Shown here piece by piece: positions 1 through 64,000 of a DNA stretch of 64,000 nt. Made by a program: the position numbers and the translations under genes. The notes below the pieces were generated by a model. That model was given only the letters and a program-made list of their open reading frames with translations. It searched no databases and was not told the origin of the DNA. The stretch is from an uncultured Campylobacter sp. (GTDB lineage Bacteria > Campylobacterota > Campylobacteria > Campylobacterales > Campylobacteraceae): NCBI GenBank assembly GCA_934728065.1, contig CAKVDW010000006.1, forward strand, positions 27,376-91,375, read 5' to 3'. Numbering within the stretch: the first letter of the stretch is position 1; each line of letters starts with the position of its first letter.

Positions 1-238
1 TTATGCCAACTCTTGCAAATTCTGGCATCACAAATTCATAGCCCAACACAACAGGACGCATAACATAAGTATAAAAACCTACATTAAAGCTTGTCATTAT
101 TTTATTATAACCTGAAAGCGGGTCATTGACCTTAAAGGTTTCAAACTCAGCCTCAAAGTCATCAATTTCCACTTTATCAGCGTAAAGATAAAGACAAGAG
201 CTTATACACAAAAGGCATATTATCTTTTTAATAAACAA
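1..238 (-). CDS. mlaA: MlaA/VacJ-family lipoprotein, N-terminal part (gene runs off the left edge)
   Basis: About 79 codons of the N-terminus are visible. A signal segment with a possible lipobox (ISSC) is followed by NDPLSGYNK and YVMRPVVLGYEF, which match the DPLxGxNR and RPVAxGY signature of MlaA/VacJ. In the known family this is an outer-membrane lipoprotein that works with the MlaBCDEF system in retrograde phospholipid transport to keep the outer-membrane lipids asymmetric. No ATG fits. I chose TTG at 238-236, preceded by GGAGA at 247-243 on the minus strand. C. jejuni carries a VacJ homologue in the same chromosomal neighbourhood as the ferredoxin and sel genes. The missing C-terminus lies outside the window. 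Confidence 0.8.
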   Translation of the reverse strand, partial: MFIKKIICLLCISSCLYLYADKVEIDDFEAEFETFKVNDPLSGYNKIMTSFNVGFYTYVMRPVVLGYEFVMPEFARVGI

Positions 239-367
239 AATTTCTCCACATTTTAGCCATAAATTTAAGTTCTATCAAAAAACTATTATAACAAAAAAGT
301 GCAAGATTTATGCTATATATTTAGGATTAAATTGATATAATTTGTTTTTATTGAGGATTAAGAAAAA

Positions 368-797
368 ATGTTTAAAAAAATCATTGTATTAAATTTAGCA
401 TTTTCCGTATTTTACGCTTCAGATGTTATTACCATAGATTCACTTTTTAAAAAAACAAATCGGCTTAAGGAGCGTAAGCTCTTTATCTTATCTCAGTAGC
501 GGAAATGCTTATATTTATAACACCTATCCCGCTTTGGTAGCCCAACCAGACACATTAAGTTGGACAGATACCAAAAAACTTTCTTTTAACCAAACTTTTA
601 TCTACACACTGTCTTCTAAATTTGATATTTTGCTTTCAGGGAGTGGCAGCTATAACCAAGTCGTAGTAAATACAAGAACAAGGTCTCATAGGTATTATTC
701 TGAAAGCAATCCTTTGATAGCTCAATTTTATACGCAAGAACTTAAAAATCTTGCAAGGAAACAAGTTTATCAGGATAGATATAGAAATCCTCAGTAA
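368..797 (+). pseudogene. Frameshifted and truncated outer-membrane/exported protein gene
   Basis: The reading frame opens at ATG 368 with a signal peptide (MFKKIIVLNLAFSVFYAS) and reaches a run of seven A at 449-455. In that frame a stop follows at about 497-499. Removing one A joins it to the frame that encodes QIGLRSVSSLSYLSSGNAYI and continues to the stop at 795-797 (alternating polar/hydrophobic strands such as FDILLSGSGSYNQV), which suggests a beta-barrel. Even after correction only about 140 residues remain and there is no clear C-terminal strand, so the 3' part seems lost too. It resembles small exported barrel proteins of campylobacters. The function is unknown. The A7 run could be a phase-variation site, old decay or a sequencing error. 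Confidence 0.55.
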
Positions 798-809
798 TAT
801 TTTGGAACA

Positions 810-859
810 CATTTTGCTTACTCTAATTTAATTATTTTCAAATAGAGTAAAGCAAAATG
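810..859 (+). promoter_or_regulatory. Inverted repeat that encloses the start codon of the next gene
   Basis: CATTTTGCTTACTCTA (810-825) and TAGAGTAAAGCAAAATG (843-859) are complementary except for one extra base, with a 17-nt AT-rich loop. The right arm contains the weak ribosome-binding region and ATG 857-859 of the downstream gene. In RNA this would hide the start codon. Confidence 0.6.
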
Positions 860-1633
860 TCTTTAAGTGTAGAAAAATCTCATCAAAGTTCGTTGATTCA
901 AAGTAGCACAGCTTTTAAAAAGCAAGCGAGTTTCGCTAAATATTTAGATGAAGCAAATGAAATCTCTACGGTTGTGGGTGGCTTTTATAATGAAGAAAGA
1001 ATGAAAGATTGTAGGACTTTAACAAGTAGTAGCACTTTTGCAAGCAGTAGCGCTACACAAGCTCAATGCACTCAAGCTAGAGCCTACATAAGCAAACAAA
1101 TGCAAAATATTATAAATTCTTTGCAAGAACAAGGCATAGACACTGAGGATTTAAAGTCCCTCAAACAATCTTTTGAGAAATTTGAAGCACAAAGGGCTGA
1201 GCTTAAAACAAAAATCATTCAAAACGCTAACGCTTTGCTTCAAAATGCCTCTAATGCGGATAAAATAAGCCTTGAGCTTAAAGAAAATCTTAGCCTATAT
1301 AATCCTTCAGTGAATTTTGATTATGCTGGGGATTTTTTCTCTCTTGTTTTAGTGCATTTGCCAAATGAAACAAAAGAAAATATCGCTAATGCCATAGCGA
1401 CTATAAAGCAGTTTCAAAGAGATGAAGCAGGTGCGGGTATAGAGCTAGGAGACGGTAAAAAACTCACTTGGAATGAGCATTCTTTTAGCATAAATGATGG
1501 GCAAAATGCCCTTTTATCAGCTTTTATAAAGGCAAAAAACTACACAATGAAAACTCTTTTAGAAATTTTTGATGAAAGAACGCAAGATTCAAAGCCAAAC
1601 ATAAACACCGAAAAACTTTTGCAAGAGTTGTAA
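857..1633 (+). CDS. Hypothetical protein, unrecognised, 258 aa
   Basis: I do not recognise a family. The protein has no signal peptide or membrane segment. Its N-terminal third is rich in Ser/Thr and Ala (for example SSSTFASSSATQ), and two Cys lie in that region. Residues 80-150 look helical and coiled-coil-like. The C-terminal third is mixed, with FDYAGDFFSLVLVHLP. It stands alone between a broken gene upstream and a convergent phosphoribosyltransferase. A soluble protein with a Ser/Thr-rich, unsignalled N-terminus could be exported through the flagellar apparatus, but that is speculation. The start at 857 has a poor ribosome-binding site and lies inside the inverted repeat at 810-859, so translation is probably controlled or weak. 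Confidence 0.6.
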   Translation: MSLSVEKSHQSSLIQSSTAFKKQASFAKYLDEANEISTVVGGFYNEERMKDCRTLTSSSTFASSSATQAQCTQARAYISKQMQNIINSLQEQGIDTEDLKSLKQSFEKFEAQRAELKTKIIQNANALLQNASNADKISLELKENLSLYNPSVNFDYAGDFFSLVLVHLPNETKENIANAIATIKQFQRDEAGAGIELGDGKKLTWNEHSFSINDGQNALLSAFIKAKNYTMKTLLEIFDERTQDSKPNINTEKLLQEL

Positions 1634-1637
1634 GGGC

Positions 1638-2075
1638 TTACACTCTTTCCCAAAAAAACTCTATCCACTCCGTAGCTTCTTTGACCTTAAAATTTGGTTC
1701 AAAGATGGATTCTTTTTTATAAAAAATGGTTGCTACCTTAAAATGCGTATCTTTAAATTTATCCTCAAGCAAGGCTTTTATTTCTATCATCGTTTCACCA
1801 CTATCAACCATATCATCAACAATTAAAACCTTTTTAAAGCCTTGTAAATCAGGTATATTAAAAATTTTAAGCGTATCAAGCTTTTTACCTTCTTCATAAT
1901 GTATAGAATTAAGCACAAAAAGGTTACGGTTATTAAGCTGCATAGCTAAAAAATGGCCCAAAGTAAGCCCACCTCTTGCCACAGCAACTATGGCTTCTGG
2001 GATAAATTCTGCCTTAATCTTCGCGCTTAAAACCTTAACATCTTGGTTAAATTCCTCAAAGGAATATTTTCTCAT
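1638..2075 (-). CDS. Phosphoribosyltransferase of the Gpt/HGPRT type
   Basis: This 145-aa protein carries the PRPP-binding signature VLIVDDMVDSGETM (about residues 83-96), preceded by EAIVAVARGGLTLGHFLA, which is typical of short xanthine/guanine phosphoribosyltransferases. The expected reaction is PRPP plus a purine base to give the nucleoside monophosphate in purine salvage; the base specificity cannot be read from the sequence. The length matches the short Gpt-like family. ATG at 2075 is preceded by AAGGAAAA. It is convergent with the hypothetical gene before it and transcribed divergently from the porin. Confidence 0.85.
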   Translation of the reverse strand: MRKYSFEEFNQDVKVLSAKIKAEFIPEAIVAVARGGLTLGHFLAMQLNNRNLFVLNSIHYEEGKKLDTLKIFNIPDLQGFKKVLIVDDMVDSGETMIEIKALLEDKFKDTHFKVATIFYKKESIFEPNFKVKEATEWIEFFWERV

Positions 2076-2144
2076 CTTTTTTCCTTAAATTTCACAAAGC
2101 AAAATTTTACAAGTTTTTTGTTAAAAAAGCAAAATTTTAGGCTG

Positions 2145-2178
2145 TTTTTTTTTTTTTTGATTTAAACTGTGCTAAAAT
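2145..2178 (+). promoter_or_regulatory. Porin promoter with a 14-T tract
   Basis: A run of 14 T (2145-2158) is followed 14 nt later by a -10-like TAAAAT at 2173-2178 with TGn in front of it (TGc). T-rich upstream sequence replaces a -35 box in Campylobacter promoters. A homopolymer this long can change length and so alter promoter strength. Confidence 0.5.
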
Positions 2179-2208
2179 TTTAACACCGACAAATTATAAG
2201 GAGAAAAG

Positions 2209-3591
2209 GTGAAATCAGTAAAACTTAGTTTGATTGCGGCTTTAGTCGCTGGTTCATTTTCAACACTTAATGCTAAATCTTTAGAAGAAGCCATTAAAAA
2301 TGTTGATGTTTCAGGTTTTGTTTATTATCGCTATGACTCAGGTCGCTTTACAGCTAATACTTTAGGTAAAGATGGACGAGTGCAAAGAGGCTATAATCTT
2401 GATGCAGGTGGCATTGCTTATCCACAAACACACAGATATAGGGCAGAACTTGGCACAAAGGTTGATGCGGGCAATGGTTTTAAGATCTTTGGACAGCTAC
2501 TTTACAGCAACAACAATCACAGCTTTAAAGACGGTGCAAATTACAATCAAGGCGCTGATACCAAACAACCCATTTATCTTAAACAAGCGTATTTAGAATA
2601 TCAAAACGCTGATTATGGTTATTCTTTCAAATGGGGTCGTCAAAATTTAAACACCATTTGGACTGATGACTTAGCGGGTATGGCGGCTGAAGCCTTTTAC
2701 TCGCCTACGGAAGGTTTTACCCTAGCAGCCTTTGCGGTTGATAGTTTTGAAAGTGGGGATGATGAGGCGAATTTTGAGTATATTCTTGGCAATAGATTAT
2801 ATGATGGGACAACAGGGCAACCTTCTGCAACTGCTTTAGATAAACCCACTGCAGAGGCTCTTAATAAAAGACTGTATAAATACAATCTATACGGCGTAGC
2901 GATTTTAACCGACTTTGCTGGACTTAAGACTGAGTTTTGGGGTGCTTATTGGCAACACACTGCTAATCTTTGGGCTGTAAAGCTTGATTACACCTTGCCA
3001 TTAGGAGAAGATGCGAGTTACAGACTTCACGCTAATTATTATGGCAACACCGTAGATAATTATTTCAAAAAAAATCTCATCAATGCTGACAATGGACAGC
3101 TGTTTAACCTCAAAGGCGAGATAAAAATCGCCTCACTTGATGCAAATTTGGGTGGCATTATGTTTGGTAAAGAAAAAAAATACACCATCAACACGCTTGA
3201 AGATGCGCCGGGAAATGATGGGGATTTATACATAGGGAGTGAAATTTTCTATCAAAGAGGCTCTTGGACTGTTTTATCTCAAGGAAAAAATACTTATGGC
3301 TACTTTGGCGCAGGTTATACTTTACCGTCTAACTTAAGAGTGGGCATTAAAGGCGTATATGGTGGAACTAAGATAGGTTCTGGCTCAGCAAGCTTTGATG
3401 CAAACAATGGTGGAGGACAAAAAATGGAAGGTGTGGCTGAAATCAGTTGGAAATACAACGCTGGATTAAGCTTTTTAACCTACTATTCATATCTTAGCAC
3501 AAAGGCTAAAGGTGGCATAAATGCTACCAACAAAGAAGACGCAAAAAGCGTGAAAAACACTGTGCGTTTTCAAGCAAAATATACCTTTTAA
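2209..3591 (+). CDS. Major outer-membrane porin family protein (MOMP/PorA-like)
   Basis: The start is GTG 2209 with AAGGAGAAAAG upstream. A 22-residue signal peptide ends at LNAKS. The mature N-terminus LEEAIKNVDVSGFVYYRYD is the hallmark opening of the Campylobacter MOMP family, and the chain ends in aromatic F (VRFQAKYTF) as expected for a beta-barrel inserted by Bam. Its 460 aa are a little longer than classic PorA (about 420-430). The known role is a trimeric cation-selective general porin. It is monocistronic, with its own promoter and a strong terminator. In C. jejuni porA lies elsewhere (near dnaJ), so this could be PorA in a moved location or a second paralogous porin. I leave the symbol blank. 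Confidence 0.85.
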   Translation: MKSVKLSLIAALVAGSFSTLNAKSLEEAIKNVDVSGFVYYRYDSGRFTANTLGKDGRVQRGYNLDAGGIAYPQTHRYRAELGTKVDAGNGFKIFGQLLYSNNNHSFKDGANYNQGADTKQPIYLKQAYLEYQNADYGYSFKWGRQNLNTIWTDDLAGMAAEAFYSPTEGFTLAAFAVDSFESGDDEANFEYILGNRLYDGTTGQPSATALDKPTAEALNKRLYKYNLYGVAILTDFAGLKTEFWGAYWQHTANLWAVKLDYTLPLGEDASYRLHANYYGNTVDNYFKKNLINADNGQLFNLKGEIKIASLDANLGGIMFGKEKKYTINTLEDAPGNDGDLYIGSEIFYQRGSWTVLSQGKNTYGYFGAGYTLPSNLRVGIKGVYGGTKIGSGSASFDANNGGGQKMEGVAEISWKYNAGLSFLTYYSYLSTKAKGGINATNKEDAKSVKNTVRFQAKYTF

Positions 3592-3592
3592 T

Positions 3593-3614
3593 AAAGCCCC
3601 GTTTTTGGGGCTTT
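3593..3614. terminator. Hairpin terminator between porin and ferredoxin genes
   Basis: AAAGCCCC / GGGGCTTT pair perfectly around a 6-nt GTTTTT loop. It lies at the stop codons of two convergent genes and can serve both. Confidence 0.85.
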
Positions 3615-5280
3615 AAGAAAATATCATCAATCTTGCCTTACATTCAGCACAACAATAAAGCGTCTTAAGCTTTCTTTCATTGCCTGCAAATTTGTCTTTC
3701 ATCAAATTTGCCACCCTTTCAACCGCCTTTTTGGTTGCAAATTCTTTGCCACACTCCACACAGGCAAACAGCTCATCGTGGGCAAGGGTGTGAAAGTGAA
3801 AATAACTCGCTTTTAATTCAATCCCACTTCGCTCAAGTTCTATGGTGTCTTTTTCTGCACAACTTGCAACACAGTATCCACAGGTCGTGCAAAGGCTGGC
3901 ATTGAATTTTAAAGAATTATCCTTGCTATCAGCCACGAGCGCACCGACATTACAAGCACCCACGCAAGCTAAACACAGCGTGCAGTTTGTTTCATTTACC
4001 CTCACTTGTCCATATCTTAACCATTCGCCGCTTTCTACCACACCCAAATCATCATTTTCCACGATATGTAAAAGCCTTTTAGCAAAATGTTCTCTTTTAA
4101 GCATAGGATGCTGGGGCAAATCAAAGCGCAAATCATCGATAAATTCACACTCTTTCAAGGCTTTTTCTAAACTTTCTTTATCAAAGGCTACAAGAATAGC
4201 CTTTTTGTTAAATTTTCTCTCAAAAATAGCATTTAAAAGGGCTATGGCGTCTTCATTTCCCTTTGAAAGCCTTGTCGCACAGAGAGTTATATTTGCCCCA
4301 CTTGTTTGCAATAGTGCTAAAAGCGTGGTTTCGTTAAGTTGAGCGCTGTTTAAAACTAAGGGCAAAACATTTTTGTCAAGGCTTATTTCAAGGTTTTCAA
4401 GTGAGAATTTTTCATCGACAAGCAGGATTTTTTTGCCCTTGTAAAAGTCCAGCAAAGCCCAAAAACTCGCACTCGGCAAGGGCGTAAATTCTAAACTTCC
4501 ACTAGGACAAACGCTCACACAGTCCCCACAGCCCACACAATCAACCTGCGAAAAGACCAGCTGTCTTTTTTCATCATCTTTAAGTATAGCCACGCTAGGA
4601 CAAAGCTCAGCACACTTGCCGCAACACTCTTCGCGCCTTTTATCATACTGACAAATGCTGCTGTCGTAGTTTATATAATTTTTATAGCGATAAATGGGGC
4701 TTTTAACTTGTAAAAATTCAAGCAAAGCTCGCTCATCGCTGAATTTTCGCAAGTCATAACACCCACTTTGCTTGTCAAAACTTGTTTTAAACTCATCATA
4801 AAAGAAAAAATCACACTCTATTTCAAGCTCTGCGCCCTTTTCTTGCGTGATAACGCCGAGTTCTCCAACAGCTCCATATACGCCTAAAACTTCGCTCACC
4901 TGCAAAGCCTTAAAGCCATTTTGCCCCAAAAATTCGCACAATGCGCCCTTATCTTGTGCGCTTGCGATGATGACATTTGCGCCCACTTGCTTGTCATACT
5001 CCAAGTCAAGCCCCAAATCATAAAGGCTTGCGCGCACTTCGTAAAGCAAAAGCGTGTTTTTTGCTTTATCCAAGCACTCATCTTGTGAATTTTTAAGATA
5101 AAAGTTGATTTCAGGGGCGTAAATTTGAGCGTTTGGGCTTTTTTCGTTGCTGATAAGTGCGAATTTTTCGCCTTGCTTTGAATTTTCGCTCCATTTTTCA
5201 AGCTCATCACGCTCGCAAAGACTGATACTATCGGGTAACGGCACTAAAAAGTCATTTTTGATAAAGACAAAATCTTTCAT
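3613..5280 (-). CDS. Multi-cluster ferredoxin-type iron-sulphur protein (Cj1377c-like)
   Basis: Four cysteine clusters of [4Fe-4S] ferredoxin type are visible: CCGKCAELCP, CVGCGDCVSVCP, CTLCLACVGACN and CTTCGYCVASCA. A C-terminal CVECGKEF...CCAECKA set suggests a further metal site. The middle 120 residues (KKILLVDEKFSLENLEISL onward) have no cysteine clusters. I start it at ATG 5280 (MKDFVFIKND), which has GGAGAAAATTT in front, rather than at an upstream in-frame ATG. In C. jejuni the homologue also sits beside selA/selB. That suggests an electron-carrier or maturation role for a selenocysteine enzyme such as formate dehydrogenase, which is inference only. There is no signal peptide, so it is cytoplasmic. 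Confidence 0.85.
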   Translation of the reverse strand: MKDFVFIKNDFLVPLPDSISLCERDELEKWSENSKQGEKFALISNEKSPNAQIYAPEINFYLKNSQDECLDKAKNTLLLYEVRASLYDLGLDLEYDKQVGANVIIASAQDKGALCEFLGQNGFKALQVSEVLGVYGAVGELGVITQEKGAELEIECDFFFYDEFKTSFDKQSGCYDLRKFSDERALLEFLQVKSPIYRYKNYINYDSSICQYDKRREECCGKCAELCPSVAILKDDEKRQLVFSQVDCVGCGDCVSVCPSGSLEFTPLPSASFWALLDFYKGKKILLVDEKFSLENLEISLDKNVLPLVLNSAQLNETTLLALLQTSGANITLCATRLSKGNEDAIALLNAIFERKFNKKAILVAFDKESLEKALKECEFIDDLRFDLPQHPMLKREHFAKRLLHIVENDDLGVVESGEWLRYGQVRVNETNCTLCLACVGACNVGALVADSKDNSLKFNASLCTTCGYCVASCAEKDTIELERSGIELKASYFHFHTLAHDELFACVECGKEFATKKAVERVANLMKDKFAGNERKLKTLYCCAECKARLMIFS

Positions 5281-5416
5281 AAATTTTCTCCAAAAAAGCA
5301 CATTATAGCAGATTTGAGTTTCGCCAAAATTACAACGGAAAGATTGAGGGTAAATTTTGAAAGTAATTTTTTGCAAGTGCTTAAACACTCATTATAACAA
5401 AGCTCTGTGAAAGCAG

Positions 5417-5440
5417 ACATACCTTGAATTTAAGGTATGT
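5417..5440. other. Perfect 9-bp hairpin upstream of selA
   Basis: ACATACCTT and AAGGTATGT flank a 6-nt loop. No T-run follows, so it is not an obvious terminator. It lies between the divergent ferredoxin and selA genes and about 100 bp before the selA -10 box. Confidence 0.55.
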
Positions 5441-5537
5441 GTATGAATTTTATGGTTTGTTGGGTAGTGGCGAATTGCTGCGCGAATGCAAGCTAGCGTT
5501 TGGGCTAAAAAATTTGCTCCAAAGGGCGAATTTATGC

Positions 5538-5543
5538 TATAAT
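5538..5543 (+). promoter_or_regulatory. selA promoter -10 (TGc-TATAAT)
   Basis: An extended -10 element, TGCTATAAT, lies 36 bp before the chosen ATG at 5579. It makes a TTG start at 5555 unlikely, because that would fall almost on the transcript start. Confidence 0.65.
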
Positions 5544-5578
5544 CTTGTTTTGTTTTGAGCTATGATTTAAGGTTAAAA

Positions 5579-6910
5579 ATGAACGAGTTTAGGAAATTTC
5601 CCCAAATTTCAGCACTCATTGATGATGAGCGTTTGAAAGCTGAGCCGCTTTTTTTGCGAACGCACTTTGCCAAAGCTGTGGTGGCTGAATTTAAGGCAAG
5701 CGATGATAAGAATTTAGCAGTGGATAAGGCGTTTTTGGTGGGTGAGATACAAAAACGCATTGACGAGTTTAAAAGCAAGGATTTTCAGCCACTCATCAAC
5801 GCCACAGGCGTAGTGATACACACGAATTTAGGGCGTAGCGTGCTTGATGAAAGTGCGTTTGATGAGTGCAAAAGCCTTGCGTGTGGGTATTTTAACCTTG
5901 AATTTGACTTAAACACGGGCAAAAGAGGCGAGCGATACGGCGTTTTGCTCGAAAAGCTGAAAATTCTTTTTAATGTCGATGATGCGCTCATCGTCAATAA
6001 CAACGCTGCTGCCGTGTTTTTGGTGCTGAATTCTCTCGCAAAGGACAAGGAAGTCATCACTTCGCGCGGTGAGCTGGTAGAAATCGGCGGCAATTTTAGA
6101 GTGCCTGAGGTGATGAAAAGTGCTGGCGCAAGACTTGTGGAAGTTGGCACGACAAATAAAACTCGCTTATTTGATTATGAAAACGCTATCAGCGAGAACA
6201 CGGCTCTACTTTTAAAAACGCACAAGTCGAATTTCGCGCTTAAAGGCTTTTGTGGAGAGGTTTCAGTGAGCGATTTGAGCGCACTTTCACGCTCAAAAAA
6301 TCTGCCTTTTTATTATGATTTAGGCTCTGGCTGGTGTGGCGAGCTTAACAAAGCCCTAAAACAAAACGAACCTAGCATTAGTGGGCTTGTCAAACACTGC
6401 AATATTGTGAGTTTTAGCGCGGACAAGCTCTTTGGCTCGGTGCAAGCGGGCGTTATTTTAGGGCGCAAGGACTTGATAGCAAGGCTTAAAAGCAACCAAC
6501 TTTTAAGAATGCTAAGAGTGGATAAAATCACGCTCGCCCTACTAAATAGCACTTTGCGGGCATATTTGCAAAAGGATTTTGCTAAAATTCCAACCCTTGC
6601 GCTTTTAAATGAAAGTGCGCAAAGCGTGAAAGAAAAGGCTTTGCGCGCGCAAAAGGGCATAAAGCTAAAATGTGAGCTGAAAGAGAGCAAAAGCCTTGTG
6701 GGCGGTGGCTCAATGCCTGATAAAACCTTGCCGAGCTTTGTTTTAGCGTTTTTAGGCGATGCTTTTGCCCTGCAAGAGCGTTTTCGCAAGCTTGGCATTG
6801 TCGGGCGCATAGAAAATGAATGCTTTGTGCTGGATTTTAGAAGCGTTTTGCAAGGCGAAATTCAAAGGCTTGTTGAGCTTATTAACGGCGAATTTAAAGG
6901 CAAAGCGTGA
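5579..6910 (+). CDS. selA: L-seryl-tRNA(Sec) selenium transferase
   Basis: This PLP enzyme converts Ser-tRNA(Sec) to Sec-tRNA(Sec) using selenophosphate. Characteristic stretches are INATGVVIHTNLGRSVL, NNNAAAVFLVLNSLA, SRGELVEIGGNFRVPEV and, around the PLP lysine, SFSADKLFGSVQAG. Its length of about 443 aa fits the short epsilonproteobacterial SelA. ATG 5579 (MNEFRKFPQIS) is preferred to the upstream TTG at 5555, because it has AAGG in front and matches family N-termini. It overlaps selB by one base (TGATG), so the two form an operon. The pathway supports selenocysteine insertion, in campylobacters mainly into formate dehydrogenase. No tRNA(Sec) gene was recognised in the window. Confidence 0.95.
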   Translation: MNEFRKFPQISALIDDERLKAEPLFLRTHFAKAVVAEFKASDDKNLAVDKAFLVGEIQKRIDEFKSKDFQPLINATGVVIHTNLGRSVLDESAFDECKSLACGYFNLEFDLNTGKRGERYGVLLEKLKILFNVDDALIVNNNAAAVFLVLNSLAKDKEVITSRGELVEIGGNFRVPEVMKSAGARLVEVGTTNKTRLFDYENAISENTALLLKTHKSNFALKGFCGEVSVSDLSALSRSKNLPFYYDLGSGWCGELNKALKQNEPSISGLVKHCNIVSFSADKLFGSVQAGVILGRKDLIARLKSNQLLRMLRVDKITLALLNSTLRAYLQKDFAKIPTLALLNESAQSVKEKALRAQKGIKLKCELKESKSLVGGGSMPDKTLPSFVLAFLGDAFALQERFRKLGIVGRIENECFVLDFRSVLQGEIQRLVELINGEFKGKA

Positions 6911-8715
6911 TGAACTCGCTCATCATCGGCACAGCAGGACACATAGACCACGGCAAAAGCTCGCTTATCAAGGCGATGAACGGCTTTGACGGCGATGAAC
7001 TCGCCCTTGAAAAAGAAAAAGGCATAACGATAAATTTGAGCTTTTCGCACCTGCAAAACGCGCAGGGCGCAAATATCGCTTTCATCGATGTGCCCGGACA
7101 CGAAAATCTCATCAAAACGATGATAAGCGGGGCTTTTTCTTTTAGCGTGTGCCTTTTCGTTGTCGATATAAACGAGGGTTTAAAGGCGCAAAGTGTAGAA
7201 CATTTGCAGATTTTAAGGCTTTTGGGTTGTGAAAGTATCGTTTTGGTGCTGAGTAAATGCGACTTGTGTGAAAATATTGCTGAAAAAAAAGAAGAAATTT
7301 TAAAAAATTTAAAACCCTTTAAAATGCAAATTTTAAACTCATTTTGCACGAGCATAAAAGATGAATCAAGCATTGATGAGCTTAAGCACTTCCTTTTCAC
7401 GCTCAAAACAAAGCCAAACGATGAAAGGCTGGTGTTTCGCTACTACATAGACAGGGTTTTTACCCTAAAAGGCATAGGCACTGTGGTTACAGGCTCTTTA
7501 AATGAGGGTTGTGTTGAGCTTAATGAAAAGATTTTTTGCCTTGACATAAATAAAGATTTGCTGGTTAAAAATGTGCAAATTCAAGGGCAAAATGTCTCAA
7601 AGGCAAGTGCTTATAACCGCGTGGCTTTGAGCTTAAATTGTGATTACAAAGAGCTTAAAAAAGGCTTTTTGCTCAGTAAAAAAGGTTTTTTTAAAGGCTT
7701 TAAAGAAGCTGATGGCGTTGTGTTTGCTAAAGATTTGCCAAATAAAAGTACTGTGCTTTTTTGCGTTGGCTCAAGGCAAGTAAGTGCTAAAATGACCTTG
7801 CTTAAAGAATTTGATGAGAAATATTTTGTTCATTTTGACTTTGAAAAAACGGTTTTTTTATGCTTTGATGAGCGATTTATTTTGCTTGAAAATTCACGCT
7901 TAAAGGCTGGGGGGCGCATTTTAAATCCTGTGAGCGAACCTCTTAAAAAAGAACAAAAAATACAACTTTTAAACCTTTTAGAAGTTAAAGACTTTCTCTC
8001 AAGTTTTGAATTTTTAAAAAGCACGCATAAGCTTGGCTTTGGTTTGCTTTCATCATATCAGAGGTTTAAGCTGACGCACAGTGATGCTCTAGTGCTTGCT
8101 AAAAGCTTAAATAATGTCTTTGTCGATGAAAAAGAGTTGAATGTTTATGATTTAAACTGTGTCCAAAATATAAAAGAATTTGTGTATTTTTTATTGTCAA
8201 AGAATGAATACGCAATGCTTTCACCAAATTTATTAAGTTTAAGACTTGGCTGGGCAAGCGAGGCTCTTTGTGAATTTGTGCTAAAATCGATGAGCAAAGA
8301 GCTGGACTTTGAGGGCGGAATTTATTTTAAAAAGGGAATGAGTTTTGAAAAATTAGAGCGCAAAAACCACGATGCGCTTTATGAAATTCTTAAAAAAGAA
8401 GGCATAAAGCCAACAGCACCTTATAATCTTTATGATTTATTAGAACTAGACCGCATTAGAGGGGATTCTATGCTTAAAAAACTCACTAAAAATGGTCTTG
8501 TGGTGCGCCTAGCACATAATCTTTTCATTGAAAAGTCAGCATTAATGGGACTTGAAAAGGCGTGTTTAGAGTTATTAAAAAGTCAAGCCCTTGACATAAA
8601 AACAGTAAAGGAGCATTTTAAGCTTTCTCGCAAATACGCCATAGCGTATTTGGAGTGGCTTGACAAAAACGACAAAATCATCAAAGACGGCGAAACAAGG
8701 CGTTTGCGAGCTTAA
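6910..8715 (+). CDS. selB: Selenocysteine-specific elongation factor
   Basis: The EF-Tu-like GTPase core shows GTAGHIDHGKSSL (G1), DVPGHE (G3) and LSKCDL (G4). It is followed by domains II/III and a C-terminal region with winged-helix repeats (for example LERKNHDALYEILKKEGIKP), which bind the SECIS hairpin of selenoprotein mRNAs. SelB delivers Sec-tRNA(Sec) to in-frame UGA codons. Two start codons, GTG 6907 and ATG 6910, are adjacent. I take ATG 6910, which overlaps the selA stop by one base. The length of about 600 aa is normal. The operon ends here and is followed by a long repeat-bearing gap. Confidence 0.95.
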   Translation: MNSLIIGTAGHIDHGKSSLIKAMNGFDGDELALEKEKGITINLSFSHLQNAQGANIAFIDVPGHENLIKTMISGAFSFSVCLFVVDINEGLKAQSVEHLQILRLLGCESIVLVLSKCDLCENIAEKKEEILKNLKPFKMQILNSFCTSIKDESSIDELKHFLFTLKTKPNDERLVFRYYIDRVFTLKGIGTVVTGSLNEGCVELNEKIFCLDINKDLLVKNVQIQGQNVSKASAYNRVALSLNCDYKELKKGFLLSKKGFFKGFKEADGVVFAKDLPNKSTVLFCVGSRQVSAKMTLLKEFDEKYFVHFDFEKTVFLCFDERFILLENSRLKAGGRILNPVSEPLKKEQKIQLLNLLEVKDFLSSFEFLKSTHKLGFGLLSSYQRFKLTHSDALVLAKSLNNVFVDEKELNVYDLNCVQNIKEFVYFLLSKNEYAMLSPNLLSLRLGWASEALCEFVLKSMSKELDFEGGIYFKKGMSFEKLERKNHDALYEILKKEGIKPTAPYNLYDLLELDRIRGDSMLKKLTKNGLVVRLAHNLFIEKSALMGLEKACLELLKSQALDIKTVKEHFKLSRKYAIAYLEWLDKNDKIIKDGETRRLRA

Positions 8716-8902
8716 ATTTAGGGCAAATTCAAAGCTCTGCGCTAAAAGGCTGAATGTTTGCGTGTTTTTAGCGTGGCGTAATCATAAATTTAAATATTAT
8801 CCTTGCTCGTGGATTGCCACGCCGTTTTTTTGTAAAAACGGGTCGCAATGACGAAGTCCTTGTTATAATGGCTTATTATTTGTTGTTATACTGATAATTT
8901 TC

Positions 8903-8929
8903 GTCATACTGAGCGTGTGCCAAGTATCC
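8903..8929. repeat. Partial copy of the palindromic element
   Basis: GTCATACTGAG (8903-8913) followed by AAGTATCCA. Only the left arm is recognisable, with no matching right arm. Confidence 0.5.
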
Positions 8930-8944
8930 AAAAACTTTTCACAT

Positions 8945-9068
8945 TGTCATACTGAGCTTTCGCAAGAAAGCGAAGTATCCACAAAATCAAAGTGTTTTAA
9001 ATCCTTATGGATTTTTTTGCTACGGCTACGCCTTGCAACCCGTTGGGTCGCTACGCTCAAAATGACAA
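8945..9068. repeat. Palindromic intergenic element, copy A
   Basis: The left arm TTGTCATACTGAG (8945) with CGAAGTATCCAC (8971-8982) faces a right arm with ATGGAT (9007) and GCTCAAAATGACAA (9054-9067). The ends TTGTCA/TGACAA are perfectly inverted and the interior is a degenerate stem. Length is about 124 bp, with extra small hairpins inside (TTTCGCAAGAAAGCG). Confidence 0.65.
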
Positions 9069-9077
9069 GGTTTTGTT

Positions 9078-9177
9078 TGTCATACTGAGGCGTTAGCCGA
9101 AGTATCCATAAATTTAAGGCGTGTCTTAAATTCTGTGGATTTTTCGCTTTCTAATGAAAGCTCAAAATGACAAAATC
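9078..9177. repeat. Palindromic intergenic element, copy B
   Basis: TTGTCATACTGAG (9078-9090) with CGAAGTATCCATAAATTTAA faces TTAAATTCTGTGGAT (9126-9140) and AGCTCAAAATGACAA (about 9163-9177). It lies head-to-tail after copy A, with about 100 bp between the TTGTCA and TGACAA ends. Confidence 0.65.
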
Positions 9178-9391
9178 CGCCGTCATTGCACGCTTTGTAA
9201 TCATCATTGTGAGCAAAAAAAGAGTCTTGCAAAAGCCTTGTGTGGCAATCTTAAAAAATGCTGAATTTTCAAAGTCTTATTTTAAAGCCTTTGTAGTTAA
9301 ATTTGCAAATTTTTTTACAATTTTTTCACACATTTTTCACAAATTTTTTAAATTTTTTGTCAAAGTTTGGGAAAATTCAGCTTAAAAAGAC

Positions 9392-9397
9392 TATAAT
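9392..9397 (+). promoter_or_regulatory. Possible -10 for the Sel1-repeat gene
   Basis: TATAAT in CTATAATCC lies about 160 bp upstream of the ATG, which would give a long leader. No closer TATAAT was seen. Confidence 0.35.
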
Positions 9398-9554
9398 CCA
9401 TAAATCAATTTTAAAATTTAAATTTTTCGCCCTTTGTGAGAATTTAACAAATTTTAAAATGTGATGAATAAATTATAAAATTCAAAAAAGTCTTTAAAGC
9501 ATTGAGACGATAGACTTTTGGTTTTGCATAAGGCTTTGCAATAAAGGGAACAAA

Positions 9555-10217
9555 ATGAAAAAGTTGGTTTTGATGGCTTGTGTTTTAGTGGGCATAGGCT
9601 TTGGAGCAGACATTAAAACACTTACACAACAATGTGAGGCAAAAGATCATTGGGCTTGCGTTGATTTACTCCTAGAGTATGGCAAAGCAAAAAATTACTC
9701 AAAGTTTTTTGAATTAGCCCAAAAGGCTTGTGATTTAAACAATGCTCGTGTATGTCGCAATCTTGGTCAATTTTATCATTTTGGATTTGGTGTAGAAAAA
9801 GATTTTTTCAAGGCTGCGGAGTATTATCAACAAGCTTGTGATATGAAAGAAGCTGCTGGGTGTTTTAATCTAGGTGTGCTTTATCTTAATGGACAAGGTG
9901 TGGAAAAGAATTTTGTCAAAGCTAGGGAGTATTTTCAACAAGCGTGCGACTTGGAAAACGGTGATGGGTGCAACGCTCTTGGAGCGCTTTATGAGGAAGG
10001 GGAAGGCGTAAGGCTGGATTTTGCCAAAGCTGTTTCATACTATAAAATGGCTTGTAATTTTAACAGTAGTTATGGTTGTGATAATCTAGGTATGTGCTAT
10101 AAAAACGGACAAGGCGTTACAAAAGATATAAACAAAGCCAAAGAGCTTTTTAAAAAGGCTTGTGATTTAGACTTACAAGATGGGTGTGATAATTACAAAA
10201 ATGAGATAATGCGCTAG
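9555..10217 (+). CDS. Secreted Sel1-repeat, cysteine-rich protein (Hcp-like)
   Basis: An 18-residue signal peptide (MKKLVLMACVLVGIGFGA) precedes five to six Sel1-like helical repeats of about 36 residues (for example YQQACDMKEAAGCFNLGVLY, GVEKNFVKAREYFQQA). Each repeat carries a pair of Cys seven residues apart (AC-x7-C), the disulphide pattern of Helicobacter cysteine-rich proteins. It is expected to be periplasmic or secreted. Hcp proteins are described as penicillin-binding or weak beta-lactamases and as immune-reactive in Helicobacter. The role here is not proven. AAAGGG precedes the ATG. The disulphides may be formed by the Dsb system, and a DsbC-like gene follows downstream. Confidence 0.85.
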   Translation: MKKLVLMACVLVGIGFGADIKTLTQQCEAKDHWACVDLLLEYGKAKNYSKFFELAQKACDLNNARVCRNLGQFYHFGFGVEKDFFKAAEYYQQACDMKEAAGCFNLGVLYLNGQGVEKNFVKAREYFQQACDLENGDGCNALGALYEEGEGVRLDFAKAVSYYKMACNFNSSYGCDNLGMCYKNGQGVTKDINKAKELFKKACDLDLQDGCDNYKNEIMR

Positions 10218-10418
10218 CGAAACTGCTCTTGCTCGAAAAGTAGCTTGTGGTGGATGGGCGTTGTGCTTGTAAGATGGCGCATTTCACAAGATAAATTTAG
10301 GGCAAATTTAAACGCCAAATTCAAAGTGCAAACGGGCTTTAAGGCTCAAATTTCAGTCAAGTTGGTAAGCGTTTAGAAAAAGAGATTATACTAACTTTTT
10401 ATTTTAGATTAAGGATTA
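10218..10418. other. Short non-coding gap
   Basis: About 200 bp without an ORF. A TATACT box at 10387-10392 may be the -10 of the DsbC-like gene. Confidence 0.4.
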
Positions 10419-11138
10419 ATGATGAAAAAAATCACATTTTTACTTGGGCTTACCTTTAGTCTAGCCTTTGCTCTTAGCAACAGCGAACTTGTCAGTTTTT
10501 ATGAACCCATAATCAAAGCGCAATTTCCAAAGGCTAAACTTTCCATACTCAAAAGAGAAAAGCTAGAAAATGGCTTTGAAAGTGTTGAACTTCTCATCAA
10601 CAACGGCAACAAAAAAAGCAGTGAAATTCTTTTTGTTAAGGATAATTTTATCTTCCCTGATATTATCGATATAAAAAATAAAAAGTCTTATCGCGAAGAA
10701 TATGAATTTAAGAAATTTGAAACAGCAAGGGCAAATTTTGAAAAAAATGTCAAAAGCACCTTGAAAAAAGAAGGTCAAATCATCGCTTTAGGCGATAGTA
10801 AAAAGCCAAAAATTTATGTATTTTCAGACCCTGAATGTCCATATTGTAAAGCGCATTTGGAAACAGTTGAAGTTATGCTTGCCCAATATCAAGTAAATTT
10901 CGTTCTTACCGCAATACTTAGTGAAAACTCCATTCACAAAGTCGCTCAAATCTATACTGAAATCAAAAATGCCAAAACAGATAGCCAAAAAATAACCATT
11001 TTACGCAAATATTACGGCAAAGATGTCAAAACCCCAAAAGCAAACAAAAAAGCTTATGATGAAGCAGTAGCTTTGTCTGAAAAATACACCAAGCTAGGAC
11101 TTCGCTCTGTTCCAACCATCATAGAATTTGATAAATAA
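10419..11138 (+). CDS. Periplasmic thioredoxin-fold protein, DsbC/DsbG-like (Cj1380-like)
   Basis: A signal peptide (to FALS) is followed by an N-terminal dimerisation-type region and a thioredoxin fold with the active site SDPECPYCKAH (CPYC, about residue 145) and the cis-proline segment LRSVPTII near the C-terminus. CPYC is found in bacterial disulphide isomerases. The expected role is reduction or isomerisation of disulphides in exported proteins, plausibly including the Cys-rich Hcp-like protein encoded just upstream. Its 239 aa is normal for the family. C. jejuni has a homologue directly after selB. Here the Hcp-like gene and the repeat island have been inserted in between. Confidence 0.85.
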   Translation: MMKKITFLLGLTFSLAFALSNSELVSFYEPIIKAQFPKAKLSILKREKLENGFESVELLINNGNKKSSEILFVKDNFIFPDIIDIKNKKSYREEYEFKKFETARANFEKNVKSTLKKEGQIIALGDSKKPKIYVFSDPECPYCKAHLETVEVMLAQYQVNFVLTAILSENSIHKVAQIYTEIKNAKTDSQKITILRKYYGKDVKTPKANKKAYDEAVALSEKYTKLGLRSVPTIIEFDK

Positions 11139-11284
11139 TTTCGCTTGTATTTTTGTATCAATTTTTGCATTTTTCCTCAATAAAGTGCAAAAATTCTTGT
11201 AAATTTTAGCTCATTTTAAGCGAGAGTTGCACCTATCCAAATATAAAGAGCAACAAAAGGCAAATTTTCATCATCTTACAGCGT

Positions 11285-11310
11285 AAAGCTACTTTTTCAA
11301 GTAGCTTTTT

Positions 11311-11312
<2 letters not shown>
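11285..11312 (+). terminator. Rho-independent terminator
   Basis: AAGCTACTT / AAGTAGCTT stem with a short TTTC-type loop, followed by a T-run (TTTTTTTATA) in the plus direction. It ends transcription from the DsbC-like gene, and the T-run touches the stop of convergent gdhA. Confidence 0.8.
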
Positions 11313-12681
<1,369 letters not shown>

Positions 12682-12749
12682 TTATCTTTTTTATAATTGT
12701 ATAGTAAAAAGCTTTAAATAAAGTTTATAAAGAATAAAAATGGATAAAT

Positions 12750-14177
12750 TTATCTTGTCTTAACCTTATCAAATAATTTAAACACAGCACTTTGCAAGAG
12801 TTTTGCTCCTGCTAAACTTGTCGCTTCAAAGCGGGTGATGAGATAAGGGCTTGTATTTGAGGCGCGAAGTAAAGCCCAGCCAAAGCCAAAGTCTATTCTT
12901 GCGCCGTCTATCTCGCACAAATCCTTTACGCTTAAATTTGAATTATTATTTTCCATAAATTCGGCACTTTTGGAAAGATTTTTTAACTCATCATCGAGTT
13001 CGCCAGCCTTTACCGCACTCTTAAAGGCTTCAACAAGCTGAAATTTTTGTTCTTCGCTCACGGGAATTTTGATTTCATCGGTTGTATAGAGCTTTGGCAA
13101 GGCTTCTATCATCGCTTGCAAGTCAAAGCCCTTGTGGATAAGCTCCAACGCACGCAAAAAGGCATAAATGCCATCATCATAGCCAAAATATCGGTGTTTG
13201 AAAAAGATATGCCCGCTCACCTCAGCGGCTAAATCGATATTTTGAGCCTTCATCATCTTTTTAATGTTTGAATGTCCCGTTTTTCCCATAAAAATTTCGC
13301 CAAATTTACCCACTTCATCAAAAAGATTTTTCGAGCATTTTACCTCACCCAAAACGCGTGGATTTGGGATATTTTTAGCAAAAAGATAGCAAAGCTCATC
13401 GCCACAAAAAATGTGCTGTGTGTTTAAAGCTACCATTCTATCGGCATCTCCGTCAAAGGCAAAGCCCATTTTAATGCGCGGATTTTGAGCGAGCAAATCC
13501 TGCAAAGCCCTTAAATTTTCGTGTTCTGTCGGGTCTGGGGCGTGGTTTGGAAACTGCCCATCAGGCTCGGCAAAAAGTATGCTAGCCTTTAAATTTAGGG
13601 CTTTTATCAAGGGTTTGATGACAACGCCACTTGCGCCGTTCGCACAATCAATGCCAAATTCATACTCAAAGCCCCTTAAATGCGCAAACTGCTCGCTCAT
13701 AAATTCAACATAAAGGCTTAAAATGTCGTATTTTTCACACGCCACATTATCTACGATAACTTCGTCATTTGCCAAAAAGTCCTGCACTTGCTTACCAAAG
13801 GCTTTAAGCTCAGCCCCGAAAAAACTCTCTTTGCCTATGGTGATTTTAAAGCCGTTATAGTCTTTTGGGTTGTGCGAGCCTGTTATCATCACATTTGCGT
13901 CAAATTTCGCGCCCATATAAAGGCTAAAATACCCAAGTGGCGTTGGTGCAAGCCCCAAATTATAGACTTTTATGCCAGCCTTGTTTAGTCCGCTTACAAG
14001 ATAGCCAAAAAGCTCATCAGCACTATACCTAGCATCATAACCCACGCTTACATTCTTGCAGCCCTTTTTGAGCATTAAAAGCCCCAGCAAATAGCCGATT
14101 GCCTTGACACTTTTTTCGTTAAGCTCCTTGCCGTAAAGCCCTCTTATATCGTATTCTCTAAAAATAACATCAAGCAT
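12750..14177 (-). CDS. Phosphomannomutase / phosphoglucomutase (AlgC-like)
   Basis: The alpha-D-phosphohexomutase signatures are all present: FREYDIRGLYG at the N-terminus, the phosphoserine loop TGSHNPKDYNGFK, the metal loop FAFDGDADRM, the sugar-binding EVSGHIFFK and the phosphate-binding RFEATS near the end. It interconverts hexose 6- and 1-phosphates to feed sugar nucleotides for LOS, capsule and glycosylation. I start it at ATG 14177 (MLDVIF), because the in-frame ATG 18 bp further out would have the ribosome-binding site (AAGGGTC) inside the gene. It is divergent from fliL, as in the C. jejuni order Cj1407-Cj1408. Confidence 0.9.
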   Translation of the reverse strand: MLDVIFREYDIRGLYGKELNEKSVKAIGYLLGLLMLKKGCKNVSVGYDARYSADELFGYLVSGLNKAGIKVYNLGLAPTPLGYFSLYMGAKFDANVMITGSHNPKDYNGFKITIGKESFFGAELKAFGKQVQDFLANDEVIVDNVACEKYDILSLYVEFMSEQFAHLRGFEYEFGIDCANGASGVVIKPLIKALNLKASILFAEPDGQFPNHAPDPTEHENLRALQDLLAQNPRIKMGFAFDGDADRMVALNTQHIFCGDELCYLFAKNIPNPRVLGEVKCSKNLFDEVGKFGEIFMGKTGHSNIKKMMKAQNIDLAAEVSGHIFFKHRYFGYDDGIYAFLRALELIHKGFDLQAMIEALPKLYTTDEIKIPVSEEQKFQLVEAFKSAVKAGELDDELKNLSKSAEFMENNNSNLSVKDLCEIDGARIDFGFGWALLRASNTSPYLITRFEATSLAGAKLLQSAVFKLFDKVKTR

Positions 14178-14234
14178 AATGACCCTTTTTTGCAAATTAT
14201 TTGCTTAAAAATTTGGATATTGATAAATTTTTGC

Positions 14235-14240
14235 TACAAT
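14235..14240 (+). promoter_or_regulatory. fliL promoter -10 (TTGCTACAAT)
   Basis: An extended -10-like TGcTACAAT lies 41 bp before the fliL ATG in the divergent intergenic region. Confidence 0.5.
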
Positions 14241-14280
14241 TTTACAATATTTTTTTTAATACTTTCAAAAAGGATAAAAA

Positions 14281-14841
14281 ATGGCAGAAGAAGAAGCAAC
14301 GGAAGAGAAAAAGCCCAAAAAAGGCGGCTCTTTAGTTTTAATCGTAGTTTTAGTATTGCTGATACTTTTACTTGCAGTTGTAGGTCTCATAGGCTATTTA
14401 ATGCTACAAGGTCCAGCTGATGAAGAAGCTGTAGCTCCAAATGCAGCAAACGCACAAGCTGCTGCTCCAGCACCAGCTGCTGATGCAAACAAAAAAGGCA
14501 GCAGCGAACAGCACCAAAGGGGAAGTGATTATTCTAACATAGGGGTTATGTTTCCTTTAGAAGCCTTTACTTTGAATTTGTTGAGCGATAGCGGGGCAAG
14601 ATATGTAAAATGCACTATGCAGCTTGAGCAAAATGCTGAAATTTTGCAACCTGAAATCGAGAAAAAAATGGCTGTTATCCGAGATATAGTTATAAGAACG
14701 CTTACTTCAAAAACCTTTGAAGAAGTTAGCACTACAAAGGGTAAGGAGCGTTTGAAAGATGAGCTTGTCGGCAAAATCAACGAGGTTTTAACGGACGGCT
14801 TTATCAAAAATATCTATTTCACTGACTTTGTCGTGCAATAA
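14281..14841 (+). CDS. fliL: Flagellar basal body-associated protein FliL
   Basis: A 17-residue cytoplasmic, charged N-terminus ([16 protein letters not shown]) leads to one membrane helix (about residues 18-40). Then comes an Ala/Pro-rich linker (about 45-70) and a periplasmic domain with [21 protein letters not shown] and the terminal [12 protein letters not shown], which are typical of FliL. It is known to sit around the stator at the flagellar motor and modulate torque. GGATAAAAA precedes the ATG. It is followed by acpS at 20 bp and probably cotranscribed with it. Confidence 0.9.
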
Positions 14842-14861
14842 GCCTGAATTTAAGGCGAGTG

Positions 14862-15206
14862 ATGATAGGCTGTGATATAGTCGTTATCGCTAGGATAGAA
14901 AAAATTTGCGCTCGTTATGGAAAGAATTTTTTGGATAAAATTTTAAGCCAAAACGAGCAAAATTTAGCCACAAACGCTCAGAGCATAGCGGGCTTTTTCG
15001 CGGCAAAAGAAGCAGCGAGCAAGGCTTTGGGCGTGGGCATTTGTAAGGAATGTGGCTTTTTGGATATACAAATTCAAAAAGACAAAAAAAACGCCCCAAA
15101 ACTTAAATTTTCTAAAAAAATCAAAAAAAAATTTAAGATAAAACAAAGCTCACTCAGCATAGCCCACGATGGCGGCTTTGCTATGGCTGTGGTAAGTTTA
15201 AAATGA
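14862..15206 (+). CDS. acpS: Holo-acyl-carrier-protein synthase
   Basis: This 114-aa enzyme moves 4'-phosphopantetheine from CoA to the Ser of apo-ACP. The start [14 protein letters not shown] and the motif [14 protein letters not shown] (Mg/CoA-binding, xxKEAxxKAxG) are diagnostic, and the end carries [18 protein letters not shown] 14859 and ATG 14862 are adjacent. I take the ATG. AAGG lies just upstream. Confidence 0.93.
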
Positions 15207-15258
15207 TTAGATTTTATTTGATTTTGCTCTTTTTTAAACTTGTGTAGAGTTAATAAAA

Positions 15259-15603
15259 CTACCAAATACTTTGTTTATCAAGTCCTTTTTTAAGCATTAA
15301 ATCAACTATGGGTTGTTCTCTTTTGTTTGCTCTTTCGCAGTGGTTTTTTTGGAAAGAATCAGTAATTTTTATCACTATTTTTGCCCACCATTTGTGTCTG
15401 TCTCGCCAAGCGTGTGATGAAAGGCTTTCCCAAGCATAGCCGTTAAAAAGAGTGGCATTAACAAAATGGTCCATTGCCCTAACGCCGTGTCTGACGCGAG
15501 GCACAGAGATAAAAAGCCCTACAATAACTATAAAAGCATAACCTATAATAAACATAGGCACTATAAAACAAAGCAAAATAGTCCCAACAAGTCTTTCTTT
15601 CAT
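15259..15603 (-). CDS. Small membrane protein (Cj1410c-like)
   Basis: The 114-aa protein has one long hydrophobic N-terminal segment (residues 5-33, VGTILLCFIVPMFIIGYAFI) and a basic, Trp/His-rich tail (SSHAWRDRHKWWAK) in the cytoplasm. I know of no enzymatic motif. It starts 3 bp after the P450 stop and is the last gene of the operon P450 / small membrane protein. The fixed pairing with the P450 across campylobacters suggests a membrane anchor or partner. The role is unknown. Confidence 0.75.
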   Translation of the reverse strand: MKERLVGTILLCFIVPMFIIGYAFIVIVGLFISVPRVRHGVRAMDHFVNATLFNGYAWESLSSHAWRDRHKWWAKIVIKITDSFQKNHCERANKREQPIVDLMLKKGLDKQSIW

Positions 15604-15606
15604 AGC

Positions 15607-16968
15607 TTATCTCTTTATAAGTTTCATTTTCATACCATTTAAAGAACGAATGGTTAGCCGTCCAACTACATCTGGTGTAAAATTTTCTTGTAATTGTAGC
15701 TTATATTTGCTTAACACAGTGCTTAAAATAATCATTGCTTCTTGCATAGCAAAACCTTGTCCTATGCAAACCCGCTCTCCCATACCAAAAGGCATATAAA
15801 CGCCTTTTGCATTAAAATCATCAAACCTTGAAGGCTCAAATTCATTTGGCTTGTCCCAAAATTTCAAATGTCTGTGTATAAGCCAAGGCGCTACAACAAC
15901 CCCAGAACCATTTTTAACAAATTTATCTCTCATTTGCGTGTCTTTTTTTGCTGTGCGAGCAAAAAAACCAACAGGAGGATAAAGCCTTAAAGACTCTTTA
16001 AATATGTTTGTAAGCACTTTAAATCTTTTAATATGAGCAATGTTAAGCTTTTCGCCCTCTGTAACAGCTTGAATTTCATCAAAGGCTTTTTCTTGCCATT
16101 TGGGATTAAGGGCAAGCAAATAAAGTGTCCAAGTAAGAGAACTTGCCGTGGTTTCGTGTCCTGCTAAAAAAAGCATTGAAACTTGGTCTAAAATTTCTTT
16201 AAAAGAAAATCTTTCATTTGTATCACTGTCCACAACCCTTAACAAAGATGCAAGTATATCGACCTTTTCGCCCGATAAGCCTTCATTTTCTTCATCATAA
16301 CGAGGTTTGATGATATCTGTTAGCACCGCTCTTATTGTCTCTCCAGCCTTTAAACGCTTTTTTTCGCCCAAAAAATTTGAAAGCCATTTTGGAAAACAAA
16401 ACATTTGCCTCATCGCCGTTTGCAAGGTTTGTTCTTGAAAAACGGCAAAGGCTTCAAGGACGGTTTTGCCCTTTTCTTCATCAAGCTTTTCGCTCATTAT
16501 GGTGCGAAAAATCACATCAGCCGTAACAAAGGTCATCTCCTCGTCAATTTCTATAATTTGATTTTCATTTTTTTCAAGTCGCCTCATCATATCATCAGCC
16601 GCGCCACTCATCAGCTCAAAAACCTTATGAATTCTTGTCATTTCAAAGCTAGGACGCAAAAGCTCTCTTTGTTTGCTCCACACCTGTCCGTTTGTGGTAA
16701 ATATGCTCTGCCCTAAAAGCGGCTCTAAAAGACGGTGCAAAAGTTCGCTTTTTGGAAATTCTTTTGCCTCATCAACCATAATCCGCTTAACTTCTTTTGG
16801 GTCATTGACGACAAAAAGCTCAAAGCTGGGCATTTTTACCCTACCCATTTGCATACTGTAACTTCTTTCATAAAGCCCATCAAGCCAAGAACGGCGTTTG
16901 AATAAAAAGGTGATGAGATTTGAAGCCTTGTTTTTGTAGGGTTTTGGGTAAAAAGGACATTGAGCCAT
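15607..16968 (-). CDS. Cytochrome P450 (CYP172-like, Cj1411c homologue)
   Basis: A 453-aa haem-thiolate monooxygenase. It shows the I-helix oxygen motif LFLAGHETTASS, the K-helix ESLRLYPP (ExxR) and the haem loop PFGMGERVCIGQGFA (FxxGxxxCxG with the Cys ligand). The N-terminus (MAQCPFYPKPYKNK) has no membrane helix. P450s are rare in this class, and C. jejuni has a single one in the same position at the edge of the capsule locus. The substrate is unknown; a fatty acid or bile-type lipid is a guess. It lies in an operon with the lipase-like membrane protein upstream (5-bp gap) and the small membrane protein downstream. Confidence 0.93.
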   Translation of the reverse strand: MAQCPFYPKPYKNKASNLITFLFKRRSWLDGLYERSYSMQMGRVKMPSFELFVVNDPKEVKRIMVDEAKEFPKSELLHRLLEPLLGQSIFTTNGQVWSKQRELLRPSFEMTRIHKVFELMSGAADDMMRRLEKNENQIIEIDEEMTFVTADVIFRTIMSEKLDEEKGKTVLEAFAVFQEQTLQTAMRQMFCFPKWLSNFLGEKKRLKAGETIRAVLTDIIKPRYDEENEGLSGEKVDILASLLRVVDSDTNERFSFKEILDQVSMLFLAGHETTASSLTWTLYLLALNPKWQEKAFDEIQAVTEGEKLNIAHIKRFKVLTNIFKESLRLYPPVGFFARTAKKDTQMRDKFVKNGSGVVVAPWLIHRHLKFWDKPNEFEPSRFDDFNAKGVYMPFGMGERVCIGQGFAMQEAMIILSTVLSKYKLQLQENFTPDVVGRLTIRSLNGMKMKLIKR

Positions 16969-16972
16969 AATC

Positions 16973-18082
16973 TCACCTTATAATTTTATTTTCAAGGAAA
17001 TTTGAAGCGATGGTAAAATTAAAAAAATCATACTCGCCGCTTATCTCACTTGCCATTAAATACAAAAAATGTGTTTTGTATTTATCTTTTCGTATTTTAG
17101 CATAATTTTGCTTGTTGTAAAGTTTATAAAACTTTGTGGATAAAAAATAAGCCTGACATTTAAACTGTCCTAAAAAGTTAAATTTATAAAAGCAAGCTCC
17201 GTCTATTTTGGAGGTAAAATCAAGCCAAAATAAATTTTCTTGCTGGGCTAAAAAATTTAAGTCCTGTCTAAACTCATCGCTTTTTTTATGATAACTCATC
17301 AAAGGAACGCACTCGCCTAAAGTAAGAATTTTTAGGGCTTTAGTGTTTATTTTTTCTTTTAAGCAAAGCTTTATAAGCCTTGCTATTACAGTAATGGCAA
17401 GTATAGTGCCTACACTGTGAGAACAGATAATGAGTTCATAATCTTTTTTTTCAGCATTCATTTTGAGCTTTTCATAAATTATATTCACAAAGTGCGCCAC
17501 TCTTTCATCGATGCGTTCTATCCTGCCTTGAGAATAACTAGAACAAAAAATGCAAATTCTACCCAGCCAAAAGGCTGCTGTTTTGTTACCTATTTTAAGG
17601 ATAAGTTTAGTGGCAAGATAAAGAACAAGTAAAGAAAAAAGCACAGCTATACTTGCGTGCGTAAAAGCACTTATGAAAGAAAAAGTCAAATAAATGATAA
17701 AAAAAACAAGCAAATAACTTAACAACACATAAAAAAAAGAATAAAAACCAGTGACTAAAGTAGGCTTGCACGCTTTGGCGAATTTGATAAAAAGTCCTGT
17801 GATGATATAAATTTTAAAAAAACTCAAACAGTCTTTGAGTATAGAAAAAATGCCCTTGTGCCAATTATCTTTAACTATATCATTCCACGCTAAAAAGGTA
17901 TAGTTGGTTTTACAATCTTTATTTTCAATGCTCCAAAAAGCCTCAAAGCCTTTAATTTGAACCTTTGAAAGCTCAAATTCTTGTTTTTTACCGTGTAAGC
18001 ATAAATTTTTTTTGAAAAGCGAATAATAAAATCTAAATCCTCTAGGGTCGTAACCTGCTATATAATAAACATCTCTAGTCAT
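16973..18082 (-). CDS. Membrane protein with a serine-hydrolase-like motif (Cj1412c-like)
   Basis: The 369-aa protein opens with a soluble stretch (VYYIAGYDPRGFRFYYSLFK). Two to three membrane segments follow in the middle (about residues 110-165, FYSFFYVLLSYLLVFFIIYL and IAVLFSLLVLYLATKLIL). The C-terminal half contains ELIICSHSVGTILAI. SHSVG fits the G-x-S-x-G-type nucleophile elbow of alpha/beta hydrolases, with Ser replacing the first Gly. The opening also resembles a lipase fold entry. It is the first gene of the P450 operon, so it may release or receive a lipid substrate. That function is inference. Confidence 0.7.
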   Translation of the reverse strand: MTRDVYYIAGYDPRGFRFYYSLFKKNLCLHGKKQEFELSKVQIKGFEAFWSIENKDCKTNYTFLAWNDIVKDNWHKGIFSILKDCLSFFKIYIITGLFIKFAKACKPTLVTGFYSFFYVLLSYLLVFFIIYLTFSFISAFTHASIAVLFSLLVLYLATKLILKIGNKTAAFWLGRICIFCSSYSQGRIERIDERVAHFVNIIYEKLKMNAEKKDYELIICSHSVGTILAITVIARLIKLCLKEKINTKALKILTLGECVPLMSYHKKSDEFRQDLNFLAQQENLFWLDFTSKIDGACFYKFNFLGQFKCQAYFLSTKFYKLYNKQNYAKIRKDKYKTHFLYLMASEISGEYDFFNFTIASNFLENKIIR

Positions 18083-18262
18083 TTTTCCCTACTTTTAAAA
18101 CTCATACAATCTTATCTTTATAAGGTTATTTTGTCAATAAATCCTTGAAACTGTGTAAATTAAATTTATAAATTATTTATATGGAATGATTTTTGCTTGT
18201 TTGTTTTAAGGGCTTTTTAACCAAAATTTTCCTATCCTTACATAAAACTTTTTAGGTGTTTT

Positions 18263-19693
18263 ATGGATATAGTTTTACTTGGTGGCAGCAATTCAGTGCT
18301 TAAGAACGGCTTAAAAAATGGACTTGGAAAGGGGGCTTTAGCTAATTATTCTTTAGGTAATAGCACTTCTTTGCAAAATCTTTACGAGCTTATTAGACAC
18401 GAAAAAGACATTCAAAATGCTAAACTCATCGTCAGCGAATCAAATGTCAATGACATTTTATCCCTTCAAAACTCTAATGCAAAGCCTGATATTATCCACA
18501 ACAATATAGCTTTATTTTACGAAACGCTTTCTTGCTTTTCTCAAAAGGTTATTGTGTTGATTTTGCCTTTAGCAAATTCTCAAAAATATGAATTTGTCAA
18601 TGAATGGCATAGAAAAAATATCTCAAAGTATGGATTTAACTTTATAGATTTGGATAAATATTTTACCCAAAACAAACTCAAAGACTTTTACGCCCCCTTT
18701 GGCTCTCACCCTCTGCCAAAGGCTATGGAGCTTTTGGGTGAAAATATACTCGCTCAAATTCAAAACCTTTCAAATCACATTAAAAACGAAGGCTCAAATA
18801 AATTTAAGGTTCTTAAACTTGCAAACCCAACAAAACCCTTAAAGCTCATCAAAAAAGAAAACTCGGCATTTTGCGAAGAAGCCTTTAGGCTTGTTGATAG
18901 CATTTGTTTGCAAAAAGATTTTAAGGGCTATAAGCTTTTAGGAATTCACAGTTGGAATGAGGAAGAAAAAGGCGTTGCAAGTTTTAAAGAGCAGTATTCA
19001 AATCTCAATTTAAGCAACAAGGACAAATCCTTAAATTTAAAAATACAAACCCTCAACTGCTTTTATGATTTAAATGAGGATTTTATTATGGATGAACAAA
19101 GTCTTATAAGCACTTTTAAACAAAAAGCAAAAAATGAGTGTGAGCTTGATTATACCGACATAATTTCTTTATTTTTATTTAAAAAAGGCGAATTTAGCTT
19201 AAAAACAGCGCAAAAAGCTTATGACTGTGGCTTTCTTATCCCGCCATTTGAGCTTTATAAGGAACTTATTGAGGAATATGAACAAACTAAAGCTTTTCTT
19301 GCAGAACTTGAGCTTAATAAGCTAAAAGCTTTTATCCAAGAAAATGGACTAACTCAGGCTTATCTTACGCAAAATAAGCCGTGCGGGGCTTTAAATTTGG
19401 TAAAAAGAGAATTAAATTATATTTTAGGCGAACTCATCATCAAGTATTCAAAAAAATCTTGGCAAAAGCTCTTTTTGCCTTTTATTTTATTTGCGGCAAA
19501 AAGGCGTCATAAAGAAAGCAAAATAACAAATATCTATGCTTTTAGTGATTTTGCGCCAGCCTTAAGGGCAAGAAACCACCTTGCTTACAAGCTTGGCACA
19601 GCTTATTTAAAAGCTTGTAAAAAGCCCTTGGGCTGTTTTAGTCTGCCTAAAAAACTCAAACAAATCGCCAAAGAACACAAGCCATTAATTTAA
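18263..19693 (+). CDS. SGNH-hydrolase-like protein in the capsule region
   Basis: The N-terminal 180 residues look like a GDSL/SGNH esterase fold. MDIVLLGGSNSVLKNGL holds the GxSNS block I Ser, LIVSESNVND is a block III-like Asn, and DFYAPFGSHPLP resembles the DxxH block V. The remaining 290 residues are unassigned, with helical stretches. SGNH proteins near surface-polysaccharide genes often add or remove O-acetyl groups or other esters. The gene is convergent with kpsS, overlapping it by 9 bp, and divergent from the P450 operon. It has no signal peptide, so it is probably cytoplasmic or membrane-associated. Confidence 0.6.
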   Translation: MDIVLLGGSNSVLKNGLKNGLGKGALANYSLGNSTSLQNLYELIRHEKDIQNAKLIVSESNVNDILSLQNSNAKPDIIHNNIALFYETLSCFSQKVIVLILPLANSQKYEFVNEWHRKNISKYGFNFIDLDKYFTQNKLKDFYAPFGSHPLPKAMELLGENILAQIQNLSNHIKNEGSNKFKVLKLANPTKPLKLIKKENSAFCEEAFRLVDSICLQKDFKGYKLLGIHSWNEEEKGVASFKEQYSNLNLSNKDKSLNLKIQTLNCFYDLNEDFIMDEQSLISTFKQKAKNECELDYTDIISLFLFKKGEFSLKTAQKAYDCGFLIPPFELYKELIEEYEQTKAFLAELELNKLKAFIQENGLTQAYLTQNKPCGALNLVKRELNYILGELIIKYSKKSWQKLFLPFILFAAKRRHKESKITNIYAFSDFAPALRARNHLAYKLGTAYLKACKKPLGCFSLPKKLKQIAKEHKPLI

Positions 19694-20869
19694 AAAATCG
19701 CTTTTATAAAAATTTCCATTGATTTGATTTGTATGAATGAGATAATTTCTTAATTTTAAGCAAAGGCTTTGATTAGGCTTGTTTTTTTGAGCTTCTTTCC
19801 AAAACAAATCCAAAGGCTTTTGATAGCTTAATTCTTCTATATCATAAAAAGCATCTCCACAAATCTTAACAGGACAGTGATGATACAGTGCCGAAAAACC
19901 AACTGTTGAGTTTATAACCACACAGCCTAAAGCGTTATTTAAAAGGGTTGGCAGGTGATTATCGTGCGTATAAAAAACTCTATTTTGAATGTTATGCTGT
20001 TTGCTTAAATTCTCAATCAATAAGCCATAATTCTTATATCCTCTATCCATAGGATGATGCTTAAAGACTAAATAATGATTATTTGCTGCATTTTTGGCAA
20101 AGGAATTTAAAGCATTTTTAATGAAATGCTCTATATTTTTACCCTTGTAATGCTTTGTGATTTGCGTGTCATTATGCACTTGTAAAATGGCAACAAAATA
20201 TTTATGCTTAAGAGTGCTTTCAAGGCTTTGTTTGATTTTTTTTTCGCTGATTTGATAAAAATATTTTCTGTATAAGGATTTAAACCAAAAAATACATTCT
20301 AAAGGATTTAAAGAACGGTGATGAAGTTTGTTGTTGTAAAAAATAGCTAACAAAAAAGCAAAAAGCCAATACCAAAAAGCATAAAACGCCATAATGCTAA
20401 AAGAACCTTTTATGTCATTTTCTGACAAGGAATTTAGCTTTAGGTTAAGATAAAATTCTTTATTTTTGGGCATTTTTGAATTTGCATTCACACCGTCTTT
20501 CTCAAAGGTGATGAAATTTGGGCGCAAATAACCCTCTTCAAAGATATAAATGCCTATTTTTAAGCGTTTGGCTAATTTTATAGCCAAAGTATGTAAGGGA
20601 CGACAATCATTATAAGCGATGATATAATCAATCTTATTTTCTTGGCAGTAACGAGTAAAAAAATACCTAAAATGCTTAAAATTTTGCCTATAAACATCAG
20701 CATTAAAAGGGTAAAATATCTTATCTCCGCCGTTAAAATTAAGCTTAAATATTTTAGCTTTTTCTTTTTGTAATCTTTTTGAAAGCTTATAAAAAAAGGG
20801 GCCCACAGGACCTTGCAAGAGCAAAATGTTTTTATTTTGAAATTCTTGTATTTTTTGATTAAAATCCAT
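19685..20869 (-). CDS. kpsS: Capsule linker Kdo transferase KpsS
   Basis: The 394-aa protein begins with NILLLQGPVGPFFYKLSKRL, the typical KpsS/LipB start. It also carries IFEEGYLRPNFITFEKDGVN and, near the end, VVINSTVGFSALYHHCPV, motifs shared with the capsule beta-Kdo transferase families. With KpsC it is known to build the poly-Kdo linker on lyso-phosphatidylglycerol for ABC-transporter-dependent capsules. It lies 7 bp downstream of kpsC in one operon. Order and orientation match C. jejuni Cj1413c-Cj1414c. Confidence 0.9.
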   Translation of the reverse strand: MDFNQKIQEFQNKNILLLQGPVGPFFYKLSKRLQKEKAKIFKLNFNGGDKIFYPFNADVYRQNFKHFRYFFTRYCQENKIDYIIAYNDCRPLHTLAIKLAKRLKIGIYIFEEGYLRPNFITFEKDGVNANSKMPKNKEFYLNLKLNSLSENDIKGSFSIMAFYAFWYWLFAFLLAIFYNNKLHHRSLNPLECIFWFKSLYRKYFYQISEKKIKQSLESTLKHKYFVAILQVHNDTQITKHYKGKNIEHFIKNALNSFAKNAANNHYLVFKHHPMDRGYKNYGLLIENLSKQHNIQNRVFYTHDNHLPTLLNNALGCVVINSTVGFSALYHHCPVKICGDAFYDIEELSYQKPLDLFWKEAQKNKPNQSLCLKLRNYLIHTNQINGNFYKSDFLN

Positions 20870-20876
20870 AGCTCAT

Positions 20877-22931
20877 CTACCAAATCATAAATTTTTCATA
20901 AATTCGTCTTATCTTTCTTAGACTAAAATTTCTAAAATCATTCATTATTTTAAGCCACTTCTTTGAAAAATATGCTCTTTGTAAATAAAGTATTGTATCT
21001 AAACAAAGCTCAATTTCACATAAATTTTTATCTTTTATGCTAATATATCTTGGATACAAGATTAAAGTCCCAGCTACAAGCTCTTCAAGGCAAAGCTTTC
21101 TGCTCCTACGCTCACAAACTCTTTTATCAAAGCTTAATCCCCACCCCGCATAAAAAGGCATTCCATATACAACCACTTTCTTTCTTCTTAAAATCGCCTC
21201 AAAACCAACTGTTGAAGTTATGGTATGCACCTCATCAACTGCTTCAAGGCAACTGTGAATGCTGATGTCCTCTTTAAACACCTCATCACAAAATTCTAAA
21301 ATCACTTTTTCATCTTTTAAGCCCTTCCTGTTGCCACTTAACACATCAGGGTGAGGCTTAAAAAGAATGTAAGCATCTTTGTTTTCCCTACGCACCCACT
21401 CAATAAGCTCTTTAGTGCTTAAATTAAAACCGCCCAAAATCATCGAAGCATCATCCTCAACCTGAGCAGCAACAAGAATAACCCTTTGTCCTTTACTGTT
21501 TTTAAGATTCAGCTGGCTGTGTTTGGCGTTGTTGTATTTAGAAATTTTATTTTCTACAAGGGTATGAATGAGTTTTTTTGCCCTTTGAAGCAAATTTTCA
21601 TCAAAGTGGTGATTTTGCAAAAGCTCTTCTAAATCACTCGCTTCGTTTGGATTGATAAAGGGTGTTTTGCTATCAACAACCAAAGAATACGCCCTTGTTA
21701 AATCAGAACCTAAAGCAACAGAACGAACAAAGCCATCTTCTACAAAAAACACTCCTATATCCTTGCTTACAAACTCGTAAATGTCTTTTTTGCTAAAACG
21801 GTTGCCCCAAATGAAAATTTTATCATTTTTATTAAGCTTAAATTTAAGCAATTGCTGGGGCGAATTTAAAAAGGTGATTTTGTTATTTTTAGCCCTAAAA
21901 AAAGGCTTGACAAAATGCCTTTTCCATAAACTAAAGCCCAAAAAAAACAAGCCATTTGAATTGACCTGTTCTATTTTTTTGTATTTATAAATGGTATTTA
22001 TGGTGTCAAAAATATCGCTTTTTTGCGCCAAATAAGGATTAAAATAGCTTGTATAAAGCAAATAAGCGGCTGCAAAAACTTCTTCAACAGTTCTTTTTTG
22101 CACCCTTCTTAAACATTGTATTTTATCTTGAGTTAGCCCCCAACCAGCATAAAAAGGCATTCCATAACACACACACTCGCAACCACAAAGCAAGGCTTCA
22201 AAACCCATACCCGAAGTTTTGGTATAAACCTTGTCAAAATGCTTTAAAAGGGCTATGGGATTGTAATTTTTATCGATAATTTTGATATTTTTAGGCAAAT
22301 CGCTCATCTTAAAATCGCTTTTTTTCTTTCCTATAAGCACATCTGGGTGAATTTTAAGGTAAATTTGAGCATTTTCTTTTAAGGCATCTTTTATCATCTT
22401 TAGGGTGCTAAAATCTTGGCTTAAGCCATATTTTAAAGAAGCATCATTTGCGCTTTGAGTGATGATTAAAACGCGTTTTTCTTTAGCTTTAAAAAAATCC
22501 TCTGGCAGGGCTATGGTGTCATTATACTTGCTGATTTCATAGCGTTTAATAAGTTTTATGGCATCTTTAGCCCTATCAAGCAAAGCCTTATCGCTTTTAA
22601 ATTCATATTCATTGAGTATTTTTTCAAGTTTTGAAGCCTGCGTGGCATCATAATAAATCCCCAAATCATCGCTCACCAAACTAAAACTTGGGCTACTGTT
22701 TATGCCAAGTCCTAAAGAGCGAATAAAACCGTCCTCTAAAAGCACAAATTTACTCTTATGCTTTTTGGCGAGTTTTACAGCCTTAAATCCAGACCTTTTG
22801 CGTCCCCAGCCATAAAAAATGCTCTTTTCATCAAATTTTTTCCAAAACGCGTAAGGTTTAATGTCTAAAAAATTTTTAACACTATCAATCAAACGCCAAG
22901 AAGTTGAATACGCACTCACACCAGCAACCAC
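20877..22931 (-). CDS. kpsC: Capsule linker Kdo transferase KpsC (two-module)
   Basis: A 684-aa protein built of two similar halves. Residues 1 to about 330 have YGWGRKRSGFKAVK, LLEDGFIRSLGLG and CYGMPFYAGWGLT. Residues about 340-684 repeat the pattern with IWGNRFSKKD, FVEDGFVRSVALGSD and VYGMPFYAGWGLS. Both halves keep KIHPD/FKPHPDVL and a TSxxGFEA glycosyltransferase motif. KpsC is known as a dual beta-Kdo transferase that alternates linkages in the poly-Kdo linker. In C. jejuni the next genes would be the capsule sugar genes. Here the neighbour is a DNA ligase. Confidence 0.93.
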   Translation of the reverse strand: MVAGVSAYSTSWRLIDSVKNFLDIKPYAFWKKFDEKSIFYGWGRKRSGFKAVKLAKKHKSKFVLLEDGFIRSLGLGINSSPSFSLVSDDLGIYYDATQASKLEKILNEYEFKSDKALLDRAKDAIKLIKRYEISKYNDTIALPEDFFKAKEKRVLIITQSANDASLKYGLSQDFSTLKMIKDALKENAQIYLKIHPDVLIGKKKSDFKMSDLPKNIKIIDKNYNPIALLKHFDKVYTKTSGMGFEALLCGCECVCYGMPFYAGWGLTQDKIQCLRRVQKRTVEEVFAAAYLLYTSYFNPYLAQKSDIFDTINTIYKYKKIEQVNSNGLFFLGFSLWKRHFVKPFFRAKNNKITFLNSPQQLLKFKLNKNDKIFIWGNRFSKKDIYEFVSKDIGVFFVEDGFVRSVALGSDLTRAYSLVVDSKTPFINPNEASDLEELLQNHHFDENLLQRAKKLIHTLVENKISKYNNAKHSQLNLKNSKGQRVILVAAQVEDDASMILGGFNLSTKELIEWVRRENKDAYILFKPHPDVLSGNRKGLKDEKVILEFCDEVFKEDISIHSCLEAVDEVHTITSTVGFEAILRRKKVVVYGMPFYAGWGLSFDKRVCERRSRKLCLEELVAGTLILYPRYISIKDKNLCEIELCLDTILYLQRAYFSKKWLKIMNDFRNFSLRKIRRIYEKFMIW

Positions 22932-23079
22932 TTTTTTTAAAATAATTATAGTATTTTTTAACTTAAAAAAAAGCTTTGTTTAAGCTTTATGTCAATGAAT
23001 ATTCAATTTAAAACATAAATTTAGACTTTGCATTTAGTTTTTTTTGAAATTTGTAGCATAATTTATGATGATAAAATCA

Positions 23080-23967
23080 TCACCGTGGATTATAAGGGCG
23101 CAAAAACACAGGAAATTTCGGCACGCCGTTTTTAGTGTAGCCGTTAAATTTATAAGTGATGAGTGAATTTATAGGCGGTGGGTTTTCGCGCTCTTTGTCG
23201 CTAAAACCAGAGCCGATTTTAAAGCGGACAAGTTTTGTTTTGCCTGTCTTAAAATCGCTAGTATTTTCTTTGATAATAATTTCTTGCTCGCAAGTGATAG
23301 AGCCAAGTTTGTGTGCAAATTTTCCCTTACCTGCGTTGTGCGCGATGACTTTGCATTCGCTATCCTCGTAAATTTTAAGCTTCATCGCATTTTTAGTGCG
23401 AAAATTTTCATAAGGGGCTGAATTTTTACGCACAACTAAACCCTCTCCGCCTGATTTAACAACGCGTTGCAAGGCTTTGTTAAGCTCATCTTTGCTTTTA
23501 ATAGGCGTTTGGGCGATGATAAAAAGCGGATAAGTTTCTTTTTGCGCCTTTTTTAAAGCGTTAAGATAGCTTTCAAACACTTCAAGCCTTTGCGTGAGCG
23601 TGCCTGTGGCATTTGGCACATCAAAGACAAAGTATTTGACCTTTTGCCACGCCTCACACTTGCTTTGGCTCACCGCACTCAGCGTTTCTTCAAATTTATT
23701 TTTAGCTATGTAAAGCTCTCCGTCCAGCGCAAAGGGCGGAAAATTTTGAGTAAAACAATGTGGGGCGGCAAATTTCTTGCCTGAGCGAGATTTTAAGGCT
23801 ACGCCGTCCCACAAAGCCCGCACTCCATCAAGTTTTTCACTCATCGCATAACCATCAAATGAGCCATTTTCAAGCAAATTTTCATCAAAATTCACAAGCG
23901 CAAACACCTCGCATTTGGCATTTACGCAAATAAGCAAAAACGCAAAGATAAGATAAGCTTTTTTCAC
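23080..23967 (-). CDS. Periplasmic ATP-dependent DNA ligase (LigE-like)
   Basis: The 295-aa protein starts with a cleavable signal peptide (MKKAYLIFAFLLICVNAKC). The nucleotidyltransferase domain has the adenylation motif SEKLDGVRALWDG (KxDG), FALDGELY, GGEGLVVRKNSAPYE and KLKIYED. A short OB-fold follows (KTKLVRFKIGSGFSDKER). Minimal secreted ligases of this type (LigE) are known in Neisseria, Haemophilus and Campylobacter. They are thought to act on DNA outside the cytoplasm, in uptake or biofilm DNA. ATG 23967 has AAGGAGT in front. It follows the arginase-like gene by about 15 bp, so the two may be cotranscribed. Confidence 0.9.
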   Translation of the reverse strand: MKKAYLIFAFLLICVNAKCEVFALVNFDENLLENGSFDGYAMSEKLDGVRALWDGVALKSRSGKKFAAPHCFTQNFPPFALDGELYIAKNKFEETLSAVSQSKCEAWQKVKYFVFDVPNATGTLTQRLEVFESYLNALKKAQKETYPLFIIAQTPIKSKDELNKALQRVVKSGGEGLVVRKNSAPYENFRTKNAMKLKIYEDSECKVIAHNAGKGKFAHKLGSITCEQEIIIKENTSDFKTGKTKLVRFKIGSGFSDKERENPPPINSLITYKFNGYTKNGVPKFPVFLRPYNPR

Positions 23968-23982
23968 TTTTACTCCTTAAAT

Positions 23983-25024
23983 TCACTCTTTAATGAGCGG
24001 TAAATTTGAAAGCAATTCTTTGAGTTTGATTTGCACCTTTGGCAAATGCTCGGCTACGCTAAGCCCTACGACTTGGGTGTTTTGGCTTATTAAATTTATA
24101 GCATTTATCACATTTACCACGCTTAAAATGCCTGTATTGCCAACAGCTGCGTAAAGTTCTTTGGGGTCTAAAACATCTAAATCAAGATGAATGAGTGCCT
24201 TTTTCGCCCCGCTTTTTGCCAGCCACGCGTGAATCTCACTCATCGCCTTTGCCTCATTAGCGAGTATATCTTTGCCCCAAATGGCTTGTATGCCTAAACT
24301 CTCGCGCCTGTCGTTATAGTGCTGCGCTTCGTTTGAATTTAGCCCTATAAAAAGGACATTTTGTGGCTTTATGTGAGCAGGAAGTGCGAATTCATCGCTT
24401 AAAGTTTTATCCCCAACTAAGCCACTCACCGCCATTGCGTGATAGCCCTTGTAAAAATCGTCCCCAGCCACTCCCAAATCAGGGTGCGCATCAATCCAAA
24501 TCATCGCTACTTCGTCTTTGTATTTTTCAGCAAGATAGCTAAAAGGCGCGACAGATACGGCGCACTCGCCCCCAAGAGTAAGAATTTTGGCTGGATTTTT
24601 AGCCCGCAAAAGCTCAAAAGCCTTTTTAGTTTGCTCTTGCAAGATGAATTTGTCGATAATGCCATCTTGTGCTAGCCTTTTGCCGCTCTCATCGCTTTCA
24701 TACTCCACGCTAATAGGCACTACGGCGGTGTTTTTTGTCTAAATTCTCATTTAAATTTGAAACGAGCAAATTTAAAATTTGCGCGCCCAAAATATAGCCT
24801 TTTGCCGCCTCGCTTGGCTTTAAATCCTTAAAAAACGCCGCTATATCCCCGCCTTGCCACTGCGGATAAACTAGCTTTAAGGTCTCATTTTGCATTGTTT
24901 GCTCCTTTGCTTTGTCTTGGTTTGAAACCTTGTCTTTGGCTTGTGTTGATGAATCACAAGCAACTACAAATACCGCTAATGCGCCTAAAAACATAAATTT
25001 GGCACATTTTAATACCTTGTCCAT
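23983..25024 (-). pseudogene. Arginase-family (ureohydrolase) lipoprotein, broken by a one-base frameshift
   Basis: The first frame begins at ATG 25024 with a lipoprotein signal (FMFLGALAVFVVAC, lipobox VVAC), a spacer, then the ureohydrolase N-terminus (KLVYPQWQGGDIAAFF). It fails at a run of six A on the coding strand (T at 24731-24736). With five A it reads LDKNTAVVPISVEYESDE and continues into the rest of the enzyme: LTLGGECAVSVAPF, IWIDAHPDLG and LIHLDLDVLDP. The corrected protein is about 346 aa. The Asp/His metal ligands DAHPD and DLDVLDP are kept, but the usual first His (GGDH) is Cys (GGEC). A lipoprotein ureohydrolase would act outside the cytoplasm. AAGGAG precedes the ATG at 25024. 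Confidence 0.7.
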
Positions 25025-25060
25025 TCTCGCTCCTTTCAAAAACGAAATTTTGTAAAGGTT

Positions 25061-25066
25061 ATTATA
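25061..25066 (-). promoter_or_regulatory. Arginase-like gene promoter -10
   Basis: TATAAT on the minus strand (ATTATA on plus) lies 37 bp before the ATG. Two copies of a palindromic repeat lie just upstream of it. Confidence 0.6.
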
Positions 25067-25077
25067 GTGCTTTTTTA

Positions 25078-25122
25078 TAAATGCTTTACGAAAAAATTTG
25101 TAAATGCTTTACAAAAAAATTT
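25078..25122. repeat. Tandem palindromic repeat, operator candidate
   Basis: TAAATGCTTTACGAAAAAATTT (25078-25099) is repeated at 25101-25122 with one mismatch, a period of 23 bp. The second copy lies within the palindrome TGTAAATGCTTTACA (25099-25113). The pair sits directly upstream of the -10 of the arginase-like gene, about two helical turns apart. Confidence 0.65.
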
Positions 25123-25123
25123 A

Positions 25124-25600
25124 TTATCTTTTGCTCGTCATTTGATAACTCTCTTCAACAAGCTTTTTTAAGGTTGTTAAATTCACGCTTTCATCTAGCT
25201 TTATGGTGAGCCAGTGCTTTTTGTTCATATGATAAGCGCGAAAAAAGCTCGCATTATCCACTAAATCATCGATGATTTTAGGCTTTGCTTTGACATTCAT
25301 AATGTTGATGATTTCATCTGTTTCAAGCCCTAATTTACGGGCATTTAAAGCCATTACAAGCGCATACCATTTTTTGTTTTCTTTGTGGCGAAAGATAGCC
25401 GAATTTGGCGAGTCAAGCCACAAAAATTCAAGCTCATCGCCATAATGCTCTTTGATATGCTCGATGATTTGCCTTGCGCGCGCATTTTCAAAGATATTTT
25501 TGTAATTTTTAACGCGATTTAGCAAAATCTCTTTTTCAAAGGCTCTTTTTTGCTCAAATTTGGTGTCGTAGTTTGAATTTTGGCAAGTTTTTTTCATCAT
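25124..25600 (-). CDS. MmcQ/YjbR-family protein
   Basis: The C-terminal 110 residues fit the MmcQ/YjbR fold (CyaY-like, double-wing DNA-binding): a cluster around FLWLDSPNSAIFRHKENKKWYALVM, then KPKIIDDLV, FFRAYHMNKKHWLTIKLDES and KLVEESYQMT. The N-terminal 50 residues are helical (KRAFEKEILLNRVKNYKNIF), as in fuller family members. The biochemical function of the family is not established. The start was chosen at ATG 25600 (MMKKTCQN), with AAGGATAAT in front. It lies 57 bp after the nitroreductase stop, possibly in one operon. Confidence 0.8.
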   Translation of the reverse strand: MMKKTCQNSNYDTKFEQKRAFEKEILLNRVKNYKNIFENARARQIIEHIKEHYGDELEFLWLDSPNSAIFRHKENKKWYALVMALNARKLGLETDEIINIMNVKAKPKIIDDLVDNASFFRAYHMNKKHWLTIKLDESVNLTTLKKLVEESYQMTSKR

Positions 25601-25656
25601 TATCCTTTGGGCGAATTCGGCACAATTCGCCCTTTTGGTGTAAAAATTTGCAAGTT

Positions 25657-26328
25657 TTAGACAAACTGCACCACTTTTTCAAAGCTTTGTCTTGTTTGGG
25701 GGTGCTTTGGAGCGTTTTTTCTATATCCAAACGCCGTCATAACCGCTACGCTAAAATGCTTTGTGTCAAGCAAACCTTCTTTTTGTAGGATTTCATTCAC
25801 GCTTTGTCGGTTAAAACCTTCAATAGGCAAAGAGTCAATCCCAAGCAAGGCTGCACTTGTAAGCATATTGCCAAGTGCTATGTAGCATTGCTTGCACGCC
25901 CAGTCAAAGAGCTTTTGCTCGTCATTGTAAATGCAAAAATTATCTTTTTGAAAGCTCTCAAAAAAGCCTCTTTTCATCTTTTGCACCTCATCATTAAGCC
26001 CTTGCACCTCTTTCATCACATAGCTGATATAATCAGCATTTGGGTGCAAATCCGCCCCAACTCGCGCTAAAATCACCACAAATTCGCTAGCGTTGTTAAG
26101 CGCATCTTGTCCGCCCCACGCCGCATCATAAATTTTTTGGCGAATTTCCTTGCTTTTGAGCACCAAAAATTTCCAAGGCTCAAAGCCAAATGAACTAGGG
26201 CTTAGCCTGCCTGCTTCTAAAATCGTGCGAAAGTCCGCTTCACTCACGCTTTTGCCCCCGTCAAATTCCTTGCAAGCGTAGCGAAATTTAAAAACTTCGG
26301 CGATTTTGCCATTTTCTAAAAATTTCAT
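25657..26328 (-). CDS. NAD(P)H-dependent FMN nitroreductase
   Basis: A 223-aa nitroreductase-fold protein. KFRYACKEFDGGKSV holds the Arg/Lys FMN phosphate contacts, EAGRLSPSSFGFEPWKFLVL is the second FMN segment, and the C-terminal GIDSLPIEGFN and VAVMTAFGYRKN are typical of the NfsB/RdxA group. It reduces nitro compounds or quinones with NAD(P)H. RdxA-type enzymes activate metronidazole, but substrate specificity cannot be read from the sequence. AAAGGATACACA precedes the ATG. It is divergent from fmt. Confidence 0.87.
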   Translation of the reverse strand: MKFLENGKIAEVFKFRYACKEFDGGKSVSEADFRTILEAGRLSPSSFGFEPWKFLVLKSKEIRQKIYDAAWGGQDALNNASEFVVILARVGADLHPNADYISYVMKEVQGLNDEVQKMKRGFFESFQKDNFCIYNDEQKLFDWACKQCYIALGNMLTSAALLGIDSLPIEGFNRQSVNEILQKEGLLDTKHFSVAVMTAFGYRKNAPKHPQTRQSFEKVVQFV

Positions 26329-26397
26329 TGTGTATCCTTTCGGGTAAAGTTAAAATTCAGCACTCATTATAAGGTTTAATCGTTAATTGTTTTCAAA

Positions 26398-26403
26398 TAT
26401 AAT
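26398..26403 (+). promoter_or_regulatory. fmt promoter -10 (TATAAT)
   Basis: CAAATATAATG lies 35 bp upstream of the fmt ATG, in the spacer to the divergent nitroreductase gene. Confidence 0.55.
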
Positions 26404-26437
26404 GTCTCTTTCATACAGCACAAATTTAGGATAAAAA

Positions 26438-27352
26438 ATGCCAAAAATCATCTTTATGGGGACTCCAAGCTATGCTGAGCGCATTTTAGACGAATTGATT
26501 GCTTGTAAATTTAGCATTGTGGGCGTTTTTACGGGCGAGGATAAGCCTTTTGGACGAAAGGGCGCACTCAAACAAAGCGAAGTTAAGCGTTTAGCGCAAA
26601 GCAAAATTCCCCAAACGCCCATTTTCACGCCAAAAAGTTTAAAAACTAGCGAAATTTTAGCGCAAATTCAGGGCTTAAAGGCTGATTTTATCGTGGTTGC
26701 TGCTTATGGCAAACTTTTGCCAAAAGAGATTTTAAACTGCGCCCCTTGCATAAATTTACACGCTTCTCTTTTACCAAAATACCGCGGAGCAAGCCCTATA
26801 CAACAAGCGATTTTAAACGGAGACGAAATAAGCGGGGTTTGTGCTATGCTGATGAATGAAAGGCTTGATGGTGGGGCGATTTTAAAGAGTGCGAGTTTAA
26901 ATATAAAAAATAAAAGGGCTGATGAAGTGTTTTTAGCGATGAGCGAGCTTGCTGCAAGGCTATGTGTAGAGACTTTAAATGAATTTAAAACGCTTAAAGC
27001 CTTGCCACAAGATGAAAGCAAAGCCACTTTTTGCACCAAAATCAAAAAAGAAAACGGGCTTGTGAATTTAGATAACGCCAAAGAACTTTATCATAAATTT
27101 TTAGCCTTTTATCCTTGGCCAAGTGTCTTTTTAAGCAATGGTTTGAAGTTTATCGACATTGAGTTAGTGGATAATGCGGCGCACGAAAGGGACGGAGAAA
27201 TTTTAAGCGTGGAAAAAGAGGGCTTTTTGCTTGCTTGCAAAACAGGCACGCTCAAAGTAAAGGCGTTGCAAGAAAGCGGCAAAAACAAAGTGAGCGCAAA
27301 AGACTATATCAACGGAAAAAGGCTAAAAAGTGGAGATAGTTTGTATCGATAA
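26438..27352 (+). CDS. fmt: Methionyl-tRNA formyltransferase
   Basis: A 304-aa enzyme that formylates Met-tRNA(fMet) with 10-formyl-THF for translation initiation. IIFMGTPSYAERIL is the N-terminus and NLHASLLPKYRGASPIQQAIL is the catalytic region with Asn and His. The C-terminal OB domain ends in YINGKRLKSGD. It is the first gene of a long run of tightly packed plus-strand genes and overlaps birA by 23 bp. The order fmt-birA-parA-parB-atp matches C. jejuni. Confidence 0.95.
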   Translation: MPKIIFMGTPSYAERILDELIACKFSIVGVFTGEDKPFGRKGALKQSEVKRLAQSKIPQTPIFTPKSLKTSEILAQIQGLKADFIVVAAYGKLLPKEILNCAPCINLHASLLPKYRGASPIQQAILNGDEISGVCAMLMNERLDGGAILKSASLNIKNKRADEVFLAMSELAARLCVETLNEFKTLKALPQDESKATFCTKIKKENGLVNLDNAKELYHKFLAFYPWPSVFLSNGLKFIDIELVDNAAHERDGEILSVEKEGFLLACKTGTLKVKALQESGKNKVSAKDYINGKRLKSGDSLYR

Positions 27353-27965
27353 AATAGACTCTACGCATTTGTTTATGTGTAAAAAGGCAAGAAAAGGCGA
27401 CATTGACAAGCCCTTTGCCCTTTACGCACTCGAACAAACAGGCGGTGTGGGAAGTAGAGATAACTCGTGGCAAAGTCAAAGGGGAAATTTGCACCTTTCG
27501 TTTTGCTTAAATCGTGAAAATTTAGCGCCTGATTTGCCTTTATCGTCTTTAAGCATTTATTTTGCCTTTCTTTTTAAGGAAGTTTTAGCGGCAAATGGCT
27601 CTTGCGTGTGGCTTAAATACCCTAATGATTTATATTTAGATGATAAAAAAGTAGGCGGGGTGATGAGTGCTAAAATCAATGATTTCATCATCATCAGCAC
27701 AGGCATAAATGCTAAATTTGCGCCCTTTGGTGCAGCCACACTTGACATAAATGTCGATTTAGCGGACTTAGTGGATAAATTTGCAAAAGAAATTGAAAAA
27801 AATCTTTTTTGGAAAGAAATTTTCAGCAAATATATGGTAGAATTTCAAAAATCAAAAAATTACAGCTTTCACTATGATGGTAAGGAAGTGCCTTTGGATA
27901 GTGTTTTGCTCTGTGATGATGGTTCGATTTTATTTCAAAGCAAAAGGATATATAGTCTAAGATGA
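27330..27965 (+). CDS. birA: Biotin-protein ligase, catalytic domain only
   Basis: A 211-aa protein starting at GTG 27330 (MEIVCIDKIDSTH), inside the end of fmt. Biotin/ATP-binding motifs are QTGGVGSRDNSWQSQRGNL, WLKYPNDLYLDDKKVGGVM and IISTGINAKF. It biotinylates the acetyl-CoA or pyruvate carboxylase carrier. It lacks the N-terminal helix-turn-helix of E. coli BirA, so it should not be a repressor. The stop overlaps the parA start (ATGA). Confidence 0.92.
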   Translation: MEIVCIDKIDSTHLFMCKKARKGDIDKPFALYALEQTGGVGSRDNSWQSQRGNLHLSFCLNRENLAPDLPLSSLSIYFAFLFKEVLAANGSCVWLKYPNDLYLDDKKVGGVMSAKINDFIIISTGINAKFAPFGAATLDINVDLADLVDKFAKEIEKNLFWKEIFSKYMVEFQKSKNYSFHYDGKEVPLDSVLLCDDGSILFQSKRIYSLR

Positions 27966-28744
27966 GCGAGATAATCACGATTGCCAACCAAAAAGGTGGC
28001 GTAGGAAAAACAACAACGGCGATAAATTTAGCCGCAAGCTTAGCTGTGGCTGAAAAAAAGGTGCTTTTAGTCGATGTAGACCCGCAAGCAAACGCAACCA
28101 CAGGGCTTGGTTTTAACCGCAACAACTATGAGTATAATATTTATCATGTATTCACGGGGCGTAAAAAATTTGGCGATATTATCCTCAAAACTGAGTTGCC
28201 AAAGCTGCATTTAGCTCCGTCAAACATAGGACTTGTAGGCATCGAGCAAGAGTTAGCCAAAGAAGATAGCGTGCAAATGAAGACTATACTCAAAAAAGCT
28301 CTTGAAGAAGTGGCTGATGATTATGATTTTATCATCATCGACAGCCCGCCAGCACTTGGAAGTATCACTATAAACGCTTTTGTGGCAAGTGATAGCGTGA
28401 TAATCCCCATTCAATGTGAATTTTACGCATTAGAAGGCGTGGCTATGGTGCTCAATACCATAAAAATCATCAAAAAAACGCTCAATCCAAAGCTTAAAAT
28501 TCGGGGCTTTTTGCCGACTATGTTTAGCATACAAAACAACCTTTCACGCGACACGGTGGAGGATTTGAAACAAAATTTCAAAGAACAGCTTTTTCGTGTC
28601 GATGAAGAAGAGGATTTCATCATCGTTCCGCGCAATGTGAAATTAGCTGAAAGCCCAAGCTTTGGTAAGCCAATTATTTTATATGACATAAAATCGCCCG
28701 GCTCCATAGCTTATCAAAATTTGGCATATTCCATTTTAGGATAA
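27962..28744 (+). CDS. parA: Chromosome-partitioning ATPase ParA/Soj
   Basis: A 260-aa deviant Walker ATPase. ITIANQKGGVGKTTTAINLA is the P-loop with the signature Lys, LLVDVDPQANATTGLG is Walker A', and FIIIDSPPALG is Walker B. No N-terminal HTH is present, as in chromosomal Soj. It moves ParB-parS complexes of the origin region. The start overlaps birA by 4 bp and parB follows 4 bp after the stop. Confidence 0.95.
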   Translation: MSEIITIANQKGGVGKTTTAINLAASLAVAEKKVLLVDVDPQANATTGLGFNRNNYEYNIYHVFTGRKKFGDIILKTELPKLHLAPSNIGLVGIEQELAKEDSVQMKTILKKALEEVADDYDFIIIDSPPALGSITINAFVASDSVIIPIQCEFYALEGVAMVLNTIKIIKKTLNPKLKIRGFLPTMFSIQNNLSRDTVEDLKQNFKEQLFRVDEEEDFIIVPRNVKLAESPSFGKPIILYDIKSPGSIAYQNLAYSILG

Positions 28745-28748
28745 ATTT

Positions 28749-29597
28749 ATGGCTAAAAGAAAGGCTTTAGGACGCGGACTTGAAAGCTTGCTGGGCGAGG
28801 CTGCTGAAGCTTACGAAAAGGATTTGGGCATCAATGTTAGCAATGTGCAAAACATTGAGATAGATTTAATCGCTCCAAACCCCTACCAACCGCGTAAAAA
28901 TTTCGATGAAGAGGCTTTAAGTGAGCTGGCATCGTCCATAGATGAATTTGGACTCATCCAACCTGTTGTTTTATATAAAGATAAAGAGGGTTCATATATT
29001 CTTATCGCTGGGGAACGCAGACTTAGAGCCTGTAAGATTTTAGGAAAAACCGATATAAAGGCGGTTATTTTAGAGGCTGAGGAGGACAAGCTCCGAGAAC
29101 TCGCCCTTATAGAAAACATACAAAGAGAGGATTTAAATCCTATTGAGCTTGCCATCTCATATAAAGAGTTGATTGATACGATGGGTATCACGCAAGAAGC
29201 CCTTGCAGCGTATATACACAAGTCCCGCCCGCAAATTACCAACACCTTAAGGCTACTTGAACTTGACAAAGACACGCAAGAGCTGATAATGCAAGGTAAA
29301 ATTTCACAAGGACACGCTAAAATGCTTGTAAGCCTTGATAAAAACGAACAAAAAGTAGTTATTGATACGATTTTAGGGCGAAAACTTACTGTTAGAGACA
29401 CGGAAAAGTTGATTCAAAAGGTTAAAAAGCACGAAGACATAAATGAAATGCAAGATGAGAATGTGCGAAAGGAATTAGACAAACTTAAAAAACGCTTAAA
29501 TAAGCTTGATATAGTGTATAAGGTAAAAAATACCCAAATCACTCTAAATTTAAGTGATGTGGATAAAATTAAGCAATTAAATAATTTGTTGCAATAA
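28749..29597 (+). CDS. parB: Chromosome-partitioning protein ParB/Spo0J
   Basis: A 282-aa protein with the opening ALGRGLESLLGE, IDLIAPNPYQPRKNFDEEAL, the CTPase motif LIAGERRLRACKILG and ENIQREDLNPIE. A helix-turn-helix follows (TQEALAAYIHKSRPQITNTLRLLEL), then a C-terminal dimerisation domain. It binds parS and spreads as a CTP clamp. I saw no obvious parS palindrome (TGTTTCACGTGAAACA type) in this window by eye. Confidence 0.95.
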   Translation: MAKRKALGRGLESLLGEAAEAYEKDLGINVSNVQNIEIDLIAPNPYQPRKNFDEEALSELASSIDEFGLIQPVVLYKDKEGSYILIAGERRLRACKILGKTDIKAVILEAEEDKLRELALIENIQREDLNPIELAISYKELIDTMGITQEALAAYIHKSRPQITNTLRLLELDKDTQELIMQGKISQGHAKMLVSLDKNEQKVVIDTILGRKLTVRDTEKLIQKVKKHEDINEMQDENVRKELDKLKKRLNKLDIVYKVKNTQITLNLSDVDKIKQLNNLLQ

Positions 29598-29637
29598 AAA
29601 TTTGCGAATTTAAGTTTTATTTAATCAACTTTTATGG

Positions 29638-29643
29638 TAGAAT
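29638..29643 (+). promoter_or_regulatory. ATP synthase operon promoter -10 (TGg-TAGAAT)
   Basis: ATGGTAGAATTTA lies 40 bp before atpF' in the only notable gap (85 bp) between parB and the ATP synthase genes. The operon can therefore be transcribed separately from parAB. Confidence 0.5.
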
Positions 29644-29682
29644 TTATTTTGTCGAAAATGAAATTAAAATTAGGAGTGCGAT

Positions 29683-30108
29683 ATGTTTGATGATGTCCAT
29701 TTTTCCATTATGTTGGCAACTTTGGTTATCTTTTTGGCTGTGATGATTATCCTAAATTCAATGCTTTACAAGCCACTTTTAAAATTTATTGATGAAAGAA
29801 GTGCATCTATTAGCAATGACGAAGAAAAGGTAAAGCAAAATTTTGCCGAAATGTCAAATTTTAATGAGGAATTTGAAAGAATCAAACAAGCCACTCGTGA
29901 TGAAATAGCCGAAATCAAACAAAAGGCTCTTAATGAGGCTAGAAATAAGGCTGAAGAAGAGCTTAAACAAAAAAGATTAGAAACAGAACAAAAAATGGAA
30001 ATTTTTTATGCTGAACTTTCAAAAGAAAAAGAAGAATTAGAACAAGAACTTAAGCTTCGTCTGCCTTTGTGGCAAGAAGCATTGAAAAACAATTTAAAAA
30101 ACATTTAA
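29683..30108 (+). CDS. atpF': ATP synthase Fo subunit b'
   Basis: A 141-aa protein. An N-terminal membrane helix (about residues 8-27, MLATLVIFLAVMIILNSMLY) ends at KPLLKFIDERSASI. A long charged coiled coil (residues 40-135) follows. Two different b-type subunits (b and b') form the peripheral stalk in epsilonproteobacteria. It is the first gene of the atp operon. The c and a subunits (atpE, atpB) are not in this cluster, as in C. jejuni. Confidence 0.9.
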   Translation: MFDDVHFSIMLATLVIFLAVMIILNSMLYKPLLKFIDERSASISNDEEKVKQNFAEMSNFNEEFERIKQATRDEIAEIKQKALNEARNKAEEELKQKRLETEQKMEIFYAELSKEKEELEQELKLRLPLWQEALKNNLKNI

Positions 30109-30119
30109 AAGGATTAAGG

Positions 30120-30629
30120 GTGAAAAAAATCTTTCTTGCATTTGCCTCTTTGCCAACGATAGTTTTAGCTGCTACTGGTTCTGGGGATTATGACATTGTT
30201 CCTAGAACAGTGAATTTTCTTATTTTTGCAGCTATTTTGTTTTATTTGTTGGCTAATCCTGCGAAAAATTTTTATAAGGGTCGTATAGCTAAAATTGCTT
30301 CAAGATTAGAGGATATACAAAAAAGGGTGCTTGAAAGCAAGAATAAAAAATTAGAAATGATGAAAAAGATAGAGGACGCCAAAAAAGAGGCTATAAGTGC
30401 TGTAACTGTGGCTAAAAAAGAGGCTGAACTTTTAAGTCAAAAAATCAAAGATGACACAAAAAATGATATACTTATGCTTGAAAAGAATTTTGAAGAGCAA
30501 AAAAAATATGAAAAAAGAAAAATGCAAAAAGAACTTGTTGCTAAAGTTTTAGGGCAGGTTTTTGATAGCAAAGAATCTCAACTTAAACAAGATGAAATTC
30601 TTAATATTATGTTGAAAAAGGTGTCTTAA
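30120..30629 (+). CDS. atpF: ATP synthase Fo subunit b
   Basis: From GTG 30120 the protein is 169 aa (MKKIFLAFASLPTIVLAATG). An in-frame ATG at 30069 would lie inside atpF' and add residues not seen in the family, while AAGGATTAAGG directly precedes the GTG. A signal-like first helix is followed by a second hydrophobic segment (VNFLIFAAILFYLLANPA) and a long Lys/Glu coiled coil. It pairs with b' in the stalk. It overlaps atpH by one base. Confidence 0.9.
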   Translation: MKKIFLAFASLPTIVLAATGSGDYDIVPRTVNFLIFAAILFYLLANPAKNFYKGRIAKIASRLEDIQKRVLESKNKKLEMMKKIEDAKKEAISAVTVAKKEAELLSQKIKDDTKNDILMLEKNFEEQKKYEKRKMQKELVAKVLGQVFDSKESQLKQDEILNIMLKKVS

Positions 30630-31150
30630 TGGAAGATTTAATCGCTAAAAAATACGCTAAGGCTATTTTAATGAGGGCTGATGCTAACGAATTTTATGAG
30701 TTTTTATTAGCCGTTGTTCCAGCCTTTTCTTTGGATAAATTTAAGCTTATTCTTAATTCTTACGAGATTAAGAAAGATGAAAAACTCAAGGTTGTTATGT
30801 CTTTTTTTCAAAAAACGACACCAAATTTCACAAATTTTATAAAGCTTTTGGCTCAAAATTCAAGATTAGGCTTGATACCGCAAATTGTTGAGGAATTACG
30901 CAAGCAAAAAGCCTTAAAAGAGCAAATTTACTCAGGCATTATCTTTTCTCAAGAAGCTGTAAAGGCTGATAAAATTGCTGAGTTGGAGCAAAAGTTGAGT
31001 AAAAAATTTAATGTGAGTATAAAATTAGACAATCAAATCACCCAAACACAGGGGATAAAAATCAGTTTAGATGAGCTAGGTTATGAAATTTCTTTTTCTA
31101 TGCAAAGTCTTAAATCAAAAATGAGTGATTATATACTCAAAACACTATAA
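30629..31150 (+). CDS. atpH: ATP synthase F1 subunit delta
   Basis: A 173-aa protein of the OSCP/delta family: N-terminal helical bundle ([14 protein letters not shown]) and C-terminal [19 protein letters not shown] with [20 protein letters not shown], close to the family signature. It joins the peripheral stalk to the F1 head. It overlaps atpF by 1 bp and atpA follows at 14 bp with AAAGGAGAAA. Confidence 0.92.
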
Positions 31151-31164
31151 AAAGGAGAAATTCA

Positions 31165-32670
31165 ATGAAAATAAAGGCTGATGAGATTAGTTCTATCATC
31201 AAAGAAAAGATTGAAAATTTTGATTTAAATCTTGAAATTGAAGAGACAGGTAAAATCATCTCTGTTGCTGATGGCGTTGCTAAGGTCTATGGTCTTAAAA
31301 ATGTTATGGCTGGAGAAATGGTTGAGTTTGAAAACGGTGAAAAGGGAATGACTCTTAACCTTGAAGAAGCAAGTGTTGGGGTTGTTATCTTGGGTAAAGG
31401 CGAGGGCTTAAAAGAAGGAAGTTCTGTCAAAAGACTTAAAAAGCTCTTAAAAGTGCCTGTGGGTGATGCTATCATCGGGCGCGTGGTTAATGCGCTTGGC
31501 GAGCCTATCGATGCTAAAGGTGCGATAAATGCTACTGAATATCGCTTTGTTGAGGAAAAAGCAAAGGGCATTATGGCAAGAAAAAGCGTTCATGAGCCTT
31601 TGCAAACAGGCTTAAAAGCCATCGATGCGCTTGTTCCTATCGGTAGAGGACAAAGAGAACTCATCATCGGCGACAGACAAACGGGAAAAACCACTGTTGC
31701 TATTGATACAATCATCAATCAAAAAGGGCAGGACTGTATTTGTATCTATGTCGCCATAGGACAAAAACAAAGCACGGTCGCACAAGTTGTCAAAAGGCTT
31801 GAAGAACACGGGGCTATGGATTATACCATCGTTGTTAATGCTGGCGCTTCTGATTCTGCTGCCTTGCAATATATCGCTCCTTATGCTGGCGTAACTATGG
31901 GCGAATATTTTAGGGACAACGCCCGCCACGCACTCATCATTTATGATGATTTAAGCAAACACGCTGTGGCTTACCGAGAAATGTCTTTGATTTTACGCCG
32001 CCCACCGGGACGCGAAGCTTATCCTGGCGATGTTTTTTATTTGCATTCAAGATTGCTTGAAAGAGCAAGTAAGCTAAGTGATAAACTTGGAGCTGGCTCA
32101 CTTACAGCTTTGCCTATCATTGAAACACAAGCAGGCGATGTCTCTGCTTACATTCCTACAAATGTTATTTCTATCACGGATGGGCAAATTTTCCTTGAAA
32201 CCGACTTATTTAATGCTGGGATTCGTCCAGCCATTAATGTGGGTCTTTCGGTTTCTCGTGTTGGTGGTGCAGCTCAAATTAAAGCTATCAAGCAAGTTTC
32301 TGGGAATTTAAGACTTGATTTGGCACAGTATAGAGAACTTCAAGCCTTTGCCCAATTTGCAAGCGATTTAGATGAGGCTAGTCGTAAGCAATTAGAGCGA
32401 GGACAAAGAATGGTCGAAGTGCTTAAGCAACCTCCGTATTCGCCACTTGCCGTTGAAAAGCAAATCGTGCTTATCTTTGCTGGGACAAGGGGTTATTTAG
32501 ATGATATTGAAGTTGAAAAAATCAGCGAATTTGAAAATGGACTTTATTCTTTCATTGAAGCAAAATACGCTGATATTTTTGAGCAAATCAGAACAAAAAA
32601 AGCTTTAGACAAAGATATGGAAGATAGACTAACTAATGCTTTGAAAGAATATAAAGCAAGTCATATATAA
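31165..32670 (+). CDS. atpA: ATP synthase F1 subunit alpha
   Basis: A 501-aa protein with the P-loop [32 protein letters not shown] and the alpha signature [20 protein letters not shown]. The non-catalytic nucleotide site is on this subunit. The full-length domain order is intact: beta-barrel, nucleotide domain, C-terminal helices. It is part of the atpF'FHAGDC operon. Confidence 0.98.
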
Positions 32671-32678
32671 GGTGAATT

Positions 32679-33566
32679 ATGGCGAGTTTAAAAGAGATAA
32701 AAAGAAAGATAAAGAGTGTTAATAACACTCAAAAGACAACAAAGGCAATGAAACTTGTCTCAACCGCAAAGCTCAACAGAGCAAAAGAAGCGGCGGTGCA
32801 GTCAAAGTTTTATGCCCAAAAGATTGTTGAGGTTTTAGAGGATATTTCCTTAAATGTCAATAACATTTCGCCAGATGATAAACGATTTGTGCTTTTTCAA
32901 CAAAGAAAAGAAGTTAAAGTCGTTGATATTATCTTCATTACAGCAGACAAAGGGCTTTGTGGCGGTTTTAATATAAAAACAATTAAAACCGTAATGGAAA
33001 TGCTTAAACATTACGAGGAAAAAAATGTAAAGGTTAGATTAAGGGCTGTTGGCAAAACGGGCATTGATTTTTTAAGATTTCAAGGCATAGAACCCTTACA
33101 GACTTATTTTAACTTAAGCTCAAGCCCAGATTATGAAAAGGCTTGTGAGGTGGTAAATCCAGCTGTGAAAGATTATTTAGACGGCACGACAGATAAGGTT
33201 TTCATAGTGCATAATGGCTATAAAAATATGATTTCTCAAGAACTTCGTGTGGAAAATTTAATCCCTGTGGAACCGCTAAAAGTTGAAGATGAAGAAATGT
33301 TGTCAAAATCAGCTTTAGAACTAGAACCTCAAGGCGATGAGTTGATGAATGAGCTTATAAAAACATACTTTGAATATGGTATGTATTTTGCTTTGATTGA
33401 TTCTTTGGCGGCTGAACATAGCTCAAGAATGCAGGCTATGGATAGTGCAACAAATAACGCCAAAGAAATGGTTGGGAAACTGAGTTTAGCTTATAATAAA
33501 GCAAGACAAGAAAGCATCACCACTGAACTTACGGAAATTGTAAGTGGTGTTGAATCAATGAAATAA
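32679..33566 (+). CDS. atpG: ATP synthase F1 subunit gamma
   Basis: A 295-aa central-stalk protein. The N-terminal helix [32 protein letters not shown] and the C-terminal signature [17 protein letters not shown] are diagnostic. It rotates inside alpha3beta3 to couple proton flow to ATP synthesis. Spacing is 8 bp to atpA and 10 bp to atpD. Confidence 0.97.
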
Positions 33567-33576
33567 GGAGATATAA

Positions 33577-34974
<1,398 letters not shown>

Positions 34975-34976
34975 TA

Positions 34977-35372
34977 ATGAATGATACTATACATTTAGAG
35001 ATAGTTACACCTATGGGGATAATCTATCAAGGTGATGTTCGTTGCGTAGTTTTACCCGGAAGTGAGGGCGAATTTGGCGTTTTAAAAGGACACGCTTCTT
35101 TGCTCTCCTCTTTAAAGGCTGGGGTTATTGACATACAAAAAGCAGATTCAAAGCACGAATTAGTCGCTATTGATTCTGGTTATGCTGAGGTTAATGAATT
35201 TAAAATCACAGTCTTGGCTAAGGGTGCTGTGGCTATAAATACAGGTAAAAATAGCGAAATAGCTAAAAATTTAGAACAAGCCAAAGAACTCATCAAATCA
35301 ATGAGTTCTGACACCATAGCCTTAAATTTAGCCTTTGCAGATATTGAAAAGAAAGTAGGGTCGATAGATTAA
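34977..35372 (+). CDS. atpC: ATP synthase F1 subunit epsilon
   Basis: A 131-aa protein with the beta-sandwich start HLEIVTPMGIIYQGDV, LPGSEGEFGVLKGHASLLSSL and a C-terminal helical hairpin. It contacts gamma and the c-ring and can inhibit ATP hydrolysis. It ends the ATP synthase set. Its stop overlaps the tolQ start by one base, so the Tol genes are probably read through. Confidence 0.93.
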   Translation: MNDTIHLEIVTPMGIIYQGDVRCVVLPGSEGEFGVLKGHASLLSSLKAGVIDIQKADSKHELVAIDSGYAEVNEFKITVLAKGAVAINTGKNSEIAKNLEQAKELIKSMSSDTIALNLAFADIEKKVGSID

Positions 35373-35926
35373 TGATAGATTTATCGGGCATTCTTTATTT
35401 TTTTAGCCAATCAAGTCTAATTACCTACATAGTCTTGGCTTGGCTTTCTTTTTATTTCATTCTTTCTTTTAGCATACTTTTTGCAAGACTTACTTCTTTA
35501 TCTGTTTGGACTGCAAAAGAAAAAGCAAGTTTAGAGCATTTATTAATGGGAAACAATGATATATCAGAAACCTCTTCTATTTTAAGAAAATGTCCATCTA
35601 TTGAAAAAAATCACTTAGAAATTTACAAAAATGCTGCCGAAAAAAGAGCTACCATAGGCTTAACTTGGCTTAGTATTATTGCTTCAACCTCACCTTTTAT
35701 AGGACTTTTTGGAACTGTTGTGTCCATACTTGAGACCTTTGGCGGACTTGGCACTCAAAATTCTCTCAGTGTCATTGCCCCTAAAATCAGCGAGGCTCTT
35801 GTTGCAACAGGCTGCGGAATACTTGTAGCCATACCTGCTTATAGTTTTCACTTAGTTATAAAAAGAAAGGCTTTTGAACTCATTTATATCATAGATGATG
35901 AAATTAAAGCTCTATTAGGCTCTTAA
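35372..35926 (+). CDS. tolQ: TolQ/ExbB-family proton channel protein
   Basis: A 184-aa protein with a membrane helix at residues 15-40 and two more, around TIGLTWLSIIASTSPFIGLFGTVV and ISEALVATGCGILVAIPAY, the MotA/TolQ/ExbB signature. It uses the proton motive force with TolR. Annotated exbB in C. jejuni, but its place ahead of tolR, tolA, tolB and pal identifies it as the Tol-Pal motor that draws in the outer membrane during division. Confidence 0.9.
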   Translation: MIDLSGILYFFSQSSLITYIVLAWLSFYFILSFSILFARLTSLSVWTAKEKASLEHLLMGNNDISETSSILRKCPSIEKNHLEIYKNAAEKRATIGLTWLSIIASTSPFIGLFGTVVSILETFGGLGTQNSLSVIAPKISEALVATGCGILVAIPAYSFHLVIKRKAFELIYIIDDEIKALLGS

Positions 35927-36313
35927 ATGTTCCTTGAAGAAAAACCTGAACTGAATATAACGCCTTTGGTAGATATTATGCTTGTGCTTTTGGCGATTTT
36001 AATGGTAACAGCACCCAGCATTACTTATGAAGAAAATGTCCATTTGCCTAAGGGTTCTCAGCAAAATTCAAGCTCAGCCTCGCTTAAAAGTCTTATCATC
36101 AGCGTAACAAAGCAAAAAGAAATTTTCATCAACGATAAGAAATTTAATTACACAAGTTTTGCCGATAATCTTGTTATGTTAAAACCAAAGTTTAAACTTG
36201 ATGAGCCTGTTTTCATTAGAGCGGATAAAGATTTGCGTTATGATGATGTGGTCTTTGTCTTAAGAACCGTTAAAAATTTAGGCTTTAGCAAGGTTTCTTT
36301 GCAAACGGAGTAA
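35927..36313 (+). CDS. tolR: TolR/ExbD-family protein
   Basis: A 128-aa protein. ELNITPLVDIMLVLLAILMV forms the single membrane helix with the conserved proton-carrying Asp (PLVDIMLVLL). A periplasmic domain with VFIRADKDLRYDDVV follows. It starts immediately after the tolQ stop. Confidence 0.92.
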   Translation: MFLEEKPELNITPLVDIMLVLLAILMVTAPSITYEENVHLPKGSQQNSSSASLKSLIISVTKQKEIFINDKKFNYTSFADNLVMLKPKFKLDEPVFIRADKDLRYDDVVFVLRTVKNLGFSKVSLQTE

Positions 36314-36315
36314 GA

Positions 36316-37080
36316 GTGAAAGACTACGGCATAGGCTCTTTTAATGCCTTTTTATTAGCACTTATCGTTTATATAGGCTTATTGTTTTTTATTTTTTATA
36401 AAATAAATGAAGAAAGCAAGGTCTTTGTCAAATATACAGACATTAAAGACAGTTTCATCGATATAGAACTAGGCGAATACAAAGCCTTAAATCAACAAAA
36501 TTTAGACAAAGAAACAAAACCGCAAGAAGAGCCTAAAGAACCCAGCCAAGAAACCACAAACAAAATGGTAAAAACCGAAGAAAAAACACAAAAAGCAAGC
36601 GATATAAATTCTTTATTTGGCAATATCAAAGAATTCCAAGAAGAAAAAAGTGCAAAAATACAGTCCTCAGCCAAATCTCAAAAAAACAACTCAGCACCTA
36701 AAAAAGAAGCAAACAAACAGCTCAATGATAATTTAATGGCAAGCAAAGATGAAAAAGTTGGAGAAAGTGCCAAAAAACAACAAACGGGAATTTATGACAA
36801 ATTCAAAGGGGCGTTAAGGCGAAAATTCCAAGAAAATTGGACGCTTTATGAAAAAAGTGGAGATTTTAAGGTTAAATTTGAATATATAATTGAAAGTAAC
36901 GGAATTTTTAAATATACTTTCGTTGAGAAAAGTTATAATCCTGAATTTGACGAAAAGGTTATGGACTTTTTGCAAAATTTACAAGGCAAATACATAGCCT
37001 TGCCGCCAGATAATAAAGCTTATCACGGCGATGCAATTTTAAGTGATGAAATCATCACTATGTTGGAGGAAGAAAAATGA
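36316..37080 (+). CDS. tolA: TolA/TonB-like energy-transducing protein
   Basis: Starts at GTG 36316 (MKDYGIGSFNAFL). An N-terminal membrane helix (residues 9-29) leads into a long Lys/Glu/Gln/Ser-rich stretch (about 55-165) able to span the periplasm, then a folded TonB/TolA-type C-terminal domain (KFQENWTLYEKSGDFKVKFEYII). Position between tolR and tolB marks it as TolA, although C. jejuni annotation calls the homologue TonB3. Its stop overlaps tolB (ATGA). Confidence 0.85.
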   Translation: MKDYGIGSFNAFLLALIVYIGLLFFIFYKINEESKVFVKYTDIKDSFIDIELGEYKALNQQNLDKETKPQEEPKEPSQETTNKMVKTEEKTQKASDINSLFGNIKEFQEEKSAKIQSSAKSQKNNSAPKKEANKQLNDNLMASKDEKVGESAKKQQTGIYDKFKGALRRKFQENWTLYEKSGDFKVKFEYIIESNGIFKYTFVEKSYNPEFDEKVMDFLQNLQGKYIALPPDNKAYHGDAILSDEIITMLEEEK

Positions 37081-38282
37081 AAAACATTATTTTAGGCTTT
37101 TTGCTTTTTTTAAGCACTTGTGCTTTTGGCGATGAAACGCTTTATATAGTCAATAGAGGACAAGCTCTGCCCAAAATCATCATTAAGGATTTATCTCATT
37201 TAAATGATACTACCTTGCAAAAGAATTTTTACAATCTTATGCTTAATGACTTAAAAGTAAGCTCAAATTTTGAAGTGCTGACAAGTGGCGATGAAAAGGG
37301 TAATTATGTCCTTGAATACACCTTAGACCAAAGTGGCTCAAGCTTAAATTTAAATGTGATTGTTAAGGCTGATGGAGCTGAAAAATCAAAAAGAAAGTAT
37401 ATGCTTACTAAGATAGAGCAGTATCCATTTTTAGCCCATAAGGGCATAAAAGAGTCTGTGCGGGATTTAGGTCTTGCTCCTGTTGAATGGATGGACCATA
37501 AAATTTTAATCGCAAGAGCAAATGGCTCTGGAAAAAGTCAAATCATAATGGCTGATTACACTCTTACTTATCAAACTGTAGTTGTTAGCGGTGGATTGAA
37601 TTTATTTCCAAAATGGGCAAATAAAGAACAAAACGCTTTTTACTACACAGCTTATGACCATACTATACCGACTTTATATAGATATGATTTGAGTGCAAAT
37701 AAGGCTACGAGGATTATTTCAAGCACGGGAATGCTTGTTGCAAGTGATGTCAGCCAAGATGCAAACAAAATTTTGCTCACTATGGCGCCTGAGGACCAAC
37801 CAGATATTCATCTTTATGATTTAAGAAAAAAAACACTTCAAAAAATCACAAACTATTCAGGCATTGATGTAGGCGCGCAATTTATAGAAAATGACAAAAA
37901 AATTGTTTTTGTCTCGGACAGATTAGGCTATCCTAATGTATTTTTGCAAAGCATAGGCGCAACAAATGCACAACAAATCATCTTTCACGGTAAAAACAAC
38001 AGCTCAGTTTCAACCTATAAAAACTATCTTGTGTATTCAAGCAGAGAGCCTGAGCAAAGAGGGGTTTTTAATATTTACTTAATGAGCACAGGCAGTGATT
38101 ATATTCGTCAGCTTACAGCAAATGGCAAAAATATCTTTCCAAGATTTTCAAGCGATGGAGGAAGTATAGTCTTTATAAAATATTTGGGTTCTCAAACCGC
38201 ACTTGGCGTTATAAGGGTTAATGCAAATAAGAGTTTTCATTTTCCACTAAAACTTGGAAAAATTTTATCAATTGATTGGTAA
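37077..38282 (+). CDS. tolB: Tol-Pal system beta-propeller protein TolB
   Basis: A 401-aa protein with a signal peptide (FLLFLSTCAFG), an N-terminal alpha/beta domain and a C-terminal WD-like propeller with repeated DxxPDIHLYD, KKIVFVSDRLGYPNVFLQ and FPRFSSDGGSIVF blades. It is a periplasmic partner of Pal and TolA. Confidence 0.93.
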   Translation: MKNIILGFLLFLSTCAFGDETLYIVNRGQALPKIIIKDLSHLNDTTLQKNFYNLMLNDLKVSSNFEVLTSGDEKGNYVLEYTLDQSGSSLNLNVIVKADGAEKSKRKYMLTKIEQYPFLAHKGIKESVRDLGLAPVEWMDHKILIARANGSGKSQIIMADYTLTYQTVVVSGGLNLFPKWANKEQNAFYYTAYDHTIPTLYRYDLSANKATRIISSTGMLVASDVSQDANKILLTMAPEDQPDIHLYDLRKKTLQKITNYSGIDVGAQFIENDKKIVFVSDRLGYPNVFLQSIGATNAQQIIFHGKNNSSVSTYKNYLVYSSREPEQRGVFNIYLMSTGSDYIRQLTANGKNIFPRFSSDGGSIVFIKYLGSQTALGVIRVNANKSFHFPLKLGKILSIDW

Positions 38283-38310
38283 ATTTTAACTAATTGTTAA
38301 AAATTTGTGC

Positions 38311-38316
38311 TATAAT
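38311..38316 (+). promoter_or_regulatory. pal promoter -10 (TGc-TATAAT)
   Basis: TTGTGCTATAATCCC lies 35 bp before the pal ATG in the 68-bp gap after tolB. A dedicated promoter fits the high level of the abundant lipoprotein Pal. Confidence 0.65.
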
Positions 38317-38350
38317 CCCTTGTCAATAAATTTCTTTAGAAAGGTAAAAG

Positions 38351-38851
38351 ATGAAGAAACTTCTCTTAATCTCAGTTGCAATCTTTGCAATTGTTGTCAG
38401 CGGTTGTGCTCCAAGAACAGGAGCTAGCGTAAAAGGTGCAGCAGGTGCTGCGGCAGCAGGTGCTGCTTCAGGTGGGCTTGATGCTTTCGGTGCTGGTTTT
38501 GGTAGTGGCGGACCTGTCGTGTATTTTGATTTTGACAAATACAATATCAAACCAGAAGCTCAAGCAGTTATCGATGCAGGTGCTGGTTTTGCTAAAGGTA
38601 AAACAGGCAATGTTAAAATAGCTGTTGAAGGACACTGCGATGAGTGGGGAACTGATGAGTATAACCAAGCTTTAGGTTTAAGAAGAGCAAATTCTGTAAA
38701 AAAAGCTTTAGTTAAACTTGGCGTTGCTTCAAAACAAGTTTCAGTAAAGAGCTTTGGTGAGTCAAAACCTGTTTGCACAGACAAAACACCAGAATGCGAT
38801 GCTAAAAATCGCCGTGCAGAACTCAAACTTGATGGTATCCCTGGTCTTTAA
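38351..38851 (+). CDS. pal: Peptidoglycan-associated lipoprotein Pal
   Basis: A 166-aa OmpA-family lipoprotein. The lipobox VVSGC is at about residue 19, followed by a Gly/Ala-rich linker. The OmpA domain has VYFDFDKYNIKPEAQAVID, VEGHCDEWGTDEYNQALGLRRANSVKKAL and SFGESKPVC with NRRAEL, which binds peptidoglycan. Anchors the outer membrane and is immunogenic in C. jejuni (Omp18). Cotranscribed with cpoB, which begins 6 bp later. Confidence 0.95.
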   Translation: MKKLLLISVAIFAIVVSGCAPRTGASVKGAAGAAAAGAASGGLDAFGAGFGSGGPVVYFDFDKYNIKPEAQAVIDAGAGFAKGKTGNVKIAVEGHCDEWGTDEYNQALGLRRANSVKKALVKLGVASKQVSVKSFGESKPVCTDKTPECDAKNRRAELKLDGIPGL

Positions 38852-38857
38852 TCTTAA

Positions 38858-39691
38858 ATGAAAAAGACATTTTTTATAGTAGCTCTTTTTGGAGCTACTA
38901 TCTTCTATGGTAAGGAAACTTCAGCCTTCGATGCAGGTAATCTCAACAGTGGCTATGGCTTAACTTCTAACGAAAAGATACTCAAAGATAAGCTTGACAA
39001 CCTTAATGGCAACTATCTTGAGACAAGTTCAAAACTTGACAATGCTAATGAAAAAATAGAGGGTTTGCAAAGCACGCTTGAGGGCATAAATTCTCAATAC
39101 ACAAAATCAAACACAAAGCTCAAAGAACTTGAACAAAGTATTAAAAATTTAAACGCTGAACTTAAAGAACTCAGCAAAACCCAAGAAACAAACAATAAAC
39201 AAATCAGACAAATTTTAAGCGAACTTAGTGAATTAGTGAGTGTTTATATAGGTAAGGACATTAATTTAGATGAAAATGTTACTGATAAAAATGAAACCAA
39301 ACTCGTTAAAAAAGATGAGAGCTGGAAAAAGAAGAATGCAGATGAAATTTTAAAGCTTGCTTTGGTTGAATTTAAAAGCAAGGACAAGCTTGAACTTGCC
39401 AAAGAAAAATTTCAATTCCTCGTAAATAAAAAATTTAAACCAGCAAGGTCTCATTTTTATTTAGGTGAGATAGAATACAAGCAACAAAACTATGCTAGTG
39501 CCATAGTGTCTTATCAAAAAAGTGTATCTTTGTATTCTAAAAAAATAGATTATATGCCAACGCTTTTATATCATACTGCTATAAGTTTTGATAAGGTGGG
39601 CGACACCAAAAGAGCAAATGGCTTTTACAAGGCTTTAAAAGCTGATTATCCAGAAAGTGCGGAGGCAAAAGCCGCACCAAATCGCAAATAA
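38858..39691 (+). CDS. cpoB: Tol-Pal coordinator CpoB/YbgF-like
   Basis: A 277-aa protein with a signal peptide (FFIVALFGATIFYG), then a long coiled coil (about residues 35-125, LDNANEKIEGLQSTLEGI) for trimerisation. The C-terminal TPR repeats include LALVEFKSKDKLELAKEKFQ and FYLGEIEYKQQNYASAIVSYQ. It links Tol-Pal to cell-wall synthesis in E. coli. Confidence 0.88.
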   Translation: MKKTFFIVALFGATIFYGKETSAFDAGNLNSGYGLTSNEKILKDKLDNLNGNYLETSSKLDNANEKIEGLQSTLEGINSQYTKSNTKLKELEQSIKNLNAELKELSKTQETNNKQIRQILSELSELVSVYIGKDINLDENVTDKNETKLVKKDESWKKKNADEILKLALVEFKSKDKLELAKEKFQFLVNKKFKPARSHFYLGEIEYKQQNYASAIVSYQKSVSLYSKKIDYMPTLLYHTAISFDKVGDTKRANGFYKALKADYPESAEAKAAPNRK

Positions 39692-39702
39692 AAGGAGAAA
39701 AA

Positions 39703-40272
39703 ATGGCGATAGAAAAAAATACAGTTGTGTCAATGTTTTATGAACTCAAAGACGCAAATACAGGAGAACTTTTAGAAAGCAACACCCATTCACAGCCGCT
39801 TTCTTTCATACTTGGCAAGGGACAAATTTTAGAAGGGCTTGAAGAAGAAATAGCTAAGCTTGAATGCCCAACAAATGCTGATATTATCGTAAAAAAGGAC
39901 AAGGCTTTAGGTGATTATGATGAAGGTGCTGTGCAAACTTTGCCAAAAGAGCAGTTTGCGGGCATTGATTTGCAAGTAGGAATGGAGCTTTTTGGCGAGG
40001 GCGAGGACGGCTCAACTGTAAGAGTGAGCGTTAAAAATATAGGAGATAATGAAGTAACTGTTGATTATAATCACGCTTATGCGGGCAAAGACTTATTATT
40101 TAGCCTAAATTTGCTTGATGCTCGTCCAGCTACTGAAGATGAAATTCTTACAGGCATAGTTGCAGGCTCACATAGTTGCGGTTGCGGACACGGCGAAGGA
40201 CATCATCACGGACACGAAGGTGGCGGTTGCTGCGGTGGTGGCGGTGGTTGCGGTGGTTGCGGTTGTCATTAA
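39703..40272 (+). CDS. slyD: FKBP-type peptidyl-prolyl isomerase SlyD
   Basis: A 189-aa protein. The FKBP core with inserted chaperone (IF) domain reads YELKDANTGELLESN, FILGKGQILEGLEEEI, VTVDYNHAYAGKDLLFSL. The C-terminal 35 residues are a Cys/His/Gly-rich metal tail (HSCGCGHGEGHHHGHEGG, then CCGG/CGGC). SlyD is known to feed nickel to hydrogenase and urease-type enzymes. AAAGGAGAAAAA precedes the ATG. Confidence 0.95.
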   Translation: MAIEKNTVVSMFYELKDANTGELLESNTHSQPLSFILGKGQILEGLEEEIAKLECPTNADIIVKKDKALGDYDEGAVQTLPKEQFAGIDLQVGMELFGEGEDGSTVRVSVKNIGDNEVTVDYNHAYAGKDLLFSLNLLDARPATEDEILTGIVAGSHSCGCGHGEGHHHGHEGGGCCGGGGGCGGCGCH

Positions 40273-40291
40273 AAACAAAACACAAAACATA

Positions 40292-40324
40292 AAGGCGTTA
40301 GGGCTACTTTTCCCTAAACGCCTT
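40292..40324 (+). terminator. Hairpin after slyD
   Basis: AAGGCGTTAGGG pairs with CCCTAAACGCCTT with one bulged A and an 8-nt loop. No long T-run follows, so termination may be partial before fabD. Confidence 0.6.
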
Positions 40325-40346
40325 AATCCAACAAAAGTGAAACACA

Positions 40347-41267
40347 ATGAAAACAGCATTTATCTTTACAGGACAAGGTTCGCAAAAAGTCGGTATGGGG
40401 CGTGAGTTTTACGAGGCTTGCAAGGACGCCAAAGAGCTTTTAGAGCGCGCTAGCGATGAGTGTAAAATAAACTTTAAACACCTGCTTTTTGAGGAAAATG
40501 AGGATTTAAACAAAAGCGAATTCACTCAGCCAGCCATTGTGCTTGCGAGCTTGATGAGCTATCTTTTCATAAAGCAAGAAAGCGGCTTAAAGGCTGAATT
40601 TGCGCTTGGGCATTCTTTGGGCGAGTTTAGCGCACTAGCCGCGCAAGGGGGCTTTGAGCTTGTCAAGGCGCTTGAACTTGTGAATTTTCGGGGCAAATTT
40701 ATGCAAGAAGATTGCGCGCAAGTTCCAGCGGGTATGATGGTGGTTTTAGGGCTTGAAGATAGCGTTGTTGAGGACATTTGCAAAGAGGCACAAAGCAAGG
40801 GCAAGCAAATTTACGCCGCAAACTACAACTGCGATGGGCAAATAGTCGTTGCGGGCTTAAAGCCTGATTTGAGCGAGTTTGAAGCGCTGTTTAAAGAAAA
40901 AGGCGCAAAACGCGCAATGCTCTTAAATATGAGCGTTGCAAGCCACTGCCCCTTGCTTAAAAACGCAAGCGCAAGGCTTGGCGAGCTTTTAGAAAGCGCA
41001 CTCAATGAAAATTTCGCCCCTGTGATTTCAAATGTGAGCGCAAAACCCTACACAAGCAAGAGTGAAGCTCTAAATTTGCTCAAAGAGCAGCTCATAAAGC
41101 CCGTGCTTTATAAGCAAAGTATCGCAAACTCCCAAGATAGCGTGGATTGCTTTGTCGAATTTGGCGCAAGCGTTTTAGCAGGGCTTAACAAAAAAATCAC
41201 CCCCAAACCCACATACGCCATCAGTTCGCTTGCTGATGCGAAAGAATTTTTAAAGGTTGTTAAATGA
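40347..41267 (+). CDS. fabD: Malonyl-CoA:ACP transacylase
   Basis: A 306-aa enzyme loading malonyl on ACP for fatty-acid synthesis. FIFTGQGSQKVGMGREF is the N-terminal signature, ALGHSLGEFSALAAQG holds the catalytic Ser and MSVASHCPLLKNA the catalytic His. The stop overlaps the next start (ATGA). Confidence 0.95.
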   Translation: MKTAFIFTGQGSQKVGMGREFYEACKDAKELLERASDECKINFKHLLFEENEDLNKSEFTQPAIVLASLMSYLFIKQESGLKAEFALGHSLGEFSALAAQGGFELVKALELVNFRGKFMQEDCAQVPAGMMVVLGLEDSVVEDICKEAQSKGKQIYAANYNCDGQIVVAGLKPDLSEFEALFKEKGAKRAMLLNMSVASHCPLLKNASARLGELLESALNENFAPVISNVSAKPYTSKSEALNLLKEQLIKPVLYKQSIANSQDSVDCFVEFGASVLAGLNKKITPKPTYAISSLADAKEFLKVVK

Positions 41268-41947
41268 AAATAGGCATTTTGGGCGCGATGGAAGAAGAAA
41301 TCACTCCATTGCTTGAAATTTTAAAGGATTACAAAGAAATCAAATACGCTAACAACAGCTATTATTTAGCGAATTTTGGGCGACACGAGCTGATTTTAGC
41401 CTACTCTAAAATCGGCAAGGTAAATTCCACTTTAAGCGCGGCGGTGATGATGGAAAAATTTGGCGCGCAGGTTTTGCTTTTCACGGGCGTGGCTGGTGCG
41501 CTCAAAAGCCTTAAAATAGGCGATTTGCTCGTAGCCACAAAGCTTTGTCAGTATGATTTGGACATCACAGCCTTTGGACATCCGCTTGGCTTTGTGCCGG
41601 GCAATGAAATTTTCATCAAAACGGACGAAAAGCTAAACGAACTTGCAAAACAAGTAGCAAACGAACTTGGCAAAAAGCTCGCCTTTGGCACTATCGCCAC
41701 GGGAGATGAGTTTATTTGCGATGAGAGTAAAAAAAACAAAATCGTGCAGGTTTTTGACGCAGAAGCTTGCGAAATGGAGGGCGCAAGCGTGGCGCTTGTG
41801 TGCGATGCGCTGAAAATCCCTTGTTTTGTGCTTCGCGCGATGAGCGATGAAGCAGGCGAAAAGGCTGAATTTGACTTTGATGAATTTGTGGTAAATTCGG
41901 CTAAAATTTCGGCTGAATTTGTGCTAAAAATGTGTGAAAAACTATGA
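41264..41947 (+). CDS. pfs: MTA/SAH nucleosidase (also aminodeoxyfutalosine nucleosidase in this group)
   Basis: A 227-aa PNP-family nucleosidase. GILGAMEEEITPL is the N-terminus, LLFTGVAGALKS and FDAEACEMEGASVALVC cover the ribose-binding Met-Glu and RAMSDEAGEKA the catalytic Asp. It hydrolyses methylthioadenosine and S-adenosylhomocysteine. In Campylobacter and Helicobacter the same enzyme acts in futalosine-type menaquinone synthesis. It overlaps the next gene by 4 bp. Confidence 0.94.
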   Translation: MKIGILGAMEEEITPLLEILKDYKEIKYANNSYYLANFGRHELILAYSKIGKVNSTLSAAVMMEKFGAQVLLFTGVAGALKSLKIGDLLVATKLCQYDLDITAFGHPLGFVPGNEIFIKTDEKLNELAKQVANELGKKLAFGTIATGDEFICDESKKNKIVQVFDAEACEMEGASVALVCDALKIPCFVLRAMSDEAGEKAEFDFDEFVVNSAKISAEFVLKMCEKL

Positions 41948-42696
41948 TAAATTTAAGCAAAAGGCTCATCAGACAAGTGGCGCAAGCAAACGCTCGCTTT
42001 TCGCTCATCGAAAATGGAGACAAGGTTTTGCTAGGATTAAGCGGGGGCAAGGACTCGCTAGCCTTAGCGCACTTGCTTTGCAGAATGCAAGCGCACGCGC
42101 CCTTTAAATTCACGCTTAAAGCCGTAACTTTAAGCTATGGAATGGGCGAGGACTACTCACACTTGCACGCTCACTGCGAGGCGCACGGCATAGAACACGA
42201 AGTGATAAATTCAAACATTTATGAGATTTCAGGCGACACCATACGCGAAAATTCAAGCTTTTGCAGCTATTTTTCAAGAATGCGGCGCGGGGCTTTATAC
42301 ACCTACGCCCTTGAAAACGGCTTTAACAAACTTGCCATCGCCCATCATTTAGACGATGCAGCAGAAAGTTTTATGATGAATTTTATCCACAACGGCGCAC
42401 TGCGGACACTTGCGCCCATTTACACAAGCAAACGCGGCGTAACTGTCATTCGTCCACTCATTTTCGTGCGCGAAAGACAGCTTAAAGATAACGCCACAGC
42501 AAACAACTTGCAAGTCATAGGCAACGAATTTTGCCCTGGTATGAGACTGAGCGAAAAAAATGTCAAATTTCCCCACGCCAGAGAAGAAGCCAAAGGCGTT
42601 TTAGCAGAACTTGAAAAGGACAACCCAAAACTTTTTACCAGCCTTAAAAAAGCCTTTGAAAATATCCACACAAGCAGTTTTTGGCAAAGGGCTTGA
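41944..42696 (+). CDS. TtcA/TilS-type PP-loop ATPase (Cj0118-like)
   Basis: A 250-aa protein with the PP-loop LLGLSGGKDSLALAHLL and IAHHLDDAAESFMMNFI, the layout of the TtcA tRNA 2-thiocytidine synthetase. In TtcA an iron-sulphur cluster needs CxxC after the PP-loop domain and one later Cys. Here the first motif reads CSYFSRMRRGALY, so the second Cys is Phe, while a later Cys (NEFCPGM) remains. It may therefore lack thiolation activity or hold its cluster differently. It is in one operon with pfs and fabD. Confidence 0.8.
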   Translation: MINLSKRLIRQVAQANARFSLIENGDKVLLGLSGGKDSLALAHLLCRMQAHAPFKFTLKAVTLSYGMGEDYSHLHAHCEAHGIEHEVINSNIYEISGDTIRENSSFCSYFSRMRRGALYTYALENGFNKLAIAHHLDDAAESFMMNFIHNGALRTLAPIYTSKRGVTVIRPLIFVRERQLKDNATANNLQVIGNEFCPGMRLSEKNVKFPHAREEAKGVLAELEKDNPKLFTSLKKAFENIHTSSFWQRA

Positions 42697-42877
42697 ATTT
42701 GTTTAAATTTTTGGTTATAAATTTTTTATGTGAATAAAAAAGGACAAAGGCGCAGGATTTTGAGCGGATTTTTTTGGGGTTATGAGACTTTGAGCAAGTA
42801 GCGCACTTATGTGAGCGAAGCGAAAAGCAAACTCCCCAAAAGCCACCAAAAGACAAGCCATTAAATAAGGAGAAAAA

Positions 42878-43390
42878 ATGAAAAAAGCCCTTGTGGTAGT
42901 TGATTTTCAAAACGACTTCATAGACGGTGCGCTTGGCTTTGAAAAAGCCCACGCCCTAAAAGAGCGCGTTTTCAAGTTAGTAAGCGAGTTTGAGGGCGAT
43001 TTGCTCTTTACCTTTGACACGCACGGCAAGGATTATCTTGCCACAAAAGAGGGGCAAAACCTGCCCGTGCCGCACTGCATCAAGGGCGAGGCTGGCTGGC
43101 AAATGGGCGCGGAATTTGAGCCTTTTTTGCAAAAAGCGACAAGAGTTTTTGAAAAGGGCTGTTTTGGGAGTTTAGAACTAGCCGAGTTTTTAAGGCAGGA
43201 GCAATACGAGCAAGTCGAATTTTGCGGGCTTGTCTCTCACATTTGCGTTTTTCACAACGCTATTTTAGCCTTTAACGCCCTGCCAAATGCCAAACTCATC
43301 TTGCACCAAAACGCCACAGCAAGCTTTGATGAAGCCTTGCAACACCACGCCTTTGAGCTTTTAAAAGCCTTTTGGGTAGAAATCATTTAA
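42878..43390 (+). CDS. Isochorismatase/nicotinamidase-family hydrolase
   Basis: A 170-aa cysteine hydrolase. ALVVVDFQNDFIDGALG holds the catalytic Asp, FTFDTHGKDYL the Asp/His metal site of nicotinamidases, HCIKGEAGWQ and RVFEKGCFGS the Lys region, and CGLVSHICVFHNAI the nucleophilic Cys. It best fits a PncA-like nicotinamidase for NAD salvage, but other amidase substrates are possible. It stands alone with AAGGAGAAA before the ATG. Confidence 0.8.
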   Translation: MKKALVVVDFQNDFIDGALGFEKAHALKERVFKLVSEFEGDLLFTFDTHGKDYLATKEGQNLPVPHCIKGEAGWQMGAEFEPFLQKATRVFEKGCFGSLELAEFLRQEQYEQVEFCGLVSHICVFHNAILAFNALPNAKLILHQNATASFDEALQHHAFELLKAFWVEII

Positions 43391-43443
43391 GCAAATTTAC
43401 ACATTAAATTTGCAAAAACGCACCACAAAAAGTTTAAATTTGC

Positions 43444-43449
43444 TACAAT
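43444..43449 (+). promoter_or_regulatory. Restriction-modification gene promoter -10
   Basis: TTTGCTACAATATCC (TGc-TACAAT) lies 43 bp before the ATG at 43493. Confidence 0.5.
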
Positions 43450-43492
43450 ATCCTTTTAATTATGCCAAGACAAAACGATAAAGGATGAAACA

Positions 43493-45953
43493 ATGGCTAA
43501 AAACGAAGTAAAAACAGATTTTTGGGTGCATTCGCTCTTGCAAAACGCTGGGATTAGTGCCGACCCGCAAGGTTCAAGCGTTAAAGAGATTAACGAGGCT
43601 TTAAAAAGTGCGAGTAAAAGTCTCACAGGCAACGCAGGATACCCCGAATTTACCGCCGTTATCAAAGACTTTTTGCTTGTCATTGAGGACAAAGCAGACA
43701 TAGATAAGCACATTAAACTAGATTCAAATAACTGCATAGATTTGCAAAATCCCCAAAGCGTTATCGCTTACGCCGTTAATGGCGCGATTCATTATGCCAA
43801 GAGCACACAAATTACACTAAAATCATAGCCATTGCCGTAAGTGGTGATGAGAAGCACCACAAAATAAGCCCTTATTTTGTCAGCGAGCGAGGCTTTGTAA
43901 GCGCACTTAAAGAAATCGAGGATTTTATCGTTTTTAGCGAGGCAAATATTGATGAGTATTACACCAAAGAGATTTTAAATGAAAAAACCGACTTTGAAAA
44001 AAGCACCGAGCAGATTTTAAAAGATGCAAGTGCGTTACACGAGGATTTGCGTAATTATGGCAATTTGCGCGACACTGAAAAGCCCATTGTGGTTTCAGGC
44101 ATTTTGCTCGCGCTTGAAGAAATTAAGTATAAAAATTTCAGCATTGACAATCTTAACGGCGATACTACCACTACTGATGGCGAGAAAATTTACAAAGCCA
44201 TAAGCGACAATCTCAAACGCGCCAATGTCCGCCCCGAAGTGAAAAAAGACAAACTCCTAGCGCAATTTTCTATCATCAAAGACACGCCAAAGATAAATGA
44301 GCTAAACGCCACGCTCAAAAAAACTCCGCTTAAACATTACGCAGAGTTTTTAAACAAGCACATTTATAAAAGTTTTGGCTACACGCATTCAAGTGAGGAT
44401 ATTTTAGGCAGATTTTATAGCGAGTTTATGAGCTATTCAGGGGGCGATGGGCAAACTTTGGGCATAGTGCTTACCCCTAGACATATTTGCGAGCTGTTTT
44501 GCGATTTAGCAAATTTGCGCCCCGATGACATAGTCTTTGACCCTTGTTGTGGCACGGCTGGATTTTTAATCGCTGCGATGAATACTATGCTCAGCAAAGT
44601 CCCAAATAATGACATTAAACGAAACGCCATCAAGCAAAATCAACTTTTTGGTATTGAGGAAAAGCCTGATATGTTTTCTATCGCCACGACAAATATGATT
44701 TTGCGAGGGGATGGTAAAAGCAACCTTGAAAACAAAGACTTCTTAAAGCAAAATTCAAGCGATTTGCAAAAAGACATTTGTGCCACAGTAGGAATGCTCA
44801 ACCCACCTTATTCACAAGGCAGCAAGGACAATGCCAACCTTTATGAAATCGCCTTTGTCGAGCATTTATTAGACAGCCTAGCCAAAAATGCGCGTTGCAT
44901 TGTCATTATCCCCCAAAGTGCGGTTACAGGCAAAAGTAATATAGAAAAGTGTTACAAGGAAAATATCCTAAAACACCATACATTAGAAGGTGTTATTACA
45001 TTAAATGAAAATACTTTTTATGGTGTGGGGACCAATCCCGTCATAACTATATTTACTGCGCATACTCCACACTCAAAAGATAAAATTTGCAAGTTCATCA
45101 ATTACGAAAATGACGGCTTTGAAATTCAACCACAAAAAGGATTAGTGCAAACCATAAACGCCAAAGATAAAAAAGCGCATTTGCTTAATGTCTGGTTTGA
45201 TAAAATGGAAGCAGAGTCAAAATTTTGTATAAAAACTACCATAGAAGCAGATGATGAATGGCTACATAGTTTTTATTATTTTAACGATGAGATTCCTACA
45301 CAAGCAGACTTTGAAAAAACTATGGCAGATTATCTTACTTTTGAATTTGATATGTTAGCGCATGGCAAAGAGTATCTTTTTAAAAGCAAGGCATACAAAA
45401 TAATTCACAATGATTTAAATTTAAATTCAATTGAATGGCAAAATTTTACAATCAGCGATATTTTTAAAGTTTGTGGAACTACAACCACACACCCAAGCAA
45501 ATTACAACTAAATGGAAAAACGCCACGAATAACTTGTGCTGCGACAAACAATGGGCTTGATAATGTTTATGCAAACAAAGCTACTGAAAGTGGCGGAGTT
45601 TTAACCATAGATAGCGCAACTACGGCATATATAGGTTACCAAGAAACAGATTTTATTGAACTGACCATGTAGAAAAGGTAATGATGAAAAATAATCAAAA
45701 AATGAATAGATATGTCGGTTTATTTATAAAACAATGTATAGATAAGGCGTGCATTATTGACGAGAAAGCACAAATTAAAAAATATAGATATGGATATAAA
45801 TTTTCACAAACACGCATAAAAAGACAAATTATAAAATTACCCACCGATTCAAATGGCAATCCACATTATGAATTTATGGAAAAGTATATGCGAAATTTAG
45901 AGCAAACACAGCTTAAAAAGACACTTGATTATTATAAAAAGTTTAAATCCTAA
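43493..45953 (+). pseudogene. Type IIG/IIB-like restriction-modification protein (nuclease-methylase-specificity), two frameshifts
   Basis: Three consecutive frames read as one protein of about 820 aa. Part 1 (43493 on) has a PD-(D/E)xK-like nuclease, GYPEFTAVIKDFLLVIEDKAD. It shifts at about 43799: with one extra A it continues as AKEHTNYTKIIAIAVSGDE. Part 2 holds the N6-adenine methylase: LGIVLTPRHICELFCDLA, DPCCGTAGFLIAAM (motif I) and NPPYSQGSKDN (motif IV, NPPY). Then comes a target-recognition region (IEWQNFTISDIFKVCG). It shifts again at about 45660: one extra base gives TDHVEKVMMKNNQKMNRYVG, running to the stop at 45951-45953. Neither site is a long homopolymer, so simple phase variation is unlikely. 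No partner hsdS is seen. Probably acquired horizontally and inactive, or affected by assembly indels. Confidence 0.8.
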
Positions 45954-47016
45954 CGATTTTTTCCCTTGTGTCAAAGTAAATTTCACTTTTTGCCACAATC
46001 TCAACCCTGCCTTGTGGCAAATGCTCGCTTATGATAATCGGACTTAGATTATAGGCTTTAAAGAGCTTTTGGCGGAGTGCGATTTCCTTTTCTACGCTCA
46101 AAGGCTTTTTCAAAAATGCCTCAAAGCTTGGAAATTTGCCCTTGCAAAGGGCGTTAAAATACTCAAAATCCCAAAACACAAGCTCATCTTTAAAAACCCG
46201 CAAAACGCCCTTTAAATTCTCATTTTGCGAAAAGCAAATTTTTGCATTTTTAAAGTGCGAGTAAAACAAAATGTGCGCTTTTATGGGCTTTTTATCCACG
46301 CAAATTTTCGCGCTCAACAAACGATAATTTAAAAATTTCTCCCTTTCAAGCTGAAATTTTACGCCCTTTTTTTCAAGCCTAGCAAGCTTTTTGTAAAGCC
46401 TCGTCCTTGCCTCAATGCTAGCTGGCAGCACTTGGCGCGTGATAGGACTCATCAGCTCATCGACAAAGGGGCGATTTTGCCTTTGTTTGATGAGAGCGTA
46501 AAGGCAACCGCAATAATTTTGATGATAAAGCATAGCCTCTTTTGCAAGCGCAAACTGCCTCTGCGTGCCGCCGTTTTTGCGAAAATCAGGCGCAACAAAG
46601 GTAATGCCAAATTTCGCGCACTCTTTTTGCAAGGCGCGTTCAAGTTGCTTTAAATCCTTTTTTGGACTCGTTAAAAGCGTGGTTGTAAGGCTTTTTTCGC
46701 CGATTTTGTGGGCGAATTCAACGCTTTTTCCAAGCCTTTCATCAAAGCAAATTTCGCAACGCTTGCCCTTTTCAGGCTCATTTTCATAGCCTTTTGTCGC
46801 GCACAGCCATTTTTCAAATTCATACTTGCCCTTGTAGAGTTTAACGCCTATTTTATCGCAACTTCGCTTGACATCTAAAAAGCGAAGCTCGTATTCAGCT
46901 TGTGGGTGTATGTTTGAGTCGTAGAAAAAGCCTACTAAATTTTCGTTTGGGTAAAGTTTTTTAAGCTCACTGATGAAAAAATGGCTATCTACGCTGCAAC
47001 AAATGTGTATCAGCAC
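45943..47016 (-). CDS. queH: Epoxyqueuosine reductase QueH
   Basis: A 357-aa protein with the DUF208/QueH signature: LIHICCSVDSHF at the N-terminus (CC pair), FYDSNIHPQAEYELRF, GKRCEICFDERL (CxxC), TTTLLTSPKKDL and NYCGCLYAL (CxC). QueH performs the last step of queuosine synthesis in tRNA, replacing QueG. It is longer than typical QueH (about 200-250 aa), with an extra C-terminal domain of about 150 residues of unknown role. The start overlaps the stop of bcp by one base, and the 3' end overlaps the restriction gene by 11 bp. Confidence 0.9.
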   Translation of the reverse strand: MLIHICCSVDSHFFISELKKLYPNENLVGFFYDSNIHPQAEYELRFLDVKRSCDKIGVKLYKGKYEFEKWLCATKGYENEPEKGKRCEICFDERLGKSVEFAHKIGEKSLTTTLLTSPKKDLKQLERALQKECAKFGITFVAPDFRKNGGTQRQFALAKEAMLYHQNYCGCLYALIKQRQNRPFVDELMSPITRQVLPASIEARTRLYKKLARLEKKGVKFQLEREKFLNYRLLSAKICVDKKPIKAHILFYSHFKNAKICFSQNENLKGVLRVFKDELVFWDFEYFNALCKGKFPSFEAFLKKPLSVEKEIALRQKLFKAYNLSPIIISEHLPQGRVEIVAKSEIYFDTREKIVRI

Positions 47017-47477
47017 TACAAACTTTCAAGCACCGCTTTGGCGTGCTGGGCGCGGGGATTGACATTGCGAAAGATTTGCGCGATTTTACCGCTCTCATCA
47101 ATGATGAAAGTGCTGCGGATAATGCCCTCATACTCTTTGCCGTAGTTCTTTTTAAGCCCCCAAGCGCCGTATTTGCGTGCTGTTTCGTTGCCTGTGTCGC
47201 ACAAAAGCGTGTGTTTGAGCTTGAATTTGTCGATAAATTTGCAATGTGATTGAGCATTGTCGCCGCTTATGCCGAGTATCACGGCATTTTTTGCCAAAAA
47301 TTCATCATAAAGTGCGCTGAATTCGTTTGCCTCGATGGTGCAACCGGGCGTGTCGTCCTTTGGGTAAAAGTATAAAACCACCTTTTTGCCCGCAAAATCA
47401 GCAAGCGAAATTTGCACTTCATCTTGGTTTAAAAGGCTAAATTCAGGGGCTTTGTCGTTTATTTTAAGTTCGTTCAT
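47016..47477 (-). CDS. bcp: Thiol peroxidase Bcp (peroxiredoxin Q)
   Basis: A 153-aa peroxiredoxin. KVVLYFYPKDDTPGCTIEANEF carries the peroxidatic Cys (TPGCT). The resolving Cys found five residues later in E. coli Bcp is absent here (Asn/Glu), so it works as a one-Cys enzyme or uses another Cys. The C-terminal RSTFIIDESGKIAQIF is typical. Reduces organic peroxides with thioredoxin. It is in an operon with queH. Confidence 0.93.
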   Translation of the reverse strand: MNELKINDKAPEFSLLNQDEVQISLADFAGKKVVLYFYPKDDTPGCTIEANEFSALYDEFLAKNAVILGISGDNAQSHCKFIDKFKLKHTLLCDTGNETARKYGAWGLKKNYGKEYEGIIRSTFIIDESGKIAQIFRNVNPRAQHAKAVLESL

Positions 47478-47562
47478 CGTGTGTCCTTTTGGTAAAATAA
47501 AAATTATAACCTTTTAAGGTATATCAAGTTTAAACGCTTTTTGCTCGAAATAGCGGGCAAAT

Positions 47563-47784
47563 TCACAGGCGCAATCTTTCGTTTAAGCCTTGTTCTATGG
47601 CTTCAAGTTCGCTTAAAAAGTCCTTTTGCGCTTGCATCAGCTCTTTGAATTTAAAGCCAAGCAGCACGATGGAGTAAAGCTCTGGCTTGTGTTTGCGCCA
47701 ATTATAAAGTGTCTTTGTATCTACCTTTAAAATGCCCGCCATATCACGCTGGCTGAGTTTGCTAGGGGTTTTCATCTCTTTCAT
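47563..47784 (-). CDS. Small helix-turn-helix protein
   Basis: A 73-aa protein with one helix-turn-helix, KLSQRDMAGILKVDTKTLYNWRKHKPELY (residues 9-37), and a helical tail. The fold resembles MerR/phage Cro-type DNA-binding helices. AAGGAAGTG precedes the ATG. It stands next to a lipoprotein and an unknown protein, in an accessory region. The target is unknown. Confidence 0.7.
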   Translation of the reverse strand: MKEMKTPSKLSQRDMAGILKVDTKTLYNWRKHKPELYSIVLLGFKFKELMQAQKDFLSELEAIEQGLNERLRL

Positions 47785-47955
47785 ACACTTCCTTAAAAGC
47801 TAAATTTTTTAAGGAATTTAGTGCATTTTCTCATAAAAACCAACAAAGGAAATAATACCAAAATACCACAAAAATCAAGCAATAATTACTTTGTTAAAAA
47901 TTAAGTTTATTTTATATAAATTCATAACCTACAATTTCTTTTTAAGGACAAAACT

Positions 47956-48399
47956 ATGTTTCTAAAATCCAAATTTTTAGGTGTTGCGTTAGCAACTTTT
48001 GTGGCGTTTGCCTTTACGGGCTGCGATGAGGTGAAAGGGCTTGCAGCAAGCGTGAGTATAGAAGAGCCTTTGGTGGAGATAGCCTATACTAATAGTGGTG
48101 TTCCTTATCTGCGCATTCAGTCCCAAGATAATGACACCGTTATCGAAGATATCATTATCAACCGTGGTAATTGTGCTGTCTTTAAATGGATACGCGACGA
48201 TATGAACATATATGCGACAGAGGAGGCTTGCAGAAAAAACGGAAAGACGGAATGCAAACCTATGTATCCTAAAAAATTGCCTTATGGAGAAGAATTTGTC
48301 CCTGGTAACGGGCTAAGATATGTATGCCGTGCAGATACAATCATCGAAGTCGAACTTGTCGTCAATGGTGGCGGACATTTGACTTATAAGTTCAAATAA
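47956..48399 (+). CDS. Hypothetical lipoprotein
   Basis: A 147-aa protein with a signal peptide and lipobox (FAFTGCDEVK, Cys 23). The mature part is beta-rich, with four further Cys (GNCAVFKW, EEACRKNGKTECKP, LRYVCRAD) that could form two disulphides. No family was recognised. AAGGACAAA precedes the ATG. It is divergent from the HTH gene and followed by a strong hairpin. Confidence 0.7.
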   Translation: MFLKSKFLGVALATFVAFAFTGCDEVKGLAASVSIEEPLVEIAYTNSGVPYLRIQSQDNDTVIEDIIINRGNCAVFKWIRDDMNIYATEEACRKNGKTECKPMYPKKLPYGEEFVPGNGLRYVCRADTIIEVELVVNGGGHLTYKFK

Positions 48400-48400
48400 A

Positions 48401-48434
48401 AATTTCATCAAGGCAACTTTGCCTTGATGAAATT
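48401..48434. terminator. Perfect 15-bp hairpin after the lipoprotein gene
   Basis: AATTTCATCAAGGCA pairs perfectly with TGCCTTGATGAAATT around ACTT. It follows the stop by 1 bp. No T-run follows on plus, but the A-rich preceding stretch would give U's for minus-strand transcripts. Confidence 0.75.
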
Positions 48435-48463
48435 GTGCCAACTTACGCAGAAAGGACAAAACA

Positions 48464-49150
48464 ATGGCAAACAAAGACAATCCATCAACAAAAATTTCAT
48501 TTTTCTATGAAAGTGAATTTGTCGAAAAACTTTGGACTAAAATAGTTAGTGATAGGCTTTTTAGCTATCAAAAGAATGACATTTGCGATTATTTGCTTTA
48601 TCTTTTCAACGCTCACAGCAAGGATAAATTTTTGGATACAAATTCCAACGAGCAAAACGAACGCTTGCTCAAAATGAATGCAAGCAAAATCAAGGCGAGC
48701 AAGAAAAATATCGCTGTTAAATTTATGGATAATGATGAGTATAACGATATATTTAAACGCTTTTTAGAGATGATTAACAACGGCGAAATCATCTTGCGAG
48801 AGAGCAAAGAGCATAAAATCAAATTCACACTAGAAGATAAGGCAATGCAAGATGTGCTCAATGCTAAACTCAAAGCAAATAAGCGCGAAACGCTTGAACC
48901 TACAAATTTTGGCTCTGAAAATGTCGAAATTTCAATCAAATCATTTATCGCTATGCTTGAAAGTGCTGTAAAGGACTTCAACAAGCCGCAAGTCGAGCTT
49001 GAAAAAGCTATACACAAATGCAAGGGTATAGATAGAAATTTAACGCTTGGCAAAATTTTTGATGCTGTGGCTAATGCGCCGCAAGATTATGGTGTAAGCT
49101 TTTTAAGAGAACTTGTGTCAAATGCTTATGGCATTTTTGCGAAAAAGTGA
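48464..49150 (+). CDS. Hypothetical protein, unrecognised, 228 aa
   Basis: Soluble and Lys/Asn-rich without signal peptide or Cys clusters. It is mainly helical (KISFFYESEFVEKLWTKIVS, KFTLEDKAMQDVLNAKLKAN) and carries a C-terminal region with VSFLRELVSNAYGIFAKK. I do not recognise a domain. AAAGGACAAAACA precedes the ATG. It follows a strong hairpin and precedes a repeat-rich non-coding island, so it is probably monocistronic accessory DNA. Confidence 0.6.
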   Translation: MANKDNPSTKISFFYESEFVEKLWTKIVSDRLFSYQKNDICDYLLYLFNAHSKDKFLDTNSNEQNERLLKMNASKIKASKKNIAVKFMDNDEYNDIFKRFLEMINNGEIILRESKEHKIKFTLEDKAMQDVLNAKLKANKRETLEPTNFGSENVEISIKSFIAMLESAVKDFNKPQVELEKAIHKCKGIDRNLTLGKIFDAVANAPQDYGVSFLRELVSNAYGIFAKK

Positions 49151-49233
49151 TAAATTTGTTATTTTTATTTGCTTGTCATTTCGTGGTGAGATAAACTTAT
49201 GCAAATACCGATGAATTCAGCTAATTTGTCATT

Positions 49234-49356
49234 AAATTCAAAGTGCGCTTTTATTTGTCATTACAAAACTTCGTAAATTTAAAGTATATTTGTGTCCGTC
49301 ATTACACTCTTTATAAATTTAAAGTGTGGTTTTGTTTATCATTACCAAGCAAAACA
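49234..49356. repeat. Three degenerate tandem units of about 40 bp
   Basis: Units begin AAATTCAAAGTG (49234), AAATTTAAAGTA (49275) and AAATTTAAAGTG (49315). Each continues with a T/G-rich stretch and (G/A)TCATTAC. The period is 40-41 bp. Confidence 0.55.
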
Positions 49357-49483
49357 CAAAAACGCTTTCTAATCGCCTTGCACGCAAGACATAAACCTTG
49401 TGCGACAAACCATAAAAAGCCAAAATTTAAGTTTTACACCCAAATTTTCAACCACTAAAACCACAAAACGCAAACCCTTAAAC

Positions 49484-49709
49484 CTTGTCATACTGCTTTA
49501 ATCTTGTCATACTAAATGCTTTTTTGTCATACTGACTTGGTTTTTGTCATATTGAGCCGTAGGCGAAATATCCATAGAATTTAAAACACACCCTAATTTT
49601 ATGGATACTTCGGGCTTTGCCCTCAGTATGACAAAAAAGCATTTAATATGACAAGAAAAATAGGTGCTTTGGCTAAAGCCTCGGTATGACAATTTATAAG
49701 TATGACAAG
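49484..49709. repeat. Palindromic element cluster (TGTCATACTGA family), copy C and fragments
   Basis: Half-arms TGTCATACT occur at about 49486, 49506 and 49525. A full hairpin runs 49544-49634: TTGTCATATTGAG and CGAAATATCCAT against ATGGATACTTCG and CTCAGTATGACAA. Inverted half-arms (TATGACAA) follow near 49648, 49685 and 49701. The ends and the GAAGTATCC block match the copies at 8945-9177. Confidence 0.65.
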
Positions 49710-49998
49710 ATTTATGGATTGCCACAAATTTACACACTTTTGCCTTGCAAATTCTCTCAATGACAGAGCAAAATCCTTGTCATTACTCCCTTTGCAAAAG
49801 CAAATAATGCTAATTAACTTGCAAGACCCTAATCTTTCGTTTAAAATCAAACAATAATATTTTATTGAAAATTAAGCTGATTTTGTCTAATATTTTATAA
49901 TTATTTTTGGCTTTAAAGACTTAAATTCTAGCTTTTGTATTAGCCAAAGATTAATAAAAGGATTTAATCTTAAATAAATTTCTTAAAAAGGGGTTAAG

Positions 49999-50502
49999 AT
50001 GACTGAGAGGTCAAAAGAAATTTTTTCTGATGGGGTAAAACTGCGACAAAAGCTGGGCATTTACCTTCAAACACCTGAAAAGGTAGAGATTTACGCACAG
50101 GCTGCTGAAAAAATGTTTGCTAAAACAGGTGGCACAGGTATAGGATATGTGATAACTTGGAGTTGGTGGGCTTTTTTTGGTAGTTGGGGATTTTTTCTTT
50201 ATAGAAAATGCTATTTTGCCACTGCAATCTTTTTTATTCTTCCCTTTTTGCCGATGATTCCGCTTTTGTTAATAATTATTATTTGTGCTGTTCTAGCAAA
50301 ATATCGGGTTATTAAGAATTTTGAGAGAAAGCTTGATTTAGAAGATGATGCGCAACTAGCAACAGGTGTCAATAAATGGGCTATTTATCTCATTATAGCT
50401 TTAATTTTAATATTTAGCTTGTTGATTTTTTTTGCAAATTATGAAGAAACATTAATGTTAAGTGATGACCCTTTAGAAATTTTCAATATGAGAAGATTTT
50501 AG
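49999..50502 (+). CDS. Membrane protein, DUF2628-like
   Basis: A 167-aa protein. A cytoplasmic helical N-terminus (EIFSDGVKLRQKLGIYLQTPEK) is followed by ITWSWWAFFGSWGFFLYRKCYFATAIFF and a second hydrophobic block, LPFLPMIPLLLIIIICAVLA. RYRVIKNFERKL sits in the cytoplasm, then a third helix (WAIYLIIALILIFSLLIFFA). The W-x-FFGxWGFFLYRKxY pattern is that of small inner-membrane proteins in the DUF2628 group. Function unknown. AAAAAGGGG precedes the ATG. Confidence 0.75.
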   Translation: MTERSKEIFSDGVKLRQKLGIYLQTPEKVEIYAQAAEKMFAKTGGTGIGYVITWSWWAFFGSWGFFLYRKCYFATAIFFILPFLPMIPLLLIIIICAVLAKYRVIKNFERKLDLEDDAQLATGVNKWAIYLIIALILIFSLLIFFANYEETLMLSDDPLEIFNMRRF

Positions 50503-50547
50503 CAAAATTTTTAGTTTTAAAATGACCTAAAAGCGTAAATTTGTGAA

Positions 50548-50576
50548 AAGGTGGCTTTGCATTATAAAGCCACCTT
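50548..50576. terminator. Bidirectional hairpin terminator
   Basis: AAGGTGGCTTT and AAAGCCACCTT pair perfectly (11 bp) around GCATTAT, between two convergent genes. Confidence 0.8.
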
Positions 50577-50600
50577 CAAGCCTTAATCATTAATGTTAAA

Positions 50601-50804
50601 TTATTTTTTACCCTTTTTAATCGCTTCAACAGTCAATCCGCCAAAAGCTATATCATAAGGCTCGATAGGCTCTATCATCACCACTATCCTTTCTTTTGCC
50701 TTGTTGTATTTTGTGCTTAAAAGCTCGGTTATATCTTTGATGAGAGCGGCTTTTTCGTCCTTTTCAAGCTCTGGTTTAGCAAGTTTTATCGTTACTATGG
50801 GCAT
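50601..50804 (-). CDS. 4-oxalocrotonate tautomerase family protein
   Basis: A 67-aa protein that keeps the catalytic N-terminal Pro (MPIVTIKLAKPELEKDEKAAL) and the helix-strand pattern with VVMIEPIEPYDIAFGG. Small tautomerases of this type form hexamers. C. jejuni has a homologue (Cj0270, DmpI-like) next to bcp (Cj0271). The physiological substrate is unknown. Confidence 0.9.
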   Translation of the reverse strand: MPIVTIKLAKPELEKDEKAALIKDITELLSTKYNKAKERIVVMIEPIEPYDIAFGGLTVEAIKKGKK

Positions 50805-50910
50805 AACATTTCCTTTTCAATTTTTAAAGACATTGTAGCATATCTTGGCTAATCTTACATAATTTAACAATGTTTTGCAAAACAAAATGGATTTTTAGAA
50901 AAAATTTCGC

Positions 50911-50916
50911 TATAAT
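50911..50916 (+). promoter_or_regulatory. CNNM-family gene promoter -10
   Basis: CGCTATAATTAC lies 31 bp before the chosen TTG start. Downstream AAGGAG at 50935-50940 fixes the start codon at 50947 rather than at the in-frame TTG at 50932. Confidence 0.6.
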
Positions 50917-50946
50917 TACAAAAGTTAAAGTTTGAAGGAGTATTTT

Positions 50947-52281
50947 TTGGACCCCAGCCAGATTCCCCCTGCTATTAATGCAGGATATTCTACTTTTATG
51001 ATTTTTGTTGCTTTCATTTTCGTCTTTTTGAATGGTTTTTTTGTGCTTTCTGAATTTAGCATTGTTAAGGTTCGCCGTTCAAAACTCGAACAGCTCGTTA
51101 AAGAAAAGAAGCCAAATGCCAAACAAGCTTTAGAAATAACCTCAAAGCTTGATACCTATCTTAGTGCTTGTCAGCTTGGCATTACCTTAAGTTCTTTGGC
51201 TTTAGGCTGGATAGGTGAGCCTGCTATTGCAAAGCTTTTAGCTTTTTGGCTGTCGCCTTTTGAGCTTTCTAATGCTTTGTTGCACACTATTTCTTTTGTG
51301 GTTGCCTTTTCTTTCATTACTCTTTTGCATGTTGTTGTAGGAGAGCTTGTGCCAAAGAGTGTTGCCATAGCTATGGCTGATAAAACAGCACTTTGGGTAG
51401 CAAAGCCTTTGCACATTTTTTGGATACTCTTTTTGCCGCTCATCAAAACCTTTGATTTTTTAGCAAGCGTTTCTTTAAGGCTTATTAGGGTAAAGCCAGC
51501 TAAAGAAAGCGATGAAATGGCTCTTTCTGAAGAAGAGATTAAAATTATAGCGAGTGAAAGCCAAAAAGGTGGAATTTTAGATGAATTTGAAACTGAAATC
51601 ATAAGAAATGCTGTTGATTTTAGTGATATAGTCGCTAAAGAAGTGATGACACCAAGAAAAGATATGGTTTGTCTTAACAAAAACAAGTCTTACAAAGAAA
51701 ATATGAAAATAGTTAGTGAAAACAAACACACGAGATTTCCTTATATAGATGATTCTAAAGATAGCATTTTGGGGATTATTCATATAAGGGATTTGATGCA
51801 AAATGAGATTACACAAGGTAAAAAGGACTTAGATGACTTCGTGCGACCTATATTTTTAGTGCCTGAAAATGTCAGCATTTCTAAAATTCTCATTCGTATG
51901 AATAAAGAGCGAACGCACACGGCTTTAGTGGTTGATGAGTATGGCGGCACGGCTGGGCTTATAACGATGGAAGATATAATGGAAGAAATTGTAGGCGACA
52001 TTAACGATGAACACGATGATAAAAGCGAAAACTACAAAAAACTTGGGGAAAATGTCTATGAATTTAAGGGGCGTTGTGATATAGAAACGGTTGAGGATTT
52101 GCTTTTAATCAGCTTTGATGATAATTTAGAGCAAGTAACCATAGGGGGTTATGTGTTTAATCTCTTGGGGCGTTTGCCTGTTGTTGGGGATAGAACTGAA
52201 GATGAGCTTTGTCATTACGAAATCAAAAAAATGGATGGCAATTCCATAGACAAGGTAAAAGTCGCCAAAAAGATAGAGTGA
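50947..52281 (+). CDS. CNNM/CorC (TlyC-type) transporter-like protein
   Basis: Starts at TTG 50947 (MDPSQIPPAIN) behind AAGGAG; the in-frame TTG 15 bp earlier would contain the ribosome site. Domains: DUF21 membrane region (residues about 12-195, with LNGFFVLSEFSIVKVRRSKLEQL and ACQLGITLSSLALGWIGEPAI), two CBS domains (VAKEVMTPRKDMVCL to VDEYGGTAGLITMEDIMEEIVGDI) and a C-terminal CorC/HlyC domain (GRCDIETVEDLL). Family members act in magnesium/cobalt efflux. C. jejuni Cj0183 is the likely relative. The earlier name haemolysin is not supported. Confidence 0.9.
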   Translation: MDPSQIPPAINAGYSTFMIFVAFIFVFLNGFFVLSEFSIVKVRRSKLEQLVKEKKPNAKQALEITSKLDTYLSACQLGITLSSLALGWIGEPAIAKLLAFWLSPFELSNALLHTISFVVAFSFITLLHVVVGELVPKSVAIAMADKTALWVAKPLHIFWILFLPLIKTFDFLASVSLRLIRVKPAKESDEMALSEEEIKIIASESQKGGILDEFETEIIRNAVDFSDIVAKEVMTPRKDMVCLNKNKSYKENMKIVSENKHTRFPYIDDSKDSILGIIHIRDLMQNEITQGKKDLDDFVRPIFLVPENVSISKILIRMNKERTHTALVVDEYGGTAGLITMEDIMEEIVGDINDEHDDKSENYKKLGENVYEFKGRCDIETVEDLLLISFDDNLEQVTIGGYVFNLLGRLPVVGDRTEDELCHYEIKKMDGNSIDKVKVAKKIE

Positions 52282-53430
52282 TTATTTAAGAAAATAGTCT
52301 TTGTTTGTGAGGTTTTTGATTTTTTTAAAGTCAATATCGCTCTTTCCAAAAAAGCCAAGTTCAGCATCTTTGTGGCAAAAACCACAATTTGCCCTACTTT
52401 TTACCTTTGGTTGCTTAAAAAGCTCATCATCTAAATCTTTGTGTGCATTTTTATAAAATTTATATTGAGTAATGGCGATTTCATCGAGATTTTCATTTGC
52501 CAAATTTGCCTTAAAGCGAGTGTTGTATTGCTCTGTTGAATGAGCGTTTAAAAAGGCTGAAATTTGTTTAAAATCATCATCATCTAAACTTGCATCATCT
52601 CCAAAGTGATTTTCAAGCTCGCTCATTAAATTAACCCAAGCCTTTTGTGGTAAAAGATAAGGCGTATAAGCAATATGACAACTGCCACATTCTTTTTTAT
52701 AAAGCTCATAAGCACTTATATCAAGCGTAAATTTTGGAACAGGATAAGAGCTTAAAAGCACATTTTTAGGATTTATAATATAAACAAAAAAAGCTGCCAC
52801 AAAAACCACACTTACAAGAAAAAACACCCTTTGAAAGATATTTAGATGAATGGATTCGTCTTTTTGCGTGAGTTTATAGCCACTAATCATAGAATTTATA
52901 GAATCAAATTTGTTATAAAATTTATCTATCATCGCTCCACAAATATGCACTAAAACTACTATCAAAAGAGCATAAGCGACAAAGTTATGAAAAGGTTTAA
53001 GAAAGTCTAAATAAGAAAAATACAAGTTGGCAAAAATTCCTTTTTGCTGACTTGCTCCCCAAAGTAAAAGCCCGCTTACTCCAAGTAAGATACCAAGAGT
53101 AAGCATCAAAATAATGGCGTAGCTTGAAGCTGGATTATGCCCTATAAAATGCCTTTTCTGCCCTAAAATACTGCGTAAATACTCAAAAACTCCCTCGAAT
53201 TCAAAGTCCTTAAAACGCGAATATCTTGTGCCAACAAAGCCCCAAATCACTCTTACAATCACGCCAACAAAAAAAAGTAAGCCAAAAACGGCGTGAAAAT
53301 AAAAATACTGCCTTGCATCAAAGAGTAAAAAAGCAAAGAAAAAGCAAAGTATCAAAAAAATATGATAAAAGCGGTTTAAAAAGGGATAAACATAACTTTT
53401 AACACTATTTTTAATCACGCCACGCTCCAT
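52282..53430 (-). CDS. Cytochrome b561 fused to a diheme cytochrome c domain
   Basis: A 382-aa protein. The N-terminal half is a cytochrome b561-type membrane domain with four to five hydrophobic segments (FLILCFFFAFLLFD, VFGLLFFVGVIVRVIWGF) and His ligands in DARQYFYFHAVFG, PFHNFVAYALLIVVLVHI. A periplasmic C-terminal half has two haem c sites, YKKECGSCHIAY and ANCGFCHKDA. The C-terminal half is clearly related to the neighbouring diheme protein. It probably carries electrons between quinol and periplasmic c-type cytochromes. The start is within the end of the preceding gene. Confidence 0.85.
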   Translation of the reverse strand: MERGVIKNSVKSYVYPFLNRFYHIFLILCFFFAFLLFDARQYFYFHAVFGLLFFVGVIVRVIWGFVGTRYSRFKDFEFEGVFEYLRSILGQKRHFIGHNPASSYAIILMLTLGILLGVSGLLLWGASQQKGIFANLYFSYLDFLKPFHNFVAYALLIVVLVHICGAMIDKFYNKFDSINSMISGYKLTQKDESIHLNIFQRVFFLVSVVFVAAFFVYIINPKNVLLSSYPVPKFTLDISAYELYKKECGSCHIAYTPYLLPQKAWVNLMSELENHFGDDASLDDDDFKQISAFLNAHSTEQYNTRFKANLANENLDEIAITQYKFYKNAHKDLDDELFKQPKVKSRANCGFCHKDAELGFFGKSDIDFKKIKNLTNKDYFLK

Positions 53431-53950
53431 AATTTGGTATATTCACCGTTCTTTTGCTGTATTCGCCTCTTTCAGCACCTTCTCTATGGCAAGCAGCACA
53501 ACGAGCTAATGAACGAACTTCTTTTTGTTCTATAAGTCTTTTATCGATTTTTCTGTGCTTGCGTTGCAAATACGGAATTTGAGTAAGACTTGTATAAAGT
53601 GTGCCTTGTTGTAAAGAGCGGGTGATTCTTACACTTCTTTTGTAATTTGAAGTTTCACTTGCATTTTGCACCAAATAATTTTCAATCTTCACCCTATCAC
53701 TCTCATCAATGCTTGCATCAGTGCCATAGTGTTGATTGAGCGTTTTCATTATATGTTGCCACGAAGAACTTGGTAAAAGTCCAGCTTGATAGCCAAAATG
53801 ACAACTAGCGCACTCTTTAGTATAGAGTTCATTTGGCACTACGGCTACACCTCTGCCACCGTAACCGCCGTAATATCTTTCTTTAGCATTTAAATTTATC
53901 ACAAAAAAGCCTAAAATCACGAGGCTTAATGCCATAATTATCTTTTTCAT
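53411..53950 (-). CDS. Periplasmic diheme cytochrome c (DHC)
   Basis: From ATG 53950 (MKKIIMALSLVILGFF) the protein is 179 aa; GAGGAAATAGCT precedes it, and an upstream in-frame ATG would add a poor leader. A signal peptide ends near LNAK. Haem sites are YTKECASCHFGY and ARCAACHREG. The whole mature domain (LPSSSWQHIMKTLNQHYGTD, DASIDESDRVKIENYL) parallels the C-terminal half of the fused cytochrome b. It accepts electrons in the periplasm. It overlaps the cytochrome b start by 20 bp. Confidence 0.87.
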   Translation of the reverse strand: MKKIIMALSLVILGFFVINLNAKERYYGGYGGRGVAVVPNELYTKECASCHFGYQAGLLPSSSWQHIMKTLNQHYGTDASIDESDRVKIENYLVQNASETSNYKRSVRITRSLQQGTLYTSLTQIPYLQRKHRKIDKRLIEQKEVRSLARCAACHREGAERGEYSKRTVNIPNYGAWRD

Positions 53951-53960
53951 AGCTATTTCC

Positions 53961-54383
53961 TCACTGTTTAATGAGATAATAAAGCACATCGCCTTTTTCT
54001 AGTGCTGTGCCTTCACGCAAAAAAACATCATTAAAATTGCGTTTGAGCCACTTTTTAACCTCTTTTGTATCTGTTAAACGGCTAGGATTTACACTTGGGG
54101 CAAGTGGTGCTATGGTTTTACCTGTAAAAACATTTGTCGCACCCTTTTTTAAATCAACATTATGGCAGCTTTGACAGGATAATATCTCATCATTTTTGCC
54201 CTTGTTTTTAGTGGCAAAAAGCTTTTCTCCTCGACTTGCATCAAAGTCTGTAAAAGCTGAATTTTGTGCTTTTGCCTCAGTTTTAAGCTCATTGATATAA
54301 GCTTGCATAGCTGGATTAAATTCAGCAGCTTCTAAATTTAGACCAAATAAAACAAGACTTGAGAATAAGATATTTTTTCTCAT
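53961..54383 (-). CDS. DUF1924-type monohaem cytochrome c (SHP-like)
   Basis: A 140-aa protein with a signal peptide (ILFSSLVLFGLNLEA) and one haem site, LSCQSCHNVDLKKGA. GEKLFATKNKG, TGKTIAPLAPSVNPSRLTD and WLKRNFNDVFLREGTALEKGDVLYYL are features of DUF1924 proteins related to the Rhodobacter haem protein SHP, which binds oxygen or NO. It is first in an operon of three: SHP-like, diheme c and b561-c. This set is known in other proteobacteria, and its function is poorly described. Confidence 0.85.
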   Translation of the reverse strand: MRKNILFSSLVLFGLNLEAAEFNPAMQAYINELKTEAKAQNSAFTDFDASRGEKLFATKNKGKNDEILSCQSCHNVDLKKGATNVFTGKTIAPLAPSVNPSRLTDTKEVKKWLKRNFNDVFLREGTALEKGDVLYYLIKQ

Positions 54384-54447
54384 TTTCTACTCCTTTTTGA
54401 TAAAATTAAATGAAGTCTATCAAAAAAGTGTGAAGTGTTTGTGAATT

Positions 54448-55275
54448 TTAATCCTCACTTTTATTTTTAACTTGCCTTTGCAACACCTGCTTAAAAGTCT
54501 TAATGTTTTGCGGCAAAGTTGGGCTTATGCGCAGCAATTTATGGGTATTTTCATAAAAAAGGATATTTTCATCTTTATAAGCTTGTGTGGCTTTTAAAGA
54601 TGGGTTTTGTTCTACAAAAGATTTTAAGTCTTTAGCCTGTATGCCTATGATGATTAAATTTGGATTTTGCTTGATGATATATTCGCTTGTGATTATAGGT
54701 CTTTTAAGCTCACTTTTTGGAGTAAGATTTTTTATGCCTATAAGCTCAAAAATATCTGCTATCATTGAATTTTGAGAAAAAGCCATTAAAGGGTTGCTTG
54801 AAAATAAAAAAATCCCTCTTTTGTTTAAGGGTTCTTTCTTTAGCTCAAGAAACTCTTGTTTTGTCTTGTTGATGAGTTCTTGTCCTTCTTTTTCCTTGTT
54901 TAAAAGTTTAGCGAGTGTGTTTATGTTTTTATACATATCATCAAGCCTATCAGCACTCAAGTGTAAGCTTTTAATGCCCAAATCCTTAAGTCTAGGCTCA
55001 AGAGCGATTGAATACGAACTTAAAATCACCAAAGTCGGCTTTAAGGCTATGATTTTTTCTATTGAAGGGTTAGAAAAGCTGCCCACACTTGTAAGCCTGC
55101 TTGTCTTTTCCTCAGGGTAAATGTGGCTGTGTTGTAAAGATGCTATGCCTTTAATGCTTTCGCCAGCACCTAGCATATAAATGATTTCTACACTTGCAGG
55201 GTCAAGCACAACCAAACGGTCTTTAGCAAAACACAAACTCAGCACAAAGAACACAAATACAAAAATCTTTTTCAT
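54448..55275 (-). CDS. chuD: Haem ABC transporter, periplasmic substrate-binding protein
   Basis: A 275-aa protein with a signal peptide (FVFVFFVLSLCFAK) and the periplasmic-binding fold of the FecB/TroA class: RLVVLDPASVEIIYMLGAGESIKGIAS, SIEKIIALKPTLVILSS and LRISPTLPQNIKTFKQVL. It binds haem or iron complexes in the periplasm and hands them to the ChuB/ChuC permease. It overlaps chuC by 4 bp. The order chuZ / chuB-chuC-chuD matches the C. jejuni haem locus, except that chuA is missing. Confidence 0.87.
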   Translation of the reverse strand: MKKIFVFVFFVLSLCFAKDRLVVLDPASVEIIYMLGAGESIKGIASLQHSHIYPEEKTSRLTSVGSFSNPSIEKIIALKPTLVILSSYSIALEPRLKDLGIKSLHLSADRLDDMYKNINTLAKLLNKEKEGQELINKTKQEFLELKKEPLNKRGIFLFSSNPLMAFSQNSMIADIFELIGIKNLTPKSELKRPIITSEYIIKQNPNLIIIGIQAKDLKSFVEQNPSLKATQAYKDENILFYENTHKLLRISPTLPQNIKTFKQVLQRQVKNKSED

Positions 55276-56051
55276 TTTTTCTCCTTTAAGGGTAATATAA
55301 AAATTTTCTCATCTTGTCTTAAAACTTCACAGTTAAAATCATAAATTTCTTTTAAAATTTCTTTGGTGAAAAGCTCTTTAGTTAAACCTTTATAGCGAAG
55401 TTCGCCATTTTTTAAAAAAATGATTTTATCGCAAAACATAGCCGCTAAATTTAAATCGTGCAAAATGGCTATAATGGTTATTTTTTGCGTTTTTAACAGC
55501 CTTTCACACAGACTTAAAAGCTCTATGGCATAGTTCATATCAAGGGCTGATGTTGGTTCATCTAAAAGCAAAATTCTTGGCTTTTTAAGCAAGGCTCTTG
55601 CCAAAAGCACCCTTTGAAACTCGCCTCCACTAAGACTTAAAACATTTCTTTGCAAAAAATCTTCTATATAAAGTTCTTTGCTTATTTTCATCATTTGTTC
55701 TTTATCCTCTTGAGTGTAATTTGAAAAAGAATGCTTTAAATCACAATACTTACCCATTAAAAGCACATCTTTAACAAGCAAGGGTAAATTTAAGGCTGAT
55801 TTTTGCGGCACAAAGCCAATTATCTTAGAAAGCTCTTTAAGATTATATTCTTTCATATCTTTATTAAAAAATGAAATTTGCCCCGTTTTAAAGGGCAAGA
55901 TAGAAAGCATATTTTTTATCAAAGTGCTTTTACCTGAACCATTTGGTCCTAAAATTCCTAAAAACTCGCCCTCTTTCGCAAAAAAGCTCAAATCCTTAAG
56001 CAAACAACATTCATCATAAGAAAAATTCAAATTTTTAATCTCTACGCTCAT
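55272..56051 (-). CDS. chuC: Haem ABC transporter, ATP-binding protein
   Basis: A 259-aa ABC ATPase with Walker A LGPNGSGKSTLIKN, signature LSLSGGEFQRVLLARAL, Walker B PRILLLDEPTSALD and switch His (ILHDLNLAAMFC). Works with ChuB. It overlaps chuB and chuD by 4 bp each, a translationally coupled operon. Confidence 0.93.
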   Translation of the reverse strand: MSVEIKNLNFSYDECCLLKDLSFFAKEGEFLGILGPNGSGKSTLIKNMLSILPFKTGQISFFNKDMKEYNLKELSKIIGFVPQKSALNLPLLVKDVLLMGKYCDLKHSFSNYTQEDKEQMMKISKELYIEDFLQRNVLSLSGGEFQRVLLARALLKKPRILLLDEPTSALDMNYAIELLSLCERLLKTQKITIIAILHDLNLAAMFCDKIIFLKNGELRYKGLTKELFTKEILKEIYDFNCEVLRQDEKIFILPLKEKK

Positions 56052-57025
56052 AAAAACCTCCTTGCTTTTAAAGCTAAAAATAAAAACACAGGCGCTCCAA
56101 ACAATGCAGTGATAATGCCTATGGGAATTTCAACAGGAGCAAGGCTTACTCTTGCTAAGGTATCGCAAAATAAAAGAAAAATTCCTCCTAATAAGGTGCA
56201 AAGCGGCAGGACTAAAGTATTGTCATAGTTTTTAATCATTATTCTAATGATATGCGGCACAATAAGTCCAACAAAGCCTATAAGCCCACTAAAAGCCACG
56301 CCAAAAGATATTGCCAAAGATGAAACAATGAGGAGATTTCTTTTAAGTTTTACCGCATCAACACCTAAATTTTTAGCCTCATCATCGCCACTTAAAATGA
56401 TATTTAATTCATTTTTATGAGCGTAAAAATAAGCAAGGCAAAAAATCAAAGGCAAAGCAAGGATAAACACCTTTTGCCAAGAAGCAAGCCCTAAGTATCC
56501 CATAAGCCAAGCCATTACCTTAAAGCTGTCCTCGCCTATATAATAAATAAAAAACGAAGTAAAAGCACCCAAAAATGAGGATATAGCTATGCCGATAATA
56601 AGCAAAGTGGCTATGCTAGAATGCCTTGAAAGCTTAAATATAACAAGAGCAAAAAAACAACAACACACAAAACCAAAAAAACCAAAATAATAATCAGGCA
56701 CTTTTAATATATAAGCAAGCACAGCTCCAAAAGTAGCTGCTGAAGCTATGCCTATGATATAAGGGTCGGCTATGGGGTTTGAAAATACTGTTTGGGTTAT
56801 CGCGCCTGAACTTGCAAGAAGCATACCGATTAAAATAGCCATAACAATGCGAGGCATTCTCAAATCAAAAACTATGGTGCTTAAAAGCTCATCTTTACCC
56901 CAAAAAGCCTCATAAATTTGAGCTAAAGACAGGTTTTCATCGCCCAAAATAAGAGAGGCTAAAATAATGATAATATAAATGATAAATATACCCAAAAAAT
57001 TAAGAAAAAAACGCTGAAAAATCAT
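56048..57025 (-). CDS. chuB: Haem ABC transporter, permease
   Basis: A 325-aa FecCD/BtuC-type permease with about nine to ten hydrophobic helices. The family motif LRMPRIVMAILIGMLLASSGAITQTVFSNPIADPYIIGIAS (residues 48-90) and GFVGLIVPHIIR (about 245-256) are clear. First gene of the minus-strand operon, divergent from chuZ. Confidence 0.93.
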   Translation of the reverse strand: MIFQRFFLNFLGIFIIYIIIILASLILGDENLSLAQIYEAFWGKDELLSTIVFDLRMPRIVMAILIGMLLASSGAITQTVFSNPIADPYIIGIASAATFGAVLAYILKVPDYYFGFFGFVCCCFFALVIFKLSRHSSIATLLIIGIAISSFLGAFTSFFIYYIGEDSFKVMAWLMGYLGLASWQKVFILALPLIFCLAYFYAHKNELNIILSGDDEAKNLGVDAVKLKRNLLIVSSLAISFGVAFSGLIGFVGLIVPHIIRIMIKNYDNTLVLPLCTLLGGIFLLFCDTLARVSLAPVEIPIGIITALFGAPVFLFLALKARRFL

Positions 57026-57191
57026 TTTTACCTTTAAAAAATTTATTTTTATGAATTGTATTTTTTATTTACTTAAATAATACTTATATTTTTAATCTTT
57101 TTCAAAAATATTTAAAAAAAATGAAAATTTTAAGACAAAATTAAAGTAAAGAGGTTATCATTTCATAAACAAAACATTTAAAGGAGAAAAA
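57026..57191. promoter_or_regulatory. Divergent chuB/chuZ control region, probable Fur site
   Basis: A 166-bp AT-rich gap between divergent haem-utilisation genes. A -10-like TATCAT (57156-57161) faces chuZ, followed by AAAGGAGAAAA before its ATG. The stretch about 57070-57095 (ACTTAAATAATACTTATAT) is a loose match to iron boxes. No clean 19-bp Fur box could be fixed by eye. Confidence 0.4.
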
Positions 57192-57950
57192 ATGAGTTTT
57201 GAAAGTATGATTAGCCATTTGAACGGACATCATAAAGAAAATCTTGTTGATTTAACCAAAAAATTTGGCAGCGTGAGTGAGGTAAAAAGTGTAGAGCTTA
57301 AAAGCGTTGATTTTGAGGGTATAGACTTGATGTATAATGACACCCAAAGCCTTCGCATAGAATTTCCCATAAAAGCAAAAGATGATGAAAGCCTTAAAAA
57401 TGCCATCATAGAACTTTGTATGAGCGTGAAAAAAACGCTTGATTATGAGGGAGTTAAAGAAGAGATGAAAGAATTTAAAGCCTCTTTTGGCTCTGTGTGT
57501 CTTGGCACATTAAGTGCTAAGGGCGAAGTTTTATGCTCTTATGCTCCGCTCATTCAAACTTCAAATGGGGATTACATTTACATAAGCGAGATAAGTGAGC
57601 ATTTTTCAAGCATAAAGCACAACCCAAGCAACATAGAAGTGCTTTTTTTAGAAGATGAAAGCAAGGCAGCAAGTGTGATTTTAAGAAAACGATTAAGATT
57701 TAGGGTTGGGGCAAAATTCATTGAAAGAGGCGATGAATTTGATAGAATTTATGATGAATTTGAAAGGCAAACAGGCGCAGCTGGGGGCATTAAAACCATA
57801 AGAAATATGCTTGATTTTCATTTAATCAAGCTTAATTACCAAGAAGGAAGCTTTGTTAAGGGTTTTGGGCAAGCTTATAAAATCCTAGAAAATGGCGAAA
57901 TAAAACACTTAGGCGGCAAAAGTCCGCACAAACCACACAAGCATTCTTAA
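57192..57950 (+). CDS. chuZ: Haem oxygenase of the HugZ/ChuZ family
   Basis: A 252-aa protein: MISHLNGHHKENLVDLTKKFG, LGTLSAKGEVLCSYAPL, the split-barrel YIYISEISEHFSSIKHNP and RKRLRFRVGAKF, and the C-terminal GFGQAYKILE with the haem-contacting GGKSPHKPHKHS His tail. ChuZ degrades haem and frees iron in Campylobacter. It is divergent from chuBCD, as in C. jejuni. Confidence 0.93.
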   Translation: MSFESMISHLNGHHKENLVDLTKKFGSVSEVKSVELKSVDFEGIDLMYNDTQSLRIEFPIKAKDDESLKNAIIELCMSVKKTLDYEGVKEEMKEFKASFGSVCLGTLSAKGEVLCSYAPLIQTSNGDYIYISEISEHFSSIKHNPSNIEVLFLEDESKAASVILRKRLRFRVGAKFIERGDEFDRIYDEFERQTGAAGGIKTIRNMLDFHLIKLNYQEGSFVKGFGQAYKILENGEIKHLGGKSPHKPHKHS

Positions 57951-59069
57951 TTATCTTTTAATCAAAGCTTTAGCCTTTTCCCAAAGGTTAAAGCCTAATT
58001 TTTTGGCTTGAGTGGTGTTAAAGTCTTTGTATTTTTCTCCAAAAGCCTTTTCCAAATCAGCAATTTCTTTTTTAAAAACATTGAGCTTGCTTTGCGCTAA
58101 ACGAGAAAAATCATCAACTTTGGGATTTTTCTTTAGCTCACTTATGCTTAAAATGAGCTGTTCCCTACTTTCGCTCACAAGCCTTTTTAATTTAGCAAAA
58201 GCTGTATCTAAATCATTTTCAAGCAAATCTTTAAGTATGTTTGCCACAGGATTTTCGTGCTTTTTTGATAGCTCTTTTAAAAGGGCGATAAAGTCATTTT
58301 CTAAATCTATCAACTCCTTTTCTTTAAGCGTGAGGTCATCTTCAAAGGCGCAAAAAGTGAAACTTGTCCTAAATTTTTCTACTCCAAGCCCTATACCCTC
58401 TTGCGTGCCTCTTACAACGCCTATGCAAAGCTCTTTGGCAACATTTTTATATTCATTAGCTAGCTCAAAAGCTGTATCCAGCAAAATTTTTGAACTTTGT
58501 AAAATGTTTTCTTTACCAAAATTTGCCTCACAAATGGCATTAAACATTAAATTTTTTGAAATTTCACTTATGGTAAGTTCTATATCCTCGCCCTTTTCAA
58601 GTGTCGTTATAAAAGCACTTTCAGCCGTTTCTTTTAAAATATCAAGATTTTCAAGTTCAAACAAAAAGGCATCATCAATACTGTTTGAAATTTGAGTTTG
58701 AAAATTTGAATTTTTAACGCCTTGCTTAAGCTCGTAAAAAACTTGACTCACTTCGTTTTTAAGACTATTTTTTTGTTGTTTAATCTTGCTTTTTAAAAGC
58801 TCCATTTCACTCAAAAGTGCGTAAAGGGCGTTTTGCTCGTTTTGAATTTTAGCCTTAATCAAAGCTTTCACCACCTTAGTGGTATTTTGATTATCAAGCA
58901 TTTCAAGCTTATCAAGGACTTTTAAAAACTCATTTAAAATAGTGTCAAGCCTTGTATTTTGGGCAAGTTTTTGCACGGCTAAATTAAAGGTCAAGTCCTC
59001 TAAAAGCTCGCTTGCTTGCTCCTTTTGAGATGAAAGAGAATTTTCAAAAATGACTAAAGAATTTCGCAT
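57951..59069 (-). CDS. Long helical hypothetical protein, DUF6781-like
   Basis: A 372-aa protein, almost all helix, with long heptad-like coiled coils (LEMLDNQNTTKVVKALIKAK, LLSEMELLKSKIKQQKNSLK, KSRLVSESREQLILSIS-type tails). No membrane segment, signal or catalytic motif is visible. The middle part, KELCIGVVRGTQEGIGLGVEKF, is a Gly-rich loop conserved in DUF6781-type campylobacter proteins as I recall them. It is convergent with chuZ, end to end (stop to stop 1 bp apart). Unknown role; a scaffold or cytoskeleton-like function is only a guess. Confidence 0.65.
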   Translation of the reverse strand: MRNSLVIFENSLSSQKEQASELLEDLTFNLAVQKLAQNTRLDTILNEFLKVLDKLEMLDNQNTTKVVKALIKAKIQNEQNALYALLSEMELLKSKIKQQKNSLKNEVSQVFYELKQGVKNSNFQTQISNSIDDAFLFELENLDILKETAESAFITTLEKGEDIELTISEISKNLMFNAICEANFGKENILQSSKILLDTAFELANEYKNVAKELCIGVVRGTQEGIGLGVEKFRTSFTFCAFEDDLTLKEKELIDLENDFIALLKELSKKHENPVANILKDLLENDLDTAFAKLKRLVSESREQLILSISELKKNPKVDDFSRLAQSKLNVFKKEIADLEKAFGEKYKDFNTTQAKKLGFNLWEKAKALIKR

Positions 59070-59118
59070 ATTTTTTCCTTTTTATTTATCTTAATCTTAC
59101 CCTATATTGACAAATGTT

Positions 59119-59406
59119 TCATAAAACAAATTTAGCCCTTTTTTTAAGCTTTTCAAAAATGTCAAGCCTGTCCTTTTCGCTATCAACAAAGACTTTGAGC
59201 GTGTAGCTTTGGTATTTACCACTGCTGCTTTGCTGGGAAGGGGCGAAGCTAAATTCTCTTTTGCCTAAAATCTCGTCAAAAACCCCACAAGCGTTTTGTT
59301 TGCTCTCAAAGATGACGCGGTATTGCCAAAATGTAGGGTAAATGATAAATGGCTTTTCATTCAGCTCGCTTAAATTCACCACTTTTGCCCCCTTGCTTGC
59401 TTTCAA
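59119..59406 (-). CDS. DUF493 (YbeD-like) protein (Cj0253-like)
   Basis: A 95-aa protein of the DUF493 family: [53 protein letters not shown]. Alpha/beta fold similar to ACT-like regulators. Its start lies within the end of moaC (50-bp overlap in another frame), so the genes are coupled. Function is not established. Confidence 0.85.
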
Positions 59407-59833
59407 GCACGATTTGACTTATCCTCATACCCTTGTCTATGGCTTTAAGCATATCATAAATCGTTAAAAGTCCCACGCTAACGCCCGTGAGAGCTTCCAT
59501 CTCAACGCCCGTTTTGCCCTCGCATTTTACCTTGACAAAGAGCGTAAAGCTCAAATCGTGCGCATTTTCCTTTATATCCACTTCTACCTTTGAAATCATC
59601 AGCGGGTGGCACATAGGTATAAGCTCGCTCGTTTTTTTTGCGCCCATAATCGCCCCTACCACAGCGGTTTCAAGCACAGCTCCCTTTTTTGCGCTGTTAT
59701 TTTTCACGGCTAAAAAGGCTTCCTCGCTCATAAAAATCGTCCCACTTGCCACAGCTTCGCGCTTTGTGATAGATTTATCGCTTACATCGACCATTTTAGG
59801 GCGGTTTTTTTCATCTAAATGCGTAAGTTTCAT
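59357..59833 (-). CDS. moaC: Cyclic pyranopterin monophosphate synthase
   Basis: A 158-aa protein. [28 protein letters not shown] is the N-terminus, [16 protein letters not shown] and [29 protein letters not shown] are the diagnostic motifs with active-site Lys and Glu. It makes cPMP, the first stable molybdopterin intermediate, with MoaA. It is coupled to the DUF493 gene. Molybdenum cofactor would also serve a selenocysteine formate dehydrogenase. Confidence 0.95.
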
Positions 59834-59890
59834 CGGCTTTCTTTTTGTAAAATTTTTTGAAAATTATAGCAAATTGAGTAAAATTTAAGC

Positions 59891-59896
59891 TACAAT
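59891..59896 (+). promoter_or_regulatory. Acidic-protein gene promoter -10
   Basis: AAGCTACAATATC lies 30 bp before the ATG in the spacer from moaC. Confidence 0.5.
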
Positions 59897-59925
59897 ATCG
59901 CCAAGATTTTACAAAAAGGAAAATT

Positions 59926-60114
59926 ATGGCAAAGTATGATGACGACTTTGAGGGTTATGAGGACTTGCTGGATAACGAAGATAACGAGAATTTAGACGAG
60001 TTTGAGGATTTAGATGATGATTACTCAGGCTATGGGCGCAAAAGCTATGCTTATGATGACGATGATTACAGCTTTGACGATGAGGATAGTGATGATAGCT
60101 ATGAAATGGAATGA
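59926..60114 (+). CDS. Very acidic small protein (Cj0251c-like)
   Basis: A 62-aa protein made largely of Asp and Glu with Tyr (DDDFEGYEDLLDNEDNENLDE and YDDDDYSFDDEDSDDSY). It is intrinsically disordered in character. AAAGGAAAATT precedes the ATG. C. jejuni has an equivalent highly acidic protein beside an MFS transporter. It could act as a metal/Ca binder or a DNA mimic, but this is not shown. Confidence 0.8.
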   Translation: MAKYDDDFEGYEDLLDNEDNENLDEFEDLDDDYSGYGRKSYAYDDDDYSFDDEDSDDSYEME

Positions 60115-60135
60115 TACACATTAACAAGGCTTTTC

Positions 60136-61434
60136 GTGCAAAAAACTCTTGACAAAAAAGATATAAAAACCTTAGGTTTAAGTTCTCTTGGTGGGACTTT
60201 GGAATTTTATGACTTTATTATTTTTGTATTCTTTGCAAATATTATTTCTCAACACTTTTTCCCTGCAAGCTTAAATGAAACTTGGAAGCTTGTTAATACT
60301 TACGGCATTTTTGCGGCTGGTTACTTGGCTCGTCCGCTTGGTGGCATTATAATGGCGCACTTTGGAGATAAATTTGGGCGCAAAAATATGTTTATGTTAA
60401 GCATTTTGTTGATGGTTATCCCTACCTTTGCCTTAGCTGTTGTGCCAACCTTTGAGAGCATAGGATATGCTGCGCCTGTATTTTTGATTTTTGTGCGAAT
60501 TTGTCAGGGCATTGCTGTGGGTGGCGAGTTGCCTGGGGCTTGGGTATTCATACACGAACACGCCCCACAAGGACAAAAAAACACCTATCTTGGCTTTTTA
60601 ACGGCTTCTGTAACGGCTGGAATTTTGCTTGGAAGCCTTGTTTATCTTGGCGTGTATAGCTTTTTTGACGAAGATGAAGTGAGGCAGTGGGCTTGGAGAG
60701 TGCCTTTTGCTTTAGGCGGTATTTTTGGCATTATTTCCGTGTATTTAAGACGGTTTTTAGATGAAACGCCCGTGTTTAAAAAAATGAGAGAAGATGATTT
60801 GCTGGTTAAATTTCCACTCAAAGAAGTGCTTAAAGGCTCTAAATTTGGAGTTATCGTTTCTATGTTTATCACTTGGGTGCTTACAGGAAGCATACTTGTT
60901 TTTATCTTGCTGATGCCAAATTTCATTGCCAAAATGCCAGATTTTGACTTTAATGCCTTTGAAAAAACTTATTTTCAAATTTGTGGGCTTGTAGCCATAG
61001 TAAGTTCCATAATTTTAAGCGGGCTTTTAAGCGATAAAATCCCACCTTATAAGGTGTGTATAGCCTTTAGCGTGAGTTTTGCTTTTTTTAGCTTTTTATT
61101 TTTCAAAGAGCTTTACTCGCCAAATGCAAGCGTAATTAGCGTTACCGCCCTTTATGCTTTGACTTGCTTTTGTGCTGGGATTATGAATTTTTGTCCTATT
61201 TATATGAGCGATGTTTTTGAGCCTAAAATTCGTTTTAGTGGCATAAGCTTTGCCTATAACATAGCCTATGCTTTAGCTGGAGGCTTTACACCACAACTTG
61301 CCGTGTTTTTACACACTCAAGCCATACAAAATCCACAGAGCTTAATGAGTTATGGCTTAAGCGCTTATGTATTTGCATTAGCACTTGCTGCCTTTGGCAC
61401 AAGTCTTGCGATGAAAAGAGTGTATAGGGTTTAA
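60136..61434 (+). CDS. MFS transporter, metabolite:H+ symporter type (Cj0250c-like)
   Basis: A 432-aa protein starting at GTG 60136 (MQKTLDKKDIKTLG). About 12 membrane helices are visible. The start LGGTLEFYDFIIFVFFANII and the loop MAHFGDKFGRKNMFML (G-x3-D-x-G-R-K, MFS loop 2-3) with GIAVGGELPGAWVFIHEHAP are the ProP/ShiA-class signature. It imports an organic acid or osmolyte with H+. The substrate is not decided. The end overlaps the Cj0249-like gene by 4 bp. Confidence 0.88.
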   Translation: MQKTLDKKDIKTLGLSSLGGTLEFYDFIIFVFFANIISQHFFPASLNETWKLVNTYGIFAAGYLARPLGGIIMAHFGDKFGRKNMFMLSILLMVIPTFALAVVPTFESIGYAAPVFLIFVRICQGIAVGGELPGAWVFIHEHAPQGQKNTYLGFLTASVTAGILLGSLVYLGVYSFFDEDEVRQWAWRVPFALGGIFGIISVYLRRFLDETPVFKKMREDDLLVKFPLKEVLKGSKFGVIVSMFITWVLTGSILVFILLMPNFIAKMPDFDFNAFEKTYFQICGLVAIVSSIILSGLLSDKIPPYKVCIAFSVSFAFFSFLFFKELYSPNASVISVTALYALTCFCAGIMNFCPIYMSDVFEPKIRFSGISFAYNIAYALAGGFTPQLAVFLHTQAIQNPQSLMSYGLSAYVFALALAAFGTSLAMKRVYRV

Positions 61435-61907
61435 TAATACCCCACACACAAACTTGGCGTGATTTGTATGCGTTTTTCAAGAGGAGTTGGACTAAAAAAA
61501 TGACACTTTTCTATATAAATATACTTTTCATAACTTAAACCCAAGCTATCATAAAAGGCTTTTAAATTAACAAATTTAACCCCGCAAAGCTCTTTAAGCT
61601 CTAAAAGTTTATAGATTTGAGAGCCATTTTTTTTAACCAAATGAGAGGGCGAAAGCGTAGTAAAAGAACAAAAAGCGCTCGCCAAAGTAAAACCGCTTAA
61701 ATCACTGCACAGTTTTAAGGCTTCTTGATGTTTGCTTAAGATATGATTTTTATGCAAAAAAATGATACGAGTGCCTTGATAACTTGCGACAAGGGCATTT
61801 TTCCAAAATTTAAAGGCATTTTTGGAAATGCCAGCAAACTTGTGAAATTCTGCATTAAGCACATAATCATCTAAAAAAGCATTCGGTGGTAGCGTGATTT
61901 TAAGCAT
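61431..61907 (-). CDS. Hypothetical protein (Cj0249-like)
   Basis: A 158-aa protein of unknown fold. The N-terminus LKITLPPNAFLDDYVLNAEFHKFAG leads into FKFWKNALVASYQGTRIIFL, and a Cys-containing middle (CSDLSGFTLASAFCSF) follows. No signal or membrane segments. Lies 14 bp after the HDOD gene stop, so they are coexpressed. It may act with the HDOD protein, inferred from conserved pairing only. Confidence 0.7.
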   Translation of the reverse strand: MLKITLPPNAFLDDYVLNAEFHKFAGISKNAFKFWKNALVASYQGTRIIFLHKNHILSKHQEALKLCSDLSGFTLASAFCSFTTLSPSHLVKKNGSQIYKLLELKELCGVKFVNLKAFYDSLGLSYEKYIYIEKCHFFSPTPLEKRIQITPSLCVGYY

Positions 61908-61921
61908 TTATATCTTAAAAC

Positions 61922-62770
61922 TTAATCCCTCAACTGTTTTTTCGCAAATTCAGGCAATTTGGACTTAAAATTATCAATGTCAAAATTAACACCTTGCTCT
62001 TTGGCTTCTTTGATTAAAGATAAAGCGGTATTAACTTTAGAGCCACCACTATAAGGAGCAAAGACATTATTTGCAATAGCCAAAGCATAAGCACTTTTTT
62101 TTACGCTTTCTTCAGCTGAATGCGGAGTGCTAGCAAAACAAATGCTTTCAGTAAGCAATTCATCAAAATTCCAGCGGTAAAACAAAAAGCCCAAAAAAGA
62201 AATATGATCAACACCTAAAAAATTTTCCTCGATAGAGTTGAGATTTTCAAATTTATTTTGCTTCAGGGCGGCTAAAAATTCTTTATCCTTGTGATTTTGT
62301 ATCAAAAAATTTGAAAAAACCATCATACCAAAACGAAGTAGCATAGCACAAGGCACAAGCAAGTAAGATAAATTCTTATCCTCATCTAAAAGCCAAGATG
62401 AGATGAATTTTGCTTCCTCGTGGCAATTTGTTAAAAATTCATTTGTGTCAAGATTATAAGGGGACATACTGACTCTTAAGGTATTTTTAACCGCATCAGC
62501 TGTGATGATATTTCTTATGTTAGACACGCCAAGCAAATTAATCACTTGCTGTATAGTAGCAATTTCCCTTGAAAAGCCATAAAAAGGCGAATTAGCAAGT
62601 TGTAAAAGTTTTGCCGTTACCAAAGGGTCAGCTGAGATAATCTCTGCAACCTTGTTGATTTCCATATCTGCTCCAGCACTGTTTAAATACCTTTGCAACT
62701 CATTTACTGTTTGAGGAAGTGGTGGCAAGGTTTCTATACTTTGGAGCAAAAGCTCATTCATATCTAACAT
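61922..62770 (-). CDS. HDOD-domain signalling protein (Cj0248-like)
   Basis: A 282-aa protein containing the HDOD domain: LLLQSIETLPPLPQTVNELQRYL, ISADPLVTAKLLQLANSPFYGFSREIATIQQVINLLGVSNIRNII and LLRFGMMVFSNFL. It lacks the catalytic HD of c-di-GMP phosphodiesterases and probably serves as a binding scaffold. In C. jejuni a homologue affects motility and adaptation. It is the first gene of the pair with Cj0249-like. AAAGGAAATCA precedes the ATG. Confidence 0.87.
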   Translation of the reverse strand: MLDMNELLLQSIETLPPLPQTVNELQRYLNSAGADMEINKVAEIISADPLVTAKLLQLANSPFYGFSREIATIQQVINLLGVSNIRNIITADAVKNTLRVSMSPYNLDTNEFLTNCHEEAKFISSWLLDEDKNLSYLLVPCAMLLRFGMMVFSNFLIQNHKDKEFLAALKQNKFENLNSIEENFLGVDHISFLGFLFYRWNFDELLTESICFASTPHSAEESVKKSAYALAIANNVFAPYSGGSKVNTALSLIKEAKEQGVNFDIDNFKSKLPEFAKKQLRD

Positions 62771-63085
62771 TGATTTCCTTTAGTTAAAATATTCGCCGTA
62801 TTTTAGCATATTTTTTTGCGTTTTGGCAAATAAAAAAGCTAATGTAAATGAAAGCAATGTCGCCAAAACAAAAGGCAAAATAAAGCTTTGATAAAACAAA
62901 ATATAAAATTTTAAGTCTTAAACAAAAAGCTTATACAAGCATTTAAATTTATTATCTTAAAATAAAAATTTAAAATAAAACAAGTAAAAATTAAGTATAA
63001 TGCTTTTGCTGTAAAATCACTCTTAAGAGTAGTAATATAAGCATTAAATAGATAAAGAAATAAATCCAACAAAGGAAACTAAACC
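62771..63085. other. AT-rich intergenic region
   Basis: 315 bp without an ORF. The left end is the leader of the divergent HDOD gene. The right end holds a TATAAT at 62996-63001 and a 12-bp palindrome, ACTCTTAAGAGT (63019-63030), both for the gene at 63086. Confidence 0.55.
63019..63030. promoter_or_regulatory. Palindrome in the leader of the toxin-like gene
   Basis: ACTCTTAAGAGT is a perfect 12-bp palindrome, 17 bp after the -10 TATAAT. It could be an operator or a small hairpin in the leader. Confidence 0.5.
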
Positions 63086-63799
63086 TTGAAATTTTACATA
63101 AAGCCCACACAAGAACACCCTAATGAAAAGGGAGAATATGCTCTTATACAAGAAGGAACTTTATGTCTTTTTACAGGTCAAAGCTATGAGGAAACAGCCA
63201 ATGAAGAAAAATTCAAAATAGCATTTAATAAACTTTCATCACAACAAAAAGAACAAGACTTCATAGAATGTGAAATATTAAATTTGACCTCATATTTATC
63301 ATCAGTTACACCTTTATCATTAGATTTTTTTAATCTAACAATTTCAAAGCAAGATGATAAAAATTCATTACAAGTTGTTGCGCAAATTGACAATCATCAG
63401 TTTAAAACAAAACAAGAAGATAATAACAACAAAAATATCAATTTAGGATATAGCTATGATGACTTTATCCAAACACTACTTGCACATATCAACTCAAAAG
63501 AAACTATCGATATTCCCCTTAATGTCAAATACCAAAAACGCATTTTAATCACAATAGAAAGATTCAAAGAAACTACTGAATCAACGATGAGCAAAATGAA
63601 CATATTTATAGATGGCAAAAGGGTAGATTCAATGGGACCAGATGAATTTGGCAACATGATAAAAATAAAGAAGTTAAGTGACGGCACTATTCTCAGGTTA
63701 CGAAAAACATCTAGGACAGGTGGTTCGGCTATAGATATAGGAAGAAAAAAACCAAATAATGTAATCCACAATGAGGCAAAAGAATATGGCGATTGGTAG
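63086..63799 (+). CDS. Hypothetical protein with a toxin-like C-terminus, 237 aa
   Basis: Starts at TTG 63086 (MKFYIKPTQEHPNEKGE) with AAAGGAAAC upstream. No signal peptide. The N-terminal 150 residues are unrecognised and lack Cys clusters. The C-terminal 45 residues, with VDSMGPDEFGNMIKI, DGTILRLRKTSRTGGSAIDI and VIHNEAKEYGDW, resemble the DGTxxxxRxxSxxGGxxIDI...IH tail of some bacterial RNase-type polymorphic toxins. The next gene overlaps the stop. It could be an effector with immunity gene or a toxin-antitoxin pair. The identification rests on pattern only. Confidence 0.45.
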   Translation: MKFYIKPTQEHPNEKGEYALIQEGTLCLFTGQSYEETANEEKFKIAFNKLSSQQKEQDFIECEILNLTSYLSSVTPLSLDFFNLTISKQDDKNSLQVVAQIDNHQFKTKQEDNNNKNINLGYSYDDFIQTLLAHINSKETIDIPLNVKYQKRILITIERFKETTESTMSKMNIFIDGKRVDSMGPDEFGNMIKIKKLSDGTILRLRKTSRTGGSAIDIGRKKPNNVIHNEAKEYGDW

Positions 63800-64000
63800 A
63801 GTTATGCACGAAAATGTAGTGCTATTCCCTGATTTTAATAATGTTGAATATGGAAAATATGATGAATTTTGGGAAATGCAATTATTTTTACAAATTCCAA
63901 ATCTAACAAAAGCAGATATTTTAGAATATTTTGAATATCTTGCTCTAGAACGAATATTAAGTGGCGAATGTGATGTCGGTTTTGTTCCTATGTCTTATTT
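63786..64000 (+). CDS. Probable partner (immunity/antitoxin-like) protein, 5' part (runs off the right edge)
   Basis: ATG 63786 (MAIGRVMHENVVLFPDFNN) overlaps the stop of the preceding gene by 14 bp; ATG 63804 is an alternative. The 71 visible residues are acidic (YGKYDEFWEMQLFL, DILEYFEYLALERIL) and helical, as is typical of immunity proteins for basic nuclease toxins. The 3' end is outside the window. Confidence 0.4.
   Translation, partial: MAIGRVMHENVVLFPDFNNVEYGKYDEFWEMQLFLQIPNLTKADILEYFEYLALERILSGECDVGFVPMSY

Follow-up and report, generated by a model that had tools for sequence, protein, structure and literature searches.

A strand-specific, REP-like hairpin repeat with a tandem G·A motif in an uncultured Campylobacter, other Campylobacterota and viral contigs

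The window analysed here is a stretch of 64,000 nucleotides from an uncultured Campylobacter sp. (assembly GCA_934728065.1, contig CAKVDW010000006.1, positions 27,376 to 91,375). The two longest stretches in which no ORF reaches 80 aa are located at 8716-9554, behind selA-selB, and at 49151-49998, and each of these islands holds short hairpin units arrayed on either strand. When up to two mismatches were allowed, TGTCATACTGAG was found 15 times in the window, compared with a mean of 2.4 and a maximum of 7 in 100 dinucleotide shuffles. The repeat arms which an earlier note on this DNA had described at 8945-9068, 9078-9177 and 49544-49634 are thus above chance. Thirteen of the 15 matches lie inside the islands (six at 8884-9172, seven at 49486-49707), and the remaining two (at 4641 and 5388) look like chance matches. 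The earlier note's copies A and B, as well as its hairpin C, were found at the positions given there and correspond to the unit pairs U3/U4, U5/U6 and U8/U9, respectively. The element at 8902-8930, which had been taken for a half copy, is a complete unit (CGTCATACTGAG..CCAAGTATCCA). In addition, the islands contain units that had not been recognised before (8810-8853, 9181-9251, 49664-49692 and 49715-49765) as well as partial ends at 49485-49543. The features are as follows, each with the basis of its assignment.

8810..8853, minus strand: U1, ATTGC-type unit with CGTC tag, ATTGC/GCAAT foot, long apical stem and CCA tail (sequence; hairpin predicted at 8812-8854)
8902..8930, plus strand: U2, whole unit CGTC-ATAC-TGAG..CCAA-GTAT-CCA with the internal mismatch GA/CA (sequence, predicted fold)
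8944..8981, plus strand: U3, left half of copy A, with ATAC/GTAT foot, TGAG/CGAA and CTTTC/GAAAG apical stem (sequence, predicted fold)
9008..9068, minus strand: U4, facing U3, with enlarged apex; ATTT/AAAT foot seen by eye, absent from the predicted minimum-energy fold (sequence, fold)
9077..9108, plus strand: U5, left half of copy B, with ATAC/GTAT foot and GGC/GCC apical stem (sequence, predicted fold)
9136..9173, minus strand: U6, facing U5, with ATTT/AAAT foot and CTTTC/GAAAG apical stem (sequence, predicted fold)
9181..9251, plus strand: U7, degenerate ATTGC-type unit with CGTC tag and ATTGC..GCAAT (sequence, predicted fold)
49485..49543, plus strand: three partial left ends TTGTCATACT, spaced by 19-20 nt, ahead of U8 (sequence, repeat comparison)
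49544..49574, plus strand: U8, left half of hairpin C, with ATAT/ATAT foot (sequence, predicted fold)
49602..49634, minus strand: U9, facing U8, with ATAC/GTAT foot and GGGC/GCCC apical stem (sequence, predicted fold)
49664..49692, minus strand: U10, decayed unit (TTGTCATACCGAG..), foot not predicted (sequence)
49715..49765, minus strand: U11, an ATTG-type unit that has decayed but keeps a CCA tail; the predicted fold of 49716-49767 lacks the foot (sequence)

U4 matches an element of genome G151 over 67 bp (93%). ATTGC-type units (CGTC-ATTGC..GCAAT-CCA and decayed forms thereof) share the islands with TGAG-type units at 8810-8853, 9181-9251 and 49715-49765. A search of the window against Rfam at the gathering score gave no match.

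The unit has the general form TTGTC-AT-N-Y-T-GA-G-(apical stem-loop)-C-GA-A-R-N'-AT-CCA/CTC and a length of about 30-60 nt. The functional unit is better read as the single hairpin, with copies A, B and C each made up of two separate units face to face. The earlier description of an element of 90-125 bp with inverted ends does not hold in this respect; feet match within a unit and not across the pair. The members of the window pairs carry different foot dinucleotides (ACTGAG and TTTGAG in two pairs, ATTGAG and ACTGAG in the third), and therefore each foot fits its own unit rather than the partner. With a strict pattern, which caught two of the three window pairs, neither pair was of one subtype and all four feet were matched inside their unit. 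At viral loci 31 of 32 feet matched inside the unit, and 10 of 16 pairs were of one subtype. All five pairs in genome G077 were of one subtype, so that unit and pair cannot be told apart there; the strict pairs of G151 (8 of 14 feet matching inside, 3 of 7 pairs of one subtype) would not decide the matter alone. Three clear pairs are present among the 11 window units, and in genome G257 a '+-' pair alone made up 6 of 22 islands and a single copy 9 of 22.

The 11 window units were folded singly with DNA parameters. The foot was formed in eight predicted folds (U1, U2, U3, U5, U6, U8, U9 and, in part, U7), but not in those of U4, U10 and U11. A 2x2 internal loop was predicted exactly at GA/GA in U3, U5, U6, U8 and U9, and at GA/CA in U2. 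The parameters used are believed not to credit tandem sheared G·A pairs. Predicted folding energies were nearly equal on both strands.

CGTC tags precede U1, U2 and U7, and TGTC tags the other eight window units. When the tag was left free in viral contigs (92 stretches, 12 of which are loci with the numbers L180-L188 and L341-L343), GTC preceded the foot at 68 of 90 distinct places (TGTC at 61, CGTC at 2), the other 22 being without GTC. Stem positions 1-2, left free at 78 places, were AT/AT in 66 cases, compensatory in three (AC/GT twice, GT/AC once) and broken or wobble in nine. A CCA tail is present in nine of the 11 window units (all except U7 and U10), while viral tails begin with C at 74 of 90 places, CTC being the commonest (32).

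A two-arm pattern was used to survey 397 Campylobacterota genomes, sampled evenly from a larger group. It was found in 54 genomes, with at least 10 copies in 17 of them, and was absent from 343. Counts per genome include 372, the maximum, and 198, 145, 145 and 123, whereas the reversed pattern occurred at most once in any genome. The proposal that these repeats form a family had depended on matching ends at other loci; such ends do exist at the level of the phylum. TTGTCATNYTGAG was detected in 46 of 153 Campylobacteraceae genomes, most often in G151 (322 copies; reversed pattern 0), followed by G068 (30), G086 (16), G077 (9), G142 (7) and G002 (5), with four copies or fewer in the others. The distribution is patchy, and in the 1 kb behind selB a unit arm was absent from all seven relatives inspected. 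A 7-kb piece of the window and one 37-nt unit, used as queries for plasmid carriage, gave no match. Repeats of a similar kind are probably abundant in many further bacterial phyla; beyond Campylobacterota, the analysis covered viral contigs of mixed origin, in which the present units were seen.

Covariation of the foot was evident in several data sets. With a fixed viral 25-mer in which the four foot letters were left free, 78 copies were retrieved from 65 stretches, and 77 of them were perfectly complementary (TC/GA 39, CC/GG 25, GT/AC 9, GC/GC 3, AC/GT 1; the broken foot was TC/GG). In a wider count the apex was left free, duplicates were removed and the result was tested against 2000 shuffles. 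The foot was complementary in 149 of 154 cases at viral loci (shuffles: mean 50, maximum 73), in 28 of 37 cases in G151 (maximum 19) and in 12 of 14 in G086 (maximum 12, reached by one shuffle in 2000). Across the phylum, 130 of 150 feet among the matches listed were complementary, with a mean of 68 and a maximum of 86 after shuffling within genomes; at least two contiguous closing pairs of the apex were present in 123 of these 150 listed matches, as opposed to a mean of 11 and a maximum of 19 for shuffled apices. Genomes dominated by one subtype gave 16 of 17 (G068), 21 of 21 (G077), 4 of 4 (G024) and 40 of 41 (G257, shuffle maximum 38). Covariation was weak and not clearly above shuffles in G142 (4 of 11, a value matched by 83 of 2000 shuffles) and G002 (2 of 7, matched by 1247 of 2000). 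In the window alone all six feet were complementary, yet 75 of 2000 shuffles equalled this value. The strict pattern paired the left arm of U2 with the right arm of U3, since U2 reads CCAAG and not CGAAG (the right arm of U2 itself is likewise GT), and it left U4 without a right arm.

When the tandem mismatch itself was left free, GA/GA was found at 66 of 67 distinct places, the other being GC/CA. GA/GA is present on one strand only, and the opposite strand would carry TC/TC; the signal is therefore strand-specific. The stability of tandem G·A pairs follows a Py-GA-Pu rule, and GCGAAGC is known as an ultra-stable DNA mini-hairpin. A search of the literature on tandem G·A pairing in DNA, in which few subscription journals were covered, yielded nothing to the point.

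In the window no intragenic unit was seen, and the repeats indeed mark the two large gene-free islands, as the earlier note had stated; in G151, by contrast, such repeats are not limited to gene-free islands. Among 76 full units in the 854,722 bases of G151 examined, 12 are located within ORFs with a minimum length of 150 aa; one of these ORFs (162 aa, without Pfam match) may be spurious. Two of the genes concerned in G151 are essential ones: its GatA has 556 aa with an in-frame insert of 95 aa after residue 50, and its Fmt has 397 aa with an in-frame insert of 53-54 aa after about residue 289. Neither insert was present in any of the 15 other genomes searched (GatA 453-494 aa, Fmt 308-328 aa). 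In Fmt the insert contains two strict units face to face, in GatA one strict unit plus a decayed facing arm; both inserts exceed the unit pair in length. Solved structures of Fmt align on either side of the insert, not within it, while the best structures for GatA align from residue 141 onward only and say little about the insert. Judged from these sequence comparisons, insertions in the G151 lineage would be a far simpler explanation than losses in all others. A clean empty site with target duplication was not obtained at the DNA level, the relatives' proteins being 65-80% (GatA) and 46-61% (Fmt) identical. Five full units are contained in an ORF of 1190 aa in G151 (L050:13460-17032) with CDP-glycerol glycerophosphotransferase and glycosyltransferase domains, the linkers of which are rich in unit-encoded peptides. 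A McrC-like restriction ORF of G151 holds a unit pair and CarB, at the edge of the sequence examined, a single unit (L355:5617-7239 and L355:18104-20000). Peptides encoded by units, of types such as CHSE..SEES and DSSL....QND, turn up repeatedly in unrelated proteins of G151, which calls for caution on the part of annotators. A filler rich in AATTC/AAATTYA was noted beside units in gatA, fmt and the L050 ORF of G151; in the window it forms a 37-nt repeat with three copies at 49228-49345.

A strong constraint on the hairpin would also be expected if the units were transcribed and kept as 3' stabilisers, terminators or RNase sites. T-G foot pairs, the commonest non-Watson-Crick type in G151 (TT/GA, four cases), would fit such a role in RNA, as would the placement of the G151 islands outside ORFs, mostly between co-directional genes (13 unidirectional, two convergent and one divergent among 30 islands), yet the latter figures are near the expectation from base share (0.161, 0.050 and 0.028). 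Orientation shows no bias, however, single copies between co-directional genes being four sense and four antisense in G151 and one and two in G257, and facing pairs present both orientations. Given further that no T-run follows the window units, that 343 of 397 genomes lack a match and that units occur within protein genes, a function at the RNA level appears improbable.

The 25-nt unit was also found in IMG/VR viral contigs, between or within ORFs. In a phage gene encoding 557 aa, a single loop was compared in 24 rows of relatives, sorted by eye: it contained the TCTGAG/CCTGAG unit in four, an ATTGC-type unit in five, GTAGGGGC-type repeats in three, CTCTCCCTC-type repeats in three and other sequence in nine. 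Rows excluded from this comparison are L204 (residues identical to L203), L213 and L214 (interrupted frame) and L215-L217 (short). The loop (L124:1-1671, relatives L189-L212 and L152) thus carries different genomic repeat families depending on the relative, as if the gene had captured intergenic repeats. A simple pair of filled and empty sites was found neither in this loop nor in a family of 602-aa genes, where different repeats occupy one place. A search with the protein of L168 returned the protein itself and one relative, L219, on the contig of L178, which is already filled. PHROGs named one of eight phage proteins, with unknown function.

The nested repeated arms around hairpin C, the arrays in L050 and L060, and the difference in array length at one spot between L220 and L221, two phages that are 96% alike in the neighbouring protein, are all consistent with hairpins born during replication, for which template switching or snap-back synthesis among copies already present would suffice and no dedicated enzyme would be needed. 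Such a process by itself does not place units in gatA and fmt, and it leaves unexplained why an unpaired GTC tag is conserved (68 of 90 places). As a full account of the family it is rather unlikely.

The closest relatives among known repeats are to be found in the CGTC-tagged REP super-family described by Di Nocera, De Gregorio and Rocco in 2013 (families CGTC-1 to CGTC-4; PMC3733652). As set out in the text of that survey, these REPs have an unpaired CGTC tag (with TGTC and CCTC variants), complementary AT at stem positions 1-2, a stem of 8-9 bp, a loop of 4-5 nt and a short, unpaired CCA-like tail, with head-to-head dimers predominating. The units share the CGTC/TGTC tag, the foot starting with AT, the 3-nt tail, face-to-face dimers (often heterodimers), intragenic copies, the lack of a dedicated transposase and the patchy spread. 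They differ from the published stem and loop in having a 4-5 bp foot, a tandem G·A and a variable apical stem, and therefore were not filed in CGTC-1 to CGTC-4. According to its text, the survey kept repeats with two or more stem mismatches only where they occurred in dimers, a pruning that could have excluded units of the G·A type. Its main text contains neither 'Campylobacter' nor 'Arcobacter', Sulfurovum being the one epsilon genus noticed there. The units are best read as an undescribed variant related to the CGTC super-family, set apart on the basis of the text description, with an overlap in the figures possible. Literature searches by unit letters and for Campylobacter palindromic or REP elements, CGTC/RAYT, mobile palindromes and Rickettsia, covering few subscription journals, gave among the matches listed no description of the family besides PMC3733652; in the text retrieved of PMC6006769 and PMC5896051 'CGTC' occurs only within a citation of that survey. 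By description, the palindromes in the unrelated proteins GatA, Fmt, McrC-like and CarB of G151 resemble RPE-4, RPE-6 and other protein-coding palindromic elements of Rickettsia (PMC3733652), from which the window differs in being without an intragenic copy.

The movement of CGTC REPs was left open in the text of the 2013 survey because no transposase genes accompany them; mobilisation by RAYTs or other transposases was likewise left open there (PMC3733652). This possibility, as well as the overall build of a strand-specific hairpin with a short unpaired tag and copies in pairs, would agree with a non-autonomous element driven by a Y1 HUH transposase of the RAYT or IS200/IS605 kind. GTAG REPs, BIMEs and REPINs, short strand-specific hairpins in inverted pairs (described in part in PMC3733652), are of this type, whereas the present units are tagged with GTC and show no RAYT association. 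Y1_Tnp (PF01797) was detected in 10 of 153 Campylobacteraceae genomes, nine of the matches being above the cut-off. It occurred in none of the six genomes with at least five motif hits compared with 10 of the other 147, a difference that is not significant alone (p 1.0). In a panel comprising all genomes with at least 10 two-arm matches and 24 unit-free genomes picked by hand, Y1_Tnp was present in one of 17 unit-rich and 15 of 24 unit-free genomes (Fisher p 0.0003). None of 33 loci around Y1 matches, some of them representing pieces of one gene, showed a unit arm in the surrounding 1.5 kb or so, or as far as the contig end. A resident Y1/RAYT driver of the IS200/RAYT type was rejected on these grounds, and dependence of the units on Y1 enzymes in general is hardly probable. 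A TnpB-type domain, present in two of 17 unit-rich and four of 24 unit-free genomes, showed no association either. What is left, as judged from the Y1 and TnpB domains on which the absence of a transposase association rests, is a different type of mobiliser, or one since lost.

A Pfam scan of 12 window proteins near the islands bore out the earlier statement that no transposase is visible. MITEs are short elements with inverted ends and no transposase of their own. The units resemble them in being short, in having inverted arms when paired and in lacking a transposase; they differ in that the ends are separate hairpins, of different subtype in the window, and in that no target duplication was established. 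Of the two likenesses drawn in the earlier note, REP-type was thus right in kind, and MITE was not borne out, as neither target duplication nor transposase was established.

The account considered probable is that of a strand-specific REP-like hairpin repeat, closest to CGTC REPs, which scatters as selfish DNA via a trans-acting factor other than a resident Y1/RAYT. Each unit consists of a GTC tag that is unpaired, a foot of 4-5 bp opening with AT, two G·A pairs (5'-TGAG-3'/5'-CGAA-3'), an apical stem-loop that varies and a short tail with C as its first base; this putative factor would recognise it as a folded single strand, either on the lagging-strand template or as an excised strand. The orientation of single copies in G257 (n=9; six on the G-rich, three on the C-rich strand) comprises too few cases and gives no support for a single-stranded route. 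Units would multiply and scatter singly or as face-to-face pairs; intergenic copies would be retained as nearly harmless, and those in genes would survive where the frame is kept. More broadly, the tandem 5'-Py-GA-Pu hairpin, in its shortest form on GCGAAGC, might serve as a single-stranded DNA signal for a non-Y1 mobilising machinery common to distant bacteria and phages, by which Campylobacterota proteins would be rewritten through in-frame insertion; this wider proposal is tentative and, for the moment, doubtful. The family reaches several hundred copies in a genome, its structure is defined by covariation, and its inserts in gatA and fmt are absent from the relatives searched. This gives the search for the mobiliser a concrete form, and the near-invariant G·A motif could serve to fish for a binding protein.

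A hairpin of the form ATxCTGAGCGAAGCGAAGxAT without GTC tag was observed in the viral loci L315, L316, L320, L322, L323, L329, L331, L335, L337 and L341-L343. These tagless hairpins lie largely in a common context (ccgaac..agtgaagg or similar) and perhaps represent a second, tagless use.
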